This document shows, in pieces, positions 1 to 64,000 of a stretch of 64,000 bases of DNA. Positions within the stretch are counted from its first letter, which is position 1, and each line of letters starts with the position of its first letter. This stretch comes from Arcanobacterium phocae (GTDB taxonomy: Bacteria > Actinomycetota > Actinomycetes > Actinomycetales > Actinomycetaceae): positions 1,240,001 to 1,304,000 of the forward strand of contig NZ_LT629804.1 of NCBI RefSeq assembly GCF_900105865.1, given 5' to 3'. The notes beneath the pieces are model-generated. The model did not search any database. It saw only the letters and a list, made by a program, of their open reading frames with translations, and was not told the origin of the DNA. A program made the translations under genes and the position numbers.

Positions 1-386
1 AAAACGAGAGTTTCCAGTACAACACACTCTGCAAAAGTGCCGACTACCGTAAGTAACGGCGAGTACGGGAAGTAACATTCACCTTCGGCATACCCATAAA
101 TATCTCCAGTAAAACGCCAGTTCTTCAAAAACTCCAAGGTGCGCTCGCCAACAACATGGGCATCACGCAAGTAGGCAATTTCGTCGTCGTCAAACGTGAA
201 ATCTTGCAGAGCTTCTAAAATACGTCCCGTGCCCGCGACTACACCGTAACGCCGTGAACCGGGGAGACGGCGGCCAAATACTTCGAAGACGCACGGTAAT
301 TCAGCGCGCCCAGTTTCGAAAGCTGACTCGATCATTGTCAGCTCATACATATCCGTTAGCAGAGCGGTACTCAAAGAATGTTTCAT
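1..386 (-). CDS. pncB: Nicotinate phosphoribosyltransferase, N-terminal part (cut by window edge)
   Basis: Reading leftward from the ATG at 386-384, the translation begins MKHSLSTALLTDMYELTM and runs open to the window edge, giving about 128 residues. The ALLTDMYELTM stretch and the following GRAELPCVFEVFGRRLPG-type sequence match the N-terminus of nicotinate phosphoribosyltransferase. This enzyme makes nicotinate mononucleotide from nicotinate and PRPP in NAD salvage. The gene diverges from clpS, the arrangement also found in mycobacteria (pncB1/clpS). The catalytic C-terminal part lies outside the window, so activity cannot be judged. Confidence 0.88.
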   Translation of the reverse strand, partial: MKHSLSTALLTDMYELTMIESAFETGRAELPCVFEVFGRRLPGSRRYGVVAGTGRILEALQDFTFDDDEIAYLRDAHVVGERTLEFLKNWRFTGDIYGYAEGECYFPYSPLLTVVGTFAECVVLETLV

Positions 387-459
387 AGTTTAACCGTAGG
401 CGGGAATGGACAAAAAATCTACCAAACAAGCTGTGTTTTCGCCCTCTGGACTAATCGCG

Positions 460-465
460 TAGACT
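460..465 (+). promoter_or_regulatory. -10 box of a predicted leaderless clpS transcript
   Basis: TAGACT lies 6 nt before the GTG start of clpS, so transcription should begin at or next to the start codon. No Shine-Dalgarno sequence precedes the start, and the -35 region is weak. The same TAGACT-N6-start layout recurs at rph. Confidence 0.5.
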
Positions 466-471
466 AGAAAC

Positions 472-759
472 GTGACTAATTCTGTTCCTGAAACTCACAG
501 TGCACCCGCTGAGCATGGTTTGCCTGAAGCTCAGTGGCGCACTGTTGTCCATAATGATCCCGTTAACCTGATGACCTATGTCCAGTGGGTTTTCGAAACT
601 TATTTTGGGATGACACCAACCGTAGCGCGTGCTCGGATGCTAACGGTTCATCGAGAGGGACGGGCAGTGGTTGCTAGTGGCGGGCGTGAATCGATGGAAC
701 GCCATGTTCAGGCGCTCCACGGATATGGCCTGCGAGCAACCTTAGAACAGGAGGACTGA
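472..759 (+). CDS. clpS: ATP-dependent Clp protease adaptor ClpS
   Basis: A 95-residue protein with the ClpS core: VVHNDPVN at residues 25-32 followed by the helix beginning MTYVQWVFETYFGM. ClpS binds the N-domain of the Clp ATPase (ClpC in actinobacteria) and delivers N-degron substrates to ClpP. The H-N-D-P stretch forms part of the pocket that recognises N-terminal bulky residues. The GTG start is the only sensible one and is probably leaderless. The gene overlaps the next one at TGATG, implying translational coupling. Confidence 0.93.
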   Translation: MTNSVPETHSAPAEHGLPEAQWRTVVHNDPVNLMTYVQWVFETYFGMTPTVARARMLTVHREGRAVVASGGRESMERHVQALHGYGLRATLEQED

Positions 760-1439
760 TGCGCGCATTTTTGGCGGTACGCGGGGGATATGAGGCCCAA
801 CTAGATGACGAAGAGCGGGCCATGATGATGGGGCTGGCATCGGACGTTGTGGTGATTCTTGGGTCGCACGTTGATCGCGAACTGGATCGCCGGCAACGAA
901 TTGCCGAGGATCCATTTGCGGCTTTCGAAGATCAGTTCACAGCTATCGAAAAACGGGTAGAAGACGACGGCGATGAAAACCTGTTTACGGTTCCTGATTT
1001 GCCGATGGATGATGCGTTAGAACGGCTACTGCCGGATATGAGTGAAGACCCCGAACTAGCCGCTGAGCTTCGGGCTATTACCGAAGAGAGCGTGGCTGCA
1101 ACGAAGATCGATCATCTAGTGTCAATGTATGAGACGTTGTCTGCTATCCCAGAAGGCATTATGGATGTCACGATTACGAATGATGCGGCACCTGCGTGGT
1201 TGGCGGCAATGAACGATATTCGGTTGGTGTTGTCGATGCGGCTAGAGATCGCTGACGACGACGATGCGGCACGTATCTATGAGCGGGCTGGGGTTTTCAC
1301 CGGGACGAGTTCGCGTGACACATCTGGCTTACCGCCGATAGAAACTCAAGAAGATATGATGGCTGTGCTTTATGCCATGGTGACCTGGTGGCAAGAGTCA
1401 CTGATAAGCGCAGTTCGCCATAAGTCGCTTCGCGGGTAA
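759..1439 (+). CDS. DUF2017 family protein
   Basis: A 226-residue, acidic, soluble protein directly coupled to clpS (stop and start overlap). Size and position match the actinobacterial DUF2017 family, which almost always follows clpS; the family has no established function. The N-terminus ([19 protein letters not shown]) and the helical C-terminus ending in a [15 protein letters not shown] segment are typical. No catalytic motif or membrane segment is visible. The tight coupling to clpS suggests a link to protein turnover, which is inference only. Confidence 0.8.
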
Positions 1440-1442
1440 AAT
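1437..1442 (+). promoter_or_regulatory. -10 box of a predicted leaderless murI transcript
   Basis: TAAAAT spans the stop codon of the upstream gene and ends 7 nt before the murI ATG. No Shine-Dalgarno sequence is present, so murI can probably be transcribed on its own as a leaderless message. Confidence 0.45.
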
Positions 1443-1449
1443 TGACAGT

Positions 1450-2298
1450 ATGAATAGTGCACGCAATGACGCCCCGATTGGGGTCTTCGATTCCGGGGTC
1501 GGGGGCCTGACTGTTGCGCGCGCCATTATTGATCAGCTCCCGAACGAATCAGTGACCTATATTGGTGATACAGCTAATTGCCCGTATGGCCCGCGCCCGA
1601 TTGCGCAAGTGCGTGAACTAGCGTTGAATGTGATGGATCATCTGGTTGCAACCGGCGTAAAAATGCTGGTGATTGCATGTAATACTGCATCGTCAGCAGT
1701 TTTGCATGACGCTCGGGAGCGGTACACCGTTCAACAGGGAATCCCGGTTGTTGAAGTGATCCGTCCCGCGGCGCGAGCAGCAGTCCGCGCCACTCGTAAT
1801 GGAAAAGTTGGCGTGATTGCTACCCAAGCGACGATCCGATCTGGGGCTTATGAGGATGCGTTTGCGGCTGTTCCTGATCTGCAGATAACCTCCGCTGTGG
1901 CCCCACGATTCGTAGAATTTGCAGAAGCAGGTATAACTACCGGTGCTGATCTGATGAATACCGCCAGAGACTATTTAGCACCAATCAAAGTAGCCGGCGT
2001 GGACACATTGGTTCTTGGATGTACGCACTATCCGTTCCTTTCTGGTGCTATTGGTTACGTGATGGGCGAGGATGTTCTGCTGGTTTCATCTGCTGATGAG
2101 ACTGCGAAAGATGTCTATCGGGGACTGACTGAATCAGATCTGTTACGTGCCCCAAGTTCAGAAAAGCCGATTTATCAGTTTAATGTGACCGGCGCTGATG
2201 ATTCATTCCGGGTCTTGGCTCGCCGGTTCTTAGGCCCAAAGGTATCTCATGTTTCGCATGTTGACATTCCATCTGCTCACCCTAATCCCGCCTCTTGA
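1450..2298 (+). CDS. murI: Glutamate racemase
   Basis: A 282-residue enzyme that converts L- to D-glutamate for peptidoglycan. All family signatures are present: [12 protein letters not shown] (residues 11-22, with Asp14 and Ser15), the first catalytic Cys77 in ACNTASS, and the second, Cys191, in LGCTHYPFL. It sits in the clpS-murI-MBL-rph-rdgB order common in actinobacteria. A possible internal promoter overlaps the end of the DUF2017 gene. Nothing suggests inactivation. Confidence 0.96.
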
Positions 2299-2311
2299 GG
2301 AGACGCTTTAA

Positions 2312-3112
2312 GTGAAACTCACAATTATTGGTTGCTCTGGTTCGATGTCTGGCAAAGATTCGCCGGCGTCGTCGTATTTACTCCAAGCCGAAGGCAAAGA
2401 TGAGTCAGGACTGCAACGAACGTTCTCGATCGTGCTTGATTTTGGGCCAGGAGCGATGGGACGGTTGTTGCGCTATGTTGATCCCGCGATGATAGATGCA
2501 ATGTTCTTTTCGCATCTTCATGCTGATCATTGTGCAGACATGGTAGGTATGCAGGTATACCGACGCTGGTATCCCGAGGGTGCATTGCCACAGATACCGG
2601 TATATTCTCCTGGCGATGGGGCCGCGCGAGTTCGGGGACTGTCAGCTGATGATCCGGCTGAAACCTATGAAACTGAATTCGATTTTCACGCCGTTGGGCC
2701 GGGAAATATTGTTCATGTTGGTCCGTTCAGCGTTGAATTCTTCGCCGCCTATCACACGGTACCAGCCTTATCGTTACGGATTACCGGACCTTCTGAAGAC
2801 CCGGACCTGGGCCGACCGGCCGTTCTCACCTTTACTGGAGACACCGATACCTGCGACAGCGTTATCGACGCCGAACGCGACGCCGATCTTGTTCTTTCTG
2901 AAGCAGCGTTCGAAGAAGGGCGTGATACGGTTCGCGGAGTGCACCTAACGGGTGTGCGAGCTGGACAGATGGCAGCTGAAGCCGGTGCGAAGCGTTTGGT
3001 ACTCACGCATCTGCAACCATGGACGAATCCTAGGAAGAATGCGGCAGACGCGCGCAGTGTTTTCGACGGCGATGTTCACGTGGCTAGTGCTGGGGATGTC
3101 TACACCCTCTAG
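2312..3112 (+). CDS. MBL-fold metal-dependent hydrolase (Rv1339-like)
   Basis: A 266-residue metallo-beta-lactamase-fold protein. The metal motif HLHADH (H68, H70, D72, H73) and a later TGDTDTCDS segment support a dinuclear metal site, as in the RNase Z/phosphodiesterase branch. The GTG start at 2312 follows a GAGGAG element. The gene follows murI as Rv1339 does in mycobacteria, where that homologue has been reported as an atypical cyclic-AMP phosphodiesterase. Substrate here is inferred from orthology; the sequence alone only supports an MBL hydrolase. Confidence 0.8.
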   Translation: MKLTIIGCSGSMSGKDSPASSYLLQAEGKDESGLQRTFSIVLDFGPGAMGRLLRYVDPAMIDAMFFSHLHADHCADMVGMQVYRRWYPEGALPQIPVYSPGDGAARVRGLSADDPAETYETEFDFHAVGPGNIVHVGPFSVEFFAAYHTVPALSLRITGPSEDPDLGRPAVLTFTGDTDTCDSVIDAERDADLVLSEAAFEEGRDTVRGVHLTGVRAGQMAAEAGAKRLVLTHLQPWTNPRKNAADARSVFDGDVHVASAGDVYTL

Positions 3113-3139
3113 CCCAAGGTAAGCCAAGTAGTTGAGTAG

Positions 3140-3175
3140 CTAGTGAGGCCTGGCCAGTAAAGCTAGGCCTCACTA
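3140..3175. terminator. Hairpin between convergent MBL and bacteriocin-like genes
   Basis: Perfect 12-bp arms CTAGTGAGGCCT/AGGCCTCACTAG sit between two convergent genes. Neither side has a strong T-run, so it may act in both directions with modest efficiency. Confidence 0.6.
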
Positions 3176-3209
3176 GTGTCAGAGCCGTATGTCGGGTGTT
3201 TGAGTAGTT

Positions 3210-3989
3210 TTATGTCCATGAGTGAGAGATGCATGTGACAAGATCTGCGGACTTGATTCCGGTTGCAAGTCCAACACAAAATACACATCCTCCACCAAAT
3301 GTGGCGGCGCATGCTGCACCGCATACAAAAGCGATCGTGCCAGCTACCCAGCTGTTGATGTGTAGTCTACCCAAACAGTCGTTCAGCTTATTCCAATCAA
3401 GGCCAGCTAAAGTGATCTCAGTTGTATTTTGAGCTTCAGTTTCGGATGGTAATTCGATATTTTTATTGTGGATTAGTTCGTTGTCAGCCCAAGATTTTAC
3501 ATTGGCATTATGTGCGTCCTTGATTGTTGTATATATTTCAGTAGTGTGGATCTCATCTTGTTCGAAATAAAAAACTACACGATTAACTGCGAGAAGATCT
3601 TCTGGTCCGCTTAACGGAACTGAGATCAGTCGAGTGTTTTTGTAGCTAAAAGCATCCGCTCTATCCCAGTCTAGTGATTCTAGGGAGTTTGGCATGTAGT
3701 TTAACATTTTTGCTTGGACTGTGAGGGAGGATGATTCGTCTTCTGGAAGTCTGCGGAGGTCAGATGCTATCGACATTGCTTCATGTCCTGCGGATATAGA
3801 AGAAAGTGGACTGTCGAGATTCACCATTGGTAACGTTTCGATGAGCTTAGAGCTCTCAACATTAGTATTAGTTTTAGCTGTTACTGCACTGGTACCTATA
3901 CTTGAAATTCCTTCTTGAATGTTTGCCGTGGAACTGCGCGTTTGAGCTTGTACTGGACGATCAGATTCTAGATAGGGGGGGGGAGACAA
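3210..3989 (-). CDS. Bacteriocin-like protein with Cys-rich halocin C8-like C-terminus (downstream part of a split gene)
   Basis: A 259-residue frame that would start at a TTG with no ribosome binding site inside the upstream ORF. The first ~200 residues are Ser/Thr-rich and acidic without recognisable motifs. The last ~55 hold six Cys in a small-residue-rich hydrophobic segment (NDC, VCGAAC, GGGCVFC, VTC), with Trp before them. That resembles the halocin C8-like bacteriocin domain; this assignment is from memory of the family pattern. Removing one C from the C9 tract at 3983-3975 fuses it to the 97-residue ORF upstream, giving a protein of about 347 residues. That provides the membrane or signal segment this frame lacks. 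Confidence 0.5.
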   Translation of the reverse strand: MSPPPYLESDRPVQAQTRSSTANIQEGISSIGTSAVTAKTNTNVESSKLIETLPMVNLDSPLSSISAGHEAMSIASDLRRLPEDESSSLTVQAKMLNYMPNSLESLDWDRADAFSYKNTRLISVPLSGPEDLLAVNRVVFYFEQDEIHTTEIYTTIKDAHNANVKSWADNELIHNKNIELPSETEAQNTTEITLAGLDWNKLNDCLGRLHINSWVAGTIAFVCGAACAATFGGGCVFCVGLATGIKSADLVTCISHSWT

Positions 3990-4254
3990 GAAAGGACGCT
4001 AAGATACCGGCTAAGACGGCCGCGGCGACAATAATATATAGTTTAGTGCGGGACATAATATGAGATATTTTCGCTACAGCGTAGGTGAGGGCAAGTGTCA
4101 TAAAGACTAGTGCGATAATGCTGAAGGAAGCTGCATATCTATGGAATTTTTCCATCGTAGCGAGATATGAGGCGACTGTACTCAAACCTAGGAGAGTAAT
4201 TACAACAATTTTACTGCGGACAATGCTTGATTTTTCGTGATGTATAGACTTCAT
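3961..4254 (-). CDS. Membrane protein (N-terminal part of the split bacteriocin-like gene)
   Basis: A 97-residue ORF with a good AGGAGG-type ribosome binding site just before its ATG. It has three hydrophobic segments: about residues 17-34, 42-60 and 70-90. The last segment, preceded by MSRTK, reads like a Sec signal peptide or membrane anchor. It ends just after a run of nine C. With eight C, translation continues into the 259-residue Cys-rich frame. It could be a separate small immunity-type membrane protein or the N-terminus of one precursor; the position of the tract favours the latter. Confidence 0.5.
   Translation of the reverse strand: MKSIHHEKSSIVRSKIVVITLLGLSTVASYLATMEKFHRYAASFSIIALVFMTLALTYAVAKISHIMSRTKLYIIVAAAVLAGILASFLVSPPLSRI
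3975..3983. repeat. G9/C9 homopolymer at the junction of the split gene
   Basis: Nine consecutive G (C on the coding strand). At this length the upstream frame stops four codons later; at eight or eleven it joins the downstream frame. A candidate phase-variation switch. Confidence 0.75.
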
Positions 4255-4378
4255 TTTTCCTCCTATAAAGTTAACTGGGTCACATTAAATATATCATATT
4301 TCCTCAAAGCTAACTAGGTAATATTGCCGGATTTATGGAATTGGGTGTGAAATACTTTTGATATGCGACAGCGGGTTT

Positions 4379-4905
4379 GGCTGATAATCCTGAATAATCA
4401 GCACTTCGAACTCCGGCAGACATTCGAGCTATTTATGGTGTGGTAACTGAAGAGGAAGACGATAAAGCAGATGTTCCAGATGGGAAGCTATTCCGTACCC
4501 GACCAGTGCAAGTGATCACCACATCTCAGAAAGTCATACATACGGGTTTTCGGCCGGAACAGAAAATAATGGCGGGTCTAGAATCAATGTTGCAGAAATT
4601 AGCGCGCTTGTCTGAGTCGTATGTTATCTCCCATATTGATCAAAAAGACCCCGTACTGCAAACAGTTCATCGAGGTGGATAATGATTGTTCGACGATTTT
4701 ATGGGTTCTTGCCCAAGCAGAATTGTTTTCCGGTGGGACTGCGATGGAACGTCGAGAATTAGAACACCACGTAAAGAAATCGACTCCTACGATCAGCCGT
4801 CACATTAAGCATCTTGCAGAAGAAGGATGGGTAGAAGTGGTGTCTCAACGTCCCGTCACTATGAGGCTGTCCGACGAGGGTATGTCTCGGCTCGGCCTGC
4901 GGTAG
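4379..4905 (+). pseudogene. Broken Fic-family-like gene
   Basis: Two overlapping frames look like the ends of one gene. The first (4440-4682, extending upstream without a clear start) resembles the N-terminal part of Fic proteins: a TEEEDDKADVPDGKLFRTRPV-like stretch followed by VIHTGFRPEQKI. The second (4621-4905) is a winged-helix-like tail (ISRHIKHLAEEGWVEVV), as at the end of some Fic proteins. The frame changes near 4660-4680, and the catalytic HPFxxGNGR core is absent. It is therefore most likely a decayed gene with an internal deletion. The family assignment rests on weak similarity; a small wHTH regulator (4621-4905) is the alternative. Confidence 0.4.
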
Positions 4906-4929
4906 TCTGCGGACCGATACGTACCCGGG

Positions 4930-4935
4930 TAGACT
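4930..4935 (+). promoter_or_regulatory. -10 box of a predicted leaderless rph transcript
   Basis: TAGACT ends 6 nt before the ATG of rph, and no Shine-Dalgarno sequence is present. The layout is the same as at clpS. Confidence 0.5.
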
Positions 4936-4941
4936 AATTCC

Positions 4942-5685
4942 ATGACTACTTTTTCTCGCGCCGACGGTCGCTCAACCGATGAACTTCGCCCAGTAAAAAT
5001 TACCCGTAATTTCCTTGATGCTGGCGAAGGCTCTGTCCTTGTCGAATTTGGTAACACCAAAGTGCTGTGTGTTGCGTCCTTTACTGAAGGTGTTCCGCGG
5101 TGGCGCAAAGATTCTGGGGAAGGCTGGGTAACTGGAGAATATGCCATGTTGCCACGTGCAACCTCCACCCGTAACCAGCGCGAGTCAGTCAAAGGAAAAG
5201 TCTCGGGCCGTACTCAAGAAATTTCCCGCCTAGTCGGACGTGCCTTGCGTGCCGTCGTTGATATGAGTGCCCTGGGAGAGAACACAATTGTGCTTGACTG
5301 TGACGTTTTGCAGGCCGACGGCGGAACCCGTACCGCATCTATTACTGGCGCTTACGTTGCACTGGCAGACGCAGTTGCGTGGGGGATCGCACAGGGACAC
5401 ATTAAGCCGCGTGCCGGTAAGCCGGTGCTGAAGGACTCGGTGGCAGCAATTTCAGTCGGCATTATCGACGGCGTGCCATGTCTTGATCTGCCCTACGAGG
5501 AAGACGTACGTGCAGAGACAGATATGAACGTTGTGATGACTGGTTCTGGAAAATTCGTTGAAGTCCAAGGTACTGCCGAGGGTGAACCATTTGATCGCAC
5601 TGAACTGGGAGTCTTGCTTGATTTAGCAACAAAGGGTTGTCAGGAGCTCACTGCCAAGCAAACTGCGGTTCTAACGGAGAAATAA
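4942..5685 (+). CDS. rph: Ribonuclease PH
   Basis: A 247-residue phosphorolytic 3'-5' exoribonuclease that trims tRNA 3' ends. The N-terminus ([15 protein letters not shown]), the [10 protein letters not shown] segment, the basic [16 protein letters not shown] helix and [17 protein letters not shown] are the RNase PH signatures. Length is normal. It is followed 5 nt later by rdgB, as in most actinobacteria. Confidence 0.96.
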
Positions 5686-5690
5686 CGACG

Positions 5691-6311
5691 ATGGGAACTC
5701 AACCGCGTCTTATTCTTGCTACCCGAAACGCCCATAAAGTTGGTGAATTGCGGGATATTCTGGCTTCTTTTTTGCCCGGGATCGATTTAACTACAATCCA
5801 TTCGGCTGCTGATCTCGATGTGCCCGAACCGGTAGAAGATGCTGTAACATTTGCTGGCAATGCGCTGATTAAAGCTCGGCAAATTGCCCAAGCAACCGGC
5901 ATCCCGGCAGTCGCCGACGATTCCGGAATCTGCGTGGACGTTCTCGGCGGTGCGCCAGGAGTTTTCTCGGCACGCTGGAGCGGTCAACACGGTAACGATC
6001 AGGCCAACTTGGATTTGTTACTCGCTCAGTTAAGCGATGTGTTGCCCGAATATCGGTCTGCTCATTTTGCGTGTGCTGCTGCGCTGGTAATGCCAGACGG
6101 TCAAGAATTTGTTCGCGAGGGTCGCATGGCCGGAACGCTACGCTATGAAGCTGTAGGTGCAGGCGGTTTTGGATACGATCCGATCTTCCAGCCAGACGGT
6201 TACGACGTCACTGCAGCTGAACTAACGCCCGCGCAAAAGAACAGTATCTCGCATCGCGGCCGGGCATTCGCAGAGCTTGGTCCGATCATCGCACGCCACG
6301 TTTTTCAGTGA
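5691..6311 (+). CDS. rdgB: Non-canonical purine NTP pyrophosphatase (RdgB/HAM1)
   Basis: A 206-residue protein from the ATG at 5691; a longer in-frame extension would overlap rph and is unlikely. It hydrolyses dITP, XTP and related nucleotides. Visible motifs are the TRNAHKVGEL phosphate-binding start (residues 11-20), VADDSGICVD, ARWSG and GFGYDPIF. It ends 2 nt from the convergent DUF4916 gene, with no terminator between them. Confidence 0.95.
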   Translation: MGTQPRLILATRNAHKVGELRDILASFLPGIDLTTIHSAADLDVPEPVEDAVTFAGNALIKARQIAQATGIPAVADDSGICVDVLGGAPGVFSARWSGQHGNDQANLDLLLAQLSDVLPEYRSAHFACAAALVMPDGQEFVREGRMAGTLRYEAVGAGGFGYDPIFQPDGYDVTAAELTPAQKNSISHRGRAFAELGPIIARHVFQ

Positions 6312-6313
6312 GC

Positions 6314-6844
6314 CTATTCGATTCCAAGATGGGCGAGTGCTCGCTTAATCAGTGGTAGATGAGTGGAAACGATTTCTGACTGTAACGATGTAGTGAGGAG
6401 ATCGCGTGGTGGAAACCAAGTGATCTCCAACGCATCGGCACTGGCAGAACAATCTCCAGCCACCGGAATAATATACGCAAGTGAAACTGCGTGTTGACGT
6501 GGATCGTGCCAACCTTCGCCTGGAGTAGGGAAGTACTCGCCAATAGTGAACGGCGTCAAACATGCCGGAAGCTGTGGCAATGCCATAAGTCCAAGATCTT
6601 TGTCAATATGACGAATAATGGCGTCCCGGATAGATTCGTGGAACAACACCCGGCCGGAGATAATCGATCGAGTGATACCAACGTCTTTGGCAGATAAGAG
6701 TAGACCGATTGCTTCGATACGTCCGGCGTCATCGATGCGTACTGGAATAATGTCTACGTAAAGCATCGGCACTTTGTTTCGGACAAACTCGAGTTCTTCC
6801 GGCGAAAGCCATGGTCCCATATCATCAGAAGCAATTTCACTCAT
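6314..6844 (-). CDS. DUF4916 / NUDIX-like protein
   Basis: A 176-residue cytoplasmic protein related to the actinobacterial DUF4916 family, which has a NUDIX-like fold. The N-terminal WLSPEELEFVRNKVPMLYVD and the later TPFTIGEYFPTPGEGWHDPRQH are characteristic. A canonical GX5EX7REUXEEXGU Nudix box is not visible, so pyrophosphohydrolase activity should not be assumed. A CACAAT box (6851-6856) six nt before the ATG suggests a leaderless transcript. Confidence 0.72.
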   Translation of the reverse strand: MSEIASDDMGPWLSPEELEFVRNKVPMLYVDIIPVRIDDAGRIEAIGLLLSAKDVGITRSIISGRVLFHESIRDAIIRHIDKDLGLMALPQLPACLTPFTIGEYFPTPGEGWHDPRQHAVSLAYIIPVAGDCSASADALEITWFPPRDLLTTSLQSEIVSTHLPLIKRALAHLGIE

Positions 6845-6850
6845 ACTTTG

Positions 6851-6856
6851 ATTGTG
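6851..6856 (-). promoter_or_regulatory. -10-like box of the DUF4916 gene
   Basis: CACAAT on the minus strand ends 6 nt before the start codon; no ribosome binding site is seen. Confidence 0.35.
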
Positions 6857-6972
6857 CCAGTTTGAAGACGGGCTGTGGCCGATGTTGTGCCGCTGGTGAA
6901 CACGGTAGGATAAAGAAGAGAAATTATTCGACGACGGCGAACGTGCGTCGTTGGCGTACTGTGGAGGTAAAT

Positions 6973-7287
6973 ATGCGTGCGTTTGAACGTCCCATGATGA
7001 TTGTGTCTTTAGTCTTTATCGGAGTTATGGTTGTGCTTGGGTGGTACACGATCATTGCTGCTCACGGCAACACCACTGGTCTTCTTATCGGAGCTTTAGC
7101 CTCGATTATGGTTGGAGTGGGAGCTTGGGGGTGGCGTCGCGATTCGATGAACTTGTGTGCAACCGCAGCGTTAGGTGCTGGTTTACTTTTTCCTACGCCC
7201 TTTGGCCTCATTCCAATGATCTTCGGCTTCATCCTTTTTACGCTCATAGTCTCACTGGACCTGCTTGCTACGTTCTCGGGCGAGTAG
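6973..7287 (+). CDS. Small integral membrane protein of unknown function
   Basis: A 104-residue protein from the ATG at 6973, chosen because GGAGG lies 5 nt upstream; the longer ORF upstream is not supported. It has four predicted membrane segments: about residues 8-28, 36-53, 60-74 and 78-98, with a short charged WRRDSMN loop. I do not recognise a named family. It is followed by bcp 38 nt later, which has its own ribosome binding site; co-transcription is possible. Confidence 0.6.
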   Translation: MRAFERPMMIVSLVFIGVMVVLGWYTIIAAHGNTTGLLIGALASIMVGVGAWGWRRDSMNLCATAALGAGLLFPTPFGLIPMIFGFILFTLIVSLDLLATFSGE

Positions 7288-7325
7288 GGTAGAAGTGAAG
7301 CTAGGAACGTTTTAAGGAGAACATC

Positions 7326-7805
7326 ATGGCACGTTTAGAAGTAGGACAGAAGGCTCCAGATTTTACTCTCGATACACTCGGCGGTGGAAAAGTATCACTG
7401 TCGGAAGAGCTATCCAAGGCAGATAAAGGCGTGATCGTCTACTTCTATCCGCGGGCTATGACACCCGGTTGTACCACCCAAGCATGTGACTTCCGAGATT
7501 CAGAGAACTCGTTGAAGAGCGCAGGCTATTCGGTGATCGGGGTGTCGCCAGACAAAGTTGAGTCGCTAGAAAAGTTCACAACTAAGAAGAATTTGAATTT
7601 TCCGTTAGCTTCGGATCCATCGAAGGAAGTTCTCGAAGCTTGGGGAGCCTATGGTGAAAAGAAAAACTATGGCCGTATTCTTCGTGGTGTGATTCGCTCT
7701 ACTGTTGTGGTTGCCAAAGATGGTACAGTTTCACACGCTTTTTACAACGTGAAGGCAACGGGACATGTTGCACGTGTCCGCCGGGAACTGGGAATCGACG
7801 AGTGA
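7326..7805 (+). CDS. bcp: Thioredoxin-dependent peroxiredoxin (BCP/PrxQ)
   Basis: A 159-residue thiol peroxidase that reduces peroxides with electrons from thioredoxin. The motif PGCTTQACDFRD holds the peroxidatic Cys49 and, five residues on, the resolving Cys54, the PrxQ arrangement. An AAGGAG ribosome binding site lies 6 nt before the ATG. The thioredoxin gene at about 60.4 kb is a plausible partner. Confidence 0.94.
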   Translation: MARLEVGQKAPDFTLDTLGGGKVSLSEELSKADKGVIVYFYPRAMTPGCTTQACDFRDSENSLKSAGYSVIGVSPDKVESLEKFTTKKNLNFPLASDPSKEVLEAWGAYGEKKNYGRILRGVIRSTVVVAKDGTVSHAFYNVKATGHVARVRRELGIDE

Positions 7806-7912
7806 CGTCAGAAACCTGTGATGTGATCTACGTCAGCATTACTGATACGATTTTGAGTCCAGCAGATCAGTTATGTATGCTAGACCGGTAACGATCTTTA
7901 TGGTTACATCAC

Positions 7913-7994
7913 GCGCGAGTGGCGGAATTGGCAGACGCGCCAGATTTAGGTTCTGGTGCCTTCGGGTGTGAGGGTTCAAGTCCCTCCTCGCGCA
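7913..7994 (+). tRNA. tRNA-Leu (anticodon TAG)
   Basis: Class II tRNA. Acceptor arms GCGCGAG/CTCGCGC, a long variable arm (GGTGCCTTCGGGTGTG) and the GGTTCAAGTCC T-arm are all present. The anticodon loop TTTAGGT between CCAGA and TCTGG gives anticodon TAG. CCA is not encoded. Confidence 0.95.
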
Positions 7995-8071
7995 CTTTTA
8001 AAACGTTGATGTATCAACGATATGCTATTGATTTCCAAAAACTAGGACACGGTCCAGTGCGTATCGTGGTC

Positions 8072-10234
8072 TTATACCGCTTGCACTTCAACCATGACAG
8101 CGTTGTTCGGGAAAATATGCTTGGACCGTATTCCCCAGGCTGCTAAGACTTGTCCGGGAACTAGCGTGCCCTCGTCGTTCCACCATTGTGGTGCTGGCCG
8201 GCCGGCGACGTCGGAATCCCCGTATCTTTTCGCACCACCAAATGGTCGAACACGGTATATTAAATCCGAACGCAAACCAGGTAACGATACTGGGCGAATA
8301 GGGTAGTCTGCTGAGCTTGCAAGCTGGCAGATAGTAAATAAGCCATAGGTTTTGTCTTGAGATACCACGCCGTCAACGCGGACGGCTGGATCGATTGTGT
8401 CGCCGTGGACACTCTGCATCGGCTCAGTAATCGCTTTCTTATGTAGCGTAACCCATTCGCCACTAAGCCATCGATCTAGGTCACTTAATTGAGTTAGATC
8501 TAGTTCAAAGCCAAAGCCGTAGGGGAACGCAACAGCAGTGCGGGTAGTCAACGTTGTTGTTCGGCCGGTTTGGTGCGATGGCGAAGCCGAAATGTGAGCA
8601 CCCAGCATCTCGGGTGGCAGGAGCAACGAGGTGTAACGTTGAATGTCGGCGCGTTCGATTGGATCTGTGCAATCGGATGTCCACACCGAATGCGTGAGTT
8701 CACTAATCTGCAAGTCAACGCGACCACCGCCAGAAGCACAATTTTCGATTGCTAGCTCAGGGAACTTTTCATGTAGCTGGCGAACCAGTTGGTAGTACGC
8801 CAAAGTTTGATCATGGACGGCTGGACGTCCAGTATAAGGCGAGATGGCCTCAGTAATGAAACGATTGTGATCCCATTTGATGTAGTCGATACCCACCTGC
8901 TCAATGAGCGCGGAAATATGATCAAGAATGTAGGCGAAGGCTTGCGGATTCGCCAAATCGAGAACGTATTCGTGGCGTCCGGGCAACGGTAGACGATCGT
9001 TGCTTGGCCGGAGAATCCAATCGGCATGTGCACGAGCTAGATCAGAATTGAGGGATATCATCTCTGGTTCGAACCAAAGACCGAATTCCATTCCGTTAGC
9101 ATGGACGTGATCCGCTAGCGGAGCAAGACCATCTGGCCACACGCCATAGTCGACTTCCCAATCGCCGAGCGCAGCGAAGTCATCGTGGCGGCCTCTAAAC
9201 CAGCCGTCGTCAACGACAAAGCGTTCTATCCCCATATCCGCTGCCATGCTGGCAAGACTGGTCAACGTCTGTGGCTTTTGCCGAAAATAGACTGCTTCCC
9301 AAGTGTTTAGTGTGATTGGCCGTCGAGTGCCAGTTCGGAAATTTGCATGAGCGAGGCGCAGATGGTGGTGGAATCGTGATGATAGCTCAGTTAAGCCCTC
9401 TCCCCAGGAACCAATGAGTCGGGGAGAGGTGTAGCTTTCGCCGGGGTTAAGCTCGATCTCTCCCGGATAAAGTAGCTCTTCGCCACCGAGTATCCCATGC
9501 GTATAAGCGGTTCGTTCGGCAAAGTGTCCGGTATTGCCGCTCCATGCGGTATGCACGCCGTAAACAGTGCCGTGGGTGAAGTCGAATCCGGGAATCCCGG
9601 CGCAGAAAAGGAAGCCGGAGGAGAAGCCGGGCCGGCCGATCCAGGATTCTTGTGAGAAAAAGCCTTGCTCGAAGTTGTGCCGTTGCGGAGCACGCTCACG
9701 TAGATGATGTCCGGTAAAAGTTAATAGTTCGCGTGCTGTGGACGGAACTGGGAATGCCAGCCGCAGGCGGTTGACTCCGAGCATACTGTTTCCTACGTTG
9801 GTGATTGTCGCTTGTTGAACCAGTAGGCCACTGCTATCAATACTTAGCGTGACGCTTAGTTCGACGTCGTCGCCCTCTGCGGTAAAAGTGTATGAGGAGT
9901 CCGTGGACTCATGGTTTGTTACTCGAAAGTCAGGAAAGAGGACTTTGCCGTCTCGGGTGAGGGTAAGCATGGGGGTGCCGGACCAGCCTTGGGACTGCAA
10001 TGGCATCAGCGATGCATATTCTGCTTGATCGATGCCGGCGTTAATCAGTTGGGCGGCTTGCGAGAAGAAAAGGGATGAATGCACTTGTGCATCGAAGTCG
10101 CGTCCCCAGTATGTGATTGTGGGCAACGTGGGAGTTTGGGATATGACGACGGCGGTGCGAGGTGCCTCGATAGGCGCTTCGGTTCCGGTTGGCAGTGGCT
10201 GGTGTAGCACAATGTCATTACTAGTGGCATTCAT
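8072..10234 (-). CDS. Alpha-galactosidase (GH36)
   Basis: A 720-residue cytoplasmic enzyme that releases galactose from raffinose- or melibiose-type sugars. GH36 landmarks are ERFVVDDGWFRGRHDD, the nucleophile Asp in YIKWDHNRF, ENCASGGGRVDL, and the acid/base region SVWTSDCTDPIERADIQRY. I start it at the ATG 10234-10232 because GGAG lies 8 nt upstream; in-frame GTG and ATG codons at 10243 and 10240 are too close to that site. There is no signal peptide, so the substrate must be imported. The divergent ABC transporter genes fit that role. Confidence 0.93.
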   Translation of the reverse strand: MNATSNDIVLHQPLPTGTEAPIEAPRTAVVISQTPTLPTITYWGRDFDAQVHSSLFFSQAAQLINAGIDQAEYASLMPLQSQGWSGTPMLTLTRDGKVLFPDFRVTNHESTDSSYTFTAEGDDVELSVTLSIDSSGLLVQQATITNVGNSMLGVNRLRLAFPVPSTARELLTFTGHHLRERAPQRHNFEQGFFSQESWIGRPGFSSGFLFCAGIPGFDFTHGTVYGVHTAWSGNTGHFAERTAYTHGILGGEELLYPGEIELNPGESYTSPRLIGSWGEGLTELSSRFHHHLRLAHANFRTGTRRPITLNTWEAVYFRQKPQTLTSLASMAADMGIERFVVDDGWFRGRHDDFAALGDWEVDYGVWPDGLAPLADHVHANGMEFGLWFEPEMISLNSDLARAHADWILRPSNDRLPLPGRHEYVLDLANPQAFAYILDHISALIEQVGIDYIKWDHNRFITEAISPYTGRPAVHDQTLAYYQLVRQLHEKFPELAIENCASGGGRVDLQISELTHSVWTSDCTDPIERADIQRYTSLLLPPEMLGAHISASPSHQTGRTTTLTTRTAVAFPYGFGFELDLTQLSDLDRWLSGEWVTLHKKAITEPMQSVHGDTIDPAVRVDGVVSQDKTYGLFTICQLASSADYPIRPVSLPGLRSDLIYRVRPFGGAKRYGDSDVAGRPAPQWWNDEGTLVPGQVLAAWGIRSKHIFPNNAVMVEVQAV

Positions 10235-10282
10235 CGTCATCACTCCAAGTAGCTATTGTCATGTTTCCAGCGGTTAATAGGG

Positions 10283-10300
10283 GAGTATCTAAGCATACTC
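10283..10300. promoter_or_regulatory. Inverted repeat in the alpha-galactosidase/ABC intergenic region
   Basis: GAGTAT-N6-ATACTC lies 49 bp upstream of the alpha-galactosidase start, in the divergent intergenic region. It could be a regulatory site, but no regulator can be assigned. Confidence 0.3.
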
Positions 10301-10421
10301 AACCGCAGGACTATCAGTTACATATGGCAGATATGAAAAGGCTACCACTATTTTTACTGATGGATAACCAGAGAAGAATAAAAGTGTTGATTTAACGGGG
10401 ATTTTATTAAAACCTCTTGCT

Positions 10422-10437
10422 ATGGAACCGATACCAT
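10422..10437. promoter_or_regulatory. LacI-family operator upstream of the sugar ABC operon
   Basis: ATGGAACCGATACCAT is an imperfect 16-bp palindrome with the central CG typical of LacI/GalR operators; six of eight positions per half are symmetric. It lies about 77 bp upstream of the binding-protein start. The LacI-type regulator at 13.7-14.7 kb is the obvious ligand-responsive repressor. Confidence 0.6.
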
Positions 10438-10513
10438 GTATCATATTTCTATGGACGCGAAATCTTCGTACCGTTCCATAAGGTTTAAGATCATACCCTT
10501 CAAGGAGGAAGGC

Positions 10514-11866
10514 ATGAATCGCAAGAAGATGTGGAAAAGTACCACAGTAGTGGCTATGGTTGCGGCGTTGTCTCTCGCAGGTTGCGCAAATAATCCAACA
10601 GCAACTAGTTCTGATGTGGCTGATACAACCGCTACCGATTACTGGCCGGCAGCAACGAATAAGCTCGATGGAACAGAACTTACTATCTGGGCTGCTCAGA
10701 CATCGAACAAGATTCCGGCTAAAGTAGCCGAAGAATTTGAAAAGGCCACTGGTGCCAAAGTCAAGATTGAAACTATCCCAGATAATTACGAGTCCAATGT
10801 CCAGACGAAAGTAACAACAGGGGACACCCCGGATCTGTTGCTCTGGCAGCCAACATCGTCAGCTTTGGCTGGTTTTGTTGCGCAAGATAAATTGCAGGTA
10901 CTCGACAATGCGCCTTTCCTTTCTAACTATAATAAAGGAATTTCGGAAGCTGGCGGGGAAATCGATGGAAAGCGGTATGCTGTTCTCATCTCTTCGCCGG
11001 ACGTAGAAGGTATCTACTACAACAAGGAAGTCTTTGAAAAGGCTGGCATCACTGAGATGCCACAGAACTGGAAAGAATTCATTGCTGATGCGGAAAAGAT
11101 TCGCGATGCTAACATTCCAGGAGTCGAGTCACCATTGTTTGAGATGGCTGGTGACCAGTGGGGCACTCAGTGGGCGGTAAACGTCCAACTTGCTGATGCT
11201 GCTAAGGACGGTCTATGGGATCGGATCAATGAGAACAAGGATTCGTTCGAAGGCCCTGACATTCTCGGAGCTATCAAGGAATATCAACGCATGTTTGACG
11301 ATGGCTTGTACAACAAGGATGCTGGATCGGCAAAGTTTGACGAGCAGACATCGGCTTTGTGGGAAGGCAAGACCGCCATGATCATCCAAGCTAACGGTGC
11401 TTTTGGAGCAATCCAAGCCCTTGCAGGTAATGATAAGCAGGCTCTAGATCAGAAGATCGGTTTCTTCCCGATTTCCAAACAAAGCACCATGGGTACTTCC
11501 ATTCCGCAACAAACTGGTGGCGTGGTTGCATTCAAGACTGGAGATGACAAGCGCGAAGCCGCAGCTCGTCAATTCCTCAATTTCTGGATGTCAGATGGAT
11601 ATGAGGCTTTTGTTAAGGATCAAAACATTGTCTCAGTACTTTCCACGGTAGAGACTCCAGATTCGGTCCCACAGGCTTTGATCGATTCGGCAAAGTCCCT
11701 TGAGAATGCTCAAGGATCGATGCAGTCGCTGGCAGTTGCAAATCCGGATCTGTACCTCAACTTGGCCAACATGGTCAATGGAACTGTAACAGCCGAGGAA
11801 GCAGCTAAAGCAACTCAGGATCAGTTTGCTCAGTTAGCTAAGGCTCAAGGAGTTAAGGGCTTCTAA
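10514..11866 (+). CDS. ABC transporter sugar-binding lipoprotein (alpha-galactoside type)
   Basis: A 450-residue family 1 extracellular solute-binding protein. The start is ATG 10514 with AAGGAGG just upstream; a longer frame from 10436 lacks a site. The signal peptide has a basic MNRKKMWK start and a lipobox LAGC, so the mature protein is lipid-anchored to the membrane. The next genes are its two permeases and a LacI regulator; the neighbouring alpha-galactosidase suggests raffinose, melibiose or a similar sugar. The substrate is inferred from that context only. Confidence 0.88.
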   Translation: MNRKKMWKSTTVVAMVAALSLAGCANNPTATSSDVADTTATDYWPAATNKLDGTELTIWAAQTSNKIPAKVAEEFEKATGAKVKIETIPDNYESNVQTKVTTGDTPDLLLWQPTSSALAGFVAQDKLQVLDNAPFLSNYNKGISEAGGEIDGKRYAVLISSPDVEGIYYNKEVFEKAGITEMPQNWKEFIADAEKIRDANIPGVESPLFEMAGDQWGTQWAVNVQLADAAKDGLWDRINENKDSFEGPDILGAIKEYQRMFDDGLYNKDAGSAKFDEQTSALWEGKTAMIIQANGAFGAIQALAGNDKQALDQKIGFFPISKQSTMGTSIPQQTGGVVAFKTGDDKREAAARQFLNFWMSDGYEAFVKDQNIVSVLSTVETPDSVPQALIDSAKSLENAQGSMQSLAVANPDLYLNLANMVNGTVTAEEAAKATQDQFAQLAKAQGVKGF

Positions 11867-11896
11867 TAAATAATTCTCCTCTCCATTGGAAACCCA

Positions 11897-11932
11897 TGTG
11901 CGGGGACAGTGCCCTAGCGCTGTCCCCGCACA
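11897..11932 (+). terminator. Intercistronic hairpin after the binding-protein gene
   Basis: A very stable stem with 13-nt arms (TGTGCGGGGACAG and its complement) sits between the binding-protein and permease genes and is not followed by a T-run. It most likely protects the binding-protein mRNA or causes partial termination, so that binding protein exceeds permease. Confidence 0.7.
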
Positions 11933-11971
11933 TAAATTAAAGACACTTATATTGATCGCATCGAGGTTGCT

Positions 11972-12847
11972 ATGAATCGGCACAAACGCAGTTACCCGCT
12001 GTATTATCTGGTTCCTGCCGGAATCATCCTGACTATGTTTTTTATCGTGCCAACGATAATGAATTTTGCATACGCATTCACTAATTGGTCAGCTTTTAAC
12101 AAGACAATTGAATTCAACGGCCTTGATAATATTTACGAGCTTTTTGCATCAGGTACCCTGCTTGCCGATATACGCGTAACGATTGTTTACGCGGTTCTTG
12201 TTGCGATTTTCCAAAATATTTTTGGCCTTGGACTGGCAGTATTATTCGAAGACGATACCCGGCTCAACCGCTTCGGCCGCACCCTATTCTTCATTCCAGT
12301 GATTATGTCTGCGCTAGCTGCCGGCTACATCTGGCAGGCGCTATTGAAAACAGATGGCGTGTTTAACCAGATTTTGTCGTTCTTCCTCGGACACGACGTC
12401 GCAATTCAGTGGCTAGGATCTCCGCGTTGGACAATCGTTTTAGTTGCTGCTGTTCATGCGTGGAAATGGATGGGCTTTTCGATGCTCACCTACTTAGCCG
12501 GATTGAAAACCATTGATTCTCAAGTTATTGAGGCCGCTACTATCGACGGCGCCTCGCGCACCCAAATTTTCTGGAAAATTAAGTTCCCGTTACTTGCTCC
12601 GGCCTTAACTTTCAATATTGCTACAGCTCTTCTTGGATCAATGAACTCGTTCGATATTGTTCAGGCAATGACTGCCGGTGGGCCCGGTGGCTCTACCGAA
12701 GTCCTCAACCTGTTTATCTGGCGAACATTCGGAAAAGGTCTCTATGCACAGTCAACTACGATGAGTTTTGTTTTGTTCGTCCTTGTTACTGTGATTGCTA
12801 TTCCAGTTATTACATACTTGCGTAAACGAGAGGATAAGGTACTGTGA
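11972..12847 (+). CDS. Sugar ABC transporter permease (MalF-like)
   Basis: A 291-residue inner-membrane protein with six predicted helices. It carries the cytoplasmic EAA motif (VIEAATIDGASRTQIFWKIKFPLL) that docks the ATPase. It overlaps the second permease gene by 4 nt (ATAAGGTACTGTGA region), implying coupling. No ATP-binding gene is in this operon, so a shared MsiK-type ATPase encoded elsewhere is expected. Confidence 0.9.
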   Translation: MNRHKRSYPLYYLVPAGIILTMFFIVPTIMNFAYAFTNWSAFNKTIEFNGLDNIYELFASGTLLADIRVTIVYAVLVAIFQNIFGLGLAVLFEDDTRLNRFGRTLFFIPVIMSALAAGYIWQALLKTDGVFNQILSFFLGHDVAIQWLGSPRWTIVLVAAVHAWKWMGFSMLTYLAGLKTIDSQVIEAATIDGASRTQIFWKIKFPLLAPALTFNIATALLGSMNSFDIVQAMTAGGPGGSTEVLNLFIWRTFGKGLYAQSTTMSFVLFVLVTVIAIPVITYLRKREDKVL

Positions 12848-13692
12848 ACACGTCGTCAATCATTCATAAGCGAAGCTGGGCACAACGTATCCGACATGCT
12901 GTCCTTGTTTTCGTCGTCATCGCCGTTCTCTTAGCGATCCCATTTTGGGTTGCCTTCGTAACTGCAGGAAAAAGCCAGGCAGAGGCAGTTACTCCGAATT
13001 TATCTTTACCATCTAGTTGGCAGTTATTCGAAAATTTCGTAGCTGTTATGACTGAAGGAAAGATGCTCAAAGCTTTCCTCGGATCCGTTATCGTTACGGT
13101 TCCATCAGTTGTCATCGCATTATTATTTGGGTCGATGGCCGCCTGGATTTTTGCTCGTAAAACTTCACGCGCAAACGCTATCTTGTACACGATATTCATT
13201 TCGGGTCTGATATTGCCGCCATCGGTAGTGACAATGATGCTACTGCTTAAAATCTTAGGCTTGGCAGGTACTGCGATCGGTATGATCGGGGTCTATACCG
13301 GAATCTATCTATCCATCGTGATTTTCTTTATCACTGGTTTTGTCCGCACTATCCCCTACTCGCTGGAGGAAGCCGCTCGAATCGACGGGGCTGGACCAAC
13401 GCAGATCTTCTTTAAAGTTATCTTCCCATTGCTCATGCCTACGTTAGCATCAGCAACAATCCTGGTTGTGCTCTACATCTGGAACGATGTGTTCTACGCT
13501 CTTTTCATTCTGTCCGGCAAGCTCGATACCTTGCCCCTTAACCTGTACAACGTTGCGAGCGCAGGTTTGTACTTGAATAACTGGCATTACATATTTGCCT
13601 ACATTATCCTTATGTCCATTCCATTGTTGGTCATCTTCGTTGTTGGTCAACGTAAGATTATTTCCGGTATTACCGGAGGCGCGGTTAAGTAA
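12844..13692 (+). CDS. Sugar ABC transporter permease (MalG-like)
   Basis: A 282-residue permease with a GTG start overlapping the preceding gene. It has six predicted membrane segments. The EAA loop, EEAARIDGAGPTQIFFKVIF, is in the usual position in the C-terminal half. It is the partner of the upstream permease and is followed 15 nt later by the LacI-type regulator. Confidence 0.9.
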   Translation: MNTSSIIHKRSWAQRIRHAVLVFVVIAVLLAIPFWVAFVTAGKSQAEAVTPNLSLPSSWQLFENFVAVMTEGKMLKAFLGSVIVTVPSVVIALLFGSMAAWIFARKTSRANAILYTIFISGLILPPSVVTMMLLLKILGLAGTAIGMIGVYTGIYLSIVIFFITGFVRTIPYSLEEAARIDGAGPTQIFFKVIFPLLMPTLASATILVVLYIWNDVFYALFILSGKLDTLPLNLYNVASAGLYLNNWHYIFAYIILMSIPLLVIFVVGQRKIISGITGGAVK

Positions 13693-13707
13693 TTGAAGGA
13701 GGTAGGT

Positions 13708-14721
13708 GTGGCTGGCAAAAATTCTCATCCTGTTATCAAAGATGTTGCTGCTTGCGCAGGAGTGTCGGTCTCGACCGTCTCCCGTTTTCTCAACAATTCG
13801 CCACGGCTGAGTGAAGAGAGCAAGGAGAAGATCGCGCGCGCAATAGAATTGTTGGGATACCGACCCAGCAGTATCGCGCGGGGGTTGGTTAATTCACGGA
13901 TAAAAACGATTGCGATTTTATCGACGAACACAACGTTGCTTGGCTCTGCAGTGGCAATTGAAGGTATTGAAGACGAAGCACGTTCTCAAGACTATTCTGT
14001 GATGATCACGCGTCTCGACGGCGATACCCCGGAAGATTTGAAACGTTCTGTAGACTTGGTTCTAGACCTCAACCCGAGCGGAATTGTTCTGCTCAAGTAT
14101 GACGATAGAGCGGAAATTGCCCGTCGCCTTATTCCAGAAAATGTTCCGCTTGTTGTTATCGGTGGCACACCAGAAACGATGATCGATCAAGTCTCATTAA
14201 ACGAATATGAAGGTGGTCGAGAAATCACTGAATATTTGCTAGGCCTGGGCCATCCCACAGTCCATCATTTACGTATTCCGATTCGTTCCGAAGGTAATAG
14301 TCGTACTGATGGTTGGGAAGCAGCGCTCAAAGCACGCGGAGTTCCTGTTCCACAGATGCTAGAAACGACGTGGCGTCCACAAGATGCAAGAGCTATCGGG
14401 GAAAAATTGGCGGCAGACAAGTCTGTTTCTGCTATTTTTGCGGGTAACGATGAAATTGCCATGGGGGTTATCCGGGGACTTACTGATCATGGTGTTCGCG
14501 TGCCAGAAGACGTGTCAGTTGTTGGCTTCGATGACCATATGCTTGCCCAAATCTGGAAGCCTGGAATCACCACGATGCGCCAGAATTTTGCGCAAGCCGG
14601 ACGGGAAGCTGTTAAAGCTCTGTTGGATCGGTTGCAAAAGCCAGACGTTCCGAGCCGCACGATTTCAGTGCCAGGTACGTTAGTGCGCCGGGAATCAGTC
14701 ACACCGTATCAACCTCGGTGA
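13708..14721 (+). CDS. LacI-family transcriptional regulator
   Basis: A 337-residue repressor. The start is taken as GTG 13708 because AAGGAGG lies 5 nt upstream. The N-terminal helix-turn-helix and hinge read VIKDVAACAGVSVSTVSRFLN followed by ALE-type residues near RPSSIARGLV. A periplasmic-binding-like sensor domain follows (AIFAGNDEIAMGVI and SVVGFDD motifs). It is the last gene of the sugar operon. The operator at 10422-10437 is its probable target, with an alpha-galactoside or galactose as inducer (inference). Confidence 0.9.
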   Translation: MAGKNSHPVIKDVAACAGVSVSTVSRFLNNSPRLSEESKEKIARAIELLGYRPSSIARGLVNSRIKTIAILSTNTTLLGSAVAIEGIEDEARSQDYSVMITRLDGDTPEDLKRSVDLVLDLNPSGIVLLKYDDRAEIARRLIPENVPLVVIGGTPETMIDQVSLNEYEGGREITEYLLGLGHPTVHHLRIPIRSEGNSRTDGWEAALKARGVPVPQMLETTWRPQDARAIGEKLAADKSVSAIFAGNDEIAMGVIRGLTDHGVRVPEDVSVVGFDDHMLAQIWKPGITTMRQNFAQAGREAVKALLDRLQKPDVPSRTISVPGTLVRRESVTPYQPR

Positions 14722-14831
14722 CAGCTATTGCTCGGCTGATAATAGGCATATCTTTCTTTTCTCCCTAGATGCTGGCATGTGACCTCGATGGCAACGGGGG
14801 ATGAATCTTATAGGCGTCCACCACCTCCTAT

Positions 14832-14860
14832 TTGCATAGTGTCACATATGGTGTCATAAT
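14832..14860 (+). promoter_or_regulatory. Promoter with operator repeats for a leaderless RHH/DUF4097 operon
   Basis: -35 TTGCAT (14832-14837), 17-nt spacer and -10 CATAAT (14855-14860), placing the transcription start on the ATG at 14867. Two direct GTGTCA repeats 12 bp apart (14839-14844, 14851-14856) lie inside the promoter. Outer inverted arms CATAGTG/CACTATG (14835-14841 and 14863-14869) enclose it. This is a likely autoregulatory operator. Confidence 0.6.
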
Positions 14861-14866
14861 GGCACT

Positions 14867-15346
14867 ATGAACGACACCAAAGAATCCCGGTTGGCGGCAC
14901 TGCATACACAAGCATGTGCCACATTAGAGGCGCAATTGCGTGCCACAACCACACTAGCTTCGTCTGAAGTTCAGCACGCAGTCCCGCTACTAGTTCGTGC
15001 GCTTGGCCCAGCTATGGCAACAATCCAGCACGATCTGGTGCTTGAGATGATCGAAGAACTCAATGGTTCTGGAATTACTTCGGGCTTATATGTGAAAACA
15101 ACGAGTGATGGACAAGAGCTGGCGGTTGAACATCCGTCTGTACTTATGCCAGATGCCGATGATGGCACAAACGTTCGTATCACCTTACGGCTACCAGGAA
15201 ACATTCGAGATGCAATAAATGCCGAAATCGCCGATTCGGCAACCTCGCTGAACTCATGGCTGGTGGCAGCCGCCCGTGAAAAGCTTGCTCGCCAGCAAAC
15301 AGATCATCGCTCAAAACATAAAGTTACCGGTTGGTCCATATCCTAA
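14867..15346 (+). CDS. Ribbon-helix-helix (HicB-like) DNA-binding protein
   Basis: A 159-residue protein. The C-terminal part, about residues 103-145, reads NVRITLRLPGNIRDAINAEI followed by SLNSWLVAAAREKL. This is the beta-helix-helix pattern of Arc/HicB-type DNA-binding domains. The N-terminal ~100 residues are unrecognised and may bind a partner. It is followed 12 nt later by the DUF4097 gene, a pairing I recall in other actinobacteria. It probably autoregulates through the GTGTCA repeats; toxin-antitoxin behaviour is not shown. Confidence 0.6.
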   Translation: MNDTKESRLAALHTQACATLEAQLRATTTLASSEVQHAVPLLVRALGPAMATIQHDLVLEMIEELNGSGITSGLYVKTTSDGQELAVEHPSVLMPDADDGTNVRITLRLPGNIRDAINAEIADSATSLNSWLVAAAREKLARQQTDHRSKHKVTGWSIS

Positions 15347-15358
15347 AAGGAGAAGAAA

Positions 15359-16090
15359 ATGCCTACATCCACCGATATTGATATCAAGCTTTATACCTAC
15401 AGCCTATCCATTAAACATGACCCGCAACTGGTTGAACCGACCATCGAGATGTCTGAGGCCATGACAGATGTCGCATACGATATCAGCGCAAACCGGATTT
15501 ACATCAGTCAAGCTCAGCCACCGTCAAAGATATTTGGAATTCGCGCTTTTGACCGTTCCTTATCAGGCACGATTACGTTAACCTTGCCTGCCACAACAGC
15601 ACACGGGAAAATCAAACTTGGATCTGGTGGGCTTGTCAGTGAGATAGATTTTTCCGATATTAGTGTGAAACTAGGTGCCGGAAATATTCAGTTGCCTTCC
15701 CTCACCAATGCCGAAATTAAAACAGGTGCAGGCGATATCCACATCGCCCAAGGAGAACATATTGCCGTAAAAACTGGCTGTGGAAACATAACAGTTGACC
15801 AGCTACATTCGCAACAGTCCTCCGACTGTAAAACCGGCGTGGGAAGAATTAACGTCGGTCACCTTCACGGTTCGCTCAATGCTTCGTCTATTGAACTAAA
15901 AAGTGGGTCCGGAAATATTTTGGTAGGAATCGTTCCAGAAACTGCCATCTATCTCGATCTGCAATCCGGACTGGGTGAAGTCAATAGTGATCTAAGTGAA
16001 GCCTCGCAACCTTTAGAAACAAGTCAACGCGTCAAACTCGAAGTAAAAACTGGAATCGGGAGGATTGACGTGCAACGCTCACAAGGATAA
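15359..16090 (+). CDS. DUF4097-type beta-solenoid repeat protein
   Basis: A 243-residue protein with about eight repeats carrying the core K-[TLS]-G-x-G-x-[IV], for example KLGAGNIQL, KTGAGDIHI, KTGCGNITV, KTGVGRINV, KSGSGNILV and KTGIGRIDV. They are spaced about 20 residues apart, as in a right-handed beta-solenoid. There is no signal peptide or membrane segment, so it is cytoplasmic. An AAGGAGAAG ribosome binding site precedes the ATG. It is encoded with the ribbon-helix-helix protein; role unknown. Its 3' end overlaps that of the convergent gene by 12 nt. Confidence 0.65.
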   Translation: MPTSTDIDIKLYTYSLSIKHDPQLVEPTIEMSEAMTDVAYDISANRIYISQAQPPSKIFGIRAFDRSLSGTITLTLPATTAHGKIKLGSGGLVSEIDFSDISVKLGAGNIQLPSLTNAEIKTGAGDIHIAQGEHIAVKTGCGNITVDQLHSQQSSDCKTGVGRINVGHLHGSLNASSIELKSGSGNILVGIVPETAIYLDLQSGLGEVNSDLSEASQPLETSQRVKLEVKTGIGRIDVQRSQG

Positions 16091-16390
16091 TAGATCGAGG
16101 GCTTTTTCTAGCCGCTCGAGTTTTCCAGTTAGTTCGCCCGAGTATGCTGGCCGAATATCTGCTTTGATAACCAGCGAAACTCGTGAACCGAACGGCATGA
16201 CTGCTACAGTTGCTCGTTTGACGACGTCGAATACCTCATCCCATTCACCCTCGATCTCAGTAAACATACTTGAGGTGTGATTGGGCAAACCCGAATCACG
16301 GACAACTTTAACCGCAGCGGCTACTGCGTCGTGCACTGAGCCATCTGAGCGACCAGTGCCAGATGGAGCAACTGAAAATGCAACAATCAT
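16079..16390 (-). CDS. Thiamine-binding protein (MTH1187/YkoF-type)
   Basis: A 103-residue protein of the MTH1187 family. It has the MIVAFSVAPSG start, the TSSMFTEIEGEWDEVF core and an RVSLVIKADIR strand. Members bind thiamine or its pyrimidine moiety. The gene is a single unit; no THI-box riboswitch is visible upstream. AGGGA lies 9 nt before the ATG. Confidence 0.82.
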   Translation of the reverse strand: MIVAFSVAPSGTGRSDGSVHDAVAAAVKVVRDSGLPNHTSSMFTEIEGEWDEVFDVVKRATVAVMPFGSRVSLVIKADIRPAYSGELTGKLERLEKALDLLSL

Positions 16391-16512
16391 GACAAAGAAT
16401 CCCTAAAACCGATCAAAATATCAAACTAGCAATGTAAACTTTTAGCATAATCGCCTTTAACAGGGCGTATTATTCCCCCAGAGCATAATATGGCTGTCAT
16501 TTGAGGAGTCTC

Positions 16513-17571
16513 ATGATTTTTCCACGTTTTATAAGCAAACATAAGTTTGTTTCTGCGGTGGCTGCTTTGGCTATCATCGGGGGAGCGAGCACGTTAGTGG
16601 ATGATCCAAAATCTGGACAAGAACAAGGCAGTAGTGAACCGGTCACGGCTGAGGTCGTAAAGGTTATGAGCAGCGACAGTGTCTTAGTTTCTCTCGGTTC
16701 GGGTGTAGAACAAACTATTCGCTTAGCCGGCATACGAGTCCCCAATGATACTCCTGATGCATATGAGTGTTTAGGCGATGAAGCTAGGCAGCTCCTCGAA
16801 AAACTAGCACCAGTTGGAACACCTATTGCGGTAAAAAAGAACGCTAGCCAACCGGATGAATCAAAATATTGGTTAGCAGATATCGTTGTAAATAATGAAT
16901 TAGTCAGCGAACAGATTGTTCGTTCGGGTCTTGCAGTATTGTCTCTATCTGACGAAGATGAAGCATATCGTAAACAGCTAGAAAACGCAGTGGAAGATGC
17001 GAAAAGTTCTCATGTAGGTGTTTACGATCCAACTGTGCAATGCCTACCACAGATTGTACTGGCAGATAATGAGACTATGTTTGGCCAAGTTGACTCACTT
17101 TTAAATGGCTCATATACGATCGCAGATCTTGATTCCATGATAGAGCAAATCCAACAACGCGATGAAAAATCGAACCAATATATCGGTTTGATTCAACGTA
17201 GCGAAACATTCTCGTATGTAGCCTTTCATGATGAGTATTTTGATCGCCTTCAGAAATCGCAGAAGAAATTAGAGGACTATCAACAGCGACTAGCTCAGTT
17301 ACGCGAAGAAGAAAAGGCAAAAGAACAGCAAGCTGAGGAAGTCCGACAGGCTCAGGAGGCTCGGCAAGCTGAGGAAGCTCGTCTGCAACAAGAGAAGCAA
17401 AACCAGCAACAAAGTAGTCCTTCTGCTCCAGTCAATCAGCCGTCGAGTGGCCCATATTTTGGTAGTTGTAAGGAAGCAAAAGCTGCTGGGGCAGCACCGC
17501 TGTACTTAGGTTCTCCTGGTTATAGGTCCGATCTTGACCGCGATGGTGATGGCGTAGCATGTGAACGTTAA
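16513..17571 (+). CDS. Secreted SNase-like protein with excalibur domain
   Basis: A 352-residue protein from ATG 16513 (GAGGAG 4 nt upstream). It has an N-terminal hydrophobic signal/anchor (about residues 13-28), then an SNase-like beta-barrel (EVVKVMSSDSVLVSL, IRLAGIRVPND). A Gln/Glu/Lys-rich coiled coil follows (about residues 240-300). It ends in a C-terminal excalibur Ca-binding domain with DLDRDGDGVACER. Residues corresponding to the nuclease catalytic Asp/Glu and the second Arg look replaced (IRVPN for IDxPE; KYWLA for RYGR). It may therefore be a structural or binding version rather than an active nuclease. Confidence 0.72.
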   Translation: MIFPRFISKHKFVSAVAALAIIGGASTLVDDPKSGQEQGSSEPVTAEVVKVMSSDSVLVSLGSGVEQTIRLAGIRVPNDTPDAYECLGDEARQLLEKLAPVGTPIAVKKNASQPDESKYWLADIVVNNELVSEQIVRSGLAVLSLSDEDEAYRKQLENAVEDAKSSHVGVYDPTVQCLPQIVLADNETMFGQVDSLLNGSYTIADLDSMIEQIQQRDEKSNQYIGLIQRSETFSYVAFHDEYFDRLQKSQKKLEDYQQRLAQLREEEKAKEQQAEEVRQAQEARQAEEARLQQEKQNQQQSSPSAPVNQPSSGPYFGSCKEAKAAGAAPLYLGSPGYRSDLDRDGDGVACER

Positions 17572-17579
17572 GCGAGGTT

Positions 17580-18542
17580 TCATTGCTGGAAACTAGCATT
17601 TAGCGAGCTAAGAATCGCTAACAATTCTTGGCGTAGTGGCCGTGCCTTCGTTGCCAATTCGCGTTGGCGTTCTATATATTCAGCCTTGCCATTGGCCGTT
17701 TCTATCGGAATTGCTGTTAGACCTAAAGATGAACAGTCATATGGCGAGGCGGCCATATCGATGGTGCGAGCTTCCATAGCTAGATCGAACGCTTGGATCG
17801 TCAATTCACCCGGAATAATCGGTCCGAGCTGGATGCATGTGCGCAGAAGATCCATGGACACATGGATACAGCCTGGTTGCTCGTTTTCAAACACCGTCTC
17901 ATAAGTAGGCTGGACTCGATTGAAGCCAACTGCAGCCGGCATAAAGAATCTAAACGCATCGAAATGCGTGCATCGAATATGCGCTTGCTCGACCAGATGA
18001 TTTGTTTGTTCCACGCCAAGACGCAAGGGGAGAGGATGTCGAGTTTCGTCAGCTTGGTAGACCATTGCCCATTCGTGCCAGCCTAGGCATCCGAAGGTTG
18101 CTTCGCGGGTGAGTAGGATTTTGTGGAGTCGGGTGAGGTGTCTGATTCCGTGGGCTCGGTGGTCGAGAAATTCGTTGCTGACGACGACGATATCGCCCTC
18201 GTCAGTCTGCTTCACCTCGTGCCAGGGTAAGGATGCGTGGTGGAGCCACCAGGCCAATGGGTCCTCAAGCCTGGTACTGGCCGGGTTCCACGGTTTTGGT
18301 TCGCTGGTTCCTAGTGAAACTGGCGGTTTGAGTAACGCGTAGGGTTCGCCGTCGCCGGCAAAGCCGGGATGCCACACTGCTAACCGTCCCGGTCGCATCG
18401 GATAATACTCCCAGAGGAAATCTTCTAACGGATTTTTCTCACCAAGTTGGCGGCGCCGAACACGTCCCTGAGAACGCTTCTGAGCGGCATAAAAGTGATC
18501 TAGCGCACGGGGCCACCAAATGTCTGAAGAAAGAACATGCAT
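17580..18542 (-). CDS. Conserved actinobacterial protein, often annotated 3-methyladenine DNA glycosylase
   Basis: A 320-residue soluble protein with many Trp and His residues. The N-terminal EKNPLEDFLWEYYPMRPGRLAVWHPG segment and the later FGCLGWHEWAMVY are hallmarks of a conserved actinobacterial family. Databases commonly label it 3-methyladenine DNA glycosylase, without motif support that I can see (no helix-hairpin-helix GPD motif). Function is best left open. It converges with the SNase-like gene with an 8-nt gap. Confidence 0.6.
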   Translation of the reverse strand: MHVLSSDIWWPRALDHFYAAQKRSQGRVRRRQLGEKNPLEDFLWEYYPMRPGRLAVWHPGFAGDGEPYALLKPPVSLGTSEPKPWNPASTRLEDPLAWWLHHASLPWHEVKQTDEGDIVVVSNEFLDHRAHGIRHLTRLHKILLTREATFGCLGWHEWAMVYQADETRHPLPLRLGVEQTNHLVEQAHIRCTHFDAFRFFMPAAVGFNRVQPTYETVFENEQPGCIHVSMDLLRTCIQLGPIIPGELTIQAFDLAMEARTIDMAASPYDCSSLGLTAIPIETANGKAEYIERQRELATKARPLRQELLAILSSLNASFQQ

Positions 18543-18557
18543 AGATCTATTTTGGCA

Positions 18558-18563
18558 TAGTCT
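18558..18563 (+). promoter_or_regulatory. -10 box of the predicted leaderless FAH-family gene
   Basis: TAGTCT ends 6 nt before the ATG at 18570; there is no clear Shine-Dalgarno sequence at the correct distance. Confidence 0.45.
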
Positions 18564-18569
18564 TAAGGT

Positions 18570-19337
18570 ATGAAAATTGCACGTTTATCAATGTCACAAG
18601 GCCCACGTTTCGCCGTCGTCGATGAAGAAACCGGCAACTATCAAATTATTGCAGGTGACCCGATGTACTCGGGCATCGAGCCAACCGGGGAAATCGTTGC
18701 TGCGGAAGAGGCAAATCTCGTTTCGCCAATTATCCCACGATCGAAAGTCGTCGGTTTGGGTGCTACCTACTATCAAGAAGGCCAGCCAGAACCAGATATT
18801 ACGAAGGCCCCGGTAACATTCTTGAAGCCCAATACCGCCGTCGTCGGACCAAATGTGCCTATTGCAGAACCGAGCTTTGCGACAGACCTTCACCACGAGG
18901 CAGAACTGGCCATCATTATTTCGCGCTTGTGTAAAGATGTCCCAGAAGATCGCGTCGCTGAAGTTATCTTTGGTTACACCGTTGCTAACGATGTGACTGA
19001 TGTTTCTACCGCGAAAACTGATCCACAGTGGGCCCGTGCGAAAGGCTTTGATACCTCGTGTCCAATCGGACCGGTCATCGTGACCGACCTCGACACCTCT
19101 GATTTAACTATTCGCCTGACGATCAACGGCGAAGTTGTTCAAGAAGGATCGACGTCGGCGATGGCCTACACAATCCCACAAATCGTTTCTTACGTCTCAT
19201 CTTGCTTCACGTTGCTACCGGGCGACATCATCCTCACTGGCGCAGTAGCTCCCGGAATCCCCGGCGGGCCAGGAGCCGAGGTCGAGGCGTATGTTGAGGG
19301 CATTGGCACACTACGCAACCCGGTTGTGGCAGACTAA
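18570..19337 (+). CDS. Fumarylacetoacetate hydrolase family protein
   Basis: A 255-residue member of the FAH superfamily. The metal-binding acidic residues lie in DLHHEAELAIII and in the VANDVTDVSTAK region, with GDIILTGAVAPG at the C-terminus. Such proteins act as 2-keto acid hydrolases, decarboxylases or isomerases. The gene directly precedes gltX, as in many actinobacteria. Substrate cannot be assigned from sequence. Confidence 0.88.
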   Translation: MKIARLSMSQGPRFAVVDEETGNYQIIAGDPMYSGIEPTGEIVAAEEANLVSPIIPRSKVVGLGATYYQEGQPEPDITKAPVTFLKPNTAVVGPNVPIAEPSFATDLHHEAELAIIISRLCKDVPEDRVAEVIFGYTVANDVTDVSTAKTDPQWARAKGFDTSCPIGPVIVTDLDTSDLTIRLTINGEVVQEGSTSAMAYTIPQIVSYVSSCFTLLPGDIILTGAVAPGIPGGPGAEVEAYVEGIGTLRNPVVAD

Positions 19338-19365
19338 CGCGAAACGGCGGTAAACTTTACTTATC

Positions 19366-20874
19366 ATGACTACATCAATTCCAGCGGATAAGATCCGCGT
19401 ACGTTTTTGTCCTTCACCCACCGGCACCCCGCACGTTGGAATGGTGCGTACCTGCCTATTTAACTGGGCATATGCACGCCATGTTGGTGGCACATTCGTT
19501 TTCCGTATCGAAGATACGGATGCGGCACGTGACTCGGAAGAGTCGTATCAGCAGATTCTTGATTCTCTTAACTGGCTCGGTTTGGACTGGGATGAGGGAA
19601 TCGAAGTTGGTGGCCCGCACCCGCCATATCGTCAGTCTCAGCGTATGGATATTTACGCCGATGTGGCCAAGAAGTTGCTCGAAGGCGGCTACGCATACGA
19701 GTCGTTCTCGACGCCAGATGAAGTTGAGGAGCGTCACAAGGCTAAGGGTGAAGATCCTAAGCTCGGCTATGACGGTTTCGATCGTGATCTGAGTGAAGAG
19801 CAGAAGGCTGCTTATCGAGCCGAGGGCCGGCAGCCAGTATTGCGTATGCGGATGCCTGATGAAGACATCACGTTTACCGACTTGGTGCGCGGTGAGATCA
19901 CGTTCAAGTCTGGAGCAGTGCCAGACTATGTGATTATGCGTGGAAACGGTCAGCCACTGTACACCTTGACGAACCCGGTTGACGATGCCCTGATGGAGAT
20001 TACCCACGTGCTCCGAGGTGAGGATTTGCTGTCCTCGACTCCGCGTCAGATTATTTTGTACCGCGCACTTGTTGAGCTCGGTATCGCGAAGTACACTCCG
20101 CATTTTGGTCACTTGCCATACGTGATGGGTGAGGGTAATAAGAAGCTATCGAAACGTGACCCTGAGTCGAACCTTTTGCTTCACCGTGAACGTGGCATGA
20201 TTCCGGAAGGTTTGTTGAACTATCTCGGTCTACTCGGCTGGTCGATTGCGCCAGACAACGATTTATTTACTAAGGACGAATTGGTTAAAGCCTTCGATAT
20301 CGAGGATGTCAATCCAAACCCGGCACGTTTTGATGATAAGAAGTGTGTGGCGATTAATGCTGAGCACATTCGTCGCCTTGACCCAGCTGATTTGCGTAAC
20401 CGGTTGGTTCCTTACCTGCATAAGGCTGGGGTTTTGGGTGTGGAACGATTTGAGGATGCCGACGCTGAAACTCAGCGCCTCCTCGATGGGGCAGCTCCAC
20501 TAGCTCAGACCCGTATCCAGTTGCTGGGTGAAGCGGCTGCGTTGATGGGCTTCTTGTTCCGTGGTGCCGATGAGATCGAGTACAACGAAAAAGCTGTAGG
20601 TAAGCTGCGTGATACTGCACCAGCAGTTCTTGAAGCGGCTATTGAGGCGTTTAGTGCAATTGATGCTGACGCATTTACTGTTGAGGGCGTAAAAGCTGCT
20701 GTAGATGAGAAGATCGTGGCAGGTATGGAGATTAAGCCACGCTTCGCGTTCGCTCCGCTGTTCGTTGCTATGACAGGAACGAATGTCTCATTGCCCGTTG
20801 TCGATTCGATTGTGCTGTTGGGCAAGGAAGAGACACTCAAGCGTCTGAGGCGGTTCCGGTCCACGCTCTCATAG
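19366..20874 (+). CDS. gltX: Glutamyl-tRNA synthetase
   Basis: A 502-residue class Ic synthetase. The HIGH-equivalent is PTGTPHVG (residues 18-25), and the KMSKS-equivalent is KKLSKRD around residue 260. The anticodon-binding domain fills the C-terminal third. A TAAACT box (19351-19356) 9 nt before the ATG and the lack of a Shine-Dalgarno sequence suggest a very short or no leader. One tRNA-Gln and two tRNA-Glu genes follow on the same strand. A non-discriminating GluRS would charge both, but the presence of GatCAB is not visible here. Confidence 0.96.
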
Positions 20875-20899
20875 AGTCATTGTTGTCCTTTTAAAATAT

Positions 20900-20941
20900 A
20901 ACAAGCCAGGGTGGAATAGTCATGTTCCTCCCTGGCTTGTT
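20900..20941 (+). terminator. Terminator hairpin after gltX
   Basis: 12-bp arms AACAAGCCAGGG/CCCTGGCTTGTT with an 18-nt loop. The downstream T-run is short, so termination may be incomplete. Confidence 0.6.
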
Positions 20942-21056
20942 CCACACATGCTCGCATGCGAGCGTGATAACGCTCACGGGCCAGTGATTTGCGTATCGGT
21001 GCATCGATGCGTAAACTAAATATTCGTTGCAGACCGAAAGGTTGCACACCAAACTT

Positions 21057-21128
21057 TGGGGTATGGTGTAATTGGCAGCACGAGTGATTCTGGTTCATTT
21101 AGTCTAGGTTCGAGTCCTGGTACCCCAG
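21057..21128 (+). tRNA. tRNA-Gln (anticodon CTG)
   Basis: Acceptor TGGGGTA/TACCCCA with discriminator G. The anticodon loop TTCTGGT between AGTGA and TCATT gives CTG. The T-arm GGTTCGAGTCC is intact. CCA is not encoded. Confidence 0.95.
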
Positions 21129-21156
21129 CGAAACATCAAGAAATTGATGTGTCCTT

Positions 21157-21229
21157 GCCCCGTTCGTCTAGCGGCCTAGGACGTCGCCCTCTCACGGCGG
21201 TAACACCGGTTCAAATCCGGTACGGGGTA
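21157..21229 (+). tRNA. tRNA-Glu (anticodon CTC), first copy
   Basis: Acceptor GCCCCGT/ACGGGGT with discriminator A. The anticodon loop around CTC lies between CGCCC and GGCG. It is identical over its full length to the second copy. The next three bases happen to be CCA. Confidence 0.95.
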
Positions 21230-21302
21230 CCATAACTTACGTACAACTGATATTCGTCAGTGGTGCTGTGGGTTAGCAGCGTCTGATGAAAACATCAGGT
21301 AG

Positions 21303-21375
21303 GCCCCGTTCGTCTAGCGGCCTAGGACGTCGCCCTCTCACGGCGGTAACACCGGTTCAAATCCGGTACGGGGTA
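21303..21375 (+). tRNA. tRNA-Glu (anticodon CTC), second copy
   Basis: Identical over its length to the copy 146 bp upstream, followed by CGG rather than CCA. Its own terminator follows directly. It forms the left border of the IS/pld island. Confidence 0.95.
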
Positions 21376-21380
21376 CGGAT

Positions 21381-21410
21381 AAGTCCGAGCAATATTTGCT
21401 CGGACTTTTT
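21381..21410 (+). terminator. Terminator of the tRNA cluster
   Basis: AAGTCCGAGCAA/TTGCTCGGACTT arms followed by T residues; a classic rho-independent terminator. Confidence 0.85.
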
Positions 21411-21518
21411 GCGTAAGTAGGGTAATAACGTACCGAATCCTGAGATTTTGCGCCAAAAAGAAGTTTTCAGGCTCTTCGGATTTTGGTGGGGTTAGGGGTA
21501 GATTGTGTTGAGGAGTCG

Positions 21519-22748
21519 CTAGTTGGGTTTGCCTGCGTAGAGGAGGCATCTGGTGTGGTAGTTGGTGAAGTTGGTAAATCCGTAGCCGGTTCTTTTGATG
21601 CGTTTGATGAGGTTGTTCATGGCTTCGGTGATCGAGTTCGATGGGCGGGCGTGGTGGTAGGCCAGGATCTGGTTATACCAGTTTTTGAGTGTTCGGCTAA
21701 GTTGTTGGATTTCTTGGGGCATGAAGTCTTGGCTAGTGTGGTTGATGAGTTCATCAAGCATGGTTTGAGTGGTGGTGATGTCGGGTGTAGAAATTTCGTA
21801 GGCGTGTCTTTGACACGGTAAGCGATAGCGACTTCACCATAGGGGTCTCCTAGGCGTAAGAGTGATTCGATCCGATGTTGTGTTTTATCGGTGAGTTTTT
21901 CTTGTCCGTAGACAAGTTGGCGTCTTATACGGTAAAGCGGGTCGGTTTTTCGTCCGCGGTGTCCAAGTGTTTGTTGTTGAACACGCCGGCGTACACGATC
22001 AAGGGCTCGGTTAGCTAATGTGATGACGTGGAAGTGGTCAGCAACTTGGGTAGCGTGTGGTGTGATCACGTTGAAAACAGCCCGGTAGGTCGGGCTCATA
22101 TCGAGTGTGGCATAGCTGATTTTTTGTTTCCAATAGGTAGGGAAGCGGTGAAGGAAACGGGCAACCTCAACATAGCTACGGCTTGGAATAATATCAATGG
22201 TCTGGTGGTTGGCTACATCGCATAGCGTGGTCACATATTGGGTAGGGCGTTTGTTCAGACGAACGAAACTTGTCTCGTCAAGACCCAATCGCACTAGTTT
22301 GAAATAAACGTTTACGATCAGCATCAAGTAAGGCCTGCCCGTAGATAGTCACGGAGTGGTTAATCGTGTGCCAATCACAGCCCAGATCGCCAGCGACTTC
22401 ACTTATTGTTCGTCCCATTCCTACTTGCCTGGTCGCCCATTTAGCTGCCCTGGTCGTTAACCGACAATGTCTACTAGCAATGCGTTTGTCATGGCTAGTC
22501 CATGAACCCATAGCACAATCATTGCTAGGACAATACCAGCGGTGTTTACGCCAGATCAGACCCATGGGGCGTCCATAAACGGGCAGATCGATATAAGGAA
22601 CTCGTGGTCTATCCTTGACTCGTGCCCGTACCTTGCATCGCAGACATAGCACGGTATCAAGATCTTGCTCGATCTCGATTGATTGGTGTGGTCCGTGACG
22701 ATGATAAGCCACAGGCACAACATCTTTTAAAATCAGCAAACGAGCCAC
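21519..22748 (-). pseudogene. ISL3-family transposase, frameshifted (copy 1)
   Basis: Three frames together make about 410 residues, the normal ISL3 length. The first is an N-terminal zinc-finger/HTH part (VLCLRCKVRARVK, WRKHRWYCPSNDC, ISEVAGDLGCDWHTIN; 22748-22278). The second is the DDE core with LDETSFVR and YATLDMSPTYRA. The third is the C-terminus (SITEAMNNLIKRIKRTGYGF; to 21519). Frame changes lie after TSAIG (a stop TGA in TCTTGAC) and after RVKD. Intact DDE-region residues suggest recent decay or recoding. It is identical to copy 2. Confidence 0.85.
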
Positions 22749-22769
22749 GATTACGTTAGGAACAGAACT

Positions 22770-22823
22770 GGTGAAGATAGTTTCAGGTTTTTGCTCACGC
22801 TCTAAGCATGAACTATCTTCACC
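22770..22823. repeat. Subterminal hairpin of IS copy 1
   Basis: 13-bp arms GGTGAAGATAGTT/AACTATCTTCACC upstream of the transposase start. Such structures can block outside transcription from activating the transposase. Confidence 0.6.
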
Positions 22824-22871
22824 ACTTTCACATCCTCACACCCCGCCAAAATCCGAAGAGCCAGTTTTCAC

Positions 22872-22899
22872 TTGACTCGCGGGGGGGGGGTGCTACTCT
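22872..22899 (+). promoter_or_regulatory. Promoter with G10 tract in the spacer
   Basis: -35 TTGACT (22872-22877), a 16-nt spacer made of CGC, ten G and TGC, and extended -10 TGC-TACTCT (hexamer 22894-22899). The G10 run occupies 22881-22890. Gain or loss of G would move the spacer between about 15 and 18 nt. A candidate phase-variable promoter of the next gene. Confidence 0.55.
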
Positions 22900-22941
22900 C
22901 ATCTTGGAATGCAGAGTATCATACTTAGAAGGATGGATAAT

Positions 22942-23574
22942 ATGTCGGGAAATATTCAAAATGCGACTGATTTTCAATTGGCTCCTGGAGAACAAGCTGT
23001 ATATGGAGATAAGTTTTTGACTTCCCTCTTCACTCCCTATATGCCGACTCAACTAATGTGTTCGACCACACGTTTCGTTTATAAGGCTCCCAATGCGATC
23101 TTGGGTCTTATCCCGCTTGGTGGGGATCAATCTATTATGCCAATTGCTAATATCGCTGCAGTAAATACTTCACAAAAGCTATATATCGGTCGCGCATTCG
23201 CAGGGGGATTAGCTTTTATCATTGGACTTGCTAGTCTATCGGCACCAGCTTTTGGTGCGCTACTGATGTTATTCGGGGCAACGTTGCTTCTTACCTGCTT
23301 CCCTGCAGTACTCCAAGTTCAAAATCCTGCAGGCGGAAAAGTTGAAATTGCTGTTTCGTTTGTCGATCAAGCGAAACTCAAAAAGTTTGCCACAGAGCTT
23401 CAAAACCGAGTATTTGCGGATCAAGCTCAGGTGCGTCATGATCAAGCTCAGGACATGCGCGCTCAGCAAGCAATGCTTGCTCAACTGACATTACAACAGC
23501 AGATGATGGCTAACCAAAACGCACAAAATCTCGCACAGCAAAATCAGCAGAATCCGCCAGCGCCGCAGATGTGA
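22942..23574 (+). CDS. Membrane protein with PH-like N-terminus and Gln-rich tail
   Basis: A 210-residue protein from ATG 22942 (AGAAGG 9 nt upstream; earlier ATGs at 22909 and 22933 are less well placed). About residues 10-75 read like a bacterial PH-type domain (LAPGEQAVYGDKFL, STTRFVYKAPN). A hydrophobic hairpin at about 83-123 follows (AFAGGLAFIIGLASLSAPAF, then ALLMLFGATLLLTCF). The tail is a charged and then Gln/Asn-rich coiled coil ending PPAPQM. I do not recognise a specific family. It lies between two inverted IS copies, and its promoter contains G10, so expression may vary between cells. Confidence 0.6.
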   Translation: MSGNIQNATDFQLAPGEQAVYGDKFLTSLFTPYMPTQLMCSTTRFVYKAPNAILGLIPLGGDQSIMPIANIAAVNTSQKLYIGRAFAGGLAFIIGLASLSAPAFGALLMLFGATLLLTCFPAVLQVQNPAGGKVEIAVSFVDQAKLKKFATELQNRVFADQAQVRHDQAQDMRAQQAMLAQLTLQQQMMANQNAQNLAQQNQQNPPAPQM

Positions 23575-23593
23575 TCTGAAAGTTTGAAACGCC

Positions 23594-23626
23594 CTTAGTT
23601 AGGCAACCTTTGTAGCCGTAACTAAG
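23594..23626 (+). terminator. Hairpin after the membrane-protein gene, abutting IS copy 2
   Basis: CTTAGTTA-GGC/GCC-G-TAACTAAG stem ending 1 bp before the IS. The T-run a terminator would need may have been removed by the IS junction. Confidence 0.5.
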
Positions 23627-23666
23627 TGGCTCTTCGGATTTTGGCGGGGTGTGAGGATGTGAAAGT

Positions 23667-23720
23667 GGTGAAGATAGTTCATGCTTAGAGCGTGAGCAAA
23701 AACCTGAAACTATCTTCACC
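23667..23720. repeat. Subterminal hairpin of IS copy 2
   Basis: 13-bp arms identical to those in copy 1, located between the left inverted repeat and the transposase GTG start. Confidence 0.6.
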
Positions 23721-23741
23721 AGTTCTGTTCCTAACGTAATC

Positions 23742-24971
23742 GTGGCTCGTTTGCTGATTTTAAAAGATGTTGTGCCTGTGGCTTATCATCGTCACGGACC
23801 ACACCAATCAATCGAGATCGAGCAAGATCTTGATACCGTGCTATGTCTGCGATGCAAGGTACGGGCACGAGTCAAGGATAGACCACGAGTTCCTTATATC
23901 GATCTGCCCGTTTATGGACGCCCCATGGGTCTGATCTGGCGTAAACACCGCTGGTATTGTCCTAGCAATGATTGTGCTATGGGTTCATGGACTAGCCATG
24001 ACAAACGCATTGCTAGTAGACATTGTCGGTTAACGACCAGGGCAGCTAAATGGGCGACCAGGCAAGTAGGAATGGGACGAACAATAAGTGAAGTCGCTGG
24101 CGATCTGGGCTGTGATTGGCACACGATTAACCACTCCGTGACTATCTACGGGCAGGCCTTACTTGATGCTGATCGTAAACGTTTATTTCAAACTAGTGCG
24201 ATTGGGTCTTGACGAGACAAGTTTCGTTCGTCTGAACAAACGCCCTACCCAATATGTGACCACGCTATGCGATGTAGCCAACCACCAGACCATTGATATT
24301 ATTCCAAGCCGTAGCTATGTTGAGGTTGCCCGTTTCCTTCACCGCTTCCCTACCTATTGGAAACAAAAAATCAGCTATGCCACACTCGATATGAGCCCGA
24401 CCTACCGGGCTGTTTTCAACGTGATCACACCACACGCTACCCAAGTTGCTGACCACTTCCACGTCATCACATTAGCTAACCGAGCCCTTGATCGTGTACG
24501 CCGGCGTGTTCAACAACAAACACTTGGACACCGCGGACGAAAAACCGACCCGCTTTACCGTATAAGACGCCAACTTGTCTACGGACAAGAAAAACTCACC
24601 GATAAAACACAACATCGGATCGAATCACTCTTACGCCTAGGAGACCCCTATGGTGAAGTCGCTATCGCTTACCGTGTCAAAGACACGCCTACGAAATTTC
24701 TACACCCGACATCACCACCACTCAAACCATGCTTGATGAACTCATCAACCACACTAGCCAAGACTTCATGCCCCAAGAAATCCAACAACTTAGCCGAACA
24801 CTCAAAAACTGGTATAACCAGATCCTGGCCTACCACCACGCCCGCCCATCGAACTCGATCACCGAAGCCATGAACAACCTCATCAAACGCATCAAAAGAA
24901 CCGGCTACGGATTTACCAACTTCACCAACTACCACACCAGATGCCTCCTCTACGCAGGCAAACCCAACTAG
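23742..24971 (+). pseudogene. ISL3-family transposase, frameshifted (copy 2)
   Basis: Frames 23742-24212, 24163-24873 and 24729-24971 join into one ISL3 transposase. The first change is +1 at GGG-TCT-TGA-C (24204-24213), where skipping one T restores AIG-LDETSF. The sequence resembles known +1 recoding sites (shifty codon, UGA, C). The second is -1 between about 24678 and 24687 (RVKD to AYEISTP). It lacks a canonical slippery heptamer and looks like a mutation. Both changes are shared with copy 1. Confidence 0.85.
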
Positions 24972-25217
24972 CGACTCCTCAACACAATCTACCCCTAACC
25001 CCACCAAAATCCGAAGAGCCGTTTTTGCAACGATTCCGTGTGCGCCGGTGCGTTAACTTTGTCAACTGCACGTTGTTATATGAAACTTGTCCGATATTCA
25101 GTGTTCGTTTAATGATCTATGATACGATTAAGTTGATATGTACGAATAATAGCATCTAAAGGACTATATTAGCTGTCAAACCTTAAAGGATGCTGAATAT
25201 TTTCAACTTTATTTATG

Positions 25218-25242
25218 TTGACACTTTGGCTTGTGCTGTCAA
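25218..25242. promoter_or_regulatory. Inverted repeat overlapping a -35-like box upstream of pld
   Basis: TTGACA-N13-TGTCAA lies about 150 bp upstream of pld, in an AT-rich 368-bp gap (25021-25388) with no gene. TTGACA matches a -35 consensus. The best -10 at 17 nt (AATGTT) is weak. It could be a regulator site. Confidence 0.3.
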
Positions 25243-25388
25243 TGTTTTAGGGTCATTATTAAGTCATGGCACGAGTCATAGATTCTGAGGGGGATCGAAG
25301 AATTAGTGATTCGCCCAAAAATACATAAGTATATAGATGCACTTGAGACCTGCGCTTTCGTGTATCTCTAAGTAGGAAAGATAGAGCA

Positions 25389-26312
25389 ATGAAAAAGACA
25401 ATTATTGCATTCTTAGTTCTTCTTCTCAGCGTTGCTGTACCAGCAAGTAGTGCGACTGCAGCAACTAACGCGCAAGATACACCTCCGGCTAATAGTCGAG
25501 CTATTTACGCTATTGCACATCGAGTTTTAACTACGCAAAGTGTAGATGATGCAATTGCTGTTGGAGCCAACGCTATGGAAATCGATTTCACCGCGTGGCG
25601 GCGAGGCTGGTGGGCCGATCATGACGGGCTACCAACAAGTGCCGGTGACCGTGCAGAAACTATTTTGAAGCACATCGCTGATAAGCGCAAAGAAGGTGCG
25701 AATATTTCATTCGTCTGGTTCGATATCAAGAATCCAGATCATTGCCCAAATCAAAGTAGCGTCTGCTCAATTACCGCATTACGGGACTTGTCGCGGAAGT
25801 ACCTTGAACCTGCGGGTGTGCGCGCTCTTTATGGATTCTACAAGACTGTAGGCGGTGTAGGCTGGAACACAATCATCAACGACTTGCACGATAGTGAAGC
25901 TGTTGCGTTGTCCGGTCCAACGGACAACGTTCTGAGTGACTTCTCCAAAGCCGGAGACAAGATCCTTACTAAGCAAAAGATTGCGGATTACGGATACTAC
26001 AATATCAACCAAGGATTTGGCACGTGCGAATCTTACGCCAATACAACATGTGATCAGCTTCGGAAATCAAGCGAAGCCCGCGCTCGTGGCGCACTAGGTA
26101 AGACATTTGGTTGGACAATTGCTACTGGACAAGACTGGAACGTTGATGCTCTTCTGGGTAAGGCTCACGTAGATGGTATGATATTCGGCTTCAAGGCAAC
26201 GTACTTCTATCGTCACCCGAATACCATTAACGCCTTTAACTCCATCAAGAACTGGGTAGATAAGCACTCTGCTACTCATCACATGGCAACTAATGCAGAC
26301 CGTCCGTGGTAG
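25389..26312 (+). CDS. pld: Secreted phospholipase D / sphingomyelinase D
   Basis: A 307-residue exoenzyme with a Sec signal peptide ([20 protein letters not shown], cleavage near ATAA at 25-30). Catalytic residues of the bacterial and spider SMase D family are all visible: His44 in IAHRVL, Glu64 and Asp66 in MEIDFTAW, and His78 in WWADHDG. The C-terminal [14 protein letters not shown] and DGMIFG segments also match. The family cleaves choline headgroups from sphingomyelin or lysophospholipids and is a known virulence factor of Arcanobacterium haemolyticum and Corynebacterium pseudotuberculosis/ulcerans. The gene stands alone between IS copy 2 and the convergent M3 peptidase gene, which suits horizontal acquisition. 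Confidence 0.95.
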
Positions 26313-26329
26313 GCATTAATTGAAATTAA

Positions 26330-26366
26330 ATGAGGGCTCCGGCAGATTTTCTGCCGGAGCCCTCAT
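26330..26366. terminator. Bidirectional terminator between pld and the M3 peptidase gene
   Basis: 17-bp arms beginning ATGAGGGCTCCGG with a TTT loop, between convergent genes; a very stable hairpin. Confidence 0.75.
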
Positions 26367-26371
26367 GATGT

Positions 26372-28390
26372 TTACTCAGCTAAGCCACGCCGTTCCAGGA
26401 GAGCTTCCGGACGCGGCTCACGTCCACGGATGTCCTTAAAGGACTCCATAGGCGGACGAGAAGAACCACGCGATAAGAGTTTTTCACGTAACTCCATCCC
26501 AGCTTCACGAGTGAAGCCGCCATTGGTCTTTTCCCGGAACCATTGCTCGATATCTGCAACTAAAACCTCGGCCCACATATACGAGTAATAGCCGGCATCA
26601 TATCCACCACCAAAGGTATGTGTGAAATAGGTTGATCGATACCGCGGAGGAACTAACGGACAAGAAATGCCAAACTTTTCTAACGCGGATTCTTCAAACG
26701 CTGCCACATCACTTGGAATCTCATCAACACCGAGTAAATGCCAAGCCTGATCCACCAGTGCCGCCTTTGTGAACTCAGTAGTTGCAAAAGCTTGACCAAA
26801 CGTCTTGGAAGCGGACAAGGCCTCCACGAGTTCGGACGGCATGATTTCCCCGGTCTTATAGTGGCGTGCATAGTTAGCCAAGACCTCTGGGTGGTAAGCC
26901 CACATTTCGTTCAATTGCGAAGGGAACTCAACAAAATCGCGCGGCACATTCGTCCCTGCTGAGGACCGATACCGGGTCTGCGTGAGTAATCCATGAAGAG
27001 CGTGGCCAAATTCGTGGAAAACAGTTTCAACGTTGTCCCAGGTTAATAAACATAACTCGCCGTCGGCAGGTTCTGGGAAATTGCAGTTGTTGAGAATGAC
27101 GGGTTTGGTCCCATCAATCTCGCATCCGGCAATCACCGAATGCATCCATGCGCCGCCCTTTTTGCCAGGGCGACGGAAAAAGTCCGCTTGGAAAAGACCA
27201 AGTGTGGTGCCGTCCTCATCTTTTACTTCCCAAGTTTTCATTGACGGAACGTAACCAGCAAGGTCTGGCCGAGGCTCAAATGAGATACCGTAGAGTCGGT
27301 TTGCGGCGAAGAATATGCCGTTTTCAACCACATTCGTTAGCTCAAGATACGGCATAATTTTGGCTTCCTCAACGCCTTGCTGAGCGCGTAACTGCTCCGC
27401 ATAGAAAGTCCAGTCACCGGCTTCAATGCCATCAGCATCTGGATCTTTTTCAGCCAACTCAACCAAGTTTTCGTAGTCACGGTCAACCGCTGCGACAGCC
27501 TTATGTGCAACGGATGTTAACAGATTGAGAACCGCATCTGAATCTCCAGCCATTTCGCGCGCTGCAACAACCTGGGCATGGCTTTCGTAGCCAAGCAAAG
27601 CAGCCCGTTCTGCGCGAAGTTTGGCAATCTTTAACACGAGCTCACGAGTATCCGATTCTGCATGCTCTCCGAAACCGCGGGTCAGCGACGCGGCGAGGAT
27701 ATCGCGACGAGTCTGGGGAACACGTATCTCAGTTTGAATCGGCTGATTTGAAAAATTCGCTAGCTCAATACGATAAGAGCCATCGTCAGTGCGCAAGCCA
27801 GCTAACTTATCGTCATCTAGCCCAGCTAATTGATCCGGATCATCTGTTATATAAGCCGCGTCAGACATCGCGCGTGTAGCACGCTTGACATATTCGATCT
27901 GTAGCCCAGAAAGCTCCGCATCAATAGCGCGCAACCGGTCGGCGTCGTCGTCGGAAAGTTCGATTCCGCTCGAACGGAATGTCTTCAACTCTTTTTCAAC
28001 CCAATATTGGGTTTCGACATCAGCATCGGATACATCAAGCGCTTGAATACGCTGATAAATCCGCTTATCGAGTGAGTAAGCGTTCTCATGTTCGGAAAGC
28101 TTTGGGCCGATCTGTGCCTCAATATCATTGAGCTCATCCGTCCCCAGCGAAGAGAATAAGGTAAAGGCGACGGACAAAACACGATCAAATTCTTCGCCTG
28201 CATGCTCGATGGCTTCAACCGTGTTTTCGACCGTTGGTGGGTTTGGATCGGTAGCGATCTTTTCCCACGCCGCACGTTGGCGTGCCATAACCTGTTCGAC
28301 GGCGGGCATGATGTGCTCCGGCTTAATATCAGCCCAGCGTGGCAATTGATATGGTAATAATGATTTTTCGAGTAATGGGTTTTCTGTCAT
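26372..28390 (-). CDS. dcp: M3 family metallopeptidase (peptidyl-dipeptidase Dcp-like)
   Basis: A 672-residue cytoplasmic zinc peptidase. The zinc site is HEFGH at residues 459-463, in FHEFGHALHGLL; the N-terminal half is the helical M3 cap. Length and the PRYRSTYFTHTFGGGYDAGYYSY region fit Dcp/oligopeptidase A-type enzymes that degrade short peptides. A TAAACT box 6 nt before the ATG implies a leaderless message. Confidence 0.9.
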   Translation of the reverse strand: MTENPLLEKSLLPYQLPRWADIKPEHIMPAVEQVMARQRAAWEKIATDPNPPTVENTVEAIEHAGEEFDRVLSVAFTLFSSLGTDELNDIEAQIGPKLSEHENAYSLDKRIYQRIQALDVSDADVETQYWVEKELKTFRSSGIELSDDDADRLRAIDAELSGLQIEYVKRATRAMSDAAYITDDPDQLAGLDDDKLAGLRTDDGSYRIELANFSNQPIQTEIRVPQTRRDILAASLTRGFGEHAESDTRELVLKIAKLRAERAALLGYESHAQVVAAREMAGDSDAVLNLLTSVAHKAVAAVDRDYENLVELAEKDPDADGIEAGDWTFYAEQLRAQQGVEEAKIMPYLELTNVVENGIFFAANRLYGISFEPRPDLAGYVPSMKTWEVKDEDGTTLGLFQADFFRRPGKKGGAWMHSVIAGCEIDGTKPVILNNCNFPEPADGELCLLTWDNVETVFHEFGHALHGLLTQTRYRSSAGTNVPRDFVEFPSQLNEMWAYHPEVLANYARHYKTGEIMPSELVEALSASKTFGQAFATTEFTKAALVDQAWHLLGVDEIPSDVAAFEESALEKFGISCPLVPPRYRSTYFTHTFGGGYDAGYYSYMWAEVLVADIEQWFREKTNGGFTREAGMELREKLLSRGSSRPPMESFKDIRGREPRPEALLERRGLAE

Positions 28391-28396
28391 AGTTGT

Positions 28397-28402
28397 AGTT
28401 TA
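28397..28402 (-). promoter_or_regulatory. -10 box of the predicted leaderless dcp transcript
   Basis: TAAACT-N6-ATG on the minus strand without a Shine-Dalgarno sequence. It overlaps one arm of an inverted repeat GTTTACCG/CGGTAAAC (28398-28405 and 28436-28443) that may be a terminator of the upstream gene or an operator. Confidence 0.45.
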
Positions 28403-28451
28403 CCGTGCTTGCGTTAAAGAGTGCGTTCTCTTTCGCGGTAAACCACGGTCT

Positions 28452-29585
28452 TTAGCTGAGCAGACTAATCAGTGGCTTCGCAACGTCGCTCCACCGCCAC
28501 TTGTGATCGACCCAGTCTCTACCCGCATCACCCATCCGGCGCGCTTCGTCGGGGTTCTCAAGGAAATAGCTAACAGCCGAAACAACTGCATTGACAGAAC
28601 TACCGTTGACTACCAGGCCGGTCTCTTTATCTATTACTGCCTCGGGCGCGCCGCCGGAATCTCCGGCAACTACCGGTAGCCCAGCAGCATATGCTTCGAG
28701 ATAGACGATCCCGAGTCCTTCGATATCTAAGCCGCCGCCGCGGGTACGGCATGGCATGGCAAAAATATCTCCCAGTGAATAATGAGCGGGAAGTTCTTCG
28801 TATGGTACTTCACCAGTGAAAATGATGTCAGTTTGTGCAGGCGATTGACTGGCAAGTTGCCGTAACTTTTTCTCGTAAGGTCCTTTACCGACGATCACAA
28901 GCTTTGTTCCCGGGAATCGGCTTGTCACCTGATGCCATCCTTTTATGAGAATGTCTTGTCCTTTTCGTGGCACGAGTCGAGAAATACATACGACGACGGG
29001 GGCGTGCTGACCGATTCCATAGCGGCGTCGCAAATCTGCCCGGGCTTGCCGGTCAAAGGCAAACATCTCCGGATCGATAGCCCCATGAAGTTGCATAATA
29101 TCGGTGTCCCCGATGAATGGAGCTAGCCGGTGTAGCGTTGCATTAGTCAGGTAGGTGACGACGTCGGCATCTGTAAAAACTTTCCGAAGCATTTGACGAG
29201 AGCCCGGAAGCATAGACCAGCCGATCTCATGCCCATGGGTAGTGGCAATAACCTTATCAGCTCCAGCTGCATGTGCTGCATTAGCAAGCAATCCGAGCGG
29301 AGCGGCTGCGCCAAACCAAACATTTTTAACGTCCTGCTGGTGGATAAGACTAGTCATGGTACGGCTAACGTCCGGCGAAGGAAGCATAGTCGTCCCAGGA
29401 TAGCGCACGACTGCGTACGGCTGTTGCTCGTCGTAGTCCAGCGCGGACTGCATCCCTGTTGGCGGAGTGGAGGCGTAAACCACGAGTTGAGTCGGGTCAA
29501 GTTGCGAGACGAAACCTTCAAGGAACGTTTGAATACCACCAGCTCGTGGTGGGAAATCGTTGGTAACAAGAAGTGTTTTGCGCAT
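28452..29585 (-). CDS. pimB: GT4 glycosyltransferase, PimB'-like mannosyltransferase
   Basis: A 377-residue GT-B fold glycosyltransferase. The N-terminal VTNDFPPRAGGIQTFLEGFV and C-terminal EGLGIVYLEAYAAGLPVVAG (the E-x7-E donor motif) match the actinobacterial enzyme that adds the second mannose to phosphatidylinositol mannoside from GDP-mannose. ISRLVPRKGQDILI is the domain linker typical of GT4. The exact acceptor is inferred from orthology with Rv2188c. A TAGGGT box 6 nt before the ATG suggests leaderless transcription. Confidence 0.78.
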   Translation of the reverse strand: MRKTLLVTNDFPPRAGGIQTFLEGFVSQLDPTQLVVYASTPPTGMQSALDYDEQQPYAVVRYPGTTMLPSPDVSRTMTSLIHQQDVKNVWFGAAAPLGLLANAAHAAGADKVIATTHGHEIGWSMLPGSRQMLRKVFTDADVVTYLTNATLHRLAPFIGDTDIMQLHGAIDPEMFAFDRQARADLRRRYGIGQHAPVVVCISRLVPRKGQDILIKGWHQVTSRFPGTKLVIVGKGPYEKKLRQLASQSPAQTDIIFTGEVPYEELPAHYSLGDIFAMPCRTRGGGLDIEGLGIVYLEAYAAGLPVVAGDSGGAPEAVIDKETGLVVNGSSVNAVVSAVSYFLENPDEARRMGDAGRDWVDHKWRWSDVAKPLISLLS

Positions 29586-29591
29586 CGTATC

Positions 29592-29597
29592 ACCCTA
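29592..29597 (-). promoter_or_regulatory. -10 box of the predicted leaderless pimB' transcript
   Basis: TAGGGT-N6-ATG on the minus strand, overlapping the stop region of the IclR gene; no ribosome binding site is seen. Confidence 0.4.
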
Positions 29598-30347
29598 GGT
29601 TGTTGGTTCAGAGCGTTTGATAAGGTCGGTTAGTCGATTAGCGGCAGCGACGACGGCGGCTGCATAGTGGCGTCCCGGCTGGCGCCCCATTCGTTCGACT
29701 GGTCCAGAAATAGAAATTGCAGCGATAACTTGTCCATTGGCACCTCGCACTGGAGCCGAAATTGAGGCGACGCCGGGTTCATGTTCGCCCAATGATTGGG
29801 CCCAGCCACGACGTCGGACAGCTGATAACACGGTAGCGGTGAATTGTGCACCGTATAGTCCACGGTGTAACCGGTCCGGCTCGTCCCAGGCTAGAAGGAC
29901 TTGGGCAACAGATCCTGCTTGCATAGAGAATGCTGAACCTACTGGAATGGAATCACGAAGGCCAGTAGTACGTTCTGCTGAAGCAACGCACACGTTTTGA
30001 TCACCTTGGCGGCGATAGAGTTGAGCTGATTCGCCAGTGTGGTCGCGTAAGGCAATTAATATCGGATTCGCGGCAGTTAACAGGCGATCGTCGCCAGCGC
30101 GCGAGGACAATTCAGCTAGTCGCGGTCCTAAAATAAACCGACCCTGAGTATCTCGACTTGCGAGACGATGAAATTCGAGAGCGACTGCGAGCCGGTGCGC
30201 AGTAGGGCGCGCTAAATGTGTAGCTGAGACAAGTTGTGCTAATGTTAGTGGGCCTTGCTCGAGCGCTTGAAGAACTAATGCGGCTTTGTCGAGTACTCCG
30301 ACCCCGCTACCTTGGGAATTGTCCATAAGTCCATCTTGCCATTCCAT
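29595..30347 (-). CDS. IclR-family transcriptional regulator
   Basis: A 250-residue regulator with an N-terminal winged helix (LTLAQLVSATHLARPTAHRLAVALE, about residues 34-58) and a C-terminal IclR effector domain with GSAFSMQAGSVAQVLLAW and ISAPVRGANGQVIAAISISGP. An internal ATG at 30326 is an alternative start. It diverges from murA. The effector and targets are unknown. Confidence 0.87.
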   Translation of the reverse strand: MEWQDGLMDNSQGSGVGVLDKAALVLQALEQGPLTLAQLVSATHLARPTAHRLAVALEFHRLASRDTQGRFILGPRLAELSSRAGDDRLLTAANPILIALRDHTGESAQLYRRQGDQNVCVASAERTTGLRDSIPVGSAFSMQAGSVAQVLLAWDEPDRLHRGLYGAQFTATVLSAVRRRGWAQSLGEHEPGVASISAPVRGANGQVIAAISISGPVERMGRQPGRHYAAAVVAAANRLTDLIKRSEPTT

Positions 30348-30532
30348 ATTGTGAGACGCAACCCGTTTGGGGTTCTTGGTCTACGAAGAAAGACATCTTA
30401 TGCGGTGCGTCGTATGCCTAGTCGAATAGAATGACAATTCGGGGTATTCTTGTTTCGTGGATTGGACGGAACAATGAATAGACTTCACTCCACATTACCG
30501 AACTCGTACAACACGTCCGGAGAAGAGAACAC

Positions 30533-31855
30533 ATGTCAGGCGTTTTGAAAGTCACTGGTGGACAGCCACTTCACGGTACTATCGCAGTACGCGGAGCAAA
30601 AAACTTTGTCTCCAAAGCAATGGTGGCGGCTCTACTTACTGAAGAGACATCTGTTCTGCGCAACGTTCCATTGATCCGTGACGTTGATGTTGTTTCTGAT
30701 CTTCTTCGGTTACACGGTGCCGATGTTGATTACGATCAAGACGCTGGGATAGTCACCATTACTCCGGGCAAGATCCACTTGCCAGATGACCCGGCGCAGA
30801 TGGACCTTCTAGCTGGCTCATCGCGCATCCCCATTCTTTTCTGTGGACCGTTATTACATTCACTTGGTGAAGCATTCATTCCAGACCTCGGCGGCTGTCA
30901 TATTGGAGACCGACCAGTTGATTTTCACCTACAAGTATTAGAAGACTTCGGTGCAATTCGTGACGAACAGGAGTTTGGTCTCCACTTAACAGCTCCTCGT
31001 GGACTTAAAGCCCGCAAAGTGACATTGCCGTATCCGTCAGTCGGAGCTACTGAACAAACGTTGTTAGCGGCCGTGCGAGCCGAAGGAATCACCGAGTTGC
31101 GTGGTGCTGCCGTAGAACCAGAAATCATGGACTTGATTTCCGTATTGCAAAAGATGGGTGCGCTCATCACAGTATCTACCGATCGTACGATCGTTGTTGA
31201 AGGAGTACGCCAGCTCCACGGATACAACCATTTTGCAATCGCAGATCGAATCGAAGCGGGATCTTGGGCCTGTGCTGCGCTAGCTACCGGCGGGGATATC
31301 ATGATTAACGGGGCGCAACAAGAACCGATGATGAGCTTCCTCAACGTATACCGTAAAGTTGGAGGACAATTTGACGTGACTGATGAGGGCATTCGTTTTT
31401 GGCACCCTGGCGGGGAACTGAACTCGATTCCTATTGAAACAGATGTCCACCCAGGTTTTATGACTGACTGGCAACAGCCTCTCGTCGTCGCTCTTACACA
31501 AGCTAACGGAGTCTCGATCGTTCACGAAACAGTGTACGAAAATCGATTCGGCTTTGTGAAAGCACTAAACAAGATGGGTGCTCATATCCAAGTTTATCGA
31601 GAGTGTCTGGGCGGAAAACAGTGCCGGTTCGGTACTGAAAATTATTATCACTCCGCTGTGATCATGGGACCAACTCCGTTGACTGCTGCGGACATCGCCG
31701 TTCCTGATTTGCGCGGTGGGTTCTCCCATCTTATTGCAGCTTTAGCGGCTGAAGGAACCTCGCACGTTCAAGGGATTGACCTAATTAATCGAGGCTACGA
31801 ACACTTCATGACCAAGTTGCGTACTCTGCACGCAAACGTTGAACGAGTTTCGTAA
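30533..31855 (+). CDS. murA: UDP-N-acetylglucosamine 1-carboxyvinyltransferase
   Basis: A 440-residue MurA, the first committed step of peptidoglycan synthesis. Lys23 in GAKNF and the active-site Cys122 in GGCHIGDRPVDFH (fosfomycin target) are present, as is the late LRGGFSHLIAALAAEG segment. The Cys would predict ordinary fosfomycin sensitivity at the target. GGAGAAG lies about 8 nt before the ATG. It is followed by a plsC-like gene with a 20-nt gap. Confidence 0.95.
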   Translation: MSGVLKVTGGQPLHGTIAVRGAKNFVSKAMVAALLTEETSVLRNVPLIRDVDVVSDLLRLHGADVDYDQDAGIVTITPGKIHLPDDPAQMDLLAGSSRIPILFCGPLLHSLGEAFIPDLGGCHIGDRPVDFHLQVLEDFGAIRDEQEFGLHLTAPRGLKARKVTLPYPSVGATEQTLLAAVRAEGITELRGAAVEPEIMDLISVLQKMGALITVSTDRTIVVEGVRQLHGYNHFAIADRIEAGSWACAALATGGDIMINGAQQEPMMSFLNVYRKVGGQFDVTDEGIRFWHPGGELNSIPIETDVHPGFMTDWQQPLVVALTQANGVSIVHETVYENRFGFVKALNKMGAHIQVYRECLGGKQCRFGTENYYHSAVIMGPTPLTAADIAVPDLRGGFSHLIAALAAEGTSHVQGIDLINRGYEHFMTKLRTLHANVERVS

Positions 31856-31875
31856 AGCATATAGGCAAAACCACC

Positions 31876-32703
31876 GTGAAAGTTCCCGAAGCACAACCGT
31901 TCTTGCGCTTTATCGCTCCTATCATCATCAAGTTAAATAACGTCGTGCAGAATCTGACGATCACTGGACTGCACCATATTCCGCACGATGGTCCCGCGAT
32001 AGTGATTGCAAATCATACAGTCCATGCAGACTCGCTTATTCTCGGTGAAGCAATCATTAAATCAGGTAGAGCACCGCATTTCGTTGCTGGATCAGATTTT
32101 TTCGCAGTTCCTGGAGTGGCTTTCATACTTCGCGGAGTCAACGCAATTAAGGTGACACGAGGAACTTCTGCTGCTAAAGATTCGCTTGATGGAATCCGCG
32201 ATATTCTCGACGCCGGTGGAATCGTTCTGCTCTTTCCAGAAGGCGGTCTCACTCACGATCCGCAGCTGTGGCCAATGCGCGGAAAAACGGGACTTGCGAG
32301 GTTAATGGCAACGCATCCAGACGTTCCAATTATTCCTTGTGCGCATTGGGGAAATGAACGCCTATTGAACCCGTGGAATTATGCCATCGATTGGAAACAT
32401 ATGGGACGGCATACGCGTACCCACGTCGTTTTTGGTCCCGCACTAAACCTATCGGTCAGCGAGGATCCCGATTACGCTGAACTTACGGCAGTTACTGGAA
32501 AAATAATTGATCATTTGGAGCACATGCTGGTGCCATTGCGCCAAGCAAACCCGTTAGATTTCACAGTACAGCAACGCGAACGACGCTGGGATTGCCGGCT
32601 TGATGGTGACCCATTGAACGATGACTATGAACTTAATCGGGCCTTGCGCCAGGCACGGAAAAATCGTCGTCGGCGTAGGTGGAGAAAGATAACGGCACGC
32701 TGA
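31876..32703 (+). CDS. 1-acyl-sn-glycerol-3-phosphate acyltransferase family protein
   Basis: A 275-residue PlsC-type acyltransferase. The catalytic NHxxxxD motif is NHTVHAD (His47, Asp52), and the acceptor motif is FPEGG near residue 118. The last ~35 residues are strongly basic (RKNRRRRRWRK). It has a GTG start. It acylates lysophosphatidic acid or a related glycerolipid at the membrane. Clustering with murA and ddl is common in actinobacteria. Confidence 0.87.
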   Translation: MKVPEAQPFLRFIAPIIIKLNNVVQNLTITGLHHIPHDGPAIVIANHTVHADSLILGEAIIKSGRAPHFVAGSDFFAVPGVAFILRGVNAIKVTRGTSAAKDSLDGIRDILDAGGIVLLFPEGGLTHDPQLWPMRGKTGLARLMATHPDVPIIPCAHWGNERLLNPWNYAIDWKHMGRHTRTHVVFGPALNLSVSEDPDYAELTAVTGKIIDHLEHMLVPLRQANPLDFTVQQRERRWDCRLDGDPLNDDYELNRALRQARKNRRRRRWRKITAR

Positions 32704-32734
32704 CAACAACTCCTATCTGAGCAAAGCCCTGAGG

Positions 32735-32740
32735 TAACAT
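32735..32740 (+). promoter_or_regulatory. -10 box of the predicted leaderless ddl transcript
   Basis: TAACAT ends 7 nt before the ATG at 32748; GAGG directly before it is too far away to act as a ribosome binding site. Confidence 0.4.
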
Positions 32741-32747
32741 TATTCTC

Positions 32748-33866
32748 ATGTCGAATTCAAAGATCCGCGTCGCAATTATCTATGGTGGCGCATCAGGTGA
32801 GCATTCCATTTCTATTGCTACTGCAGGCGCTGTCATGCGAGCCTTAGATCCGGAACGTTATGAGGTTGTACCGATAGCTATTACCCGCGATGGTACGTGG
32901 GTTCCAGGGGCGACTGATCCATCGAAGCTGACGCTTGATGCGGGCCTTCTTGAAGTTGAGAAAGCTCCAGAAGCTGTCACGATTCCTGCCGGAGACGGGA
33001 AACAATCGCTAGTTGCCTATAATCGTGAACACGCCAGCAACCTCGAACTTCTCGGCAACGTGGATGTTGTCTTTCCGCTACTGCACGGGCCCTTTGGAGA
33101 AGACGGAACAATTCAGGGGCTCCTTGAACTAGCTGGTATTCCATATGTTGGATGTGGCGTGTTCGCATCTGCAGCCGGAATGGACAAGCACTACATGAAG
33201 GTAGTCTTGGAGGCGGCCGGACTGCCGGTAGCACCTTACGTTGTTGCCACAGCTCGTCAGTGGCGCGATGAGCGTGAGGCAGTTCTTGCCAAGGTTGCTC
33301 AATTACAGTTCCCGGTCTATGTCAAGCCTGCACGAGCTGGATCTTCGCTCGGTATTACGCGTGTTAGCACGCTTGAGGATGTCTCGGAAGCTGTGGCGCA
33401 GGCTCAAATACATGATCCTAAGGTACTGATTGAGCAGGGCGTTGACGGACGTGAGATCGAATGTGCCGTCCTAGGCGGACGTAATGATTCGACCCCGCGC
33501 GCTTCCGTTGTTGGTGAAGTCCTTGTAGACCTTCCTGACGATGGCTTCTACGACTTTGAGCATAAATACTTGGAGACAGCCAATTTGAGACTATCTATCC
33601 CGGCTCAAGTCCCGCCAGAGATTTCAGATAAAATCCGTGATCAGGCGGTTAAAACTTTCGATGCGTTTGGTTGCGAAGGAATGTCTCGCGTCGATTTCTT
33701 CTTGACGCCTGAAGGTAAAACCTACGTCATCGAAATCAACACGATTCCAGGTTTCACACCGTTCTCAATGTATCCAGTTCTATGGGAGCACACTGGGCTC
33801 CCATATTCTCAGTTGCTTGATGAATTGATTGGTTTAGCATTGGAACGCCCAACAGGGCTTCGTTAA
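32748..33866 (+). CDS. ddl: D-alanine--D-alanine ligase
   Basis: A 372-residue ATP-grasp ligase that makes D-Ala-D-Ala for peptidoglycan. Signatures are IYGGASGEHSIS (residues 9-20), PLLHGPFGEDGTIQG, FPVYVKPARAGSSLGI and VIEINTIPGFTPFSMYP. A separate promoter lies just upstream. thiL follows after 7 nt. Confidence 0.95.
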   Translation: MSNSKIRVAIIYGGASGEHSISIATAGAVMRALDPERYEVVPIAITRDGTWVPGATDPSKLTLDAGLLEVEKAPEAVTIPAGDGKQSLVAYNREHASNLELLGNVDVVFPLLHGPFGEDGTIQGLLELAGIPYVGCGVFASAAGMDKHYMKVVLEAAGLPVAPYVVATARQWRDEREAVLAKVAQLQFPVYVKPARAGSSLGITRVSTLEDVSEAVAQAQIHDPKVLIEQGVDGREIECAVLGGRNDSTPRASVVGEVLVDLPDDGFYDFEHKYLETANLRLSIPAQVPPEISDKIRDQAVKTFDAFGCEGMSRVDFFLTPEGKTYVIEINTIPGFTPFSMYPVLWEHTGLPYSQLLDELIGLALERPTGLR

Positions 33867-33873
33867 GGCAAGC

Positions 33874-34851
33874 GTGCTCGTTAAAGATCTCAACGAAAAA
33901 GAACTGCTTGCTCGGTTCGTTCCGCTATTGCCGCAGGCTACTTGCGTTGTAGTAGGCAACGGTGATGATTCTGCGGTGTTGCATATCGGCGGGGATACAA
34001 CTGTCTCCACCGATATGCTCGTAGAAAATAGACATTTTCGGTGTGATTGGTCCACCGGATTTGATGTAGGTTATCGGGCGGCACAACAAAATATCGCCGA
34101 TGCTCTTGCAATGGGAGCCACGCCAGTATCACTTGTTGTTGGGCTCGGGCTACCACCTACTACTGAGGTGACCTGGGTCGAAGACCTCGCTCGTGGTTTT
34201 GCTCAAGCCTGCCAGCCTTGGGAAGTAGGTGTTGACGGTGGTGACCTTGTTTCGGCGTCGGAGATAACTATCGGAGTCACCGTTATTGGTGATCTCCAAG
34301 GACGCAAGCCACTGCGCAGGGATAATGCGTTACCTGGTCAGAAAGTTATCTTTACCGGGAATCTTGGCCATGCTGCAGCTGGATATGAGTTACTCAAACA
34401 CGGGTACACGCGCACAGACTCAGATGACTATTTGGCATCCTTAATCGATGATTTTTTACGGCCGAAGCCGCCGATCGGGGCAGTGATGTCAGCGGTTAAT
34501 GCTCACACCCTATACGCTGGGATAGATGTTTCAGATGGGCTAGTAAAAGACATCGGACGAGTGGCACAGTCTAGTCGGGTTTGGATCAATCTTGATGGTG
34601 TACAGCTTAATAAGCTTCTTGGACGACTAGGACGGGCGGCCGGACGCCTGGAGACTGACCGACGCTTGTGGGCGTTGGCCGGAGGAGAAGATCATGGCTT
34701 TGTTGCTACTATTGACTCAGCCACCGTTATTCCGGATGGATTTAGTGTTATTGGGCAGGTTATGGGACCTGATGAGTATGGCCGAGTTACGCTTGACCAG
34801 CTTCCGCTTGATCCTGATCAGATCGGTTGGGACCATTTCCGGTCTGCATAG
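33874..34851 (+). CDS. thiL: Thiamine-monophosphate kinase
   Basis: A 325-residue ThiL, which phosphorylates TMP to the cofactor thiamine pyrophosphate. VGNGDDSAVL, the DMLVENRHFR metal-binding segment, NIADALAMGATP and ALAGGEDHGF are family signatures. It has a GTG start 7 nt after ddl. It is normally the neighbour of rpmB/recG, as here. Confidence 0.93.
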   Translation: MLVKDLNEKELLARFVPLLPQATCVVVGNGDDSAVLHIGGDTTVSTDMLVENRHFRCDWSTGFDVGYRAAQQNIADALAMGATPVSLVVGLGLPPTTEVTWVEDLARGFAQACQPWEVGVDGGDLVSASEITIGVTVIGDLQGRKPLRRDNALPGQKVIFTGNLGHAAAGYELLKHGYTRTDSDDYLASLIDDFLRPKPPIGAVMSAVNAHTLYAGIDVSDGLVKDIGRVAQSSRVWINLDGVQLNKLLGRLGRAAGRLETDRRLWALAGGEDHGFVATIDSATVIPDGFSVIGQVMGPDEYGRVTLDQLPLDPDQIGWDHFRSA

Positions 34852-34894
34852 TTTAATGGCCGTTGTCCTTGACGATATGTGGTTTATGATATAA

Positions 34895-34924
34895 AAATAT
34901 CCCTCGATGAATCGAGGGATATTT
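34895..34924. terminator. Bidirectional terminator between thiL and rpmB
   Basis: 14-bp arms AAATATCCCTCGAT/ATCGAGGGATATTT with a 2-nt loop between convergent genes. A/T-rich ends serve both directions. Confidence 0.8.
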
Positions 34925-34937
34925 AAGCTTGGTTCGA

Positions 34938-35129
34938 TCACACGTTACGAGTGACCTTGCCGGCCTTCAGGCACGAGGTGCACACGTTCAGACGCTTAGG
35001 GGCACCCTTAACGAGAGCACGAACACGCTGAATGTTCGGGTTCCAACGGCGGGAAGTACGCACGTGGGAGTGCGAAACACTCTTACCGAAGCTCGGGCCC
35101 TTGCCGCAGACTTCACATACAGACGCCAC
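34938..35129 (-). CDS. rpmB: 50S ribosomal protein L28 (zinc-binding type)
   Basis: A 63-residue L28. I start it at GTG 35129-35127 ([15 protein letters not shown]) because AAGGAG lies 6-7 nt upstream; the in-frame ATG 15 nt earlier overlaps that site. Two CxxC pairs (CEVC and CTSC) make it the zinc-dependent C+ form, while [19 protein letters not shown] is the conserved core. It is divergent from recG. The DAK-phosphatase gene often found between rpmB and recG is missing. Confidence 0.92.
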
Positions 35130-35371
35130 GGTTCTCTCCTTCATTAAAAGACGAATAGACGCTTTCGCGCCTCTACCAAAATTGGCAACTTCAAAAGTGT
35201 ATCTAATTATCGGCGCAGAATCCAAGTTGTAAACACGGAGTTAAGCGTGCTGTTCGCCACGCTTTGTGCTGTAACTGAACCCTGTTGACCGCAGATTCAC
35301 TTAGTGTCACTAATTCTACTAAACTTTTCAGTAGTAGTACAAGATATCGAGATCGGAGAAGATGGTGAAAC

Positions 35372-37603
35372 GTGGACTCCATGCCACAGTCGCATTGTGA
35401 ATCTCCCCAGGCGGTTGCACTAGCTGCTGACGCTTGGACAGCTTTATCGCGCCCTTTGGACCGCATCGTCGGTGCGCGCAGTGCGCATGCGTTAGAAAAG
35501 CTTGGTCTTGAAACGGTTGAAGACCTCGTGAACTATGTGCCTTTTCGTGTGGCTAAACGCGGTGAGCTTTTGCCGATTGAGCAAGTTTCAGAAGATGAAT
35601 CGGTTACGGTTGTTGCCCGAGTAACTGAGGTTTCCGAGCGGCCAATGAATAACCGCCATGGTTTTATTCTCAACGTCACTATTTCCGATGGCGAACATGA
35701 CCTCGATTTGGCGTTCTTTGCAAAGAGCAAGCGCCCATTGGCTTTTCATAAGTCCCGGTTGTTGCCGGGAACGCTAGCAACGTTTTCCGGAACTATCTCG
35801 TCCTATCGCGGGCGGTTACAATTGGCGCATCCTGAGTATGAAATAGTCGATGACGAAGAAGGCGTTGACGAAAAGCGAGTGGCACGCCCAATCCCGATTT
35901 ATCATGCGGCCGCAAAAATTCCTTCTTGGCAGATCGAACGCGCCGTTAACACGATCTTCGGAACCTTGTCTGAGCAAGATATTCCTGATCCGTTACCTCG
36001 TCAATATCGGGACCAGCATAAGTTATCTTCGCGTTATGCCGCATTGAAAGCCATTCACCAACCGGGTTCCGTTGACGAATGGCTGGAAGCAAAGCGCAGA
36101 CTAGCGCATGAAGAAGCATTTGTTTTGCAGGCTGCCTTGGCACAGCACGCTACAGAAGTTGGCAAGACATCTGCTCCAGTATGCGTATGGCGTGACGACG
36201 GCGTGGCAGCTGCGTTCGATACTCGGCTCCCGTTTTCGCTTACTGATTCACAGGTTGATGTTGGTCATGAAATCAGTCAAGCGTTGGGATCTGCACTCCC
36301 GATGCGCAGGCTTCTTCAGGGCGATGTTGGTTCTGGGAAAACAATTGTGGCGTTGCGAGCGATGCTTCAGGTAGTTGACGCGGGCTATCAGGCAGTGCTG
36401 ATTGCGCCTACGGAGGTGCTGGCTCAGCAACATTGGGATACGATCACGTCCATGCTGGGAGACCTAGGCACTGCGGGCCAATTAGGAGCTGCAGAAAATG
36501 CTATTGCTGTAGATATTTTGACTGGATCGTTAAGCAGTGCGCAACGACGTCGGACTCTTGCTCGATTAGCTTCTGGTCAGCCCGGAGTGATTGTAGGGAC
36601 GCATGCATTACTAAGTGAGAGCGTGCAAATACCCCGCCGTGGTTTAGTAGTTGTTGATGAGCAGCATCGTTTTGGGGTAGATCAGCGCGATAGATTAGCG
36701 CGTGGGGCACACCTGCTGGTCATGACCGCCACACCTATTCCGCGAACTATCGCGATGACGGTTTTTGGTGACCTTGATGTCATGGTGTTAGCCAATCGGG
36801 AACGCAATGCGGTTACTACTAATGTTGTTCCGGCGTATAACGACCGCTGGATGGCACGCGTGTGGCAACGCGCTGGTGAAGAAGTCGCGACAGGCGGCCG
36901 AGTTTTCGTGGTTTGTCCGCGTATTTCACCGAGCGAATCAGAAGAAGACTCTGACCTTGTTGATCAACAGCTCGACATGATGGAACGGCCACCGATGTCT
37001 GATGTTGAAACTTTGAGTGCACGGCTTCGGGCTTTGCCTACGCTACGTGAAGTCAGCATCGGTGTGTTACATGGTCAGCTGACGCCAGCAGAGAAAACAG
37101 CTGCTATGGATGACTTTATTGCGGGACGAATTCAATTGCTGGTTTCGACAACTGTTATCGAAGTTGGCGTTGATGTTGCCGATGCGACGCTAATGATTAT
37201 TATGGATGCCGATCGTTTTGGTCTATCTCAGCTTCATCAGCTCAGAGGCCGGGTAGGGCGTGGTGATAAACCCGGATTGTGTTTGGCAGTTACTGGTGCT
37301 GCGGACGGCTCTCTTGCCGCATCGCGGGTTGAAGCCTTTGCTTCGACGACGGATGGGTTCGAGCTGGCTGAGGCTGATGTTGCGTTGCGCTCAGTTGGAG
37401 ATGTGCTAGGTGCGAGCCAGTCGGGCTCACGTAGCTCGCTTCGTTTTGTGTCGGTGGTCAAGGATAAACTGATTATCGAACAAGCAAGGCAAGGTGCGCG
37501 TGACGTGATAAGTAATGATTCAACTTTGGCAGAACATCGCGCACTAGCAGTAGCAATCTCTGATATCAATGCACGAAGCAGAGAATACTTGGAAAAAAGT
37601 TAA
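35372..37603 (+). CDS. recG: ATP-dependent DNA helicase RecG
   Basis: A 743-residue branch-migration helicase. It has an N-terminal wedge/OB domain and Walker A GDVGSGKT (residues 317-324). Motif II is DEQHRFG (429-435), motif III is MTATPIPRT, and VGRGDKPG-type motif VI follows. The GTG start is preceded by GGAG; an ATG three codons later is possible. It is followed by rsmD after 12 nt, the usual order. Confidence 0.95.
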   Translation: MDSMPQSHCESPQAVALAADAWTALSRPLDRIVGARSAHALEKLGLETVEDLVNYVPFRVAKRGELLPIEQVSEDESVTVVARVTEVSERPMNNRHGFILNVTISDGEHDLDLAFFAKSKRPLAFHKSRLLPGTLATFSGTISSYRGRLQLAHPEYEIVDDEEGVDEKRVARPIPIYHAAAKIPSWQIERAVNTIFGTLSEQDIPDPLPRQYRDQHKLSSRYAALKAIHQPGSVDEWLEAKRRLAHEEAFVLQAALAQHATEVGKTSAPVCVWRDDGVAAAFDTRLPFSLTDSQVDVGHEISQALGSALPMRRLLQGDVGSGKTIVALRAMLQVVDAGYQAVLIAPTEVLAQQHWDTITSMLGDLGTAGQLGAAENAIAVDILTGSLSSAQRRRTLARLASGQPGVIVGTHALLSESVQIPRRGLVVVDEQHRFGVDQRDRLARGAHLLVMTATPIPRTIAMTVFGDLDVMVLANRERNAVTTNVVPAYNDRWMARVWQRAGEEVATGGRVFVVCPRISPSESEEDSDLVDQQLDMMERPPMSDVETLSARLRALPTLREVSIGVLHGQLTPAEKTAAMDDFIAGRIQLLVSTTVIEVGVDVADATLMIIMDADRFGLSQLHQLRGRVGRGDKPGLCLAVTGAADGSLAASRVEAFASTTDGFELAEADVALRSVGDVLGASQSGSRSSLRFVSVVKDKLIIEQARQGARDVISNDSTLAEHRALAVAISDINARSREYLEKS

Positions 37604-37615
37604 GGGAGAAGAAAC

Positions 37616-38179
37616 GTGAGCAAAATTGTTGCCGGCAGTGCCGGTGGGCGTGCCCTTAAAGTGCCGAAGTCTGGCACTAGGCCTACGTCATCATTAGTTC
37701 GTGAAGCATTATTTTCCCATCTCGAGCATCGTGATTTCATCGACGAGTGCGATGTGCTTGACTTGTTCGCAGGTTCTGGGGCTTTGGCATTAGAAGCGCT
37801 CTCTCGTGGTGCTTGCCGGGCGCTGGGAGTCGATAACTCAGAAGAAGCGATCCGGATAATGAACACTAATGCGCGAAATACTGGACTGCCATTGCAAGCC
37901 ATTAAAGCCAATGTGCTCACGTATGTCAGCCAGCCAGGAACAGACGGTCCATTCGATGTTATTTTCCTTGATCCGCCGTATGCTTTTTCAGACGAACAGT
38001 TAGCTGCTGTCATTAAAGAACTGCCGCGGCATCTGAAACCGGACGGTCTCGTCGTCGTCGAACGCGCGAAACGTAACAATGAGCCGGTCTGGCCCTCCCA
38101 GTTGCACGCTGAGCGCGAACGAACATGGGGCGATACCCGAGTATGGACGGCACAAATGGGTGTTGAGGACGTAGAGTAG
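37616..38179 (+). CDS. rsmD: 16S rRNA (guanine(966)-N(2))-methyltransferase
   Basis: A 187-residue Rossmann methyltransferase. It has IVAGSAGGRAL at the start, the SAM loop DLFAGSGALALEAL and the catalytic motif DPPY (LDPPYAF). A GGGAGAAG ribosome binding site lies before the GTG. coaD begins 4 nt after the stop. Confidence 0.93.
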   Translation: MSKIVAGSAGGRALKVPKSGTRPTSSLVREALFSHLEHRDFIDECDVLDLFAGSGALALEALSRGACRALGVDNSEEAIRIMNTNARNTGLPLQAIKANVLTYVSQPGTDGPFDVIFLDPPYAFSDEQLAAVIKELPRHLKPDGLVVVERAKRNNEPVWPSQLHAERERTWGDTRVWTAQMGVEDVE

Positions 38180-38183
38180 CATC

Positions 38184-38660
38184 ATGAGTTGTGCAATTTG
38201 CCCAGGATCATTTGACCCAATTACTCGGGGACATGTTGATGTCATCGAAAGAGCTCATCGCATGTTTGATGAGGTTGTGGTAGTAGTTGCCCGAAATTCG
38301 GCTAAATCGTACCTATTTTCTGACGAGGAACGCCTAGACCTTGCTCAAGAAGCGGTCAAGCACATACCACATGTTCGCGTTGAACTAGTTGACGGTCTGA
38401 TCGCTGACTATGCGAAAAAGATCCATGCAAACGCAATAGTTAAAGGAGTTCGTGGGTCAGCAGATTACGATTCAGAACTTCCAATGTCCCTACTAAATCG
38501 GCATTTATCCGGCGTTGAAACAGTTTTTGTTATGGGGGAGCCGAGTCTTGCACATATTGCGTCCTCGTTCGTGAAAGAATTAGCACGGTATGGTGGACCA
38601 TATGAAGATTTGGTACCGGCCAATGTTGCTCAAGCATTAAAAGAAAAGGTGGAATCATGA
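38184..38660 (+). CDS. coaD: Phosphopantetheine adenylyltransferase
   Basis: A 158-residue nucleotidyltransferase, the penultimate step of CoA synthesis. PGSFDPITRGH holds the (T/H)xGH motif at residues 14-17. The VKGVRGSADYDSEL and IASSFVKELARYGG segments are typical. It overlaps the next gene by 4 nt (ATGA). Confidence 0.95.
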   Translation: MSCAICPGSFDPITRGHVDVIERAHRMFDEVVVVVARNSAKSYLFSDEERLDLAQEAVKHIPHVRVELVDGLIADYAKKIHANAIVKGVRGSADYDSELPMSLLNRHLSGVETVFVMGEPSLAHIASSFVKELARYGGPYEDLVPANVAQALKEKVES

Positions 38661-39163
38661 GTGATCAGGGAGAGTCCTTACTCGAAATTTTAGACGAGCT
38701 TTACGATATCGTCGTCAACGCAAAGAATATGCCACTCTCTGCTTCAGTTCTTATTAATCGTGCCGAGGCTATTGATCTTCTCGATACTGCGCGTGATATT
38801 GTGCCGGATCAGATTAAGCAGGCAGATTCGGTGCTGTCTCAAGCCGGTCGGGTTTCTGACCAAGCCCGAGAAGATGCGGATATTGTGTTGCGTCACGCAC
38901 AAGAAGAAGCCGATTCTATTTTGGCAGAGGCGCGGGAACAAGCATCCCGTTTAGTCGCCCAGGATCAGATCACCATCGCGGCTAAATCTCAAGCTACCCG
39001 TATAGTTGATGAGGCTCATCAAAAGGCAAGCCAACTCATCCAAGGTGCTAATGAGTACTCCGAACAGACATTAGGCGAGCTAGCAAATCAGCTTGCCCAT
39101 TTACAAAACCAGATTGCGGCGGGGCAGGGCGTTTTAGCCCAGCGTCGAGCTCAAGAACAGTAG
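38657..39163 (+). CDS. SepIVA-like coiled-coil protein
   Basis: A 168-residue, almost entirely helical protein. It has a short N-terminal LLEILDELYDIVVNAKNMPLS motif typical of DivIVA-like/SepIVA proteins. Long Ala/Glu/Gln coiled coils follow (about residues 45-165). Databases often mislabel such proteins as ATP synthase subunit B. The mycobacterial orthologue acts in septation and peptidoglycan control. Position just before YceD and rnc supports that orthology. Confidence 0.75.
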   Translation: MSDQGESLLEILDELYDIVVNAKNMPLSASVLINRAEAIDLLDTARDIVPDQIKQADSVLSQAGRVSDQAREDADIVLRHAQEEADSILAEAREQASRLVAQDQITIAAKSQATRIVDEAHQKASQLIQGANEYSEQTLGELANQLAHLQNQIAAGQGVLAQRRAQEQ

Positions 39164-39173
39164 GCGTTAATAC

Positions 39174-39746
39174 GTGAAAAAGAAAGAAAATTCGATAGAT
39201 TTACGGTCTCCATACGTGGTTTCAGTGTCCGATGTGGTTTCCGGATCACCTAAACAACTAGATCTACGCTTGCCGGTGCCGGAAGAATGTGGCGTCGGGC
39301 TTATCGGAATACCATCAGGCTCAGATATCGACGTCACAGTGTCTATGCAGTCTGTTTCGGAGGGCATTTTCGTTCAAGGACAGATTTCTGCTACTGCAGT
39401 CGGTAACTGCGCGCGTTGTGCTACCGAATTCACCAAGCATATGAATGAGCCAATGGCTGAACTCGTTTTTTGGCCAGAACGGCGCGAAGCGCTCGCCAGT
39501 GAAGGCGATGACGAAATCGAAGATATGCCAATAATCGAAGATATGCATATTGATCTAGAGCCAATAATCAGGGACGCCATTGTTCTTGCGCTCCCATTCA
39601 CGCCGCTATGCGCTCCCGATTGCGAGGGTCTGTGCCAAGAGTGTGGCGAACCATGGAAGGACCTGCCAGCAGATCACCGTCACGAATTCCTGAACCCGGC
39701 ATTTTCTGCCCTTGATGCGTTAGCAGAGCAGATGAGGAATAACTGA
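39174..39746 (+). CDS. YceD/DUF177 family protein
   Basis: A 190-residue protein with the DUF177 core: a CARC pair near residue 78 and, later, CAPDCEGLCQECGEPW. Together these could bind zinc. The family is linked to 23S rRNA or L32 accumulation. In most actinobacteria rpmF (L32) sits between this gene and rnc. Here the stop codon overlaps the rnc start, so rpmF must be elsewhere. It has a GTG start. Confidence 0.85.
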   Translation: MKKKENSIDLRSPYVVSVSDVVSGSPKQLDLRLPVPEECGVGLIGIPSGSDIDVTVSMQSVSEGIFVQGQISATAVGNCARCATEFTKHMNEPMAELVFWPERREALASEGDDEIEDMPIIEDMHIDLEPIIRDAIVLALPFTPLCAPDCEGLCQECGEPWKDLPADHRHEFLNPAFSALDALAEQMRNN

Positions 39747-40441
39747 TGCATGAACACGATCGCAGTCGCCTGATAGAGTCGTGGGGCGCATCGATTCCCT
39801 CAGATCTGTTGACCTTGGCTTTAACACATCGGTCTTGGGCATATGAGCATGATAGTGGCCATAACGAACGGCTAGAGTTTCTTGGCGATTCTATTTTGGG
39901 TGCCGTCGTTTCGGAACAGATTTTCCATGACTATCCAGATAAGTCCGAAGGAGAGCTGTCTAAAATTAAATCAGCCGCTGTTTCTGAACGTGCGCTCGCG
40001 GATATAGCTCGAGAGCTGAACATCGGGGCTTATATTCGGCTCGGCAAAGGCGAAGAACAATCCGGCGGACGCAACAAGGATTCAATTCTTTCTGACACGG
40101 TGGAAGCTCTGATCGCTGCTACATACGAAGCGTGCGGACTAGACGTTGTAATTCCGGTAGTTCGGCAACACCTAAAAGAAAAAATTTTGCAGGCTACTCG
40201 CATGGGCCCGGCATTGGACTGGCGTACTGCGATGGAAGAAAAAGCCCGGGAACTGGGATTCGTAGGTGATCTTTCCTATCAGATCACAGGAGAAGGGCCT
40301 GACCATGCAAAGGTCTATACTGCGAGAGCCTATATTGCTGATACTGAATGGGGGCGCGGCCAAGCAACATCCCGAAAGGCTGCCAAACTCGTTGCGTGTG
40401 AAGATGCCTACCACCGTCTGGTTGCTAACACTGCATATTAG
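39746..40441 (+). CDS. rnc: Ribonuclease III
   Basis: A 231-residue dsRNA endonuclease. The signature ERLEFLGDS occupies residues 41-49, the second acidic site is in SDTVEALIAA, and a dsRNA-binding domain fills the last ~70 residues (ARELGFVGDLSYQI, GRGQATSRKAAKLVA). It matures rRNA. It is coupled to YceD and 7 nt from mutM. Confidence 0.95.
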   Translation: MHEHDRSRLIESWGASIPSDLLTLALTHRSWAYEHDSGHNERLEFLGDSILGAVVSEQIFHDYPDKSEGELSKIKSAAVSERALADIARELNIGAYIRLGKGEEQSGGRNKDSILSDTVEALIAATYEACGLDVVIPVVRQHLKEKILQATRMGPALDWRTAMEEKARELGFVGDLSYQITGEGPDHAKVYTARAYIADTEWGRGQATSRKAAKLVACEDAYHRLVANTAY

Positions 40442-40448
40442 GTGAGAC

Positions 40449-41303
40449 ATGCCAGAGCTACCAGAGGTCGAGACAATAAGGCAAGGGCTATTGCCTTACG
40501 TGCTTGATAAAACGGTGAAGTCAGTTCATGTTTTGCACCCGCGAGTGGCACGGATGTCTCCGGTTGGTCTAGATCCGTTAGTAGGGCAAACATTCGTGTC
40601 TGTTGCCAGACGCGGCAAGTACCTATGGCTTAATACTGAGGTTGGCGCACTGGTTGCGCACTTAGGAATGTCAGGTCAGTTCCGGATCAATAGTCCATCT
40701 CCGCACGTGCGGGCAACTCTTGATTTTACTGATGGGTCAAGTATTGATTTTGTTGATCAACGTACGTTCGGGCACCTGTATCCAGATACATTACTACCTA
40801 CACCTGATGGCGGTCCCGGCGGGCACGGCAGTAAGCTGGCGATGATTCCCGCAAGTGTAGCTCATATTGGCCGAGATCTTTTGGATCCCTTATGCGATCT
40901 GACGGCTGTTGCTAAGCGCGTTAAATCTGGACGAACTGAAATCAAACGTGCGCTCCTGAACCAAAGCATTGCCTCGGGTATCGGGAATATTTATGCCGAT
41001 GAAGCCCTATGGGAAGCAAAAACACATCCGCAGAAGAAAACGTCGGCGATGACGCAACGAAATATCGAATACGTTTATGCTCAGGCCCGCGAAGTTATGG
41101 AACGTGCGCTAGCCGTTGGTGGAACATCGTTTGATGCGCTTTATGTCAATGTGAATGGCGAATCAGGATATTTCGATCGTTCGTTGAATGCGTATGGAAA
41201 AACAGGGTTGCCGTGCCGGCGGTGCGGAACGAGTATTCAACGTATCGTTTTTATGAACCGTTCTTCGCATTTATGCCCGGCATGTCAGCGTCGTTCAAGG
41301 TAA
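40449..41303 (+). CDS. mutM: Formamidopyrimidine-DNA glycosylase
   Basis: A 284-residue base-excision enzyme for 8-oxoguanine. Catalytic Pro2-Glu3 in MPELPEVETIR, Lys in GRRGKYL-type RRGKYLWL, and the C-terminal zinc finger (CRRC and CPAC pairs) are all present. The start must be the ATG, because Pro2 becomes the nucleophile. The response-regulator gene begins 10 nt downstream but has its own -10 box. Confidence 0.95.
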   Translation: MPELPEVETIRQGLLPYVLDKTVKSVHVLHPRVARMSPVGLDPLVGQTFVSVARRGKYLWLNTEVGALVAHLGMSGQFRINSPSPHVRATLDFTDGSSIDFVDQRTFGHLYPDTLLPTPDGGPGGHGSKLAMIPASVAHIGRDLLDPLCDLTAVAKRVKSGRTEIKRALLNQSIASGIGNIYADEALWEAKTHPQKKTSAMTQRNIEYVYAQAREVMERALAVGGTSFDALYVNVNGESGYFDRSLNAYGKTGLPCRRCGTSIQRIVFMNRSSHLCPACQRRSR

Positions 41304-41306
41304 ACT
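41301..41306 (+). promoter_or_regulatory. -10 box of the predicted leaderless response-regulator transcript
   Basis: TAAACT overlaps the mutM stop codon and ends 7 nt before the GTG at 41314; there is no Shine-Dalgarno sequence. Confidence 0.45.
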
Positions 41307-41313
41307 AGATACC

Positions 41314-41967
41314 GTGAGTGAAGAAAATACCCCAGTTAGTGTCATGATTATCGACGATCACGAAGTGGTGCGTCGTGGTATTGCCGAAGTTGTGGATCGG
41401 GCAAACGGTCTACAGGTTATTGCTGAGGCGGGTTCCGTAGCGGAAGCTATCCGCCGTGCTGAACTTATGATTCCACAGGTGGCGTTGGTTGATTTGCGTC
41501 TGCCAGACGGTACCGGGATAGATATTATCCGCGAATTGCGTGAGCGTGTGCCGCAAGTTAAATGCGTTGTTTTAACGTCGTTTGATGACGACGACGCTCT
41601 TGCTGAAGCCCTCGATGCAGGTGCCAAAGCATATTTGCTTAAGTCGGTGCGTGGAGCTGAAATTACCGATGTTATTAAAGCAGTTGCTGATGGTCGTGTG
41701 CTACTAGATGAACGTACCGTGACTCGGCGACGTGCCGATCACGATGACCCAACTGCAGATCTGACCCCGTCAGAGCGTAAGGTCCTTCAATTAATCGGAG
41801 ATGGCCTATCGAACCGGGAAATTGGTGAAAAACTTGGTGTCGCTGAAAAGACTGTCAAGAACCACATCACATCACTGCTATCGAAGATGGGAATGCAACG
41901 TCGTACTCAGGTAGCTGCGTGGGTTGCCGGGCAACGAGCAGCCGGGTGGCGCAACGCAAGTAACTGA
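41314..41967 (+). CDS. NarL/DevR-type response regulator
   Basis: A 217-residue regulator. The receiver domain has Asp14/Asp15 and the phospho-acceptor Asp60 (VALVDLRLPDG), with Lys in AYLLKSV. The C-terminal LuxR-type HTH is ERKVLQLIGDGLSNREIGEKLGVAEKTVKNHI. It faces a double-GAF histidine kinase gene across a terminator, and the two should form one two-component system. DevR-like overall; oxygen, NO or redox control is inferred from the kinase and the cyd genes. Confidence 0.88.
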   Translation: MSEENTPVSVMIIDDHEVVRRGIAEVVDRANGLQVIAEAGSVAEAIRRAELMIPQVALVDLRLPDGTGIDIIRELRERVPQVKCVVLTSFDDDDALAEALDAGAKAYLLKSVRGAEITDVIKAVADGRVLLDERTVTRRRADHDDPTADLTPSERKVLQLIGDGLSNREIGEKLGVAEKTVKNHITSLLSKMGMQRRTQVAAWVAGQRAAGWRNASN

Positions 41968-41978
41968 CCAAAATTTGT

Positions 41979-42019
41979 TTGAGTGGGCTAGTACAAGCTA
42001 TCTGTGCTAGCCCACTCAA
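41979..42019. terminator. Bidirectional terminator between regulator and kinase genes
   Basis: 13-bp arms TTGAGTGGGCTAG/CTAGCCCACTCAA between convergent genes. Confidence 0.75.
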
Positions 42020-42022
42020 GTC

Positions 42023-43663
42023 TTAGACGAGGGGAGCTTCCCAAGCAACATGAGTGCCAGGAGCACTCTCACGATTAGAAATTGTAAAGGTGCCGTGATG
42101 GCGTCGAGCTCGGGCAGCAAGGTTGGATAAACCAGAGCGTCGGCCCAAGGATTGGGTGACACCACGCCCGTCGTCAATTACTTCGATTCGGACCTGTTGT
42201 GGAGTGACCGACAGCTGCACTGTTACGGACGATGCGTGCGCATGGCGTGCAGCATTAGATAAGCCTTCGCGTACAACGGCGACGACGTCATCGGCAATAT
42301 CTGAACCTACCGCATCGTCAATCAACGTAAACGTGTGCTCGTCAGATGTCGCCTCACCATTCCAACTGATAATAAGAGAAGGCGCGAAATCAAGAGTCTG
42401 AAGGGCAGCCTTCGTTTCCTGCTGAAGCCGCTCCACTAAAGCTACTGAGGCGGAATCATCACGCAAAGATTGAACGATAACACGTATCTGCCGAACGGAT
42501 TCGTCAATAGAGGAGATTGCCTGATCTAGCGCGGTGCTTACTTCGTCGGCGTACCCTTTACTGATGAGGTCTTCTTTTACTGCGGTTATATGCATTCCGG
42601 ATGCAAAAAGTTGCTGAATGGCAAGATCGTGGAGATCACGACCAATCCGGGAGCGTTCGTCAAGCTCTGAGGCAAGTTCTTCATTGAGGCGTGCTTCGGC
42701 GAGTTCCAGTGCAATAGCAGCCTGTTTGGCAGCATTTTCTGCCATAGCCAGATCATGAAGATTGAACTCCACTCCGCCAACTGAGCGTAGCAGAAGAATA
42801 ACTCCAGTTCCGGCGGATTTTGAGGCAAGCGGAGCATATAACGCAGGACCGTAGTTACGCAATTGTGAAACACGAACCGTCCGCAGGCGCTGCATCGAAT
42901 CAACGACAAGTCCAGCCTGCTCATTAACAACGGTCATAGCCCGGCCTGCCGGCGGGAAAGCGATGCCGAGGAGTTCTTCTGCCCCGTCTCCATCAACAAT
43001 TTCGGATACCCAGGTGTCCTGGATTGATGGCAGAACCATGATAGCCGCATCAGCCTGAGCAGCTATTCGCATCTCATGCACGATGACCTGCAAAGCTTCA
43101 TCTTCGCCAGATCCTTCAAGCAGAGAAGCCACAATATTTTGCGATGCAGTAAGCCAACGTGCCCGATTTTGAGATCGAGCAAACATCTGAGAATTTTGTG
43201 CTGCGATCGCAGCGGCTTGTGCCAAAATCTCCATTTGCGCACCGTCATCGTCGGTAAAACCGCCGGGCTTGTCAGCCAAATAGAGCCGTCCCCATACCTG
43301 TTCTTTCACCGAAACAGCGACTCCCAGATAGTTTTTCATTACCGGATGTCCTTTTGGATATCCGTAGCGATGCAAATAAGATGCCAGATCGTTAACAATC
43401 AGCCATCCTTTGACAGGGGTTTCGGCAAAAACGCCATGACCGCGCGGTGGCCGACCAACCTGCTGGGCAGCTTGCGGATCCATTCCAGATTGGATAAATT
43501 CCATGGTTTCGCCATGCGAGTCCAACACAGCTAAGGCAGCATAGTGGGCTCCAGTTAACTGACGCGCTGAGTCAACGAAGTGTTGATAAGCTGCCTCGCG
43601 CTCTAATTGACCAGTTAACTGTAAAGCATGGGAGACAACAGCAGTGAGACGATTTGAATCCAT
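42023..43663 (-). CDS. Double-GAF sensor histidine kinase (DevS/DosT-like)
   Basis: A 546-residue soluble kinase with no membrane segment. GAF domain 1 is about residues 20-155 and GAF 2 about 180-325. The phospho-acceptor His345 lies in RIGRDLHDLAIQQLF, and a HATPase domain follows (VREGLSNAARHAH, DDGRGV, SGLSNLAARARRHHG). The architecture is that of mycobacterial DevS/DosT, which bind heme in GAF 1; heme binding here cannot be confirmed by eye. It starts 3 nt after the cydC stop, so it belongs to the cydDC operon. Confidence 0.88.
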   Translation of the reverse strand: MDSNRLTAVVSHALQLTGQLEREAAYQHFVDSARQLTGAHYAALAVLDSHGETMEFIQSGMDPQAAQQVGRPPRGHGVFAETPVKGWLIVNDLASYLHRYGYPKGHPVMKNYLGVAVSVKEQVWGRLYLADKPGGFTDDDGAQMEILAQAAAIAAQNSQMFARSQNRARWLTASQNIVASLLEGSGEDEALQVIVHEMRIAAQADAAIMVLPSIQDTWVSEIVDGDGAEELLGIAFPPAGRAMTVVNEQAGLVVDSMQRLRTVRVSQLRNYGPALYAPLASKSAGTGVILLLRSVGGVEFNLHDLAMAENAAKQAAIALELAEARLNEELASELDERSRIGRDLHDLAIQQLFASGMHITAVKEDLISKGYADEVSTALDQAISSIDESVRQIRVIVQSLRDDSASVALVERLQQETKAALQTLDFAPSLIISWNGEATSDEHTFTLIDDAVGSDIADDVVAVVREGLSNAARHAHASSVTVQLSVTPQQVRIEVIDDGRGVTQSLGRRSGLSNLAARARRHHGTFTISNRESAPGTHVAWEAPLV

Positions 43664-43666
43664 CGT

Positions 43667-45427
43667 TTACCCTTCTTGGCTAACTGACCACGCATATCGC
43701 GGGTTTCGATCAAGTAATTCGGCGTGTGTTCCCTCATCAACGATGGTTGCCCGCCCAGCACCGTCGTCGTCCAACATGATTATGTGGTCGGCAGCGTCCA
43801 AGGGGGACAGGCGATGGGTGACCAAAACGATAGTCTTTTCGTCATCTGCCGTGGAAAGGATATCTCGAATTAATGCGTCTGCTGTGGCCGGATCTAGGTG
43901 TTCTCCAGGCTCGTCGAGCAACAGAATTGATGCCGGTGAAGCTAACGCACGCGCCAATAACAGACGCCGGCGTTCACCGCCAGAAATGGTTGTCGCGTTA
44001 GCACCGAGCTCAGTATCTACTCCATCAGGTAGGTCCTGTAGCCATGAACTTAGACCCGCACGTTTCAGGAGCTTCAGCGCCTCATCTGAGGAAACATCAG
44101 CTCGAGACACACGTAGATTTTCCACAATACTTGTATCAAAAATGTGGGCGTCTTCGGCTGTAAAGCTAATGTGCTGAGATAAACTCGTGCGCGCAATATC
44201 GGACACTGCGTAGGAATCTAAGGTGACACTTCCGCTATGCGGGGCAATAAGGCCTGCCAGCGAAGACAACAAAGTTGATTTGCCAATACCGGATGGCCCA
44301 ACGATTGCCAGCTTTTTTCCAGGAGAAATGCTCAGCGATATCGGTGTGGTTACATCTGGTCCGCCAGGCCAGCCAGCAACCAAGTCAGTCGCGATTAGCG
44401 GTGCTTGTGCAGATAACTCTGGCGTGAGCGTTGCTGCTGGAGACTCATCAGCTTGATCAATGATCGTCATGATTCGTTCAGCTGCTGCACCCGATCGCGT
44501 AAGTTGAATGAACGCACGCGGCAGTCGTGCAGTTGTCTCAAAAGCGGAGAGCGGAGTGAGAACACAAACCACGGCATTCACCTCGCTCAAGGTACCATTG
44601 CTGATTTGTGTTCCGCCAACGAGCAATGCGCCAAGAATCGCCACTGCCAAAGCCAGCATATCTATGACAGAGGCAAAGGCTGTAAAGCGAGCCGCCGAAT
44701 CGCGGTTGCGCCACATGGTTTCTTCGATGCTTTGCTGACTAGCCGCAGTAGCGTTGAGCATGCCAGATACGCGCAATGTCGAAGCGTTTTCCAGCAAGAA
44801 AAGAGCTTGTTCGTTGAGCTTAGCACGAGTGTCAATATTAGCTTGTTCAGCTATTTTGGCGCCTATCATTGCACACAGTGGACCAACGAAGCCGCTGAAA
44901 AATAGTGCGATCGCAACGATCAATGCGATCAGGGGGGAGAGGAAACCCAGAATCCCCAGCGTTAATAGTGAGATGAGGCCAGCAACTGCAACAGGGAGCA
45001 ACGATTGCACAACGACTAAGCCCACTTCATCGACGTCAGCATTGGTTCGGGTGAGTAGATCGCCGCGGTTGAGCGAGGTGACAACATCAGTGGAGGAGTT
45101 AGCGAGTTGACGGTAAATATGGGTACGTAGTTTCGCCATGCCATGCAAAGCTACCCAGTGGGAGGCGATACGTTCCAAATAGCGGAAAATCGCTTTGCCG
45201 ATTCCGAATGCGCGCACACCTACCGAAGCGACGCTCAAATCTAAAACCGGGGGTAGCTGTGCGGCGCGGGCAATCATCCAGGCGGCGGTAGCACCCAAAC
45301 CAACGGATGAGCCGATCGCGCCAGAGCCTGCTAAAACGGACCAGGTGAAGCGTTTCTTGTCAACGTCAAGTAGCGCTATTGCACGTTTGAGAGCTTGACG
45401 TTCATGGCGTGGAAAAGGATGAATCAC
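43667..45427 (-). CDS. cydC: Thiol reductant ABC exporter subunit CydC
   Basis: A 586-residue half-transporter with six N-terminal membrane helices and a C-terminal ATPase: Walker A GPSGIGKST, signature TISGGERRRLLLARAL, Walker B SILLLDEPGEHLD. With CydD it exports glutathione or cysteine-type thiols needed for cytochrome bd assembly. It overlaps cydD by 4 nt and is followed directly by the histidine kinase gene. Confidence 0.92.
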   Translation of the reverse strand: MIHPFPRHERQALKRAIALLDVDKKRFTWSVLAGSGAIGSSVGLGATAAWMIARAAQLPPVLDLSVASVGVRAFGIGKAIFRYLERIASHWVALHGMAKLRTHIYRQLANSSTDVVTSLNRGDLLTRTNADVDEVGLVVVQSLLPVAVAGLISLLTLGILGFLSPLIALIVAIALFFSGFVGPLCAMIGAKIAEQANIDTRAKLNEQALFLLENASTLRVSGMLNATAASQQSIEETMWRNRDSAARFTAFASVIDMLALAVAILGALLVGGTQISNGTLSEVNAVVCVLTPLSAFETTARLPRAFIQLTRSGAAAERIMTIIDQADESPAATLTPELSAQAPLIATDLVAGWPGGPDVTTPISLSISPGKKLAIVGPSGIGKSTLLSSLAGLIAPHSGSVTLDSYAVSDIARTSLSQHISFTAEDAHIFDTSIVENLRVSRADVSSDEALKLLKRAGLSSWLQDLPDGVDTELGANATTISGGERRRLLLARALASPASILLLDEPGEHLDPATADALIRDILSTADDEKTIVLVTHRLSPLDAADHIIMLDDDGAGRATIVDEGTHAELLDRNPRYAWSVSQEG

Positions 45428-47085
45428 AATGCCTCCCGAGTGATCTGGCTACGTGAGGTGACGTCGATCAGATTGTCTGCTAACTCGCTCATAGCAGCAC
45501 GATGAGCAATAACAATGACGGTATGACCACGCCCGCGAAGCTCGTGAATAACAGCAGAAACATTCTCTTCCGAGATAGCATCCAAATGAGCCGACGGCTC
45601 ATCGAGAATAACTATCTGGGATGCTGATATCAGAGCCTTGGTTAGTGCTAGTCGTTGGCGTTGTCCGACGGATAAACCGGTCCCGCCTTGGCCGATATGA
45701 GTGTTCCAGCCTGCGGGAAGAGCGTTGACGACGTCGAGAAATCCGGTCATGCTTGCCGCATATTGCACTGCTGGTAGCTGGGGGTCTGCTCCCAAGTTAT
45801 CGGCGATTGTCCCAGGGACTAAGGCTGGCCGTTGTGGAACCCAGGTAATGTGTGACCACCATTGTTGCCGATCAATATCAGACAGCGGAATATCACCTAA
45901 GAGGACGCGGCCAGATGAGGGAGGAATAAGGCCAAGGAGAACGTTGATCGTCGTCGTCTTTCCAGATCCGGACGCTCCTCGAATAACGGTGACTGTCCCC
46001 GGCTCGATAGTAGCCGTTAACGACGACGGCGCAACGGTTGCGCGTTTAGGAGCAAGGACGGAAACGTCGTCGAAACGAATCGGAGTAGTGGACATAGGCG
46101 GTACTGGCTGTCGCCCAGAGTGAGTATAAGGTTCATTTTCAAGGATTTTAAAAGCTCGTTCCGCTGCTGCTACGCCGTTAGCAGAGGCGTGGAATTGAGT
46201 GCCAACTTCGCGTAACGGACGCAGGACTTCTGGAGTGAGCATAATGACGAGGAGGCCTTCGAACAACAACACATTCCCAGTGACCATGCGTAATCCAACC
46301 GAGACGGCAACAAGCGCAGTCGTAAGTGTTGTGATGAATTCGAGTGCGGCTCCGGATAAAAATGCAACATACAAGGTATTCATTGTGCGCTGGGCAAAAG
46401 ATAACCCGAGATCGTCGACTCGCTTAGTAGGACCTTGTTCCCGGCCCACGCCTTTTAAGGTAGCTAAGCCACCCAGTAGATCGAGAAGCTGACTGCCTAG
46501 GCGTTCCATCGATCGGAGTCGTTTAGCCGAGTACGATGCTGTCATCTTGCCGATGAGGATCATGAATAGCGGAATGAGAGGCAGGCATAGCACGATCATC
46601 AGTGCGCTGAGGAAATCCACGTAAGCAACGACGACGAGTAGTAGCGGGGTGGCAGTGGCGGTTAGAAAAAGTTCTGGGAGGAAATGTACAAAATAATCTT
46701 CTAAGTCGTCTAAACCGCGTGTTGTCAGCGTGACGACTTCGTTAGTATTTCCTCGGGCAAGCCAACGGTCACCAAGATCTCCTGCGTGGCGTAAAACTCG
46801 TAACCGCAGCTGGCTAATAACACGTACTGCGGAACGATGACCGATAGCTCCCTGGACGTAAACAACGATTGCTCGGGCTATAAAAACCGTGGCAAGAAGT
46901 ATCACTAGCTTGGATAATTCAGGAAGGTCTGCCTGATGGTAAAAAAGTGGCGAGATGATAGCTGCAATCAGGTATGTTTGAGCACCAATGAGAAGGGTCA
47001 TACCAAGACCGAGGGCTACGAGTAGCACAAGATAGCTACGAGTTGCCTGGGCGTAGCGCATAAGGCGGGGATCAAAAGGTTTCAC
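45424..47085 (-). CDS. cydD: Thiol reductant ABC exporter subunit CydD
   Basis: A 553-residue half-transporter with membrane helices in the first ~300 residues. Walker A is RGASGSGKTT, the signature LSVGQRQRLALTKAL, and Walker B VILDEPSAHLD. It has a GTG start and is first in the cydDC-kinase operon. It diverges from the sugar-binding-protein gene. Confidence 0.92.
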   Translation of the reverse strand: MKPFDPRLMRYAQATRSYLVLLVALGLGMTLLIGAQTYLIAAIISPLFYHQADLPELSKLVILLATVFIARAIVVYVQGAIGHRSAVRVISQLRLRVLRHAGDLGDRWLARGNTNEVVTLTTRGLDDLEDYFVHFLPELFLTATATPLLLVVVAYVDFLSALMIVLCLPLIPLFMILIGKMTASYSAKRLRSMERLGSQLLDLLGGLATLKGVGREQGPTKRVDDLGLSFAQRTMNTLYVAFLSGAALEFITTLTTALVAVSVGLRMVTGNVLLFEGLLVIMLTPEVLRPLREVGTQFHASANGVAAAERAFKILENEPYTHSGRQPVPPMSTTPIRFDDVSVLAPKRATVAPSSLTATIEPGTVTVIRGASGSGKTTTINVLLGLIPPSSGRVLLGDIPLSDIDRQQWWSHITWVPQRPALVPGTIADNLGADPQLPAVQYAASMTGFLDVVNALPAGWNTHIGQGGTGLSVGQRQRLALTKALISASQIVILDEPSAHLDAISEENVSAVIHELRGRGHTVIVIAHRAAMSELADNLIDVTSRSQITREAL

Positions 47086-47236
47086 AATATCCTAATCCTA
47101 CGAGAATAACCTATGACTTTAGTCTACCGTGCTAAAGCTCGGATATGTTCGCTGAGTGTGTTTAGTGCTCATAATTCATGTATTGTGGAATAGGTCATAA
47201 CAACGATGTGTGACTCTTGCTTATAAGGAGAGATTT

Positions 47237-48562
47237 ATGCAAACGAAGAAGTTATTTGCATTAGTTACAGTTGGAGCTTTGCTTGTTACGAGTTTGGCAA
47301 GTTGTTCATCAAGCAGTGATGACGCGGATGCAAAGGGCTCTGTGTACTTCTTAAATTGGAAGCCGGAAGCGGAGCAGACATACCAAAAGATTGCCAAAGA
47401 GTATGAGAAGGAAACCGGTGTGAAGGTCAAGGTTGCAACCTCGGCTTCTGGCGGTTACGAGCAGACCTTAAAGACTGAGATTACCAAGTCTGATGCGCCA
47501 ACGCTGTTCCAAGTTAATGGTCCAGTTGGCCTTAAGACGTGGTCGAAATACGCCGAGGATATTTCGGATGCTCCATTCACTAAGATGCTCAAGGACGAAA
47601 ACCTTGCACTCAAAGGCGATGACGGCAAGACGTATGGAGTTCCGCTAGCCATCGAAGGTTACGGCATCATCTACAACCAGGAAATCATGGATAAGTATTT
47701 CGCATTGAGTGATTCGAAAGCCATGAACATGGATGAAATTAAGAATTTTGCTGTTCTTAAGGACGTCGTAGAAGACATGCAAGCGCGCCGCGGTGAACTA
47801 GGTATTGATGGTGTCTTCGCATCTACGTCTCTTGCACAGGGCGAAGATTGGCGCTGGCAAACGCATTTGTCAAACATCCCGATGTTCTACGAGTACCAGA
47901 AAGATAAGACAACCGATACCGACGCTGCTAAATTCACTTTCAACAAGGAATTTAAGAACATCTTCGACCTATACCTTAACAACTCAACTGTGAACAAGGA
48001 ACTAACTCCTACTAAGACTGTCACAGACTCCATGGCTGAGTTCGCTGAGGGTAAAGCTGCCATGGTTCAAAACGGCAACTGGGCTTGGAGCCAGATCAAG
48101 GACGTAGCAGGCAACACGGTAAAGGAAGAAAATATTAAGTTCCTGCCTATCTACACCGGTCATGAAGGTGAAGACAAGCAAGGACTTGCTGTTGGTACTG
48201 AGGCATTTATGGCAATTAATGCGAAGGCATCTGAGGCAGACAAGAAAGCAACAATTGATTTCGTTAACTGGCTGTTCACATCGCAGACCGGAAAGAAATT
48301 CGTTGTTGAAGATCTCGGATTCAATGCTCCATTCACATCATTTACCGAGACTGAAGTTCCAAATGATCCGCTAGCGAAGCAGATCGCACAGTACACCGCT
48401 AATGAAGATCTGTACGCAGTGCCATGGGTATTCACCACTTACCCATCGCAGAAGTTCAAGGATGATTTCGGTCAGGCATTGGCTCAATACGCAACAGGTA
48501 ATCAAAGCTGGGATGACGTAGTTAAGACCTTTACTGAGGGCTGGAAGGCAGAGAAGAAGTAA
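47237..48562 (+). CDS. ABC transporter sugar-binding lipoprotein
   Basis: A 441-residue family 1 solute-binding protein, started at ATG 47237 with AAGGAGAG upstream. It has a basic MQTKK start and lipobox LASC, then a Ser-rich linker. The NGPVGLKTWSKY and YGVPLAIEGYGIIYN segments are typical of oligosaccharide binders. It is the first gene of a binding protein-permease-permease-DUF624 operon. No glycosidase or regulator adjoins it, so the substrate is unknown. Confidence 0.88.
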   Translation: MQTKKLFALVTVGALLVTSLASCSSSSDDADAKGSVYFLNWKPEAEQTYQKIAKEYEKETGVKVKVATSASGGYEQTLKTEITKSDAPTLFQVNGPVGLKTWSKYAEDISDAPFTKMLKDENLALKGDDGKTYGVPLAIEGYGIIYNQEIMDKYFALSDSKAMNMDEIKNFAVLKDVVEDMQARRGELGIDGVFASTSLAQGEDWRWQTHLSNIPMFYEYQKDKTTDTDAAKFTFNKEFKNIFDLYLNNSTVNKELTPTKTVTDSMAEFAEGKAAMVQNGNWAWSQIKDVAGNTVKEENIKFLPIYTGHEGEDKQGLAVGTEAFMAINAKASEADKKATIDFVNWLFTSQTGKKFVVEDLGFNAPFTSFTETEVPNDPLAKQIAQYTANEDLYAVPWVFTTYPSQKFKDDFGQALAQYATGNQSWDDVVKTFTEGWKAEKK

Positions 48563-48581
48563 TAGCTGACTGATCTATGCG

Positions 48582-48613
48582 CTTGTGGGAGGAGCTTTGG
48601 TTCCTCCCACAAG
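48582..48613 (+). terminator. Intercistronic hairpin after the second binding-protein gene
   Basis: 12-bp arms CTTGTGGGAGGA/TCCTCCCACAAG, no T-run, immediately before the permease ribosome binding site. Same position as in the 11.9-kb operon; likely mRNA stabilisation or attenuation. Confidence 0.65.
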
Positions 48614-48627
48614 AAAGAGAGGATATG

Positions 48628-49470
48628 ATGCGTTCACTTAAAAAGTATTTTCCAATATTTGTTCTTCCAACCTTAATCGCCTTTTCGATCGCTTTCTTTG
48701 TTCCCTTTATCCTTGGATTCGGCTTGTCGTTCACTGATTTCACGACGCTGACTGATTGGGAATTTAACGGAATACAGAACTATATAGAAGTTTTTGACGA
48801 GCGAAGTGGTTTCACGTCAGCCTTTATATTCACTACCATGGTTGCGGCGGTGTCTATCTTGACGGTCAATGTCATAGCCTTCTGGGTAGCATGGCTTCTG
48901 ACACGTAAGCTACGCGGAACCAATTTTTTCCGAACAATATTTTTTATGCCTAATCTGATAGGCGGTATTGTTCTCGGATACACCTGGCAGGTACTAATTA
49001 ACTCTATTCTGGCTAAATACGGTACAACAATTGTCACGAATTGGACGTACGGCTACTGGGGTCTCATCATTTTGCTCAACTGGCAGCTCATCGGATACAT
49101 GATGATCATCTATATTGCTGGTTTACAAAATGTTCCGCCAGAACTCATCGAATCAGCAGAGCTTGATGGAGCAGGGCGTTGGGCTACGTTGCGTCATGTC
49201 ACTATTCCTATGGTGATGCCTGCGATCACTATCTGCTTGTTCTTGACCCTAGCTAATACATTCAAAATGTATGACCAAAACTTGGCATTAACTGCAGGTG
49301 CTCCACAAAGCAAAACTGAAATGGTCGCGCTCAACATCGTTAATTCGATGTTCTACCGCGTCGGAGAAGAAGGCGTCGCTCAAGCTAAAGCAGTCATTTT
49401 TGTTGTAGTTGTTGTCGTACTTGCTATGGCACAACTCCGGACAACTCGTCGGCGGGAGGTAGAGGCATGA
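48628..49470 (+). CDS. Sugar ABC transporter permease (MalF-like)
   Basis: A 280-residue permease with six predicted helices and EAA loop ELIESAELDGAGRWATLRHV. The start is taken as the second of two adjacent ATGs, giving AGAGAGG a 5-nt spacing; ATG 48625 is the alternative. It overlaps the next permease by 4 nt. The ATPase is not encoded nearby. Confidence 0.88.
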   Translation: MRSLKKYFPIFVLPTLIAFSIAFFVPFILGFGLSFTDFTTLTDWEFNGIQNYIEVFDERSGFTSAFIFTTMVAAVSILTVNVIAFWVAWLLTRKLRGTNFFRTIFFMPNLIGGIVLGYTWQVLINSILAKYGTTIVTNWTYGYWGLIILLNWQLIGYMMIIYIAGLQNVPPELIESAELDGAGRWATLRHVTIPMVMPAITICLFLTLANTFKMYDQNLALTAGAPQSKTEMVALNIVNSMFYRVGEEGVAQAKAVIFVVVVVVLAMAQLRTTRRREVEA

Positions 49471-50306
49471 GAAGCTCACTTTTGGGGAAAATCCTCATAT
49501 ATGCTGTATTGATTTTTTTGACGATTGTCTTCATCGGTCCATTGCTCTTCATCGTCATTAACTCGTTTAAGGCAAAGTTTGCCATTTCTGGAGATCCATT
49601 CTCCATTCCTACTGGAGCTGACTTTGTCGGCTTGGCCAACTATTCAACTGGTCTTGCATTGTCTGGCACAGCCTCGGCGATACTATGGTCCTTTATTATC
49701 ACTATTTCGTCAGTAGCAGTAATCGTGTTCTTCTCCTCGATGACTGCTTACTACATTGTTCGAGTTAAAGCATGGTGGACCACCGCGCTGTATTTCATCT
49801 TTGTTTTTTCAATGGTGATTCCCTTTCAGATGGTCATGTTTCCGACGGTAAAAATTGCTGATTCGCTATCGTTAGCTAATCCGGCAGGAATGGTTGTCCT
49901 GTACTTAGGATTTGGTGCTGGGCTGAGTGTATTCATGTTCGTTGGCTTTATTAAAGCAATACCAATGGAGATAGAGGAGGCTGCATCGATTGATGGCTGT
50001 AACCCTCTGCAGGTCTACTTCAAGATTGTGCTTCCCATGTTAAAGCCGACCTCCATCACAGTTGCAATTCTCAATGCTATGTGGGTATGGAATGACTTCC
50101 TTTTACCTTCCTTAGTTCTAGGCCCGTCCAGTGAATACCGGACTATTCCGATTGTCGTTCAGTTCCTTGTTGGGTCTAATGGCAATCGAGATATGGGCGC
50201 ATTGATGGCTATGCTTGTTCTGGCTATCGTCCCTATCGTTATATTCTATGTTTTCGCACAGAAATACATCATTGAGGGCGTCGCTGCTGGAGCTGTAAAA
50301 GGCTAA
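49467..50306 (+). CDS. Sugar ABC transporter permease (MalG-like)
   Basis: A 279-residue permease with six predicted helices and EAA loop IEEAASIDGCNPLQVYFKIV. It is translationally coupled to the preceding permease. A hairpin and then the DUF624 gene follow. Confidence 0.9.
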   Translation: MRSSLLGKILIYAVLIFLTIVFIGPLLFIVINSFKAKFAISGDPFSIPTGADFVGLANYSTGLALSGTASAILWSFIITISSVAVIVFFSSMTAYYIVRVKAWWTTALYFIFVFSMVIPFQMVMFPTVKIADSLSLANPAGMVVLYLGFGAGLSVFMFVGFIKAIPMEIEEAASIDGCNPLQVYFKIVLPMLKPTSITVAILNAMWVWNDFLLPSLVLGPSSEYRTIPIVVQFLVGSNGNRDMGALMAMLVLAIVPIVIFYVFAQKYIIEGVAAGAVKG

Positions 50307-50318
50307 CCAGACACTCCT

Positions 50319-50354
50319 AAACGGCACTGGGTACACTGGTATCTAGTGCCGTTT
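50319..50354 (+). terminator. Hairpin between permease and DUF624 genes
   Basis: 10-bp arms AAACGGCACT/AGTGCCGTTT with a 16-nt loop, followed by an AT-rich stretch; a partial terminator or attenuator inside the operon. Confidence 0.6.
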
Positions 50355-50374
50355 ATATATAAGGGAAGAAAGAC

Positions 50375-50998
50375 GTGAACCCTAATTCTGCTATCTACCG
50401 TGTACTGGATGCGCTGGCAAATTTGATTATCATTAATCTTTTGATCATTATCTGCAGTTTGCCTTTAATCACCGTTGGGTTTGCGTTACGTGCAGGTTAT
50501 CAGGGCATAGCTGACATCAGTAATGACAGTGATGCTCGGATCGTACGTACTTTTATTGCTCGGCTCCGTCGTCGTTGGGATGCTACGACGACCTGGGGCA
50601 TCATTTTGGTGATTGCCATCGTTCTATCCGTGTTCGAATGGTTCGTACTAGGGCAAGGCGTTGTATTGCAATCTGATCAGCTTTCGGTAGCTGTATTATT
50701 CATAATGAAAGCAGGGATTTTATGCGGGGTTCTTATTTTATGTTCGTTAACGTTGAGTATATATTCGCTCCCATTGCCAGCTAATGAAAAAATTGGGCTA
50801 ATCGATATGCTGACGCAGGCTTTGATTAAGATTGCTCACTGCCCAGCTAGGAGTATCGTTGCTGTTGCGATTGCATGGGCACCTGTGCTTTTACTTTTTG
50901 CTGTGCCAACACAGTGGGGCGCAGTCGTCGGCTATTACCTATTAGTAGGCTTCGCTCTGCCGGGCTATGTTTTTGTGTTACCAGTGTCTCAGGAGTAA
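50375..50998 (+). CDS. DUF624 (YesL-like) membrane protein
   Basis: A 207-residue protein with four or five hydrophobic segments. The N-terminal region (LDALANLIIINLLIIICSLPLITVG) is typical of DUF624. The family often accompanies family 1 sugar ABC transporters, as YesL does in Bacillus; its role is unknown. It has a GTG start preceded by GGGAAGAAAG. It converges with cydB. Confidence 0.8.
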   Translation: MNPNSAIYRVLDALANLIIINLLIIICSLPLITVGFALRAGYQGIADISNDSDARIVRTFIARLRRRWDATTTWGIILVIAIVLSVFEWFVLGQGVVLQSDQLSVAVLFIMKAGILCGVLILCSLTLSIYSLPLPANEKIGLIDMLTQALIKIAHCPARSIVAVAIAWAPVLLLFAVPTQWGAVVGYYLLVGFALPGYVFVLPVSQE

Positions 50999-51023
50999 CT
51001 GGTATAAGTTGTGTCAAGCATAG

Positions 51024-51061
51024 AGTTGCGGGGAACGACATTAATGCCGTTCCCCGCAACT
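51024..51061. terminator. Bidirectional terminator between DUF624 and cydB genes
   Basis: 14-bp arms AGTTGCGGGGAACG/CGTTCCCCGCAACT between convergent genes. Confidence 0.8.
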
Positions 51062-51079
51062 AGCTAAGAGGTGCGATCG

Positions 51080-52222
51080 TTACATCGCAGAATCAAATTC
51101 ACGAATCTTCGTTGGGTGTAGACCTGCTGGCTCATCTGAAATCGAATCGACGCTCAGCCGGCGTGAGAACGAAATATATGACCAGATGGTATAGACGGCA
51201 ACAATCGGAACGAAAATGGCTGCTGCGATAGTCATAACTGTGTGGGTAGCTGATGTGGCAGAAGCCTGAACCAGTGTCAATCCATAAGCATCGTCAATAT
51301 AAGATTTGAGTGCGAATGGAACAGTCGTCGTAAAGATAAATACAACCGCACATGCGACTCCAGCCATGTTGGCAAAGAATCCAGCTTTTTCTTGACCCTT
51401 AAGAGTAAAGAATGTGGAAGCCAACAAACCGATAGCAGCGAGTGCTAGTGGGATAATTGCGTATCCGGTAGTAGAGTACGCAAAGAACGCCCACAATGCC
51501 CACACTGCGGTAAGACCGGTAGAAACAAGCGAGGTCTTCTTTGCCAACGCCTTCGCACGATTAGAGAAATCACCTGAAGTCTTGAGTGCTAACCAGAGTG
51601 CACCATGCGTCAAGAACAATGAGACGACCACGAGGCCAGCTGCAATTGTAAATGGTGTGAATAGCGAGAAGAAGCCACCAGTCAAGAAGTGCTGGTTGCC
51701 TTGAGCTAGGGCAGCATCAATTTGGGTTGGATCTGCTGGTACGAAAGTGGAGGGGTCACCAGCAACTCCATAGGTACCAACCTGAATTGCCATACCTTGG
51801 ACTAGGTTACCGAAAGCGACTCCCCAGACAAGTGCGACTAGCCATGCTGAGCCAAAGTGGATGTAATCCCATGCGGTGCGCCATGCGTCAGAGTTGATCT
51901 TTCCGCGCCATTCAATAGCTGAAATACGCAGGATAAGAAGTACCAAGACCAAAACGAGGGCAATGTACATACCGGAGAACATGGTTGCATACCATTCCGG
52001 GAACGCCGCAAAGGTAGCTCCGCCTGCAGTGAGCAGGAATACCTCGTTACCGTCCCAGTGTGGGCCAATAGTATTGAGCTGAAGACGTCGTTCCTTTTCG
52101 TTGCGTGGCAAGATCCGAAGTAACATACCAGTTCCGAAGCCGAAGCCTTCGAGAGTAACGTAGCCGATCCACAAGACGATGATGAGGATGAACCACAGAA
52201 TTTGTAGGAATGAAAGATCCAT
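51080..52222 (-). CDS. cydB: Cytochrome bd ubiquinol/menaquinol oxidase subunit II
   Basis: A 380-residue multi-helix subunit. It has WFILIIVLWIGYVTLEGFGFGTGML near the start and GNEVFLLTAGGATFAAFPEWY, both highly conserved in CydB. It is cotranscribed with cydA (17 nt apart). With CydA it reduces oxygen to water at high affinity. Confidence 0.94.
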   Translation of the reverse strand: MDLSFLQILWFILIIVLWIGYVTLEGFGFGTGMLLRILPRNEKERRLQLNTIGPHWDGNEVFLLTAGGATFAAFPEWYATMFSGMYIALVLVLVLLILRISAIEWRGKINSDAWRTAWDYIHFGSAWLVALVWGVAFGNLVQGMAIQVGTYGVAGDPSTFVPADPTQIDAALAQGNQHFLTGGFFSLFTPFTIAAGLVVVSLFLTHGALWLALKTSGDFSNRAKALAKKTSLVSTGLTAVWALWAFFAYSTTGYAIIPLALAAIGLLASTFFTLKGQEKAGFFANMAGVACAVVFIFTTTVPFALKSYIDDAYGLTLVQASATSATHTVMTIAAAIFVPIVAVYTIWSYISFSRRLSVDSISDEPAGLHPTKIREFDSAM

Positions 52223-52239
52223 GAGTATGTGTCCTTTCC

Positions 52240-53739
52240 TCAGTAGCCGAAGCTGAGCTTGGTTTCCGAATTAGTGTGGTCGAATTGTTGTGCGATGTTC
52301 TTAGTTGTATTGATACCTTCACGAACGTAGCGCTTGATCAATACGTACCAAACAACACCAAGAGCAGCATAGAGCAAAGTGAAGATGGTTAGTGAGATAA
52401 GGACCTCAGCTGGTACGACACTTTGAGAAACGCCGAAGTTAGTGAGCTGCTTGACCATTTCGCTTGGTGCTAGTTGATCTGCGAGCTGCATGTTTGGATA
52501 AACAACCCATGGCTGACGCCCCATTTCAGTAAGGATCCATCCGAAGATAGAAGCAAGATATGGGAATGGAATCGTCCAGAGGAAGAGCTTTGCTGCACCA
52601 CCTGAACGGATAATCCGATCGCCACGCAACATCCACAGGCCAATAATAGCCAGTAGGATAGAAGCGAAGCCAAGTGACATCATGATTCGGAACGAATAAA
52701 AAGCAATAAATGGGTTTGGAAGATAGTTCACGTCGGTGCCGAATTCGCTACCAAATCTTTGGGTGAACTGCTCTTGGATTTCTTTTGCGCCAGTCAATTG
52801 GGATTCTGGGCCGGAGAAGTGGTTAGTGACCATGAAGGACTCGAGACCCGGAATAGGGAGGGTAACGATGTTATCTGCTTTAAGCTCAGTGCCGGTCATT
52901 AGCAAGGCTAATGGTGCGTTTTGCTCATTCTCAGCGATGCCCATAGCGGCGATCATCTTAGTGGGTTGCGCTTCGTAAATGTGCTGTCCCATAAAGTGGC
53001 CAGTCGTTACTGCGAGTATCCCTGCAATAGCAAGGACTTTCAGGCCGAATCGTGCAGCTGGCTTCCACAGTTCGATAGCTTCTTGCTCATTCTTGTTCTT
53101 AACGTTACGAACCATCCACCAGATGGAAACGCCGGTCACCAAAGCACCTGCAACCATCAAAGATGCGCTGATGGTGTGAGCAAACGCGTAGAGAGTAGTA
53201 GTTGAGAAGACGACTTCAAGGAATCCGCCGATGCCGTCAAGTTCAGCGCGACCGCTCTGCGGATTGACAACTGCGCCAACTGGATTCTGCATGAACGAAT
53301 TTGCTGCCAAGATGAAGAGTGCAGAAATGTTCGTTCCCAAAGCAACAAGCCAAATCGAGACAGTGTGGGCCTTCGGGGAAACTCGTCCGCGTCCAAAGAT
53401 CCATACTCCGAGGAATACCGACTCAAGAAAGAACGCTAAGAGCGCTTCGAATGCTAGTGGGGCACCGAAGATATCGCCAACATATCGAGAGTACTCAGAC
53501 CACGTCATTCCGAACTGGAACTCTTGAACGATACCAGTAGCGACACCTAGTGCGAAGTTAATTAGAAGTATTTTTCCAAAGAATTCGGACAGCTTGAGCC
53601 ATTTAGTGTCTCCTGACCGAAGCCATTTAGTTTGTAAGTATGCGACTAGTGGAGATAGGCCGATCGTCAACGGGACCAGTATGAAGTGATATACCGTTGT
53701 AATGCCGAACTGCCACCGCGCAAGGTCGAGGACATCCAC
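52240..53739 (-). CDS. cydA: Cytochrome bd oxidase subunit I
   Basis: A 499-residue subunit carrying hemes b558, b595 and d. I place the start at GTG 53739 (M-D-V-L-D-L-A-R-W-Q-F-G), 8 nt after GGAAGG. A GTG nine bases earlier overlaps that site. TTVYHF (heme b595-side His), the GVATGIVQEFQFGMTW loop and MGRQPWVVY are CydA hallmarks. The quinol loop looks like the short form. cydDC lies 4 kb away, past a sugar ABC operon. Confidence 0.93.
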   Translation of the reverse strand: MDVLDLARWQFGITTVYHFILVPLTIGLSPLVAYLQTKWLRSGDTKWLKLSEFFGKILLINFALGVATGIVQEFQFGMTWSEYSRYVGDIFGAPLAFEALLAFFLESVFLGVWIFGRGRVSPKAHTVSIWLVALGTNISALFILAANSFMQNPVGAVVNPQSGRAELDGIGGFLEVVFSTTTLYAFAHTISASLMVAGALVTGVSIWWMVRNVKNKNEQEAIELWKPAARFGLKVLAIAGILAVTTGHFMGQHIYEAQPTKMIAAMGIAENEQNAPLALLMTGTELKADNIVTLPIPGLESFMVTNHFSGPESQLTGAKEIQEQFTQRFGSEFGTDVNYLPNPFIAFYSFRIMMSLGFASILLAIIGLWMLRGDRIIRSGGAAKLFLWTIPFPYLASIFGWILTEMGRQPWVVYPNMQLADQLAPSEMVKQLTNFGVSQSVVPAEVLISLTIFTLLYAALGVVWYVLIKRYVREGINTTKNIAQQFDHTNSETKLSFGY

Positions 53740-53748
53740 CTTTTTCAC

Positions 53749-54209
53749 CTTCCGTGCGACCTAGATTTTGATAATTTCCGGATAGGCCTTTAAGCCTAAT
53801 CTGATATGTCTATACGTGCTGTAGTTGACAGCAATGTGATAGAGACACATCAGTTCCTTAATGTAATCATGTCTCATTTGGCGACAATATGCCAGTTCAT
53901 TTGAGAAAATCAGTAGAGTAATTTTAGGAATTCTGTCCTAATGCGCATATGCGCAAGTTTATTGAAGTTTCCGGCAGGAATGGGTAATAGGGCCCCTACT
54001 TAAACGACGTCCGGATTATCGGGGGTGTTTCTATGAGAGGAAACGTGTAGACTATACCTAGGTTGTTGTGCATCTAGCAGCCGAAGTTATTCAAGTGCGC
54101 CGCTTAAGCGTTGCTGCCGGGATGGCTGACCACAGAGACTTGCACAGGTGAAGCTGTGATTAATGCTAAGCATGCTCGAGATGCACGAGCGTGAAATAGG
54201 GGGTATCCG
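53749..54209. other. 461-bp gene-free region between cydA and rne
   Basis: No convincing gene is present. It holds the divergent cydA and rne promoters. ATGTG-N7-CACAT (53834-53850) is a near-miss to a CRP/FNR-type site beside TTGACA (53825-53830). GTAGACTATACC (54047-54058) is a likely rne -10 region, implying a leader of about 150 nt. A small hairpin with GCTCG/CGAGC arms (about 54173-54191) lies just before the rne ribosome binding site. Confidence 0.4.
53783..53798. promoter_or_regulatory. Palindrome upstream of cydA
   Basis: TAGGC-N6-GCCTA lies about 45 bp upstream of the cydA start, where a repressor or activator of cytochrome bd could bind. No known regulator consensus is matched. Confidence 0.3.
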
Positions 54210-56672
54210 ATGGCCGATGAAGCCATGGATGTTGTTGTACCTGAGGGTAAAAAGAATCAGCGCACGCGTGTGCGCAAAACATCTGTAAAAAAGACTCATG
54301 CTAAGGAAGAGGTTAACGAGTCAGTTGCGCAGTCGCTTGCAGAACTGTCGCAAAAACCGCGGAAAAAAGTGGTTAAAGCAACGGATCCGACGTCAATAAT
54401 TTTCTCGGCAGGAACGTCCGAACCAGCGTCAGTGGTTCCCGATATTGTTGTTTCGACGCCGATGACGTCACTTCTGTTTCAAGAGCCAGATGTGACTCGA
54501 GCTGTGCGCGCTCGTCGCAAGCTCAAAGAGGAACAAGCAGAGACCTCTGATGCTGATGTAGAAGCAGTGGACAAGGCACATGCTTCTGCAGATGAGAGCA
54601 TCCCGAATGAATCGACACGCAAACGCCGTCGTGGCACTCGAGGTGGTCGACGTTCCACCGATGGTGAAGAAGAGCGTCAAAATCCGGTTTCCGAAGCAGA
54701 TGAAAATGTATCTGGCTCTGAGACCACTGGGCAACGGAATAGTAAAAAGAACAAGCCAGCATTAGAGCCTGAAGATGACGCAACTGTATTGGATGAGCCA
54801 GCTGTTCGACGTCGTCGGCGTCGCCGTTCTACCGAATCAGTAGCCGATGAGGTTACTGCTCCAAAAGGCTCGACACGCTTAGAAGCGAAACGTCAGCGTC
54901 GTAAAGAAGGTCGTGATGGCGGACGCCGTCGACCAACAATCACTGAATCCGAGTATCTAGCTCGCAGAGAATCCGTCGATCGAGAAATGCTCATTCGTGA
55001 ACGTGATGGGCTCAACCAAATTGCAGTTATTGAAGATGGTGTTTTAGTTGAACACTATGTTGCTCGCCACACCCAGTCGTCAATGGTTGGAAATGTGTAT
55101 CTTGGCCGTGTTCAAAACGTTTTGCCATCGATGGAAGCTGCTTTCGTCGATATTGGGAAAGGCCGCAATGCGGTGCTTTATGCTGGCGAAGTTAATTGGG
55201 ACGCTACCGGGCTTGAAGGTAAGCCACGTAAAATTGAGCAGGCGCTGAAATCTGGTGATCCGGTACTCGTCCAGGTCACTAAGGATCCAATCGGACATAA
55301 GGGTGCTCGCTTGACTGCACAGATCACGTTAGCTGGTCGCCATCTAGTTTTGGTTCCTGGTGGAGCGATGACTGGTATCTCGAGAAAGTTGCCAGATCGG
55401 GAACGGACACGACTTAAGAAGATTCTTCGGGAAGTTGTGTCGGAAGAGCACGGCGTCATTGTGCGTACTGCCGCCGAAGGTGCGACAGAAGAGCAGCTCA
55501 AGCAAGATGTTGAACGTCTGATGAAATCATGGGCGGATATCGAAGCTAAGTCAAAGTCATCAAAGAATGCCCCAACCCTGCTGAAAGGCGAACCAGAACT
55601 CGCTGTCCGGGTTGTGCGAGATATTTTCAATGAAGATTTCCGATCCCTGCGGATTTCTGGTGACAACGCATGGGAGACTATCTCCCATTATGTGCAAGAG
55701 TTATCGCCAGAGCTGGTTGAGCGTCTGGATAAGTGGGAGTCTGATCGGGATATATTCCAAGAAAATCGCGTTGATGAGCAGCTGCAGAAAGCATTTGACC
55801 GCAAAGTATTTTTACCTTCGGGTGGTTCGCTCGTTATTGATCGTACCGAAGCAATGACGGTTATTGACGTTAACACCGGTAAGTTTACTGGAACTGGTGG
55901 CTCGTTGGAAGAAACGGTTACGCGCAACAATTTAGAGGCTGCCGAAGAAATAGTTCGCCAATTGCGCCTGCGTGACATCGGCGGCATCATCGTGGTCGAT
56001 TTTATTGATATGGTTTTGGAAGCAAATCGAGACCTTGTGCTACGCCGTTTAATTGAGTGTCTCGGACGGGATCGTACGCGCCATCAGGTCGCTGAAGTAA
56101 CCTCTTTAGGGCTCGTGCAGATGACTCGTAAGCGTGTTGGGCAGGGCCTAGTTGAGGCGTTCTCTACTACTTGCGAATGCTGTGAGGGGCGTGGATATAT
56201 CAGCCATGATCATCCGGTTGAAAAAGATGAAGAAATTCATATTTCGCAACGTTCTGGAAAGAAGGAAACGAAGAACGACGTCGCTGCGCCAGTTGAAGCC
56301 GATCCAAAGCATGAAGAGGTGAAAGCGGCCCTTGCAACAATTGCCGCTGCCGCAACGACAAAGCATGAAGATGGCGGAACCGATAACAGTGAGAGCGATT
56401 CGGAGCAGTCGCCAGTGAAGCGGGGACGTCCGCGTAAGAACGCTGATGCCAAGAAGTCCAAAAAATCTACCTCGGGTAATCGGAGTAAGAAAAAAGCCGA
56501 TATAGTGAAAGTCGGAAATGTTGACGTGAATACGGTTGAGCAACGCAGTGAGTCTAAAGCTGATACAAAAGTTGACGTGAAAAAGGCGAAAAAGCGTGTG
56601 ACGTCATCAGGTACGATAACGCCAAATAGTAGCAGATCGTCTGCTATCATGAGTTTCCCAGTGAAGAAATGA
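54210..56672 (+). CDS. rne: Ribonuclease E/G
   Basis: An 820-residue endoribonuclease. Its basic/acidic disordered N-terminal extension (about 1-255) is followed by an S1 domain (NVYLGRVQNVLPSMEAAFVDIG). The catalytic DNase-I-like domain has the metal Asp residues in TVIDVNTGKF and GIIVVDFIDM, and the zinc-link is CECCEGRG. A lysine-rich tail completes it. A central catalytic core with extensions at both ends is the actinobacterial layout. The long leader may allow autoregulation, as in other bacteria. AGGGGG lies 6 nt before the ATG. Confidence 0.94.
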   Translation: MADEAMDVVVPEGKKNQRTRVRKTSVKKTHAKEEVNESVAQSLAELSQKPRKKVVKATDPTSIIFSAGTSEPASVVPDIVVSTPMTSLLFQEPDVTRAVRARRKLKEEQAETSDADVEAVDKAHASADESIPNESTRKRRRGTRGGRRSTDGEEERQNPVSEADENVSGSETTGQRNSKKNKPALEPEDDATVLDEPAVRRRRRRRSTESVADEVTAPKGSTRLEAKRQRRKEGRDGGRRRPTITESEYLARRESVDREMLIRERDGLNQIAVIEDGVLVEHYVARHTQSSMVGNVYLGRVQNVLPSMEAAFVDIGKGRNAVLYAGEVNWDATGLEGKPRKIEQALKSGDPVLVQVTKDPIGHKGARLTAQITLAGRHLVLVPGGAMTGISRKLPDRERTRLKKILREVVSEEHGVIVRTAAEGATEEQLKQDVERLMKSWADIEAKSKSSKNAPTLLKGEPELAVRVVRDIFNEDFRSLRISGDNAWETISHYVQELSPELVERLDKWESDRDIFQENRVDEQLQKAFDRKVFLPSGGSLVIDRTEAMTVIDVNTGKFTGTGGSLEETVTRNNLEAAEEIVRQLRLRDIGGIIVVDFIDMVLEANRDLVLRRLIECLGRDRTRHQVAEVTSLGLVQMTRKRVGQGLVEAFSTTCECCEGRGYISHDHPVEKDEEIHISQRSGKKETKNDVAAPVEADPKHEEVKAALATIAAAATTKHEDGGTDNSESDSEQSPVKRGRPRKNADAKKSKKSTSGNRSKKKADIVKVGNVDVNTVEQRSESKADTKVDVKKAKKRVTSSGTITPNSSRSSAIMSFPVKK

Positions 56673-56748
56673 GCTGGGGGAAACTGCAATTGTGGTCTGA
56701 ATCGCTCGAGTTGAACTTGTGTCTAATCGCGTGTTTCAGTATTGTTAA

Positions 56749-56776
56749 TTGCTGGCGCACTTTATTGCGCTAAAAT
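56749..56776 (+). promoter_or_regulatory. Promoter of rplU-rpmA-obg
   Basis: -35 TTGCTG (56749-56754), 16-nt spacer and -10 TAAAAT (56771-56776), about 50 bp upstream of rplU. The spacer contains GCGC repeats. Confidence 0.5.
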
Positions 56777-56828
56777 TTTCAGGGCATCCGATCCCGGATG
56801 CATCAGTTTCGACAGAGATGAGCAGAAC

Positions 56829-57134
56829 GTGGTTTACGCGATTGTCAAGGTAGGCGGCCGCCAGGAAAAGGTGTCTGTCGGTTCCGTCGTCGTTGTGGAC
56901 AAGATTGCAGGCGAAGCTGGCGACAAGGTCGAGCTTGAGCCGATCATGCTCGTCGACGGTGACAAGATCACCTCAGCAGCGGATGGCATCAAGGCCAAGG
57001 TCAGCGCCGAAATTGTTCGCGATGAGAAGGGTCCGAAGATCTCAATCATCAAGTACAAGAACAAGACAGGTTACCGGAAGCGTCAAGGCCATCGCCAAAA
57101 GCTTACCCGTGTTAAGATCACCGATATTAAGTGA
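56829..57134 (+). CDS. rplU: 50S ribosomal protein L21
   Basis: A 101-residue L21 from the GTG at 56829 ([12 protein letters not shown]). A longer upstream frame has no support. The [22 protein letters not shown] segment is the conserved C-terminal region. It is followed by rpmA. Confidence 0.95.
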
Positions 57135-57183
57135 TTGATTAACTTACCGTCCAACGAGCTGTTATAAAGAAGAAGGTCTAGAC

Positions 57184-57441
57184 ATGGCACATAAGAAGGG
57201 CGCTAGCTCTACTAGTAACGGTCGCGACTCTAACGCAAAGCGCCTCGGCGTTAAGCGTTTCGGTGGCGAGTTTGTTAACGCAGGCGAGATCCTCGTGCGT
57301 CAGCGCGGCACTCACTTCCACCCGGGTGCCAACGTTGGCCGCGGTAAGGATGACACGCTGTTCGCACTTGAGACTGGTCACGTTGAGTTTGGCACTCGTC
57401 GTGATCGCAAGGTCGTGAACATCGTCGCGGCTCAGGCCTGA
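57184..57441 (+). CDS. rpmA: 50S ribosomal protein L27
   Basis: An 85-residue L27. [21 protein letters not shown] and [23 protein letters not shown] are diagnostic. There is no N-terminal propeptide of the Firmicutes type. It is part of the rplU-rpmA-obg unit. Confidence 0.96.
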
Positions 57442-57467
57442 TTGGCACGAGTCCTATACGACATACT

Positions 57468-57503
57468 CGAGAGGGTGGAGGGCGTAAGCTCTCCACCCTC
57501 TCG
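57468..57503 (+). terminator. Hairpin between rpmA and obg
   Basis: 13-bp arms CGAGAGGGTGGAG/CTCCACCCTCTCG. It is likely partial termination that lowers obg relative to the ribosomal protein genes. Confidence 0.7.
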
Positions 57504-57534
57504 TGCATTATTTCAATTATTTTAAGGAAACCAC

Positions 57535-59070
57535 ATGGCAAGCTTTATTGATCGAGTCGTCCTCCATCTGGAAGCCGGTAAAGGCGGCAACGGTGCGGCA
57601 TCTGTACGCCGTGAAAAATTCAAGCCTCTTGGCGGGCCAGACGGAGCGAACGGCGGCCATGGTGGTGACATTATTTTTAAAGTTGATCCACAAGAGACCA
57701 CTCTGTTAGCTCTTCACCACACCCCGCACCTGAAGGCAACCAATGGAAAGCCTGGTGCTGGAGATCTTCGGCATGGTAAGCGGGGAGATGACCTTGTTAT
57801 CCTCGTTCCAAACGGCACAGTCGTTAAGGATTTTGATGGCAACATTTTAGCTGATATGACTGGCACTGATGTCGAGGTTATCATCGCAGAAGGTGGACAA
57901 GGTGGGCTCGGAAATGCGGCACTTGCGTCTCCGAAACGTAAAGCTCCTGGTTTTGCGCTCCTCGGCGAAGACGGTGAAGCGCGAGACGTTGTCCTTGAGT
58001 TAAAATCGGTTGCGGATGTAGCGTTGGTCGGTTTTCCGTCAGCTGGTAAATCTTCATTGATCGCAGCAATGTCGGCTGCACGGCCAAAAATCGCAGATTA
58101 CCCCTTCACTACACTTGTTCCTAATCTGGGAGTAGTTGAGGCTGGCGATATACGTTTCACTATGGCAGATGTTCCTGGCCTGATTCCAGGGGCGTCTGAA
58201 GGTAAGGGCTTGGGGCACGAATTTTTGCGCCATATTGAACGGTGTGCTGCTATCGTGCATGTTGTAGATTGCGCAACTCTTGAGCCTGGCCGTGATCCAA
58301 TCAGCGACTTGGAAACAATCGAAGCTGAACTTTCTGCATATGCCGATTCTATTCCGCCTATTGAAGGGCGCGTCCCATTGATGGAACGTCCTCGTATCGT
58401 CGTCTTAAACAAAATCGATGTACCAGATGCTCATGAGCTTGCAGATTTCGTAACTGAAGAGCTCAAGAGCAGAGGTTTTGCGGTATTCGCAGTTTCTGCA
58501 GCCACTCGTTTAGGACTGCGTGAACTAGGGTTTGCTCTGGGCGCGATTGTCGAGCATTTGCGGTCGCAAGAGTCGGCAGTGGAGGATACTCGACCAGTTA
58601 TTCGTCCGTTGGACAAGAAAGAAGACTCGACGTTTACGATCACTCCTCGGAAACGCGGAGATCAGGTCTTCTATCAGATTCGCGGTAACAAACCTGAACG
58701 TTGGGTTCGTCAGACTGATTTCTCTAACGACGAAGCTGTTGGATACCTTGCCGACCGGTTAAATAACCTTGGTGTTGAAAAGCAACTAATGAAAGAGGGT
58801 GCCCGGGCTGGTGATATGGTCGTTATTGGTTCGGAAGAAGACGGAATGATCTTTGATTGGGAGCCAACAATGGCTACTGGAGCTGAATTGCTTAGTCCGC
58901 GCGGTACGGATATTCGTCTTGACGAGACGGCACGTCCAACTCGCCGAGAACGTAAGAGTCAGTACCACGAGATGATGGATGCAAAGGAAGCCGCACGTCG
59001 TGAGTTGTGGATGGAGCGTCAGGCTGGGGTGTGGACTGATCCAGACAGTGCAGCAGTTGCTGACGAATAA
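57535..59070 (+). CDS. obg: Obg family GTPase
   Basis: A 511-residue ribosome-associated GTPase. The Gly-rich Obg fold (residues 1-158) is followed by the G domain ([33 protein letters not shown]). A C-terminal OCT domain and an acidic/Arg tail, characteristic of actinobacterial Obg, complete it. It acts in 50S maturation and stress control. AAGGAAACC precedes the ATG. proBA, commonly next in actinobacteria, is absent here. Confidence 0.95.
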
Positions 59071-59353
59071 AGAACAATTTTGTAAGCGACTTGGCTAAAC
59101 AAGGCACCTCATGCGCTATGTGTGTCAATTCACGCGGTGGTGTAGCTTGTTGGTTTTTAGGCGTAATATCAGTGTTTAGTATCTTAGAGGCTAACAAGGA
59201 TCTATCGGAATTGAATGGTAATCGTCATAGCACCTTGCTTAGATAGTCAATAAAGGGTAAATTCCTAATCAATATCCGAGGGAACACCATACGTTCGCTT
59301 GATTGTGATACAAGTAGCTCTGCTGGGCTGCGTGAATTTTACTAGGACTTGCC

Positions 59354-60301
59354 ATGACAATCGATATAAACGTGAGCCAACAAGCTATTCAGCACGTGTC
59401 TGCCCGAAGTTCCGATGTAGTATATGGTAAGCATATGACCTCTGCTTGGCTGGGTATTGATCTGTCTATGCTAGGTGCACAGAGCTTTATTCATCCACTT
59501 GTGCCTGAGAAAGAACCTTTCCACTATCCGAAAATGATGGCAGCCACTCGTGCTGCTGCTAATGGGGGTCTTGATTTCGTGGCTCTTTCGGCGGAGTTTT
59601 GTGCAGATGGCATGAGACCGCATGCAACATTGGATGCAGTGAATGTAGCGGCCCAATTGCGGGGAGTCGATGGAGCTGGGATTATTGCTGAAGTATTGGC
59701 CGAGCCCACTCTCATTCGTCAAGCTATCGATACTTTTGCTGTTGATGGAGCGGGCTGGGTCTCGCTTGCAGTGCGCATTCCACCAGTAATTGATTCAGAG
59801 CAATTAATAGCGGCATTTCGGGAGATTGAGCTAGCCGGCATCGGGCTAGTTGTTAATGTTAAGTCGACTGATTTAACATCAGACATTGTTCGAGTGGTTG
59901 CAAAGTATGCGAACATGGTGCGTCTTCAAGTGCCAGATCCGCATGTAGCGCGTGGTTTGCGGTACAAGATTCGCGCGATGGCTAACAGTATTGGCAGAGA
60001 TGTTCCCATAGTTGTGGATCTGGGGGTAGTAATATCGGCGACCTCGAGCGCAGCAAATGAACGAGCACTCTTAGTCTCAGCTATTAACGGTGAAGAACTA
60101 TTTAGTGATATTCCCAAGGTATGTGGGACTGTCTACGATGTAGCTGACGCAATTGAACGATGGGTGGGGCTAGGCGCAGCTGATGGTGTGGTAGTCCATC
60201 CGGCATCGTTGCCTACTGACTTAGCTTCGCTTATTCGAGGAGTAGTTCCGTTATTGAGTGGCCGTGCAGGAGTGAAAGTGAAACAACAGTCTTTGGTGTA
60301 A
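59354..60301 (+). CDS. Luciferase-like (LLM) oxidoreductase-like protein, divergent
   Basis: A 315-residue probable TIM-barrel protein. AATRAAANGGLDFVAL, HATLDAVNVAAQLRGVDG and the C-terminal GAADGVVVHPASLPTDLASLIRGVVP follow the plan of F420- or flavin-dependent luciferase-like enzymes. The middle is weakly conserved, and I cannot see a full cofactor site. It stands alone between obg and trxA with 283 bp upstream that holds no gene. The function, and whether it is enzymatic, are open. Confidence 0.55.
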   Translation: MTIDINVSQQAIQHVSARSSDVVYGKHMTSAWLGIDLSMLGAQSFIHPLVPEKEPFHYPKMMAATRAAANGGLDFVALSAEFCADGMRPHATLDAVNVAAQLRGVDGAGIIAEVLAEPTLIRQAIDTFAVDGAGWVSLAVRIPPVIDSEQLIAAFREIELAGIGLVVNVKSTDLTSDIVRVVAKYANMVRLQVPDPHVARGLRYKIRAMANSIGRDVPIVVDLGVVISATSSAANERALLVSAINGEELFSDIPKVCGTVYDVADAIERWVGLGAADGVVVHPASLPTDLASLIRGVVPLLSGRAGVKVKQQSLV

Positions 60302-60314
60302 TAGTGAAAGGCCT

Positions 60315-60361
60315 ATAGCTAAGCGGACACGAAAGATCAAACTTTGTGTCCGCTTAGCTAT
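60315..60361. terminator. Bidirectional terminator between the LLM-like gene and trxA
   Basis: 16-bp perfect arms beginning ATAGCTAAGCGGACAC with a 15-nt loop, between convergent genes. Confidence 0.8.
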
Positions 60362-60373
60362 GCCATGCGAAAT

Positions 60374-60745
60374 TTACTGAGCTTCTTCAGACGTTGCCTC
60401 GTTAATCTTCGCACGAACTTCGTCCATGTCAAGCTCTCCGGCTTGCTTGAGAAGTGCTTGAAGCTGATCGCGCGACAGAGCACCAGCGCCCTCATATAGG
60501 CGGATACCATCGCGGAAAACCATCACGGTTGGAATAGACATAACCTGGAAAGCTTGAGCAAGCTCAGTTTGTTCCTCGGTATTGACCTTTCCAAATGTGA
60601 TCTCAGGATGTTGCTCAGAAACAGCTTCGAAGGTCGGTCCGAACATGCGACATGGTCCACACCACTCTGCCCAGAAATCAAGTACGGTAATTCCACTATT
60701 CACATGGTCTTTAAAGTTGTCTGCAGTAATTTCAACGGTAGCCAT
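60374..60745 (-). CDS. trxA: Thioredoxin
   Basis: A 123-residue thioredoxin with the WCGPC active site near residue 29 and cis-Pro in MSIPTVMVF. A short acidic C-terminal extension (about 18 residues) goes beyond the usual fold. AAAGG lies upstream of the ATG. It is a possible reductant for Bcp at 7.3 kb. Confidence 0.94.
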   Translation of the reverse strand: MATVEITADNFKDHVNSGITVLDFWAEWCGPCRMFGPTFEAVSEQHPEITFGKVNTEEQTELAQAFQVMSIPTVMVFRDGIRLYEGAGALSRDQLQALLKQAGELDMDEVRAKINEATSEEAQ

Positions 60746-60904
60746 CTAGAGGCCTTTCTCTTCGGTTTATCTAACCTGATTGTTTGACACCAAGAATAAC
60801 GCATATAGCTTCCAGTTATTCCATGGCATGAGTCTTTTCGTTTTCAGCTGATTTGTCTCATGGTGACGTTGCTCTAGTGGATATCTCAGAAGAACAATCT
60901 CCGA

Positions 60905-60910
60905 TAAAAT
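60905..60910 (+). promoter_or_regulatory. -10 box of the predicted leaderless nadD transcript
   Basis: TAAAAT ends 7 nt before the ATG at 60918 and overlaps an earlier in-frame ATG at 60909. It therefore argues for 60918 as the real start. Confidence 0.5.
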
Positions 60911-60917
60911 GATTGGC

Positions 60918-61655
60918 ATGACGAGAACTGATACCCAGATGAGGAACGGCCAGAGCGGTCAAGCATCGTACCAACCTCGCCGGATTGGCATTATGGGTGG
61001 AACGTTTGATCCCATTCATCATGGTCACTTGGTTGCTGCCTCAGAAGCTCAACATGTTTTTGATCTTGACGAGGTGGTATTTGTCCCGGCGGCAGATAAT
61101 CCATTCAAAACAGATCGGCATATTTCGCTGGGAGAACATCGGTACCTAATGACGGTGATTGCCACGGCGTCTAACCCTCGGTTTTCGGTTTCTCGTGTCG
61201 ATATTGATCGCGGCGGGAAAACATACACAATTGATACGTTGCGTGACATCCGTCTGGCATATCCTCACGATGAGCTCTTTTTCATTACTGGGGCAGATGT
61301 GCTGCCACAAATTTTGCAGTGGAAAGATTCTGATGAGCTATGGAAACTGGCCCATTTTGTAGGAGTTAGTCGACCAGGACATCAGTTGGATATGTCTGGT
61401 CTGCCGGAAGATGGAGTCTCGTTGCTTGAAATTCCTGCTATGGCAATATCGTCAACTGACATCAGAAATCGTGTAAAAGCCGGCATACCGGCGTGGTATT
61501 TGGTTCCCGATGGGGTAGTTCAGTACATCTACAAGTATCATTTATATAGACCAGAAGAAGCGCAGACAATTTCCATTGCTTCGATTGCAGGGGATTGCCA
61601 AGATGGATCAGGGGCTCGAAGCTACTGTAGGGAAGGAGCGGATAGGCATGAGTGA
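60918..61655 (+). CDS. nadD: Nicotinate-nucleotide adenylyltransferase
   Basis: A 245-residue enzyme that makes deamido-[21 protein letters not shown] holds the GxHxGH motif, and the late [11 protein letters not shown] segment is the ISSTxIR signature. I start it at ATG 60918 because the -10 box covers the upstream ATG. The C-terminus overlaps the next gene by 8 nt. It works in the NAD pathway with pncB at the left edge of the window. Confidence 0.92.
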
Positions 61656-62433
61656 TACTCCGCGCATGAGTCGCCGGCAAATGAGAGAGCAGGGTAAGTT
61701 AGCCGTTCGCCCTGCTGACGGAATTGACGTCAGTGAAACGACTGAGCTCCGTCTACGTCGACCTTCCCGCAAAGAGCTTCGTGAAGCTCGAAAAGGTGAG
61801 ACGGGGACGCTCCCAGCAGTTTCTGATGCTGAGGAAAAGAATTCTCAACCAGAGCGTCTATCGGTTTTTGATAGGTTCGAAGTCGCTCAGCAAGATGAGG
61901 CTGAATCTACTACGAACGTAGTTCGTGACGAGACAGTCGAACCTGAAGAAAAGCGGGAAGTATCGCTAGAGGAAGTTGCGCCTGAGGATCTAGAATCTGA
62001 TACTGATGATTCGATCGAGGACTCAGATGAAACTACGATGCGCGAACGTTTATTGTCGATGACTCGTCGTAACCACACGGAGGAGAATCAAGAAGTCGTA
62101 AATGGCGATATTTCGAGAACTTCTGTGATGCCTGAAGGGGCGGACCTGGACGACGACGAACTCAGTCAGCTTGTTGCTCCGGAAAAAGTCGACGATGAGT
62201 CTTTGGAAAAGAATAGCTCAGATTTGGTTTCAGATTCTGATGAAGCTATGTCTTATTATGAGGACGATGACGATAGTGTTAGTCCAAGAAGAACCATTCT
62301 TAATTACATCCTTCTTATATTGATTGCAACTTTAGTTGGAATTCTTGTAGGACTAGTCATAAATTCGTTCTTCTTCAGTGCTTCTCCAGCTTTCGAGCAA
62401 GAGGCTACCCTTCTACAGCAGTTCTTGTTGTAA
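61648..62433 (+). CDS. Acidic single-pass membrane protein
   Basis: A 261-residue protein from ATG 61648; GGAAGGAG lies within the nadD end. The first ~75 residues are basic ([26 protein letters not shown]). About 75-215 is a strongly acidic, probably disordered region. A membrane helix at about 222-246 ([22 protein letters not shown]) follows, then a short outside tail. No family is recognised. It sits between nadD and rsfS, where many actinobacteria encode a cell-envelope regulator, but no homology is claimed. Confidence 0.6.
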
Positions 62434-62467
62434 TTTATTTCGTTCAAACAATTTATAAAGGATTTTC

Positions 62468-62932
62468 GTGACCGCAACACAAGAAGCAATTGACCTAACG
62501 ATCGTAGCCGCTCGAGCTGCTGCTGATGTTAAGGCGACTTCCATTACTGCTATTGACGTAGCTGATCGTCTCGCACTTACAGATACTTTTTTAGTAGTGT
62601 CTGGGTCAACAGAACGCCAGGTGCGTGCTATTGTTGATTCTGTAGAAGAAGCTCTGCATAAAGCTGGATGTAAGCGCCAACGCCGAGAGGGTATGGAAGG
62701 TGAAGCTCACTGGGTCTTACTGGACTTCGGCATTATTATGGTCCATGTTCAGCAAGATGAAGACCGTGAGTTCTATGCGCTTGAAAAACTCTGGGCAGAC
62801 TGCCCGGCCGTCGAATTGCCAAATGATATTCAAGCTTCTGAAGCAGCGCAAGAATCTACACTCGCTGCTTATTTCTCTGGCGGTATTGAAAACGCCACTG
62901 GAGTGAATGCTACGTCGTCGGAATCTGACTGA
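62468..62932 (+). CDS. rsfS: Ribosome silencing factor RsfS
   Basis: A 154-residue DUF143 protein that binds L14 and blocks subunit joining in poor conditions. ATSITAIDVADRLALTDTFLVVSG, the EGEAHWVLLDFGIIMVHV core and REFYALEKLWAD are diagnostic. GTG start with AAAGGA upstream. The usual neighbour of nadD. Confidence 0.94.
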   Translation: MTATQEAIDLTIVAARAAADVKATSITAIDVADRLALTDTFLVVSGSTERQVRAIVDSVEEALHKAGCKRQRREGMEGEAHWVLLDFGIIMVHVQQDEDREFYALEKLWADCPAVELPNDIQASEAAQESTLAAYFSGGIENATGVNATSSESD

Positions 62933-62943
62933 TAGTTGAATTC

Positions 62944-63582
62944 ATGCCAGTCAAACGAATCATTCTTCTGCGGCACGGACAGACTAATAATAATTCTGAG
63001 GCTCGCATACAAGGTACTCAAAACACGCCATTGAATTCTGTTGGGCGTGCGCAAGCAGTGGCTGTTGCACAGCAGTTGTCAGAACTTGGCATCACGCGCA
63101 TCATCGCTTCTGATCTTGAGCGCGCCTATGACACTGCGTTGGCAGTGGGTAAGCGTATAGGTTTGCCTGTCCAAGTCGATAGCCGTTTGCGCGAACGTGG
63201 GTATGGTGATTGGGAAGGGAGAACTTCCGCAGAAATACAAGCTAGTTATCCGGTTGACTGGAAACGCTGGCGTGCTGGTCAAGAGCCCGGTGTTGCTGGC
63301 GTCCAAACTCGGCGCGATAACGGTGAACAAGTGGCGCAGGCAATTAACGATCACATTGTGGCATTGGCTGACGATCCGAATGAGCACACGTTGCTTTTTA
63401 CTAGCCACGGATCTGCGTTGGTCAACGGCGTTATGGTACTTATGGGGCAAGATCCATCTATTTGGAATATGCTTCAAGGTTTAGATAACTGCCATTGGGC
63501 AGAGTTACTACCAAGACATGGTGCCACTCCGCCTTGGCGGGTAAAGTCTTGGAATCGATTCCTTGTTGAAACCAGCACATAA
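62944..63582 (+). CDS. Histidine phosphatase family protein
   Basis: A 212-residue phosphoglycerate mutase-like phosphatase. The RHG motif is LLRHGQTNNN (residues 8-17), with a second His in LLFTSHGSALV. Its position after rsfS matches mycobacterial gpgP (glucosyl-3-phosphoglycerate phosphatase); that substrate is inferred from context. A long GDWEGRTSAEIQ segment is typical of the branch. Confidence 0.85.
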   Translation: MPVKRIILLRHGQTNNNSEARIQGTQNTPLNSVGRAQAVAVAQQLSELGITRIIASDLERAYDTALAVGKRIGLPVQVDSRLRERGYGDWEGRTSAEIQASYPVDWKRWRAGQEPGVAGVQTRRDNGEQVAQAINDHIVALADDPNEHTLLFTSHGSALVNGVMVLMGQDPSIWNMLQGLDNCHWAELLPRHGATPPWRVKSWNRFLVETST

Positions 63583-63670
63583 CCGAGTGGAGTGAGTTGT
63601 TTCACTAGGTTTTGAGGCTTTGTTATTTTGCTTTTCCATCTTCAAATATGTAATATTAATGAGGTCTTAC

Positions 63671-63746
63671 GGGGCATTGGCGCAGTTGGTAGCGCGCTTC
63701 CATGGCATGGAAGAGGTCAGGGGTTCGAATCCCCTATGCTCCACCA
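63671..63746 (+). tRNA. tRNA-Ala (anticodon GGC)
   Basis: Acceptor GGGGCAT/ATGCTCC with discriminator A. The anticodon loop ATGGCAT between CTTCC and GGAAG gives GGC. The T-arm GGGGTTCGAATCCCC is intact and CCA is encoded. Confidence 0.95.
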
Positions 63747-63748
63747 TC

Positions 63749-63777
63749 AACCGGTCGGGAGTTCTCGGCCGGTTTTT
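63749..63777 (+). terminator. Terminator after tRNA-Ala
   Basis: AACCGG/CCGGTT arms with an internal CGGGAG/CTCG stem, followed by five T. The remaining bases to 64000 show no gene. Confidence 0.8.
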
Positions 63778-64000
63778 ATGTGGTCTGGAACGCACCTATG
63801 CGTTACCGTAAATTTCACATATCGGGCATTTATTTTTGCGATAAAAAATGTTGCTAACTTGTGATGTTTGAAAGCTTTATGTCATTTACTATCCGTCCAG
63901 TGCGTAACATGTGTAGTGCGCTTTTAGTCCGGATGTTCGAAAATGTGTGTGATAAAAGTGACGTAAAGATAGATAATGTCTAATTTTCATTGTTATTAAA

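What the first reader, a model, noticed from the sequence alone, without database searches (positions are those of the whole stretch)
3210..4254. C9 tract splits a secreted, Cys-rich bacteriocin-like gene: candidate frame-switching contingency locus
Seen: an ORF with a good ribosome binding site and a signal/anchor-like helix ends four codons after a run of nine C. The next frame has no ribosome binding site, is closed by TAG just upstream, and lacks any export signal. Deleting one C (or adding two) yields one 347-residue protein with N-terminal hydrophobic segments and a six-Cys C-terminal segment. Known: long G/C runs in coding sequence drive phase variation in many host-associated bacteria. 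Inference: expression of this halocin C8-like product may switch between cells.
Basis: partly seen in the sequence, partly recalled or inferred. Interest (0 to 1): 0.78.

Follow-up and report, generated by a model that had tools for sequence, protein, structure and literature searches.

The report
Poly-C run splits a peptide-precursor gene
In a bacterium of the genus Arcanobacterium, a gene for a secreted, cysteine-rich, possibly antibacterial peptide is cut into two reading frames at a run of nine C, most likely a switch-prone site of a known kind, although ordinary gene decay or a sequencing error cannot yet be excluded.

Summary
In detail: on the minus strand a 97-aa frame with a good ribosome site and three hydrophobic helices overlaps, at nine C (3975-3983), a 259-aa frame without ribosome site or export signal and with six C-terminal cysteines. 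C/G runs of 9-10 exceed what the fall from runs of 6 to 7 predicts. Similar runs lie in or before pilin, restriction-modification and secreted-protein frames of sister species, and one run elsewhere in the window differs in length between species. Slippage switching is my best reading (0.5), but no length variation was seen at this locus. Against it: the syntenic copy of A. phocae 20171 is broken in the same phase without any C run and is decayed further, and the two copies differ almost neutrally. 'Halocin C8-like' fails its family model. Decisive: run lengths in the 41 public A. phocae drafts and in raw reads. A new member of a known kind.

The parts
3961..4254 (-). N-frame: 97-aa membrane piece, ATG with AGGAGG ribosome site, three hydrophobic helices; the third, next to the run, could serve as signal or anchor
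3975..3983 (-). run of nine C (nine G on the + strand) at which the two frames are out of register
3210..3989 (-). C-frame: 259 aa without ribosome site or export signal, ends in a six-cysteine segment conserved in relatives
3140..3176 (.). inverted repeat (15-base arms, 93%, 7 between) between this gene and the MBL-fold gene; a two-way terminator is possible, but the T-run terminator scan found none
4440..4905 (+). remnants (80- and 94-aa frames) of a gene that four other Arcanobacterium have at this place; Fic domain in strain 2701
22872..22899 (+). second long run of the window: G10 (22881-22890) in a 16-base spacer between TTGACT and TACTCT before a 221-aa frame (22909-23574); comparison locus, not part of the gene

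Best explanation
The two frames are one gene for a membrane-anchored or secreted precursor whose C-terminal six-cysteine segment is probably released as an antimicrobial-like peptide. The C run just behind the third helix is prone to slipped-strand mispairing. In the sequenced allele translation stops shortly behind the membrane part, so no six-Cys product is exported; cells with another run length would make it. Shown: the anatomy, the conserved family, the unusual run, and a run-length difference between species at another locus of the window. Inferred: reversible switching here, export and processing, antimicrobial function.
For: A. haemolyticum (G096) encodes three helices and the six-Cys end in one 303-aa frame. 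The C-frame is open for 259 codons to the family's C-terminus with all six Cys. Where the relatives are informative the window keeps their residue in 19 of 24 differences from A. phocae 20171 (sign test 0.007); with A. haemolyticum alone 13 of 20 (0.26). Runs of 9-10 form a flat tail in the genome. Sister-species examples: G10 behind the signal-peptide-like start of a pilin frame (L077), G9 where a methylase/specificity frame ends and another specificity frame is open (L086). G10 against G8 at window 22881 and in strain 2701. Precedents: P. acnes tracts (PMC4746626, passages and one section), Neisseria nap peptides (PMC11798529, passages).
Against: No length variation seen at this locus. The only close relative, A. 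phocae 20171, has no C run there, is broken in the same phase (its N-frame ends at the same TGA) and is further decayed. C-part dN/dS is 0.80 with changes 28/23/22 over codon positions, nearly neutral. In P. acnes most tract lengths followed clades, which its authors read as slow accumulation. The neighbouring Fic gene is a remnant, so the locus is decaying. Many sister-species runs have no evident gene effect.
Confidence: 0.5

Rival explanations
1. Ordinary decay: an accessory gene broke before or soon after the split from A. phocae 20171 and is being lost; the C run is a by-product.
For: Same broken phase in 20171, three one-base indels in its C-part, a fourth at the stop codon, a TAA at codon 6 of the C-frame; dN/dS 0.80; neighbouring Fic gene also a remnant. 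Absence of stops in the window C-frame is no strong argument: P(0 stops) is 0.22-0.45 in neutral simulations.
Against: Window C-frame has no indel or stop (4 against 0 indels, sign test 0.125) and keeps the relatives' residues 19 to 5.
Confidence: 0.3
2. Run-length error in the assembly; the gene is intact.
For: Homopolymers are the classic site of consensus errors; the read type of this genome is unknown here.
Against: One contig, 99.89% complete. The break is also shared in phase by 20171, a separate assembly. Neither excludes an error here.
Confidence: 0.14
3. Programmed ribosomal frameshifting at the run makes both products from one allele.
For: Overlapping frames at a run that reads as proline codons; same phase in 20171.
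Against: 20171 has no such run and a stop in the second frame there; A. haemolyticum uses a single frame. No stimulating element was sought.
Confidence: 0.04

Closest known systems
Homopolymeric-tract phase variation (contingency loci), e.g. tracts of Propionibacterium acnes (PMC4746626)
   Same: Long G/C run inside a reading frame; frame register depends on run length; same phylum
   Different: No length variation shown at this locus; in P. acnes 54 tracts were polymorphic across 90 genomes
Neisseria nap island bacteriocin-like peptides (PMC11798529)
   Same: Bacteriocin-like small-peptide genes with homopolymeric tracts in their frames, read by the authors as likely phase variable
   Different: Unrelated proteins as described there (GG-leader peptides with C39 peptidase sites); no sequence comparison made
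Halocin C8 / Gram-positive C8-like immunity-bacteriocin fusion (TIGR04449, TIGR04450)
   Same: Cys-rich hydrophobic C-terminal segment behind a longer N-terminal part (recalled layout); one Streptomyces relative scores 13.2 bits with TIGR04450
   Different: Below the cut-off of 27 bits; window protein matches neither model
phrog_33667 (phage-protein family of unknown function)
   Same: C-terminal matches: E 1.2e-4 for the window C-frame, 2.3e-12, 2.4e-7, 3.9e-9 and 1.1e-6 for four of six relatives
   Different: The A. haemolyticum and G110 relatives do not match it; tblastn of the window C-frame in phage records: no match
Arcanocin and aureocin A53-like leaderless bacteriocins of Arcanobacterium (PMC11580447, passages)
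   Same: Bacteriocins of the same genus, 18 core peptides counted in A. phocae
   Different: Leaderless short peptides by description; no sequence comparison made

Membership tests
Phase-variable contingency locus | Long simple repeat in or before a gene such that its length sets frame or expression | tested here: met
   C9 at the point where the two frames overlap out of register
Phase-variable contingency locus | Repeat length varies between cells or strains of one species | not testable with these tools
   One genome per species held, no reads; the nearest relative lacks the run
Phase-variable contingency locus | One of the states gives a complete gene product as in relatives | tested here: inconclusive
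   A. haemolyticum has the complete layout in one frame; the window halves were compared apart and not joined
Halocin C8 domain (TIGR04449) | Score over the curated cut-off | tested here: not met
   No match in the own genome at E up to 1; 2 of 9 genus genomes have matches below cut-off elsewhere; controls ring in 4 of 14, over cut-off in 1
Gram-positive C8-like immunity/bacteriocin fusion (TIGR04450) | Score over the curated cut-off | tested here: not met
   0 of 396 genomes at E 0.01, own included; controls ring in 1 of 14, none over cut-off; best relative 13.2 bits against 27
Bacteriocin (function) | Released peptide that inhibits other bacteria, with immunity | not testable with these tools
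   Only layout and Cys pattern support it; two-helix frames lie next to several relatives

The most novel reading that the evidence does not exclude
A peptide-weapon gene with a built-in asymmetric switch: the run lies behind the two-helix part that relatives encode as a separate, immunity-like frame, so both phases would make the protective membrane part and only one phase the peptide. Silent cells would stay protected from their producing sisters.
Probability: 0.12. Interest if true: 0.7.

Novelty: new member of a known kind. Interest (0 to 1): 0.45.

Why it matters
It points to run-based phase variation as a habit of Arcanobacterium (pilin, restriction-modification, secreted-protein frames). 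I found no paper on that: (Arcanobacterium with phase variation) listed 2 papers and neither title is about it, one search listed none, and one search listed 10 of 470 papers, none with the word Arcanobacterium, so it settles little. It also marks a six-Cys precursor family in Actinomycetota without a Pfam or NCBIfam name. If the run switches, it would be a further case of random on/off control of a bacteriocin-like gene, testable at once in 41 public A. phocae drafts (PMC8235330, passages).

Tried and rejected
Halocin C8 membership: rejected by models; the only NCBIfam match of the C-frame is a cobalt transporter at E 0.004, far under its cut-off. Pfam: nothing over a cut-off for the two window frames or for seven related frames. 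Solved structures with profile A3: best E 0.21. AlphaFold of the last 70 residues alone: four helices, mean pLDDT 63; too weak, no fold search made. Phage records: no match. Viral contigs were scanned with a Streptomyces relative only: none confirmed. Plasmids: one Streptomyces relative. Promoter and T-run terminator scans: nothing above chance. Neutral stop simulation: not decisive. All 7 places with runs of 8 or more in the own genome were read: this one; one C9 a single base before the ATG of a frame that looks like an HTH regulator (by eye); G10 in a promoter-like spacer; G10 about 225 bases behind the tmRNA gene; three G8 between longer frames. In sister species 28 fetched loci from seven genomes were read; several (e.g. 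L080, L083, L085) show no evident gene effect. Runs of A. phocae 20171 were not inspected (many lie at contig ends), nor one G128 run of nine, and runs of exactly eight in G024, G121, G128 and G135 were not fetched.

Full report
WHAT IS THERE. On the minus strand a 97-codon frame (4254-3961) starts with ATG behind AGGAGG and has three hydrophobic helices. Nine C at 3975-3983 follow the third helix; the frame ends at TGA a few codons later. A 259-codon frame (3989-3210) opens at a TTG without a ribosome site, four codons behind a TAG, has no export signal and ends in a segment with six cysteines.

WHOSE GENOME. The window lies in a one-contig genome of 1,998,242 bases. One locus was confirmed in the named genome collection, in A. 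phocae strain 20171 (the tool says that the window's own genome or one very near may be left out). The neighbouring MBL-fold gene differs from that of 20171 at 17 of 798 bases, all silent. So the window is an Arcanobacterium very near A. phocae; that it is the A. phocae type strain, which has a complete genome, is a guess.

ONE GENE OR TWO. The C-frame has matches in 6 of 151 genomes of the family, own included; a four-row profile in 5 of 394 of the class, own included, two of them weak and short; and one Streptomyces plasmid. A. haemolyticum has three helices and the six-Cys end in one 303-aa frame. In G110 a two-helix frame overlaps the start of a frame with one helix and the six-Cys end. 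The Streptomyces plasmid and the unnamed G482 have a two-helix frame upstream of a precursor frame; the precursor's start looks like a signal peptide by eye, though the hydropathy script did not flag it in the plasmid copy. G028 has a helix near its N-terminus and a two-helix frame downstream. G006 has the C-part only in short broken frames on a 25-kb contig. All six Cys are invariant in five rows, five of the six when G028 is included. So the window's frames are halves of one precursor, and the first two helices look like a unit that elsewhere is encoded apart, perhaps immunity (inference).

THE RUN. Expected numbers of C/G runs of 6, 7, 8, 9, 10 in Markov copies of the window are 8.9, 2.1, 0.38, 0.03, 0.03; seen 1, 0, 0, 1, 1. 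In the genome they are 46, 5, 3, 2, 2 (worked out): a fall to a ninth from 6 to 7, then a flat tail. All 9 genus genomes have runs of 8 or more. I read 28 loci of seven sister genomes, not every place. Clear cases: G10 behind the signal-like start of a pilin frame (GramPos_pilinD1, SpaA; L077); two G9 in a methylase/specificity locus, one where a frame ends and a second specificity frame is open (L086; domains); G13 before a secreted-protein-like frame (L076); G10 and G11 before frames of G054 and G121 that look alike by eye (L089, L095). In the window G10 at 22881-22890 fills a 16-base spacer between TTGACT and TACTCT before a 221-aa frame; strain 2701 has the 99% identical segment with G8, spacer 14. 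Runs without evident effect are told under Tried and rejected.

AGE OF THE BREAK. A. phocae 20171 has the gene at the same place without a C run; it is three bases shorter there, so its N-frame ends at the same TGA. It has three one-base indels in the C-part, a fourth at the stop codon, and a TAA at codon 6. dN/dS between the two copies is 0.80 for the C-part (250 codons, changes 28/23/22 by codon position), 0.57 for the N-part and 0 for the neighbour. That looks like decay, and part of it happened on the 20171 side. The window side has no indel or stop in the C-frame and keeps the relatives' residue in 19 of 24 informative differences among 48 (sign test 0.007; 13 of 20, 0.26, with A. haemolyticum alone). 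I read this as a copy that was useful until recently or still is; it is suggestive, not proof, and the absence of stops alone would be unremarkable.

THE SITE. Between the same neighbours four other Arcanobacterium (G121, G054, G024, G096) have a gene of which two parts match the window's 4440-4905; in the two that I read it is a 398- or 446-aa frame, with a Fic domain by Pfam in G054. In G135 and G078 rph follows the MBL gene closely; in G128 neither was found in the stretch. The window and 20171 hold remnants only, so the precursor gene looks like an accessory insertion at a decayed locus. A. haemolyticum carries its precursor gene elsewhere.

MECHANISM AND VERDICT. Most likely (0.5) a slippage-prone frame switch of a secreted-peptide precursor, caught in the phase that yields only the membrane part. 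Rivals: plain decay (0.3), run-length error (0.14), programmed frameshifting (0.04). It is a new member of a known kind. Precedents: P. acnes tracts, whose lengths mostly followed clades (PMC4746626: passages, one section), and the Neisseria nap peptides (PMC11798529, passages). The genus encodes other, leaderless bacteriocins (PMC11580447, passages). The paper on 42 A. phocae genomes has no occurrence of 'bacteriocin', 'homopolymer' or 'phase' in its main text.

Noticed in passing
window 22872-22899, frame 22909-23574: G10 in a promoter-like spacer before a 221-aa frame with no Pfam match, next to transposase-like frames; strain 2701 carries the nearly identical segment with G8. A second phase-variation candidate with an observed length difference.
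   Followed up: partly
window 4440-4905: Remnants of a Fic-domain gene that is a long open frame at the same place in sister species; the region with the Fic motif is missing here.
   Followed up: partly
own genome 371399-371407 (L028:3400-3408): C9 (G9 on the coding strand) a single base before the ATG of a frame that looks like an HTH regulator by eye, at the place of the ribosome site.
   Followed up: no
L077:1524-1533 and L086:1476-1484, 4411-4419 (G078): G10 behind the signal-like start of a pilin frame, and two G9 in a methylase/specificity locus: strong phase-variation candidates in a sister species.
   Followed up: partly
L029:3336-3345 (own genome 1136835): G10 about 225 bases behind the tmRNA gene, with no long frame nearby.
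   Followed up: no
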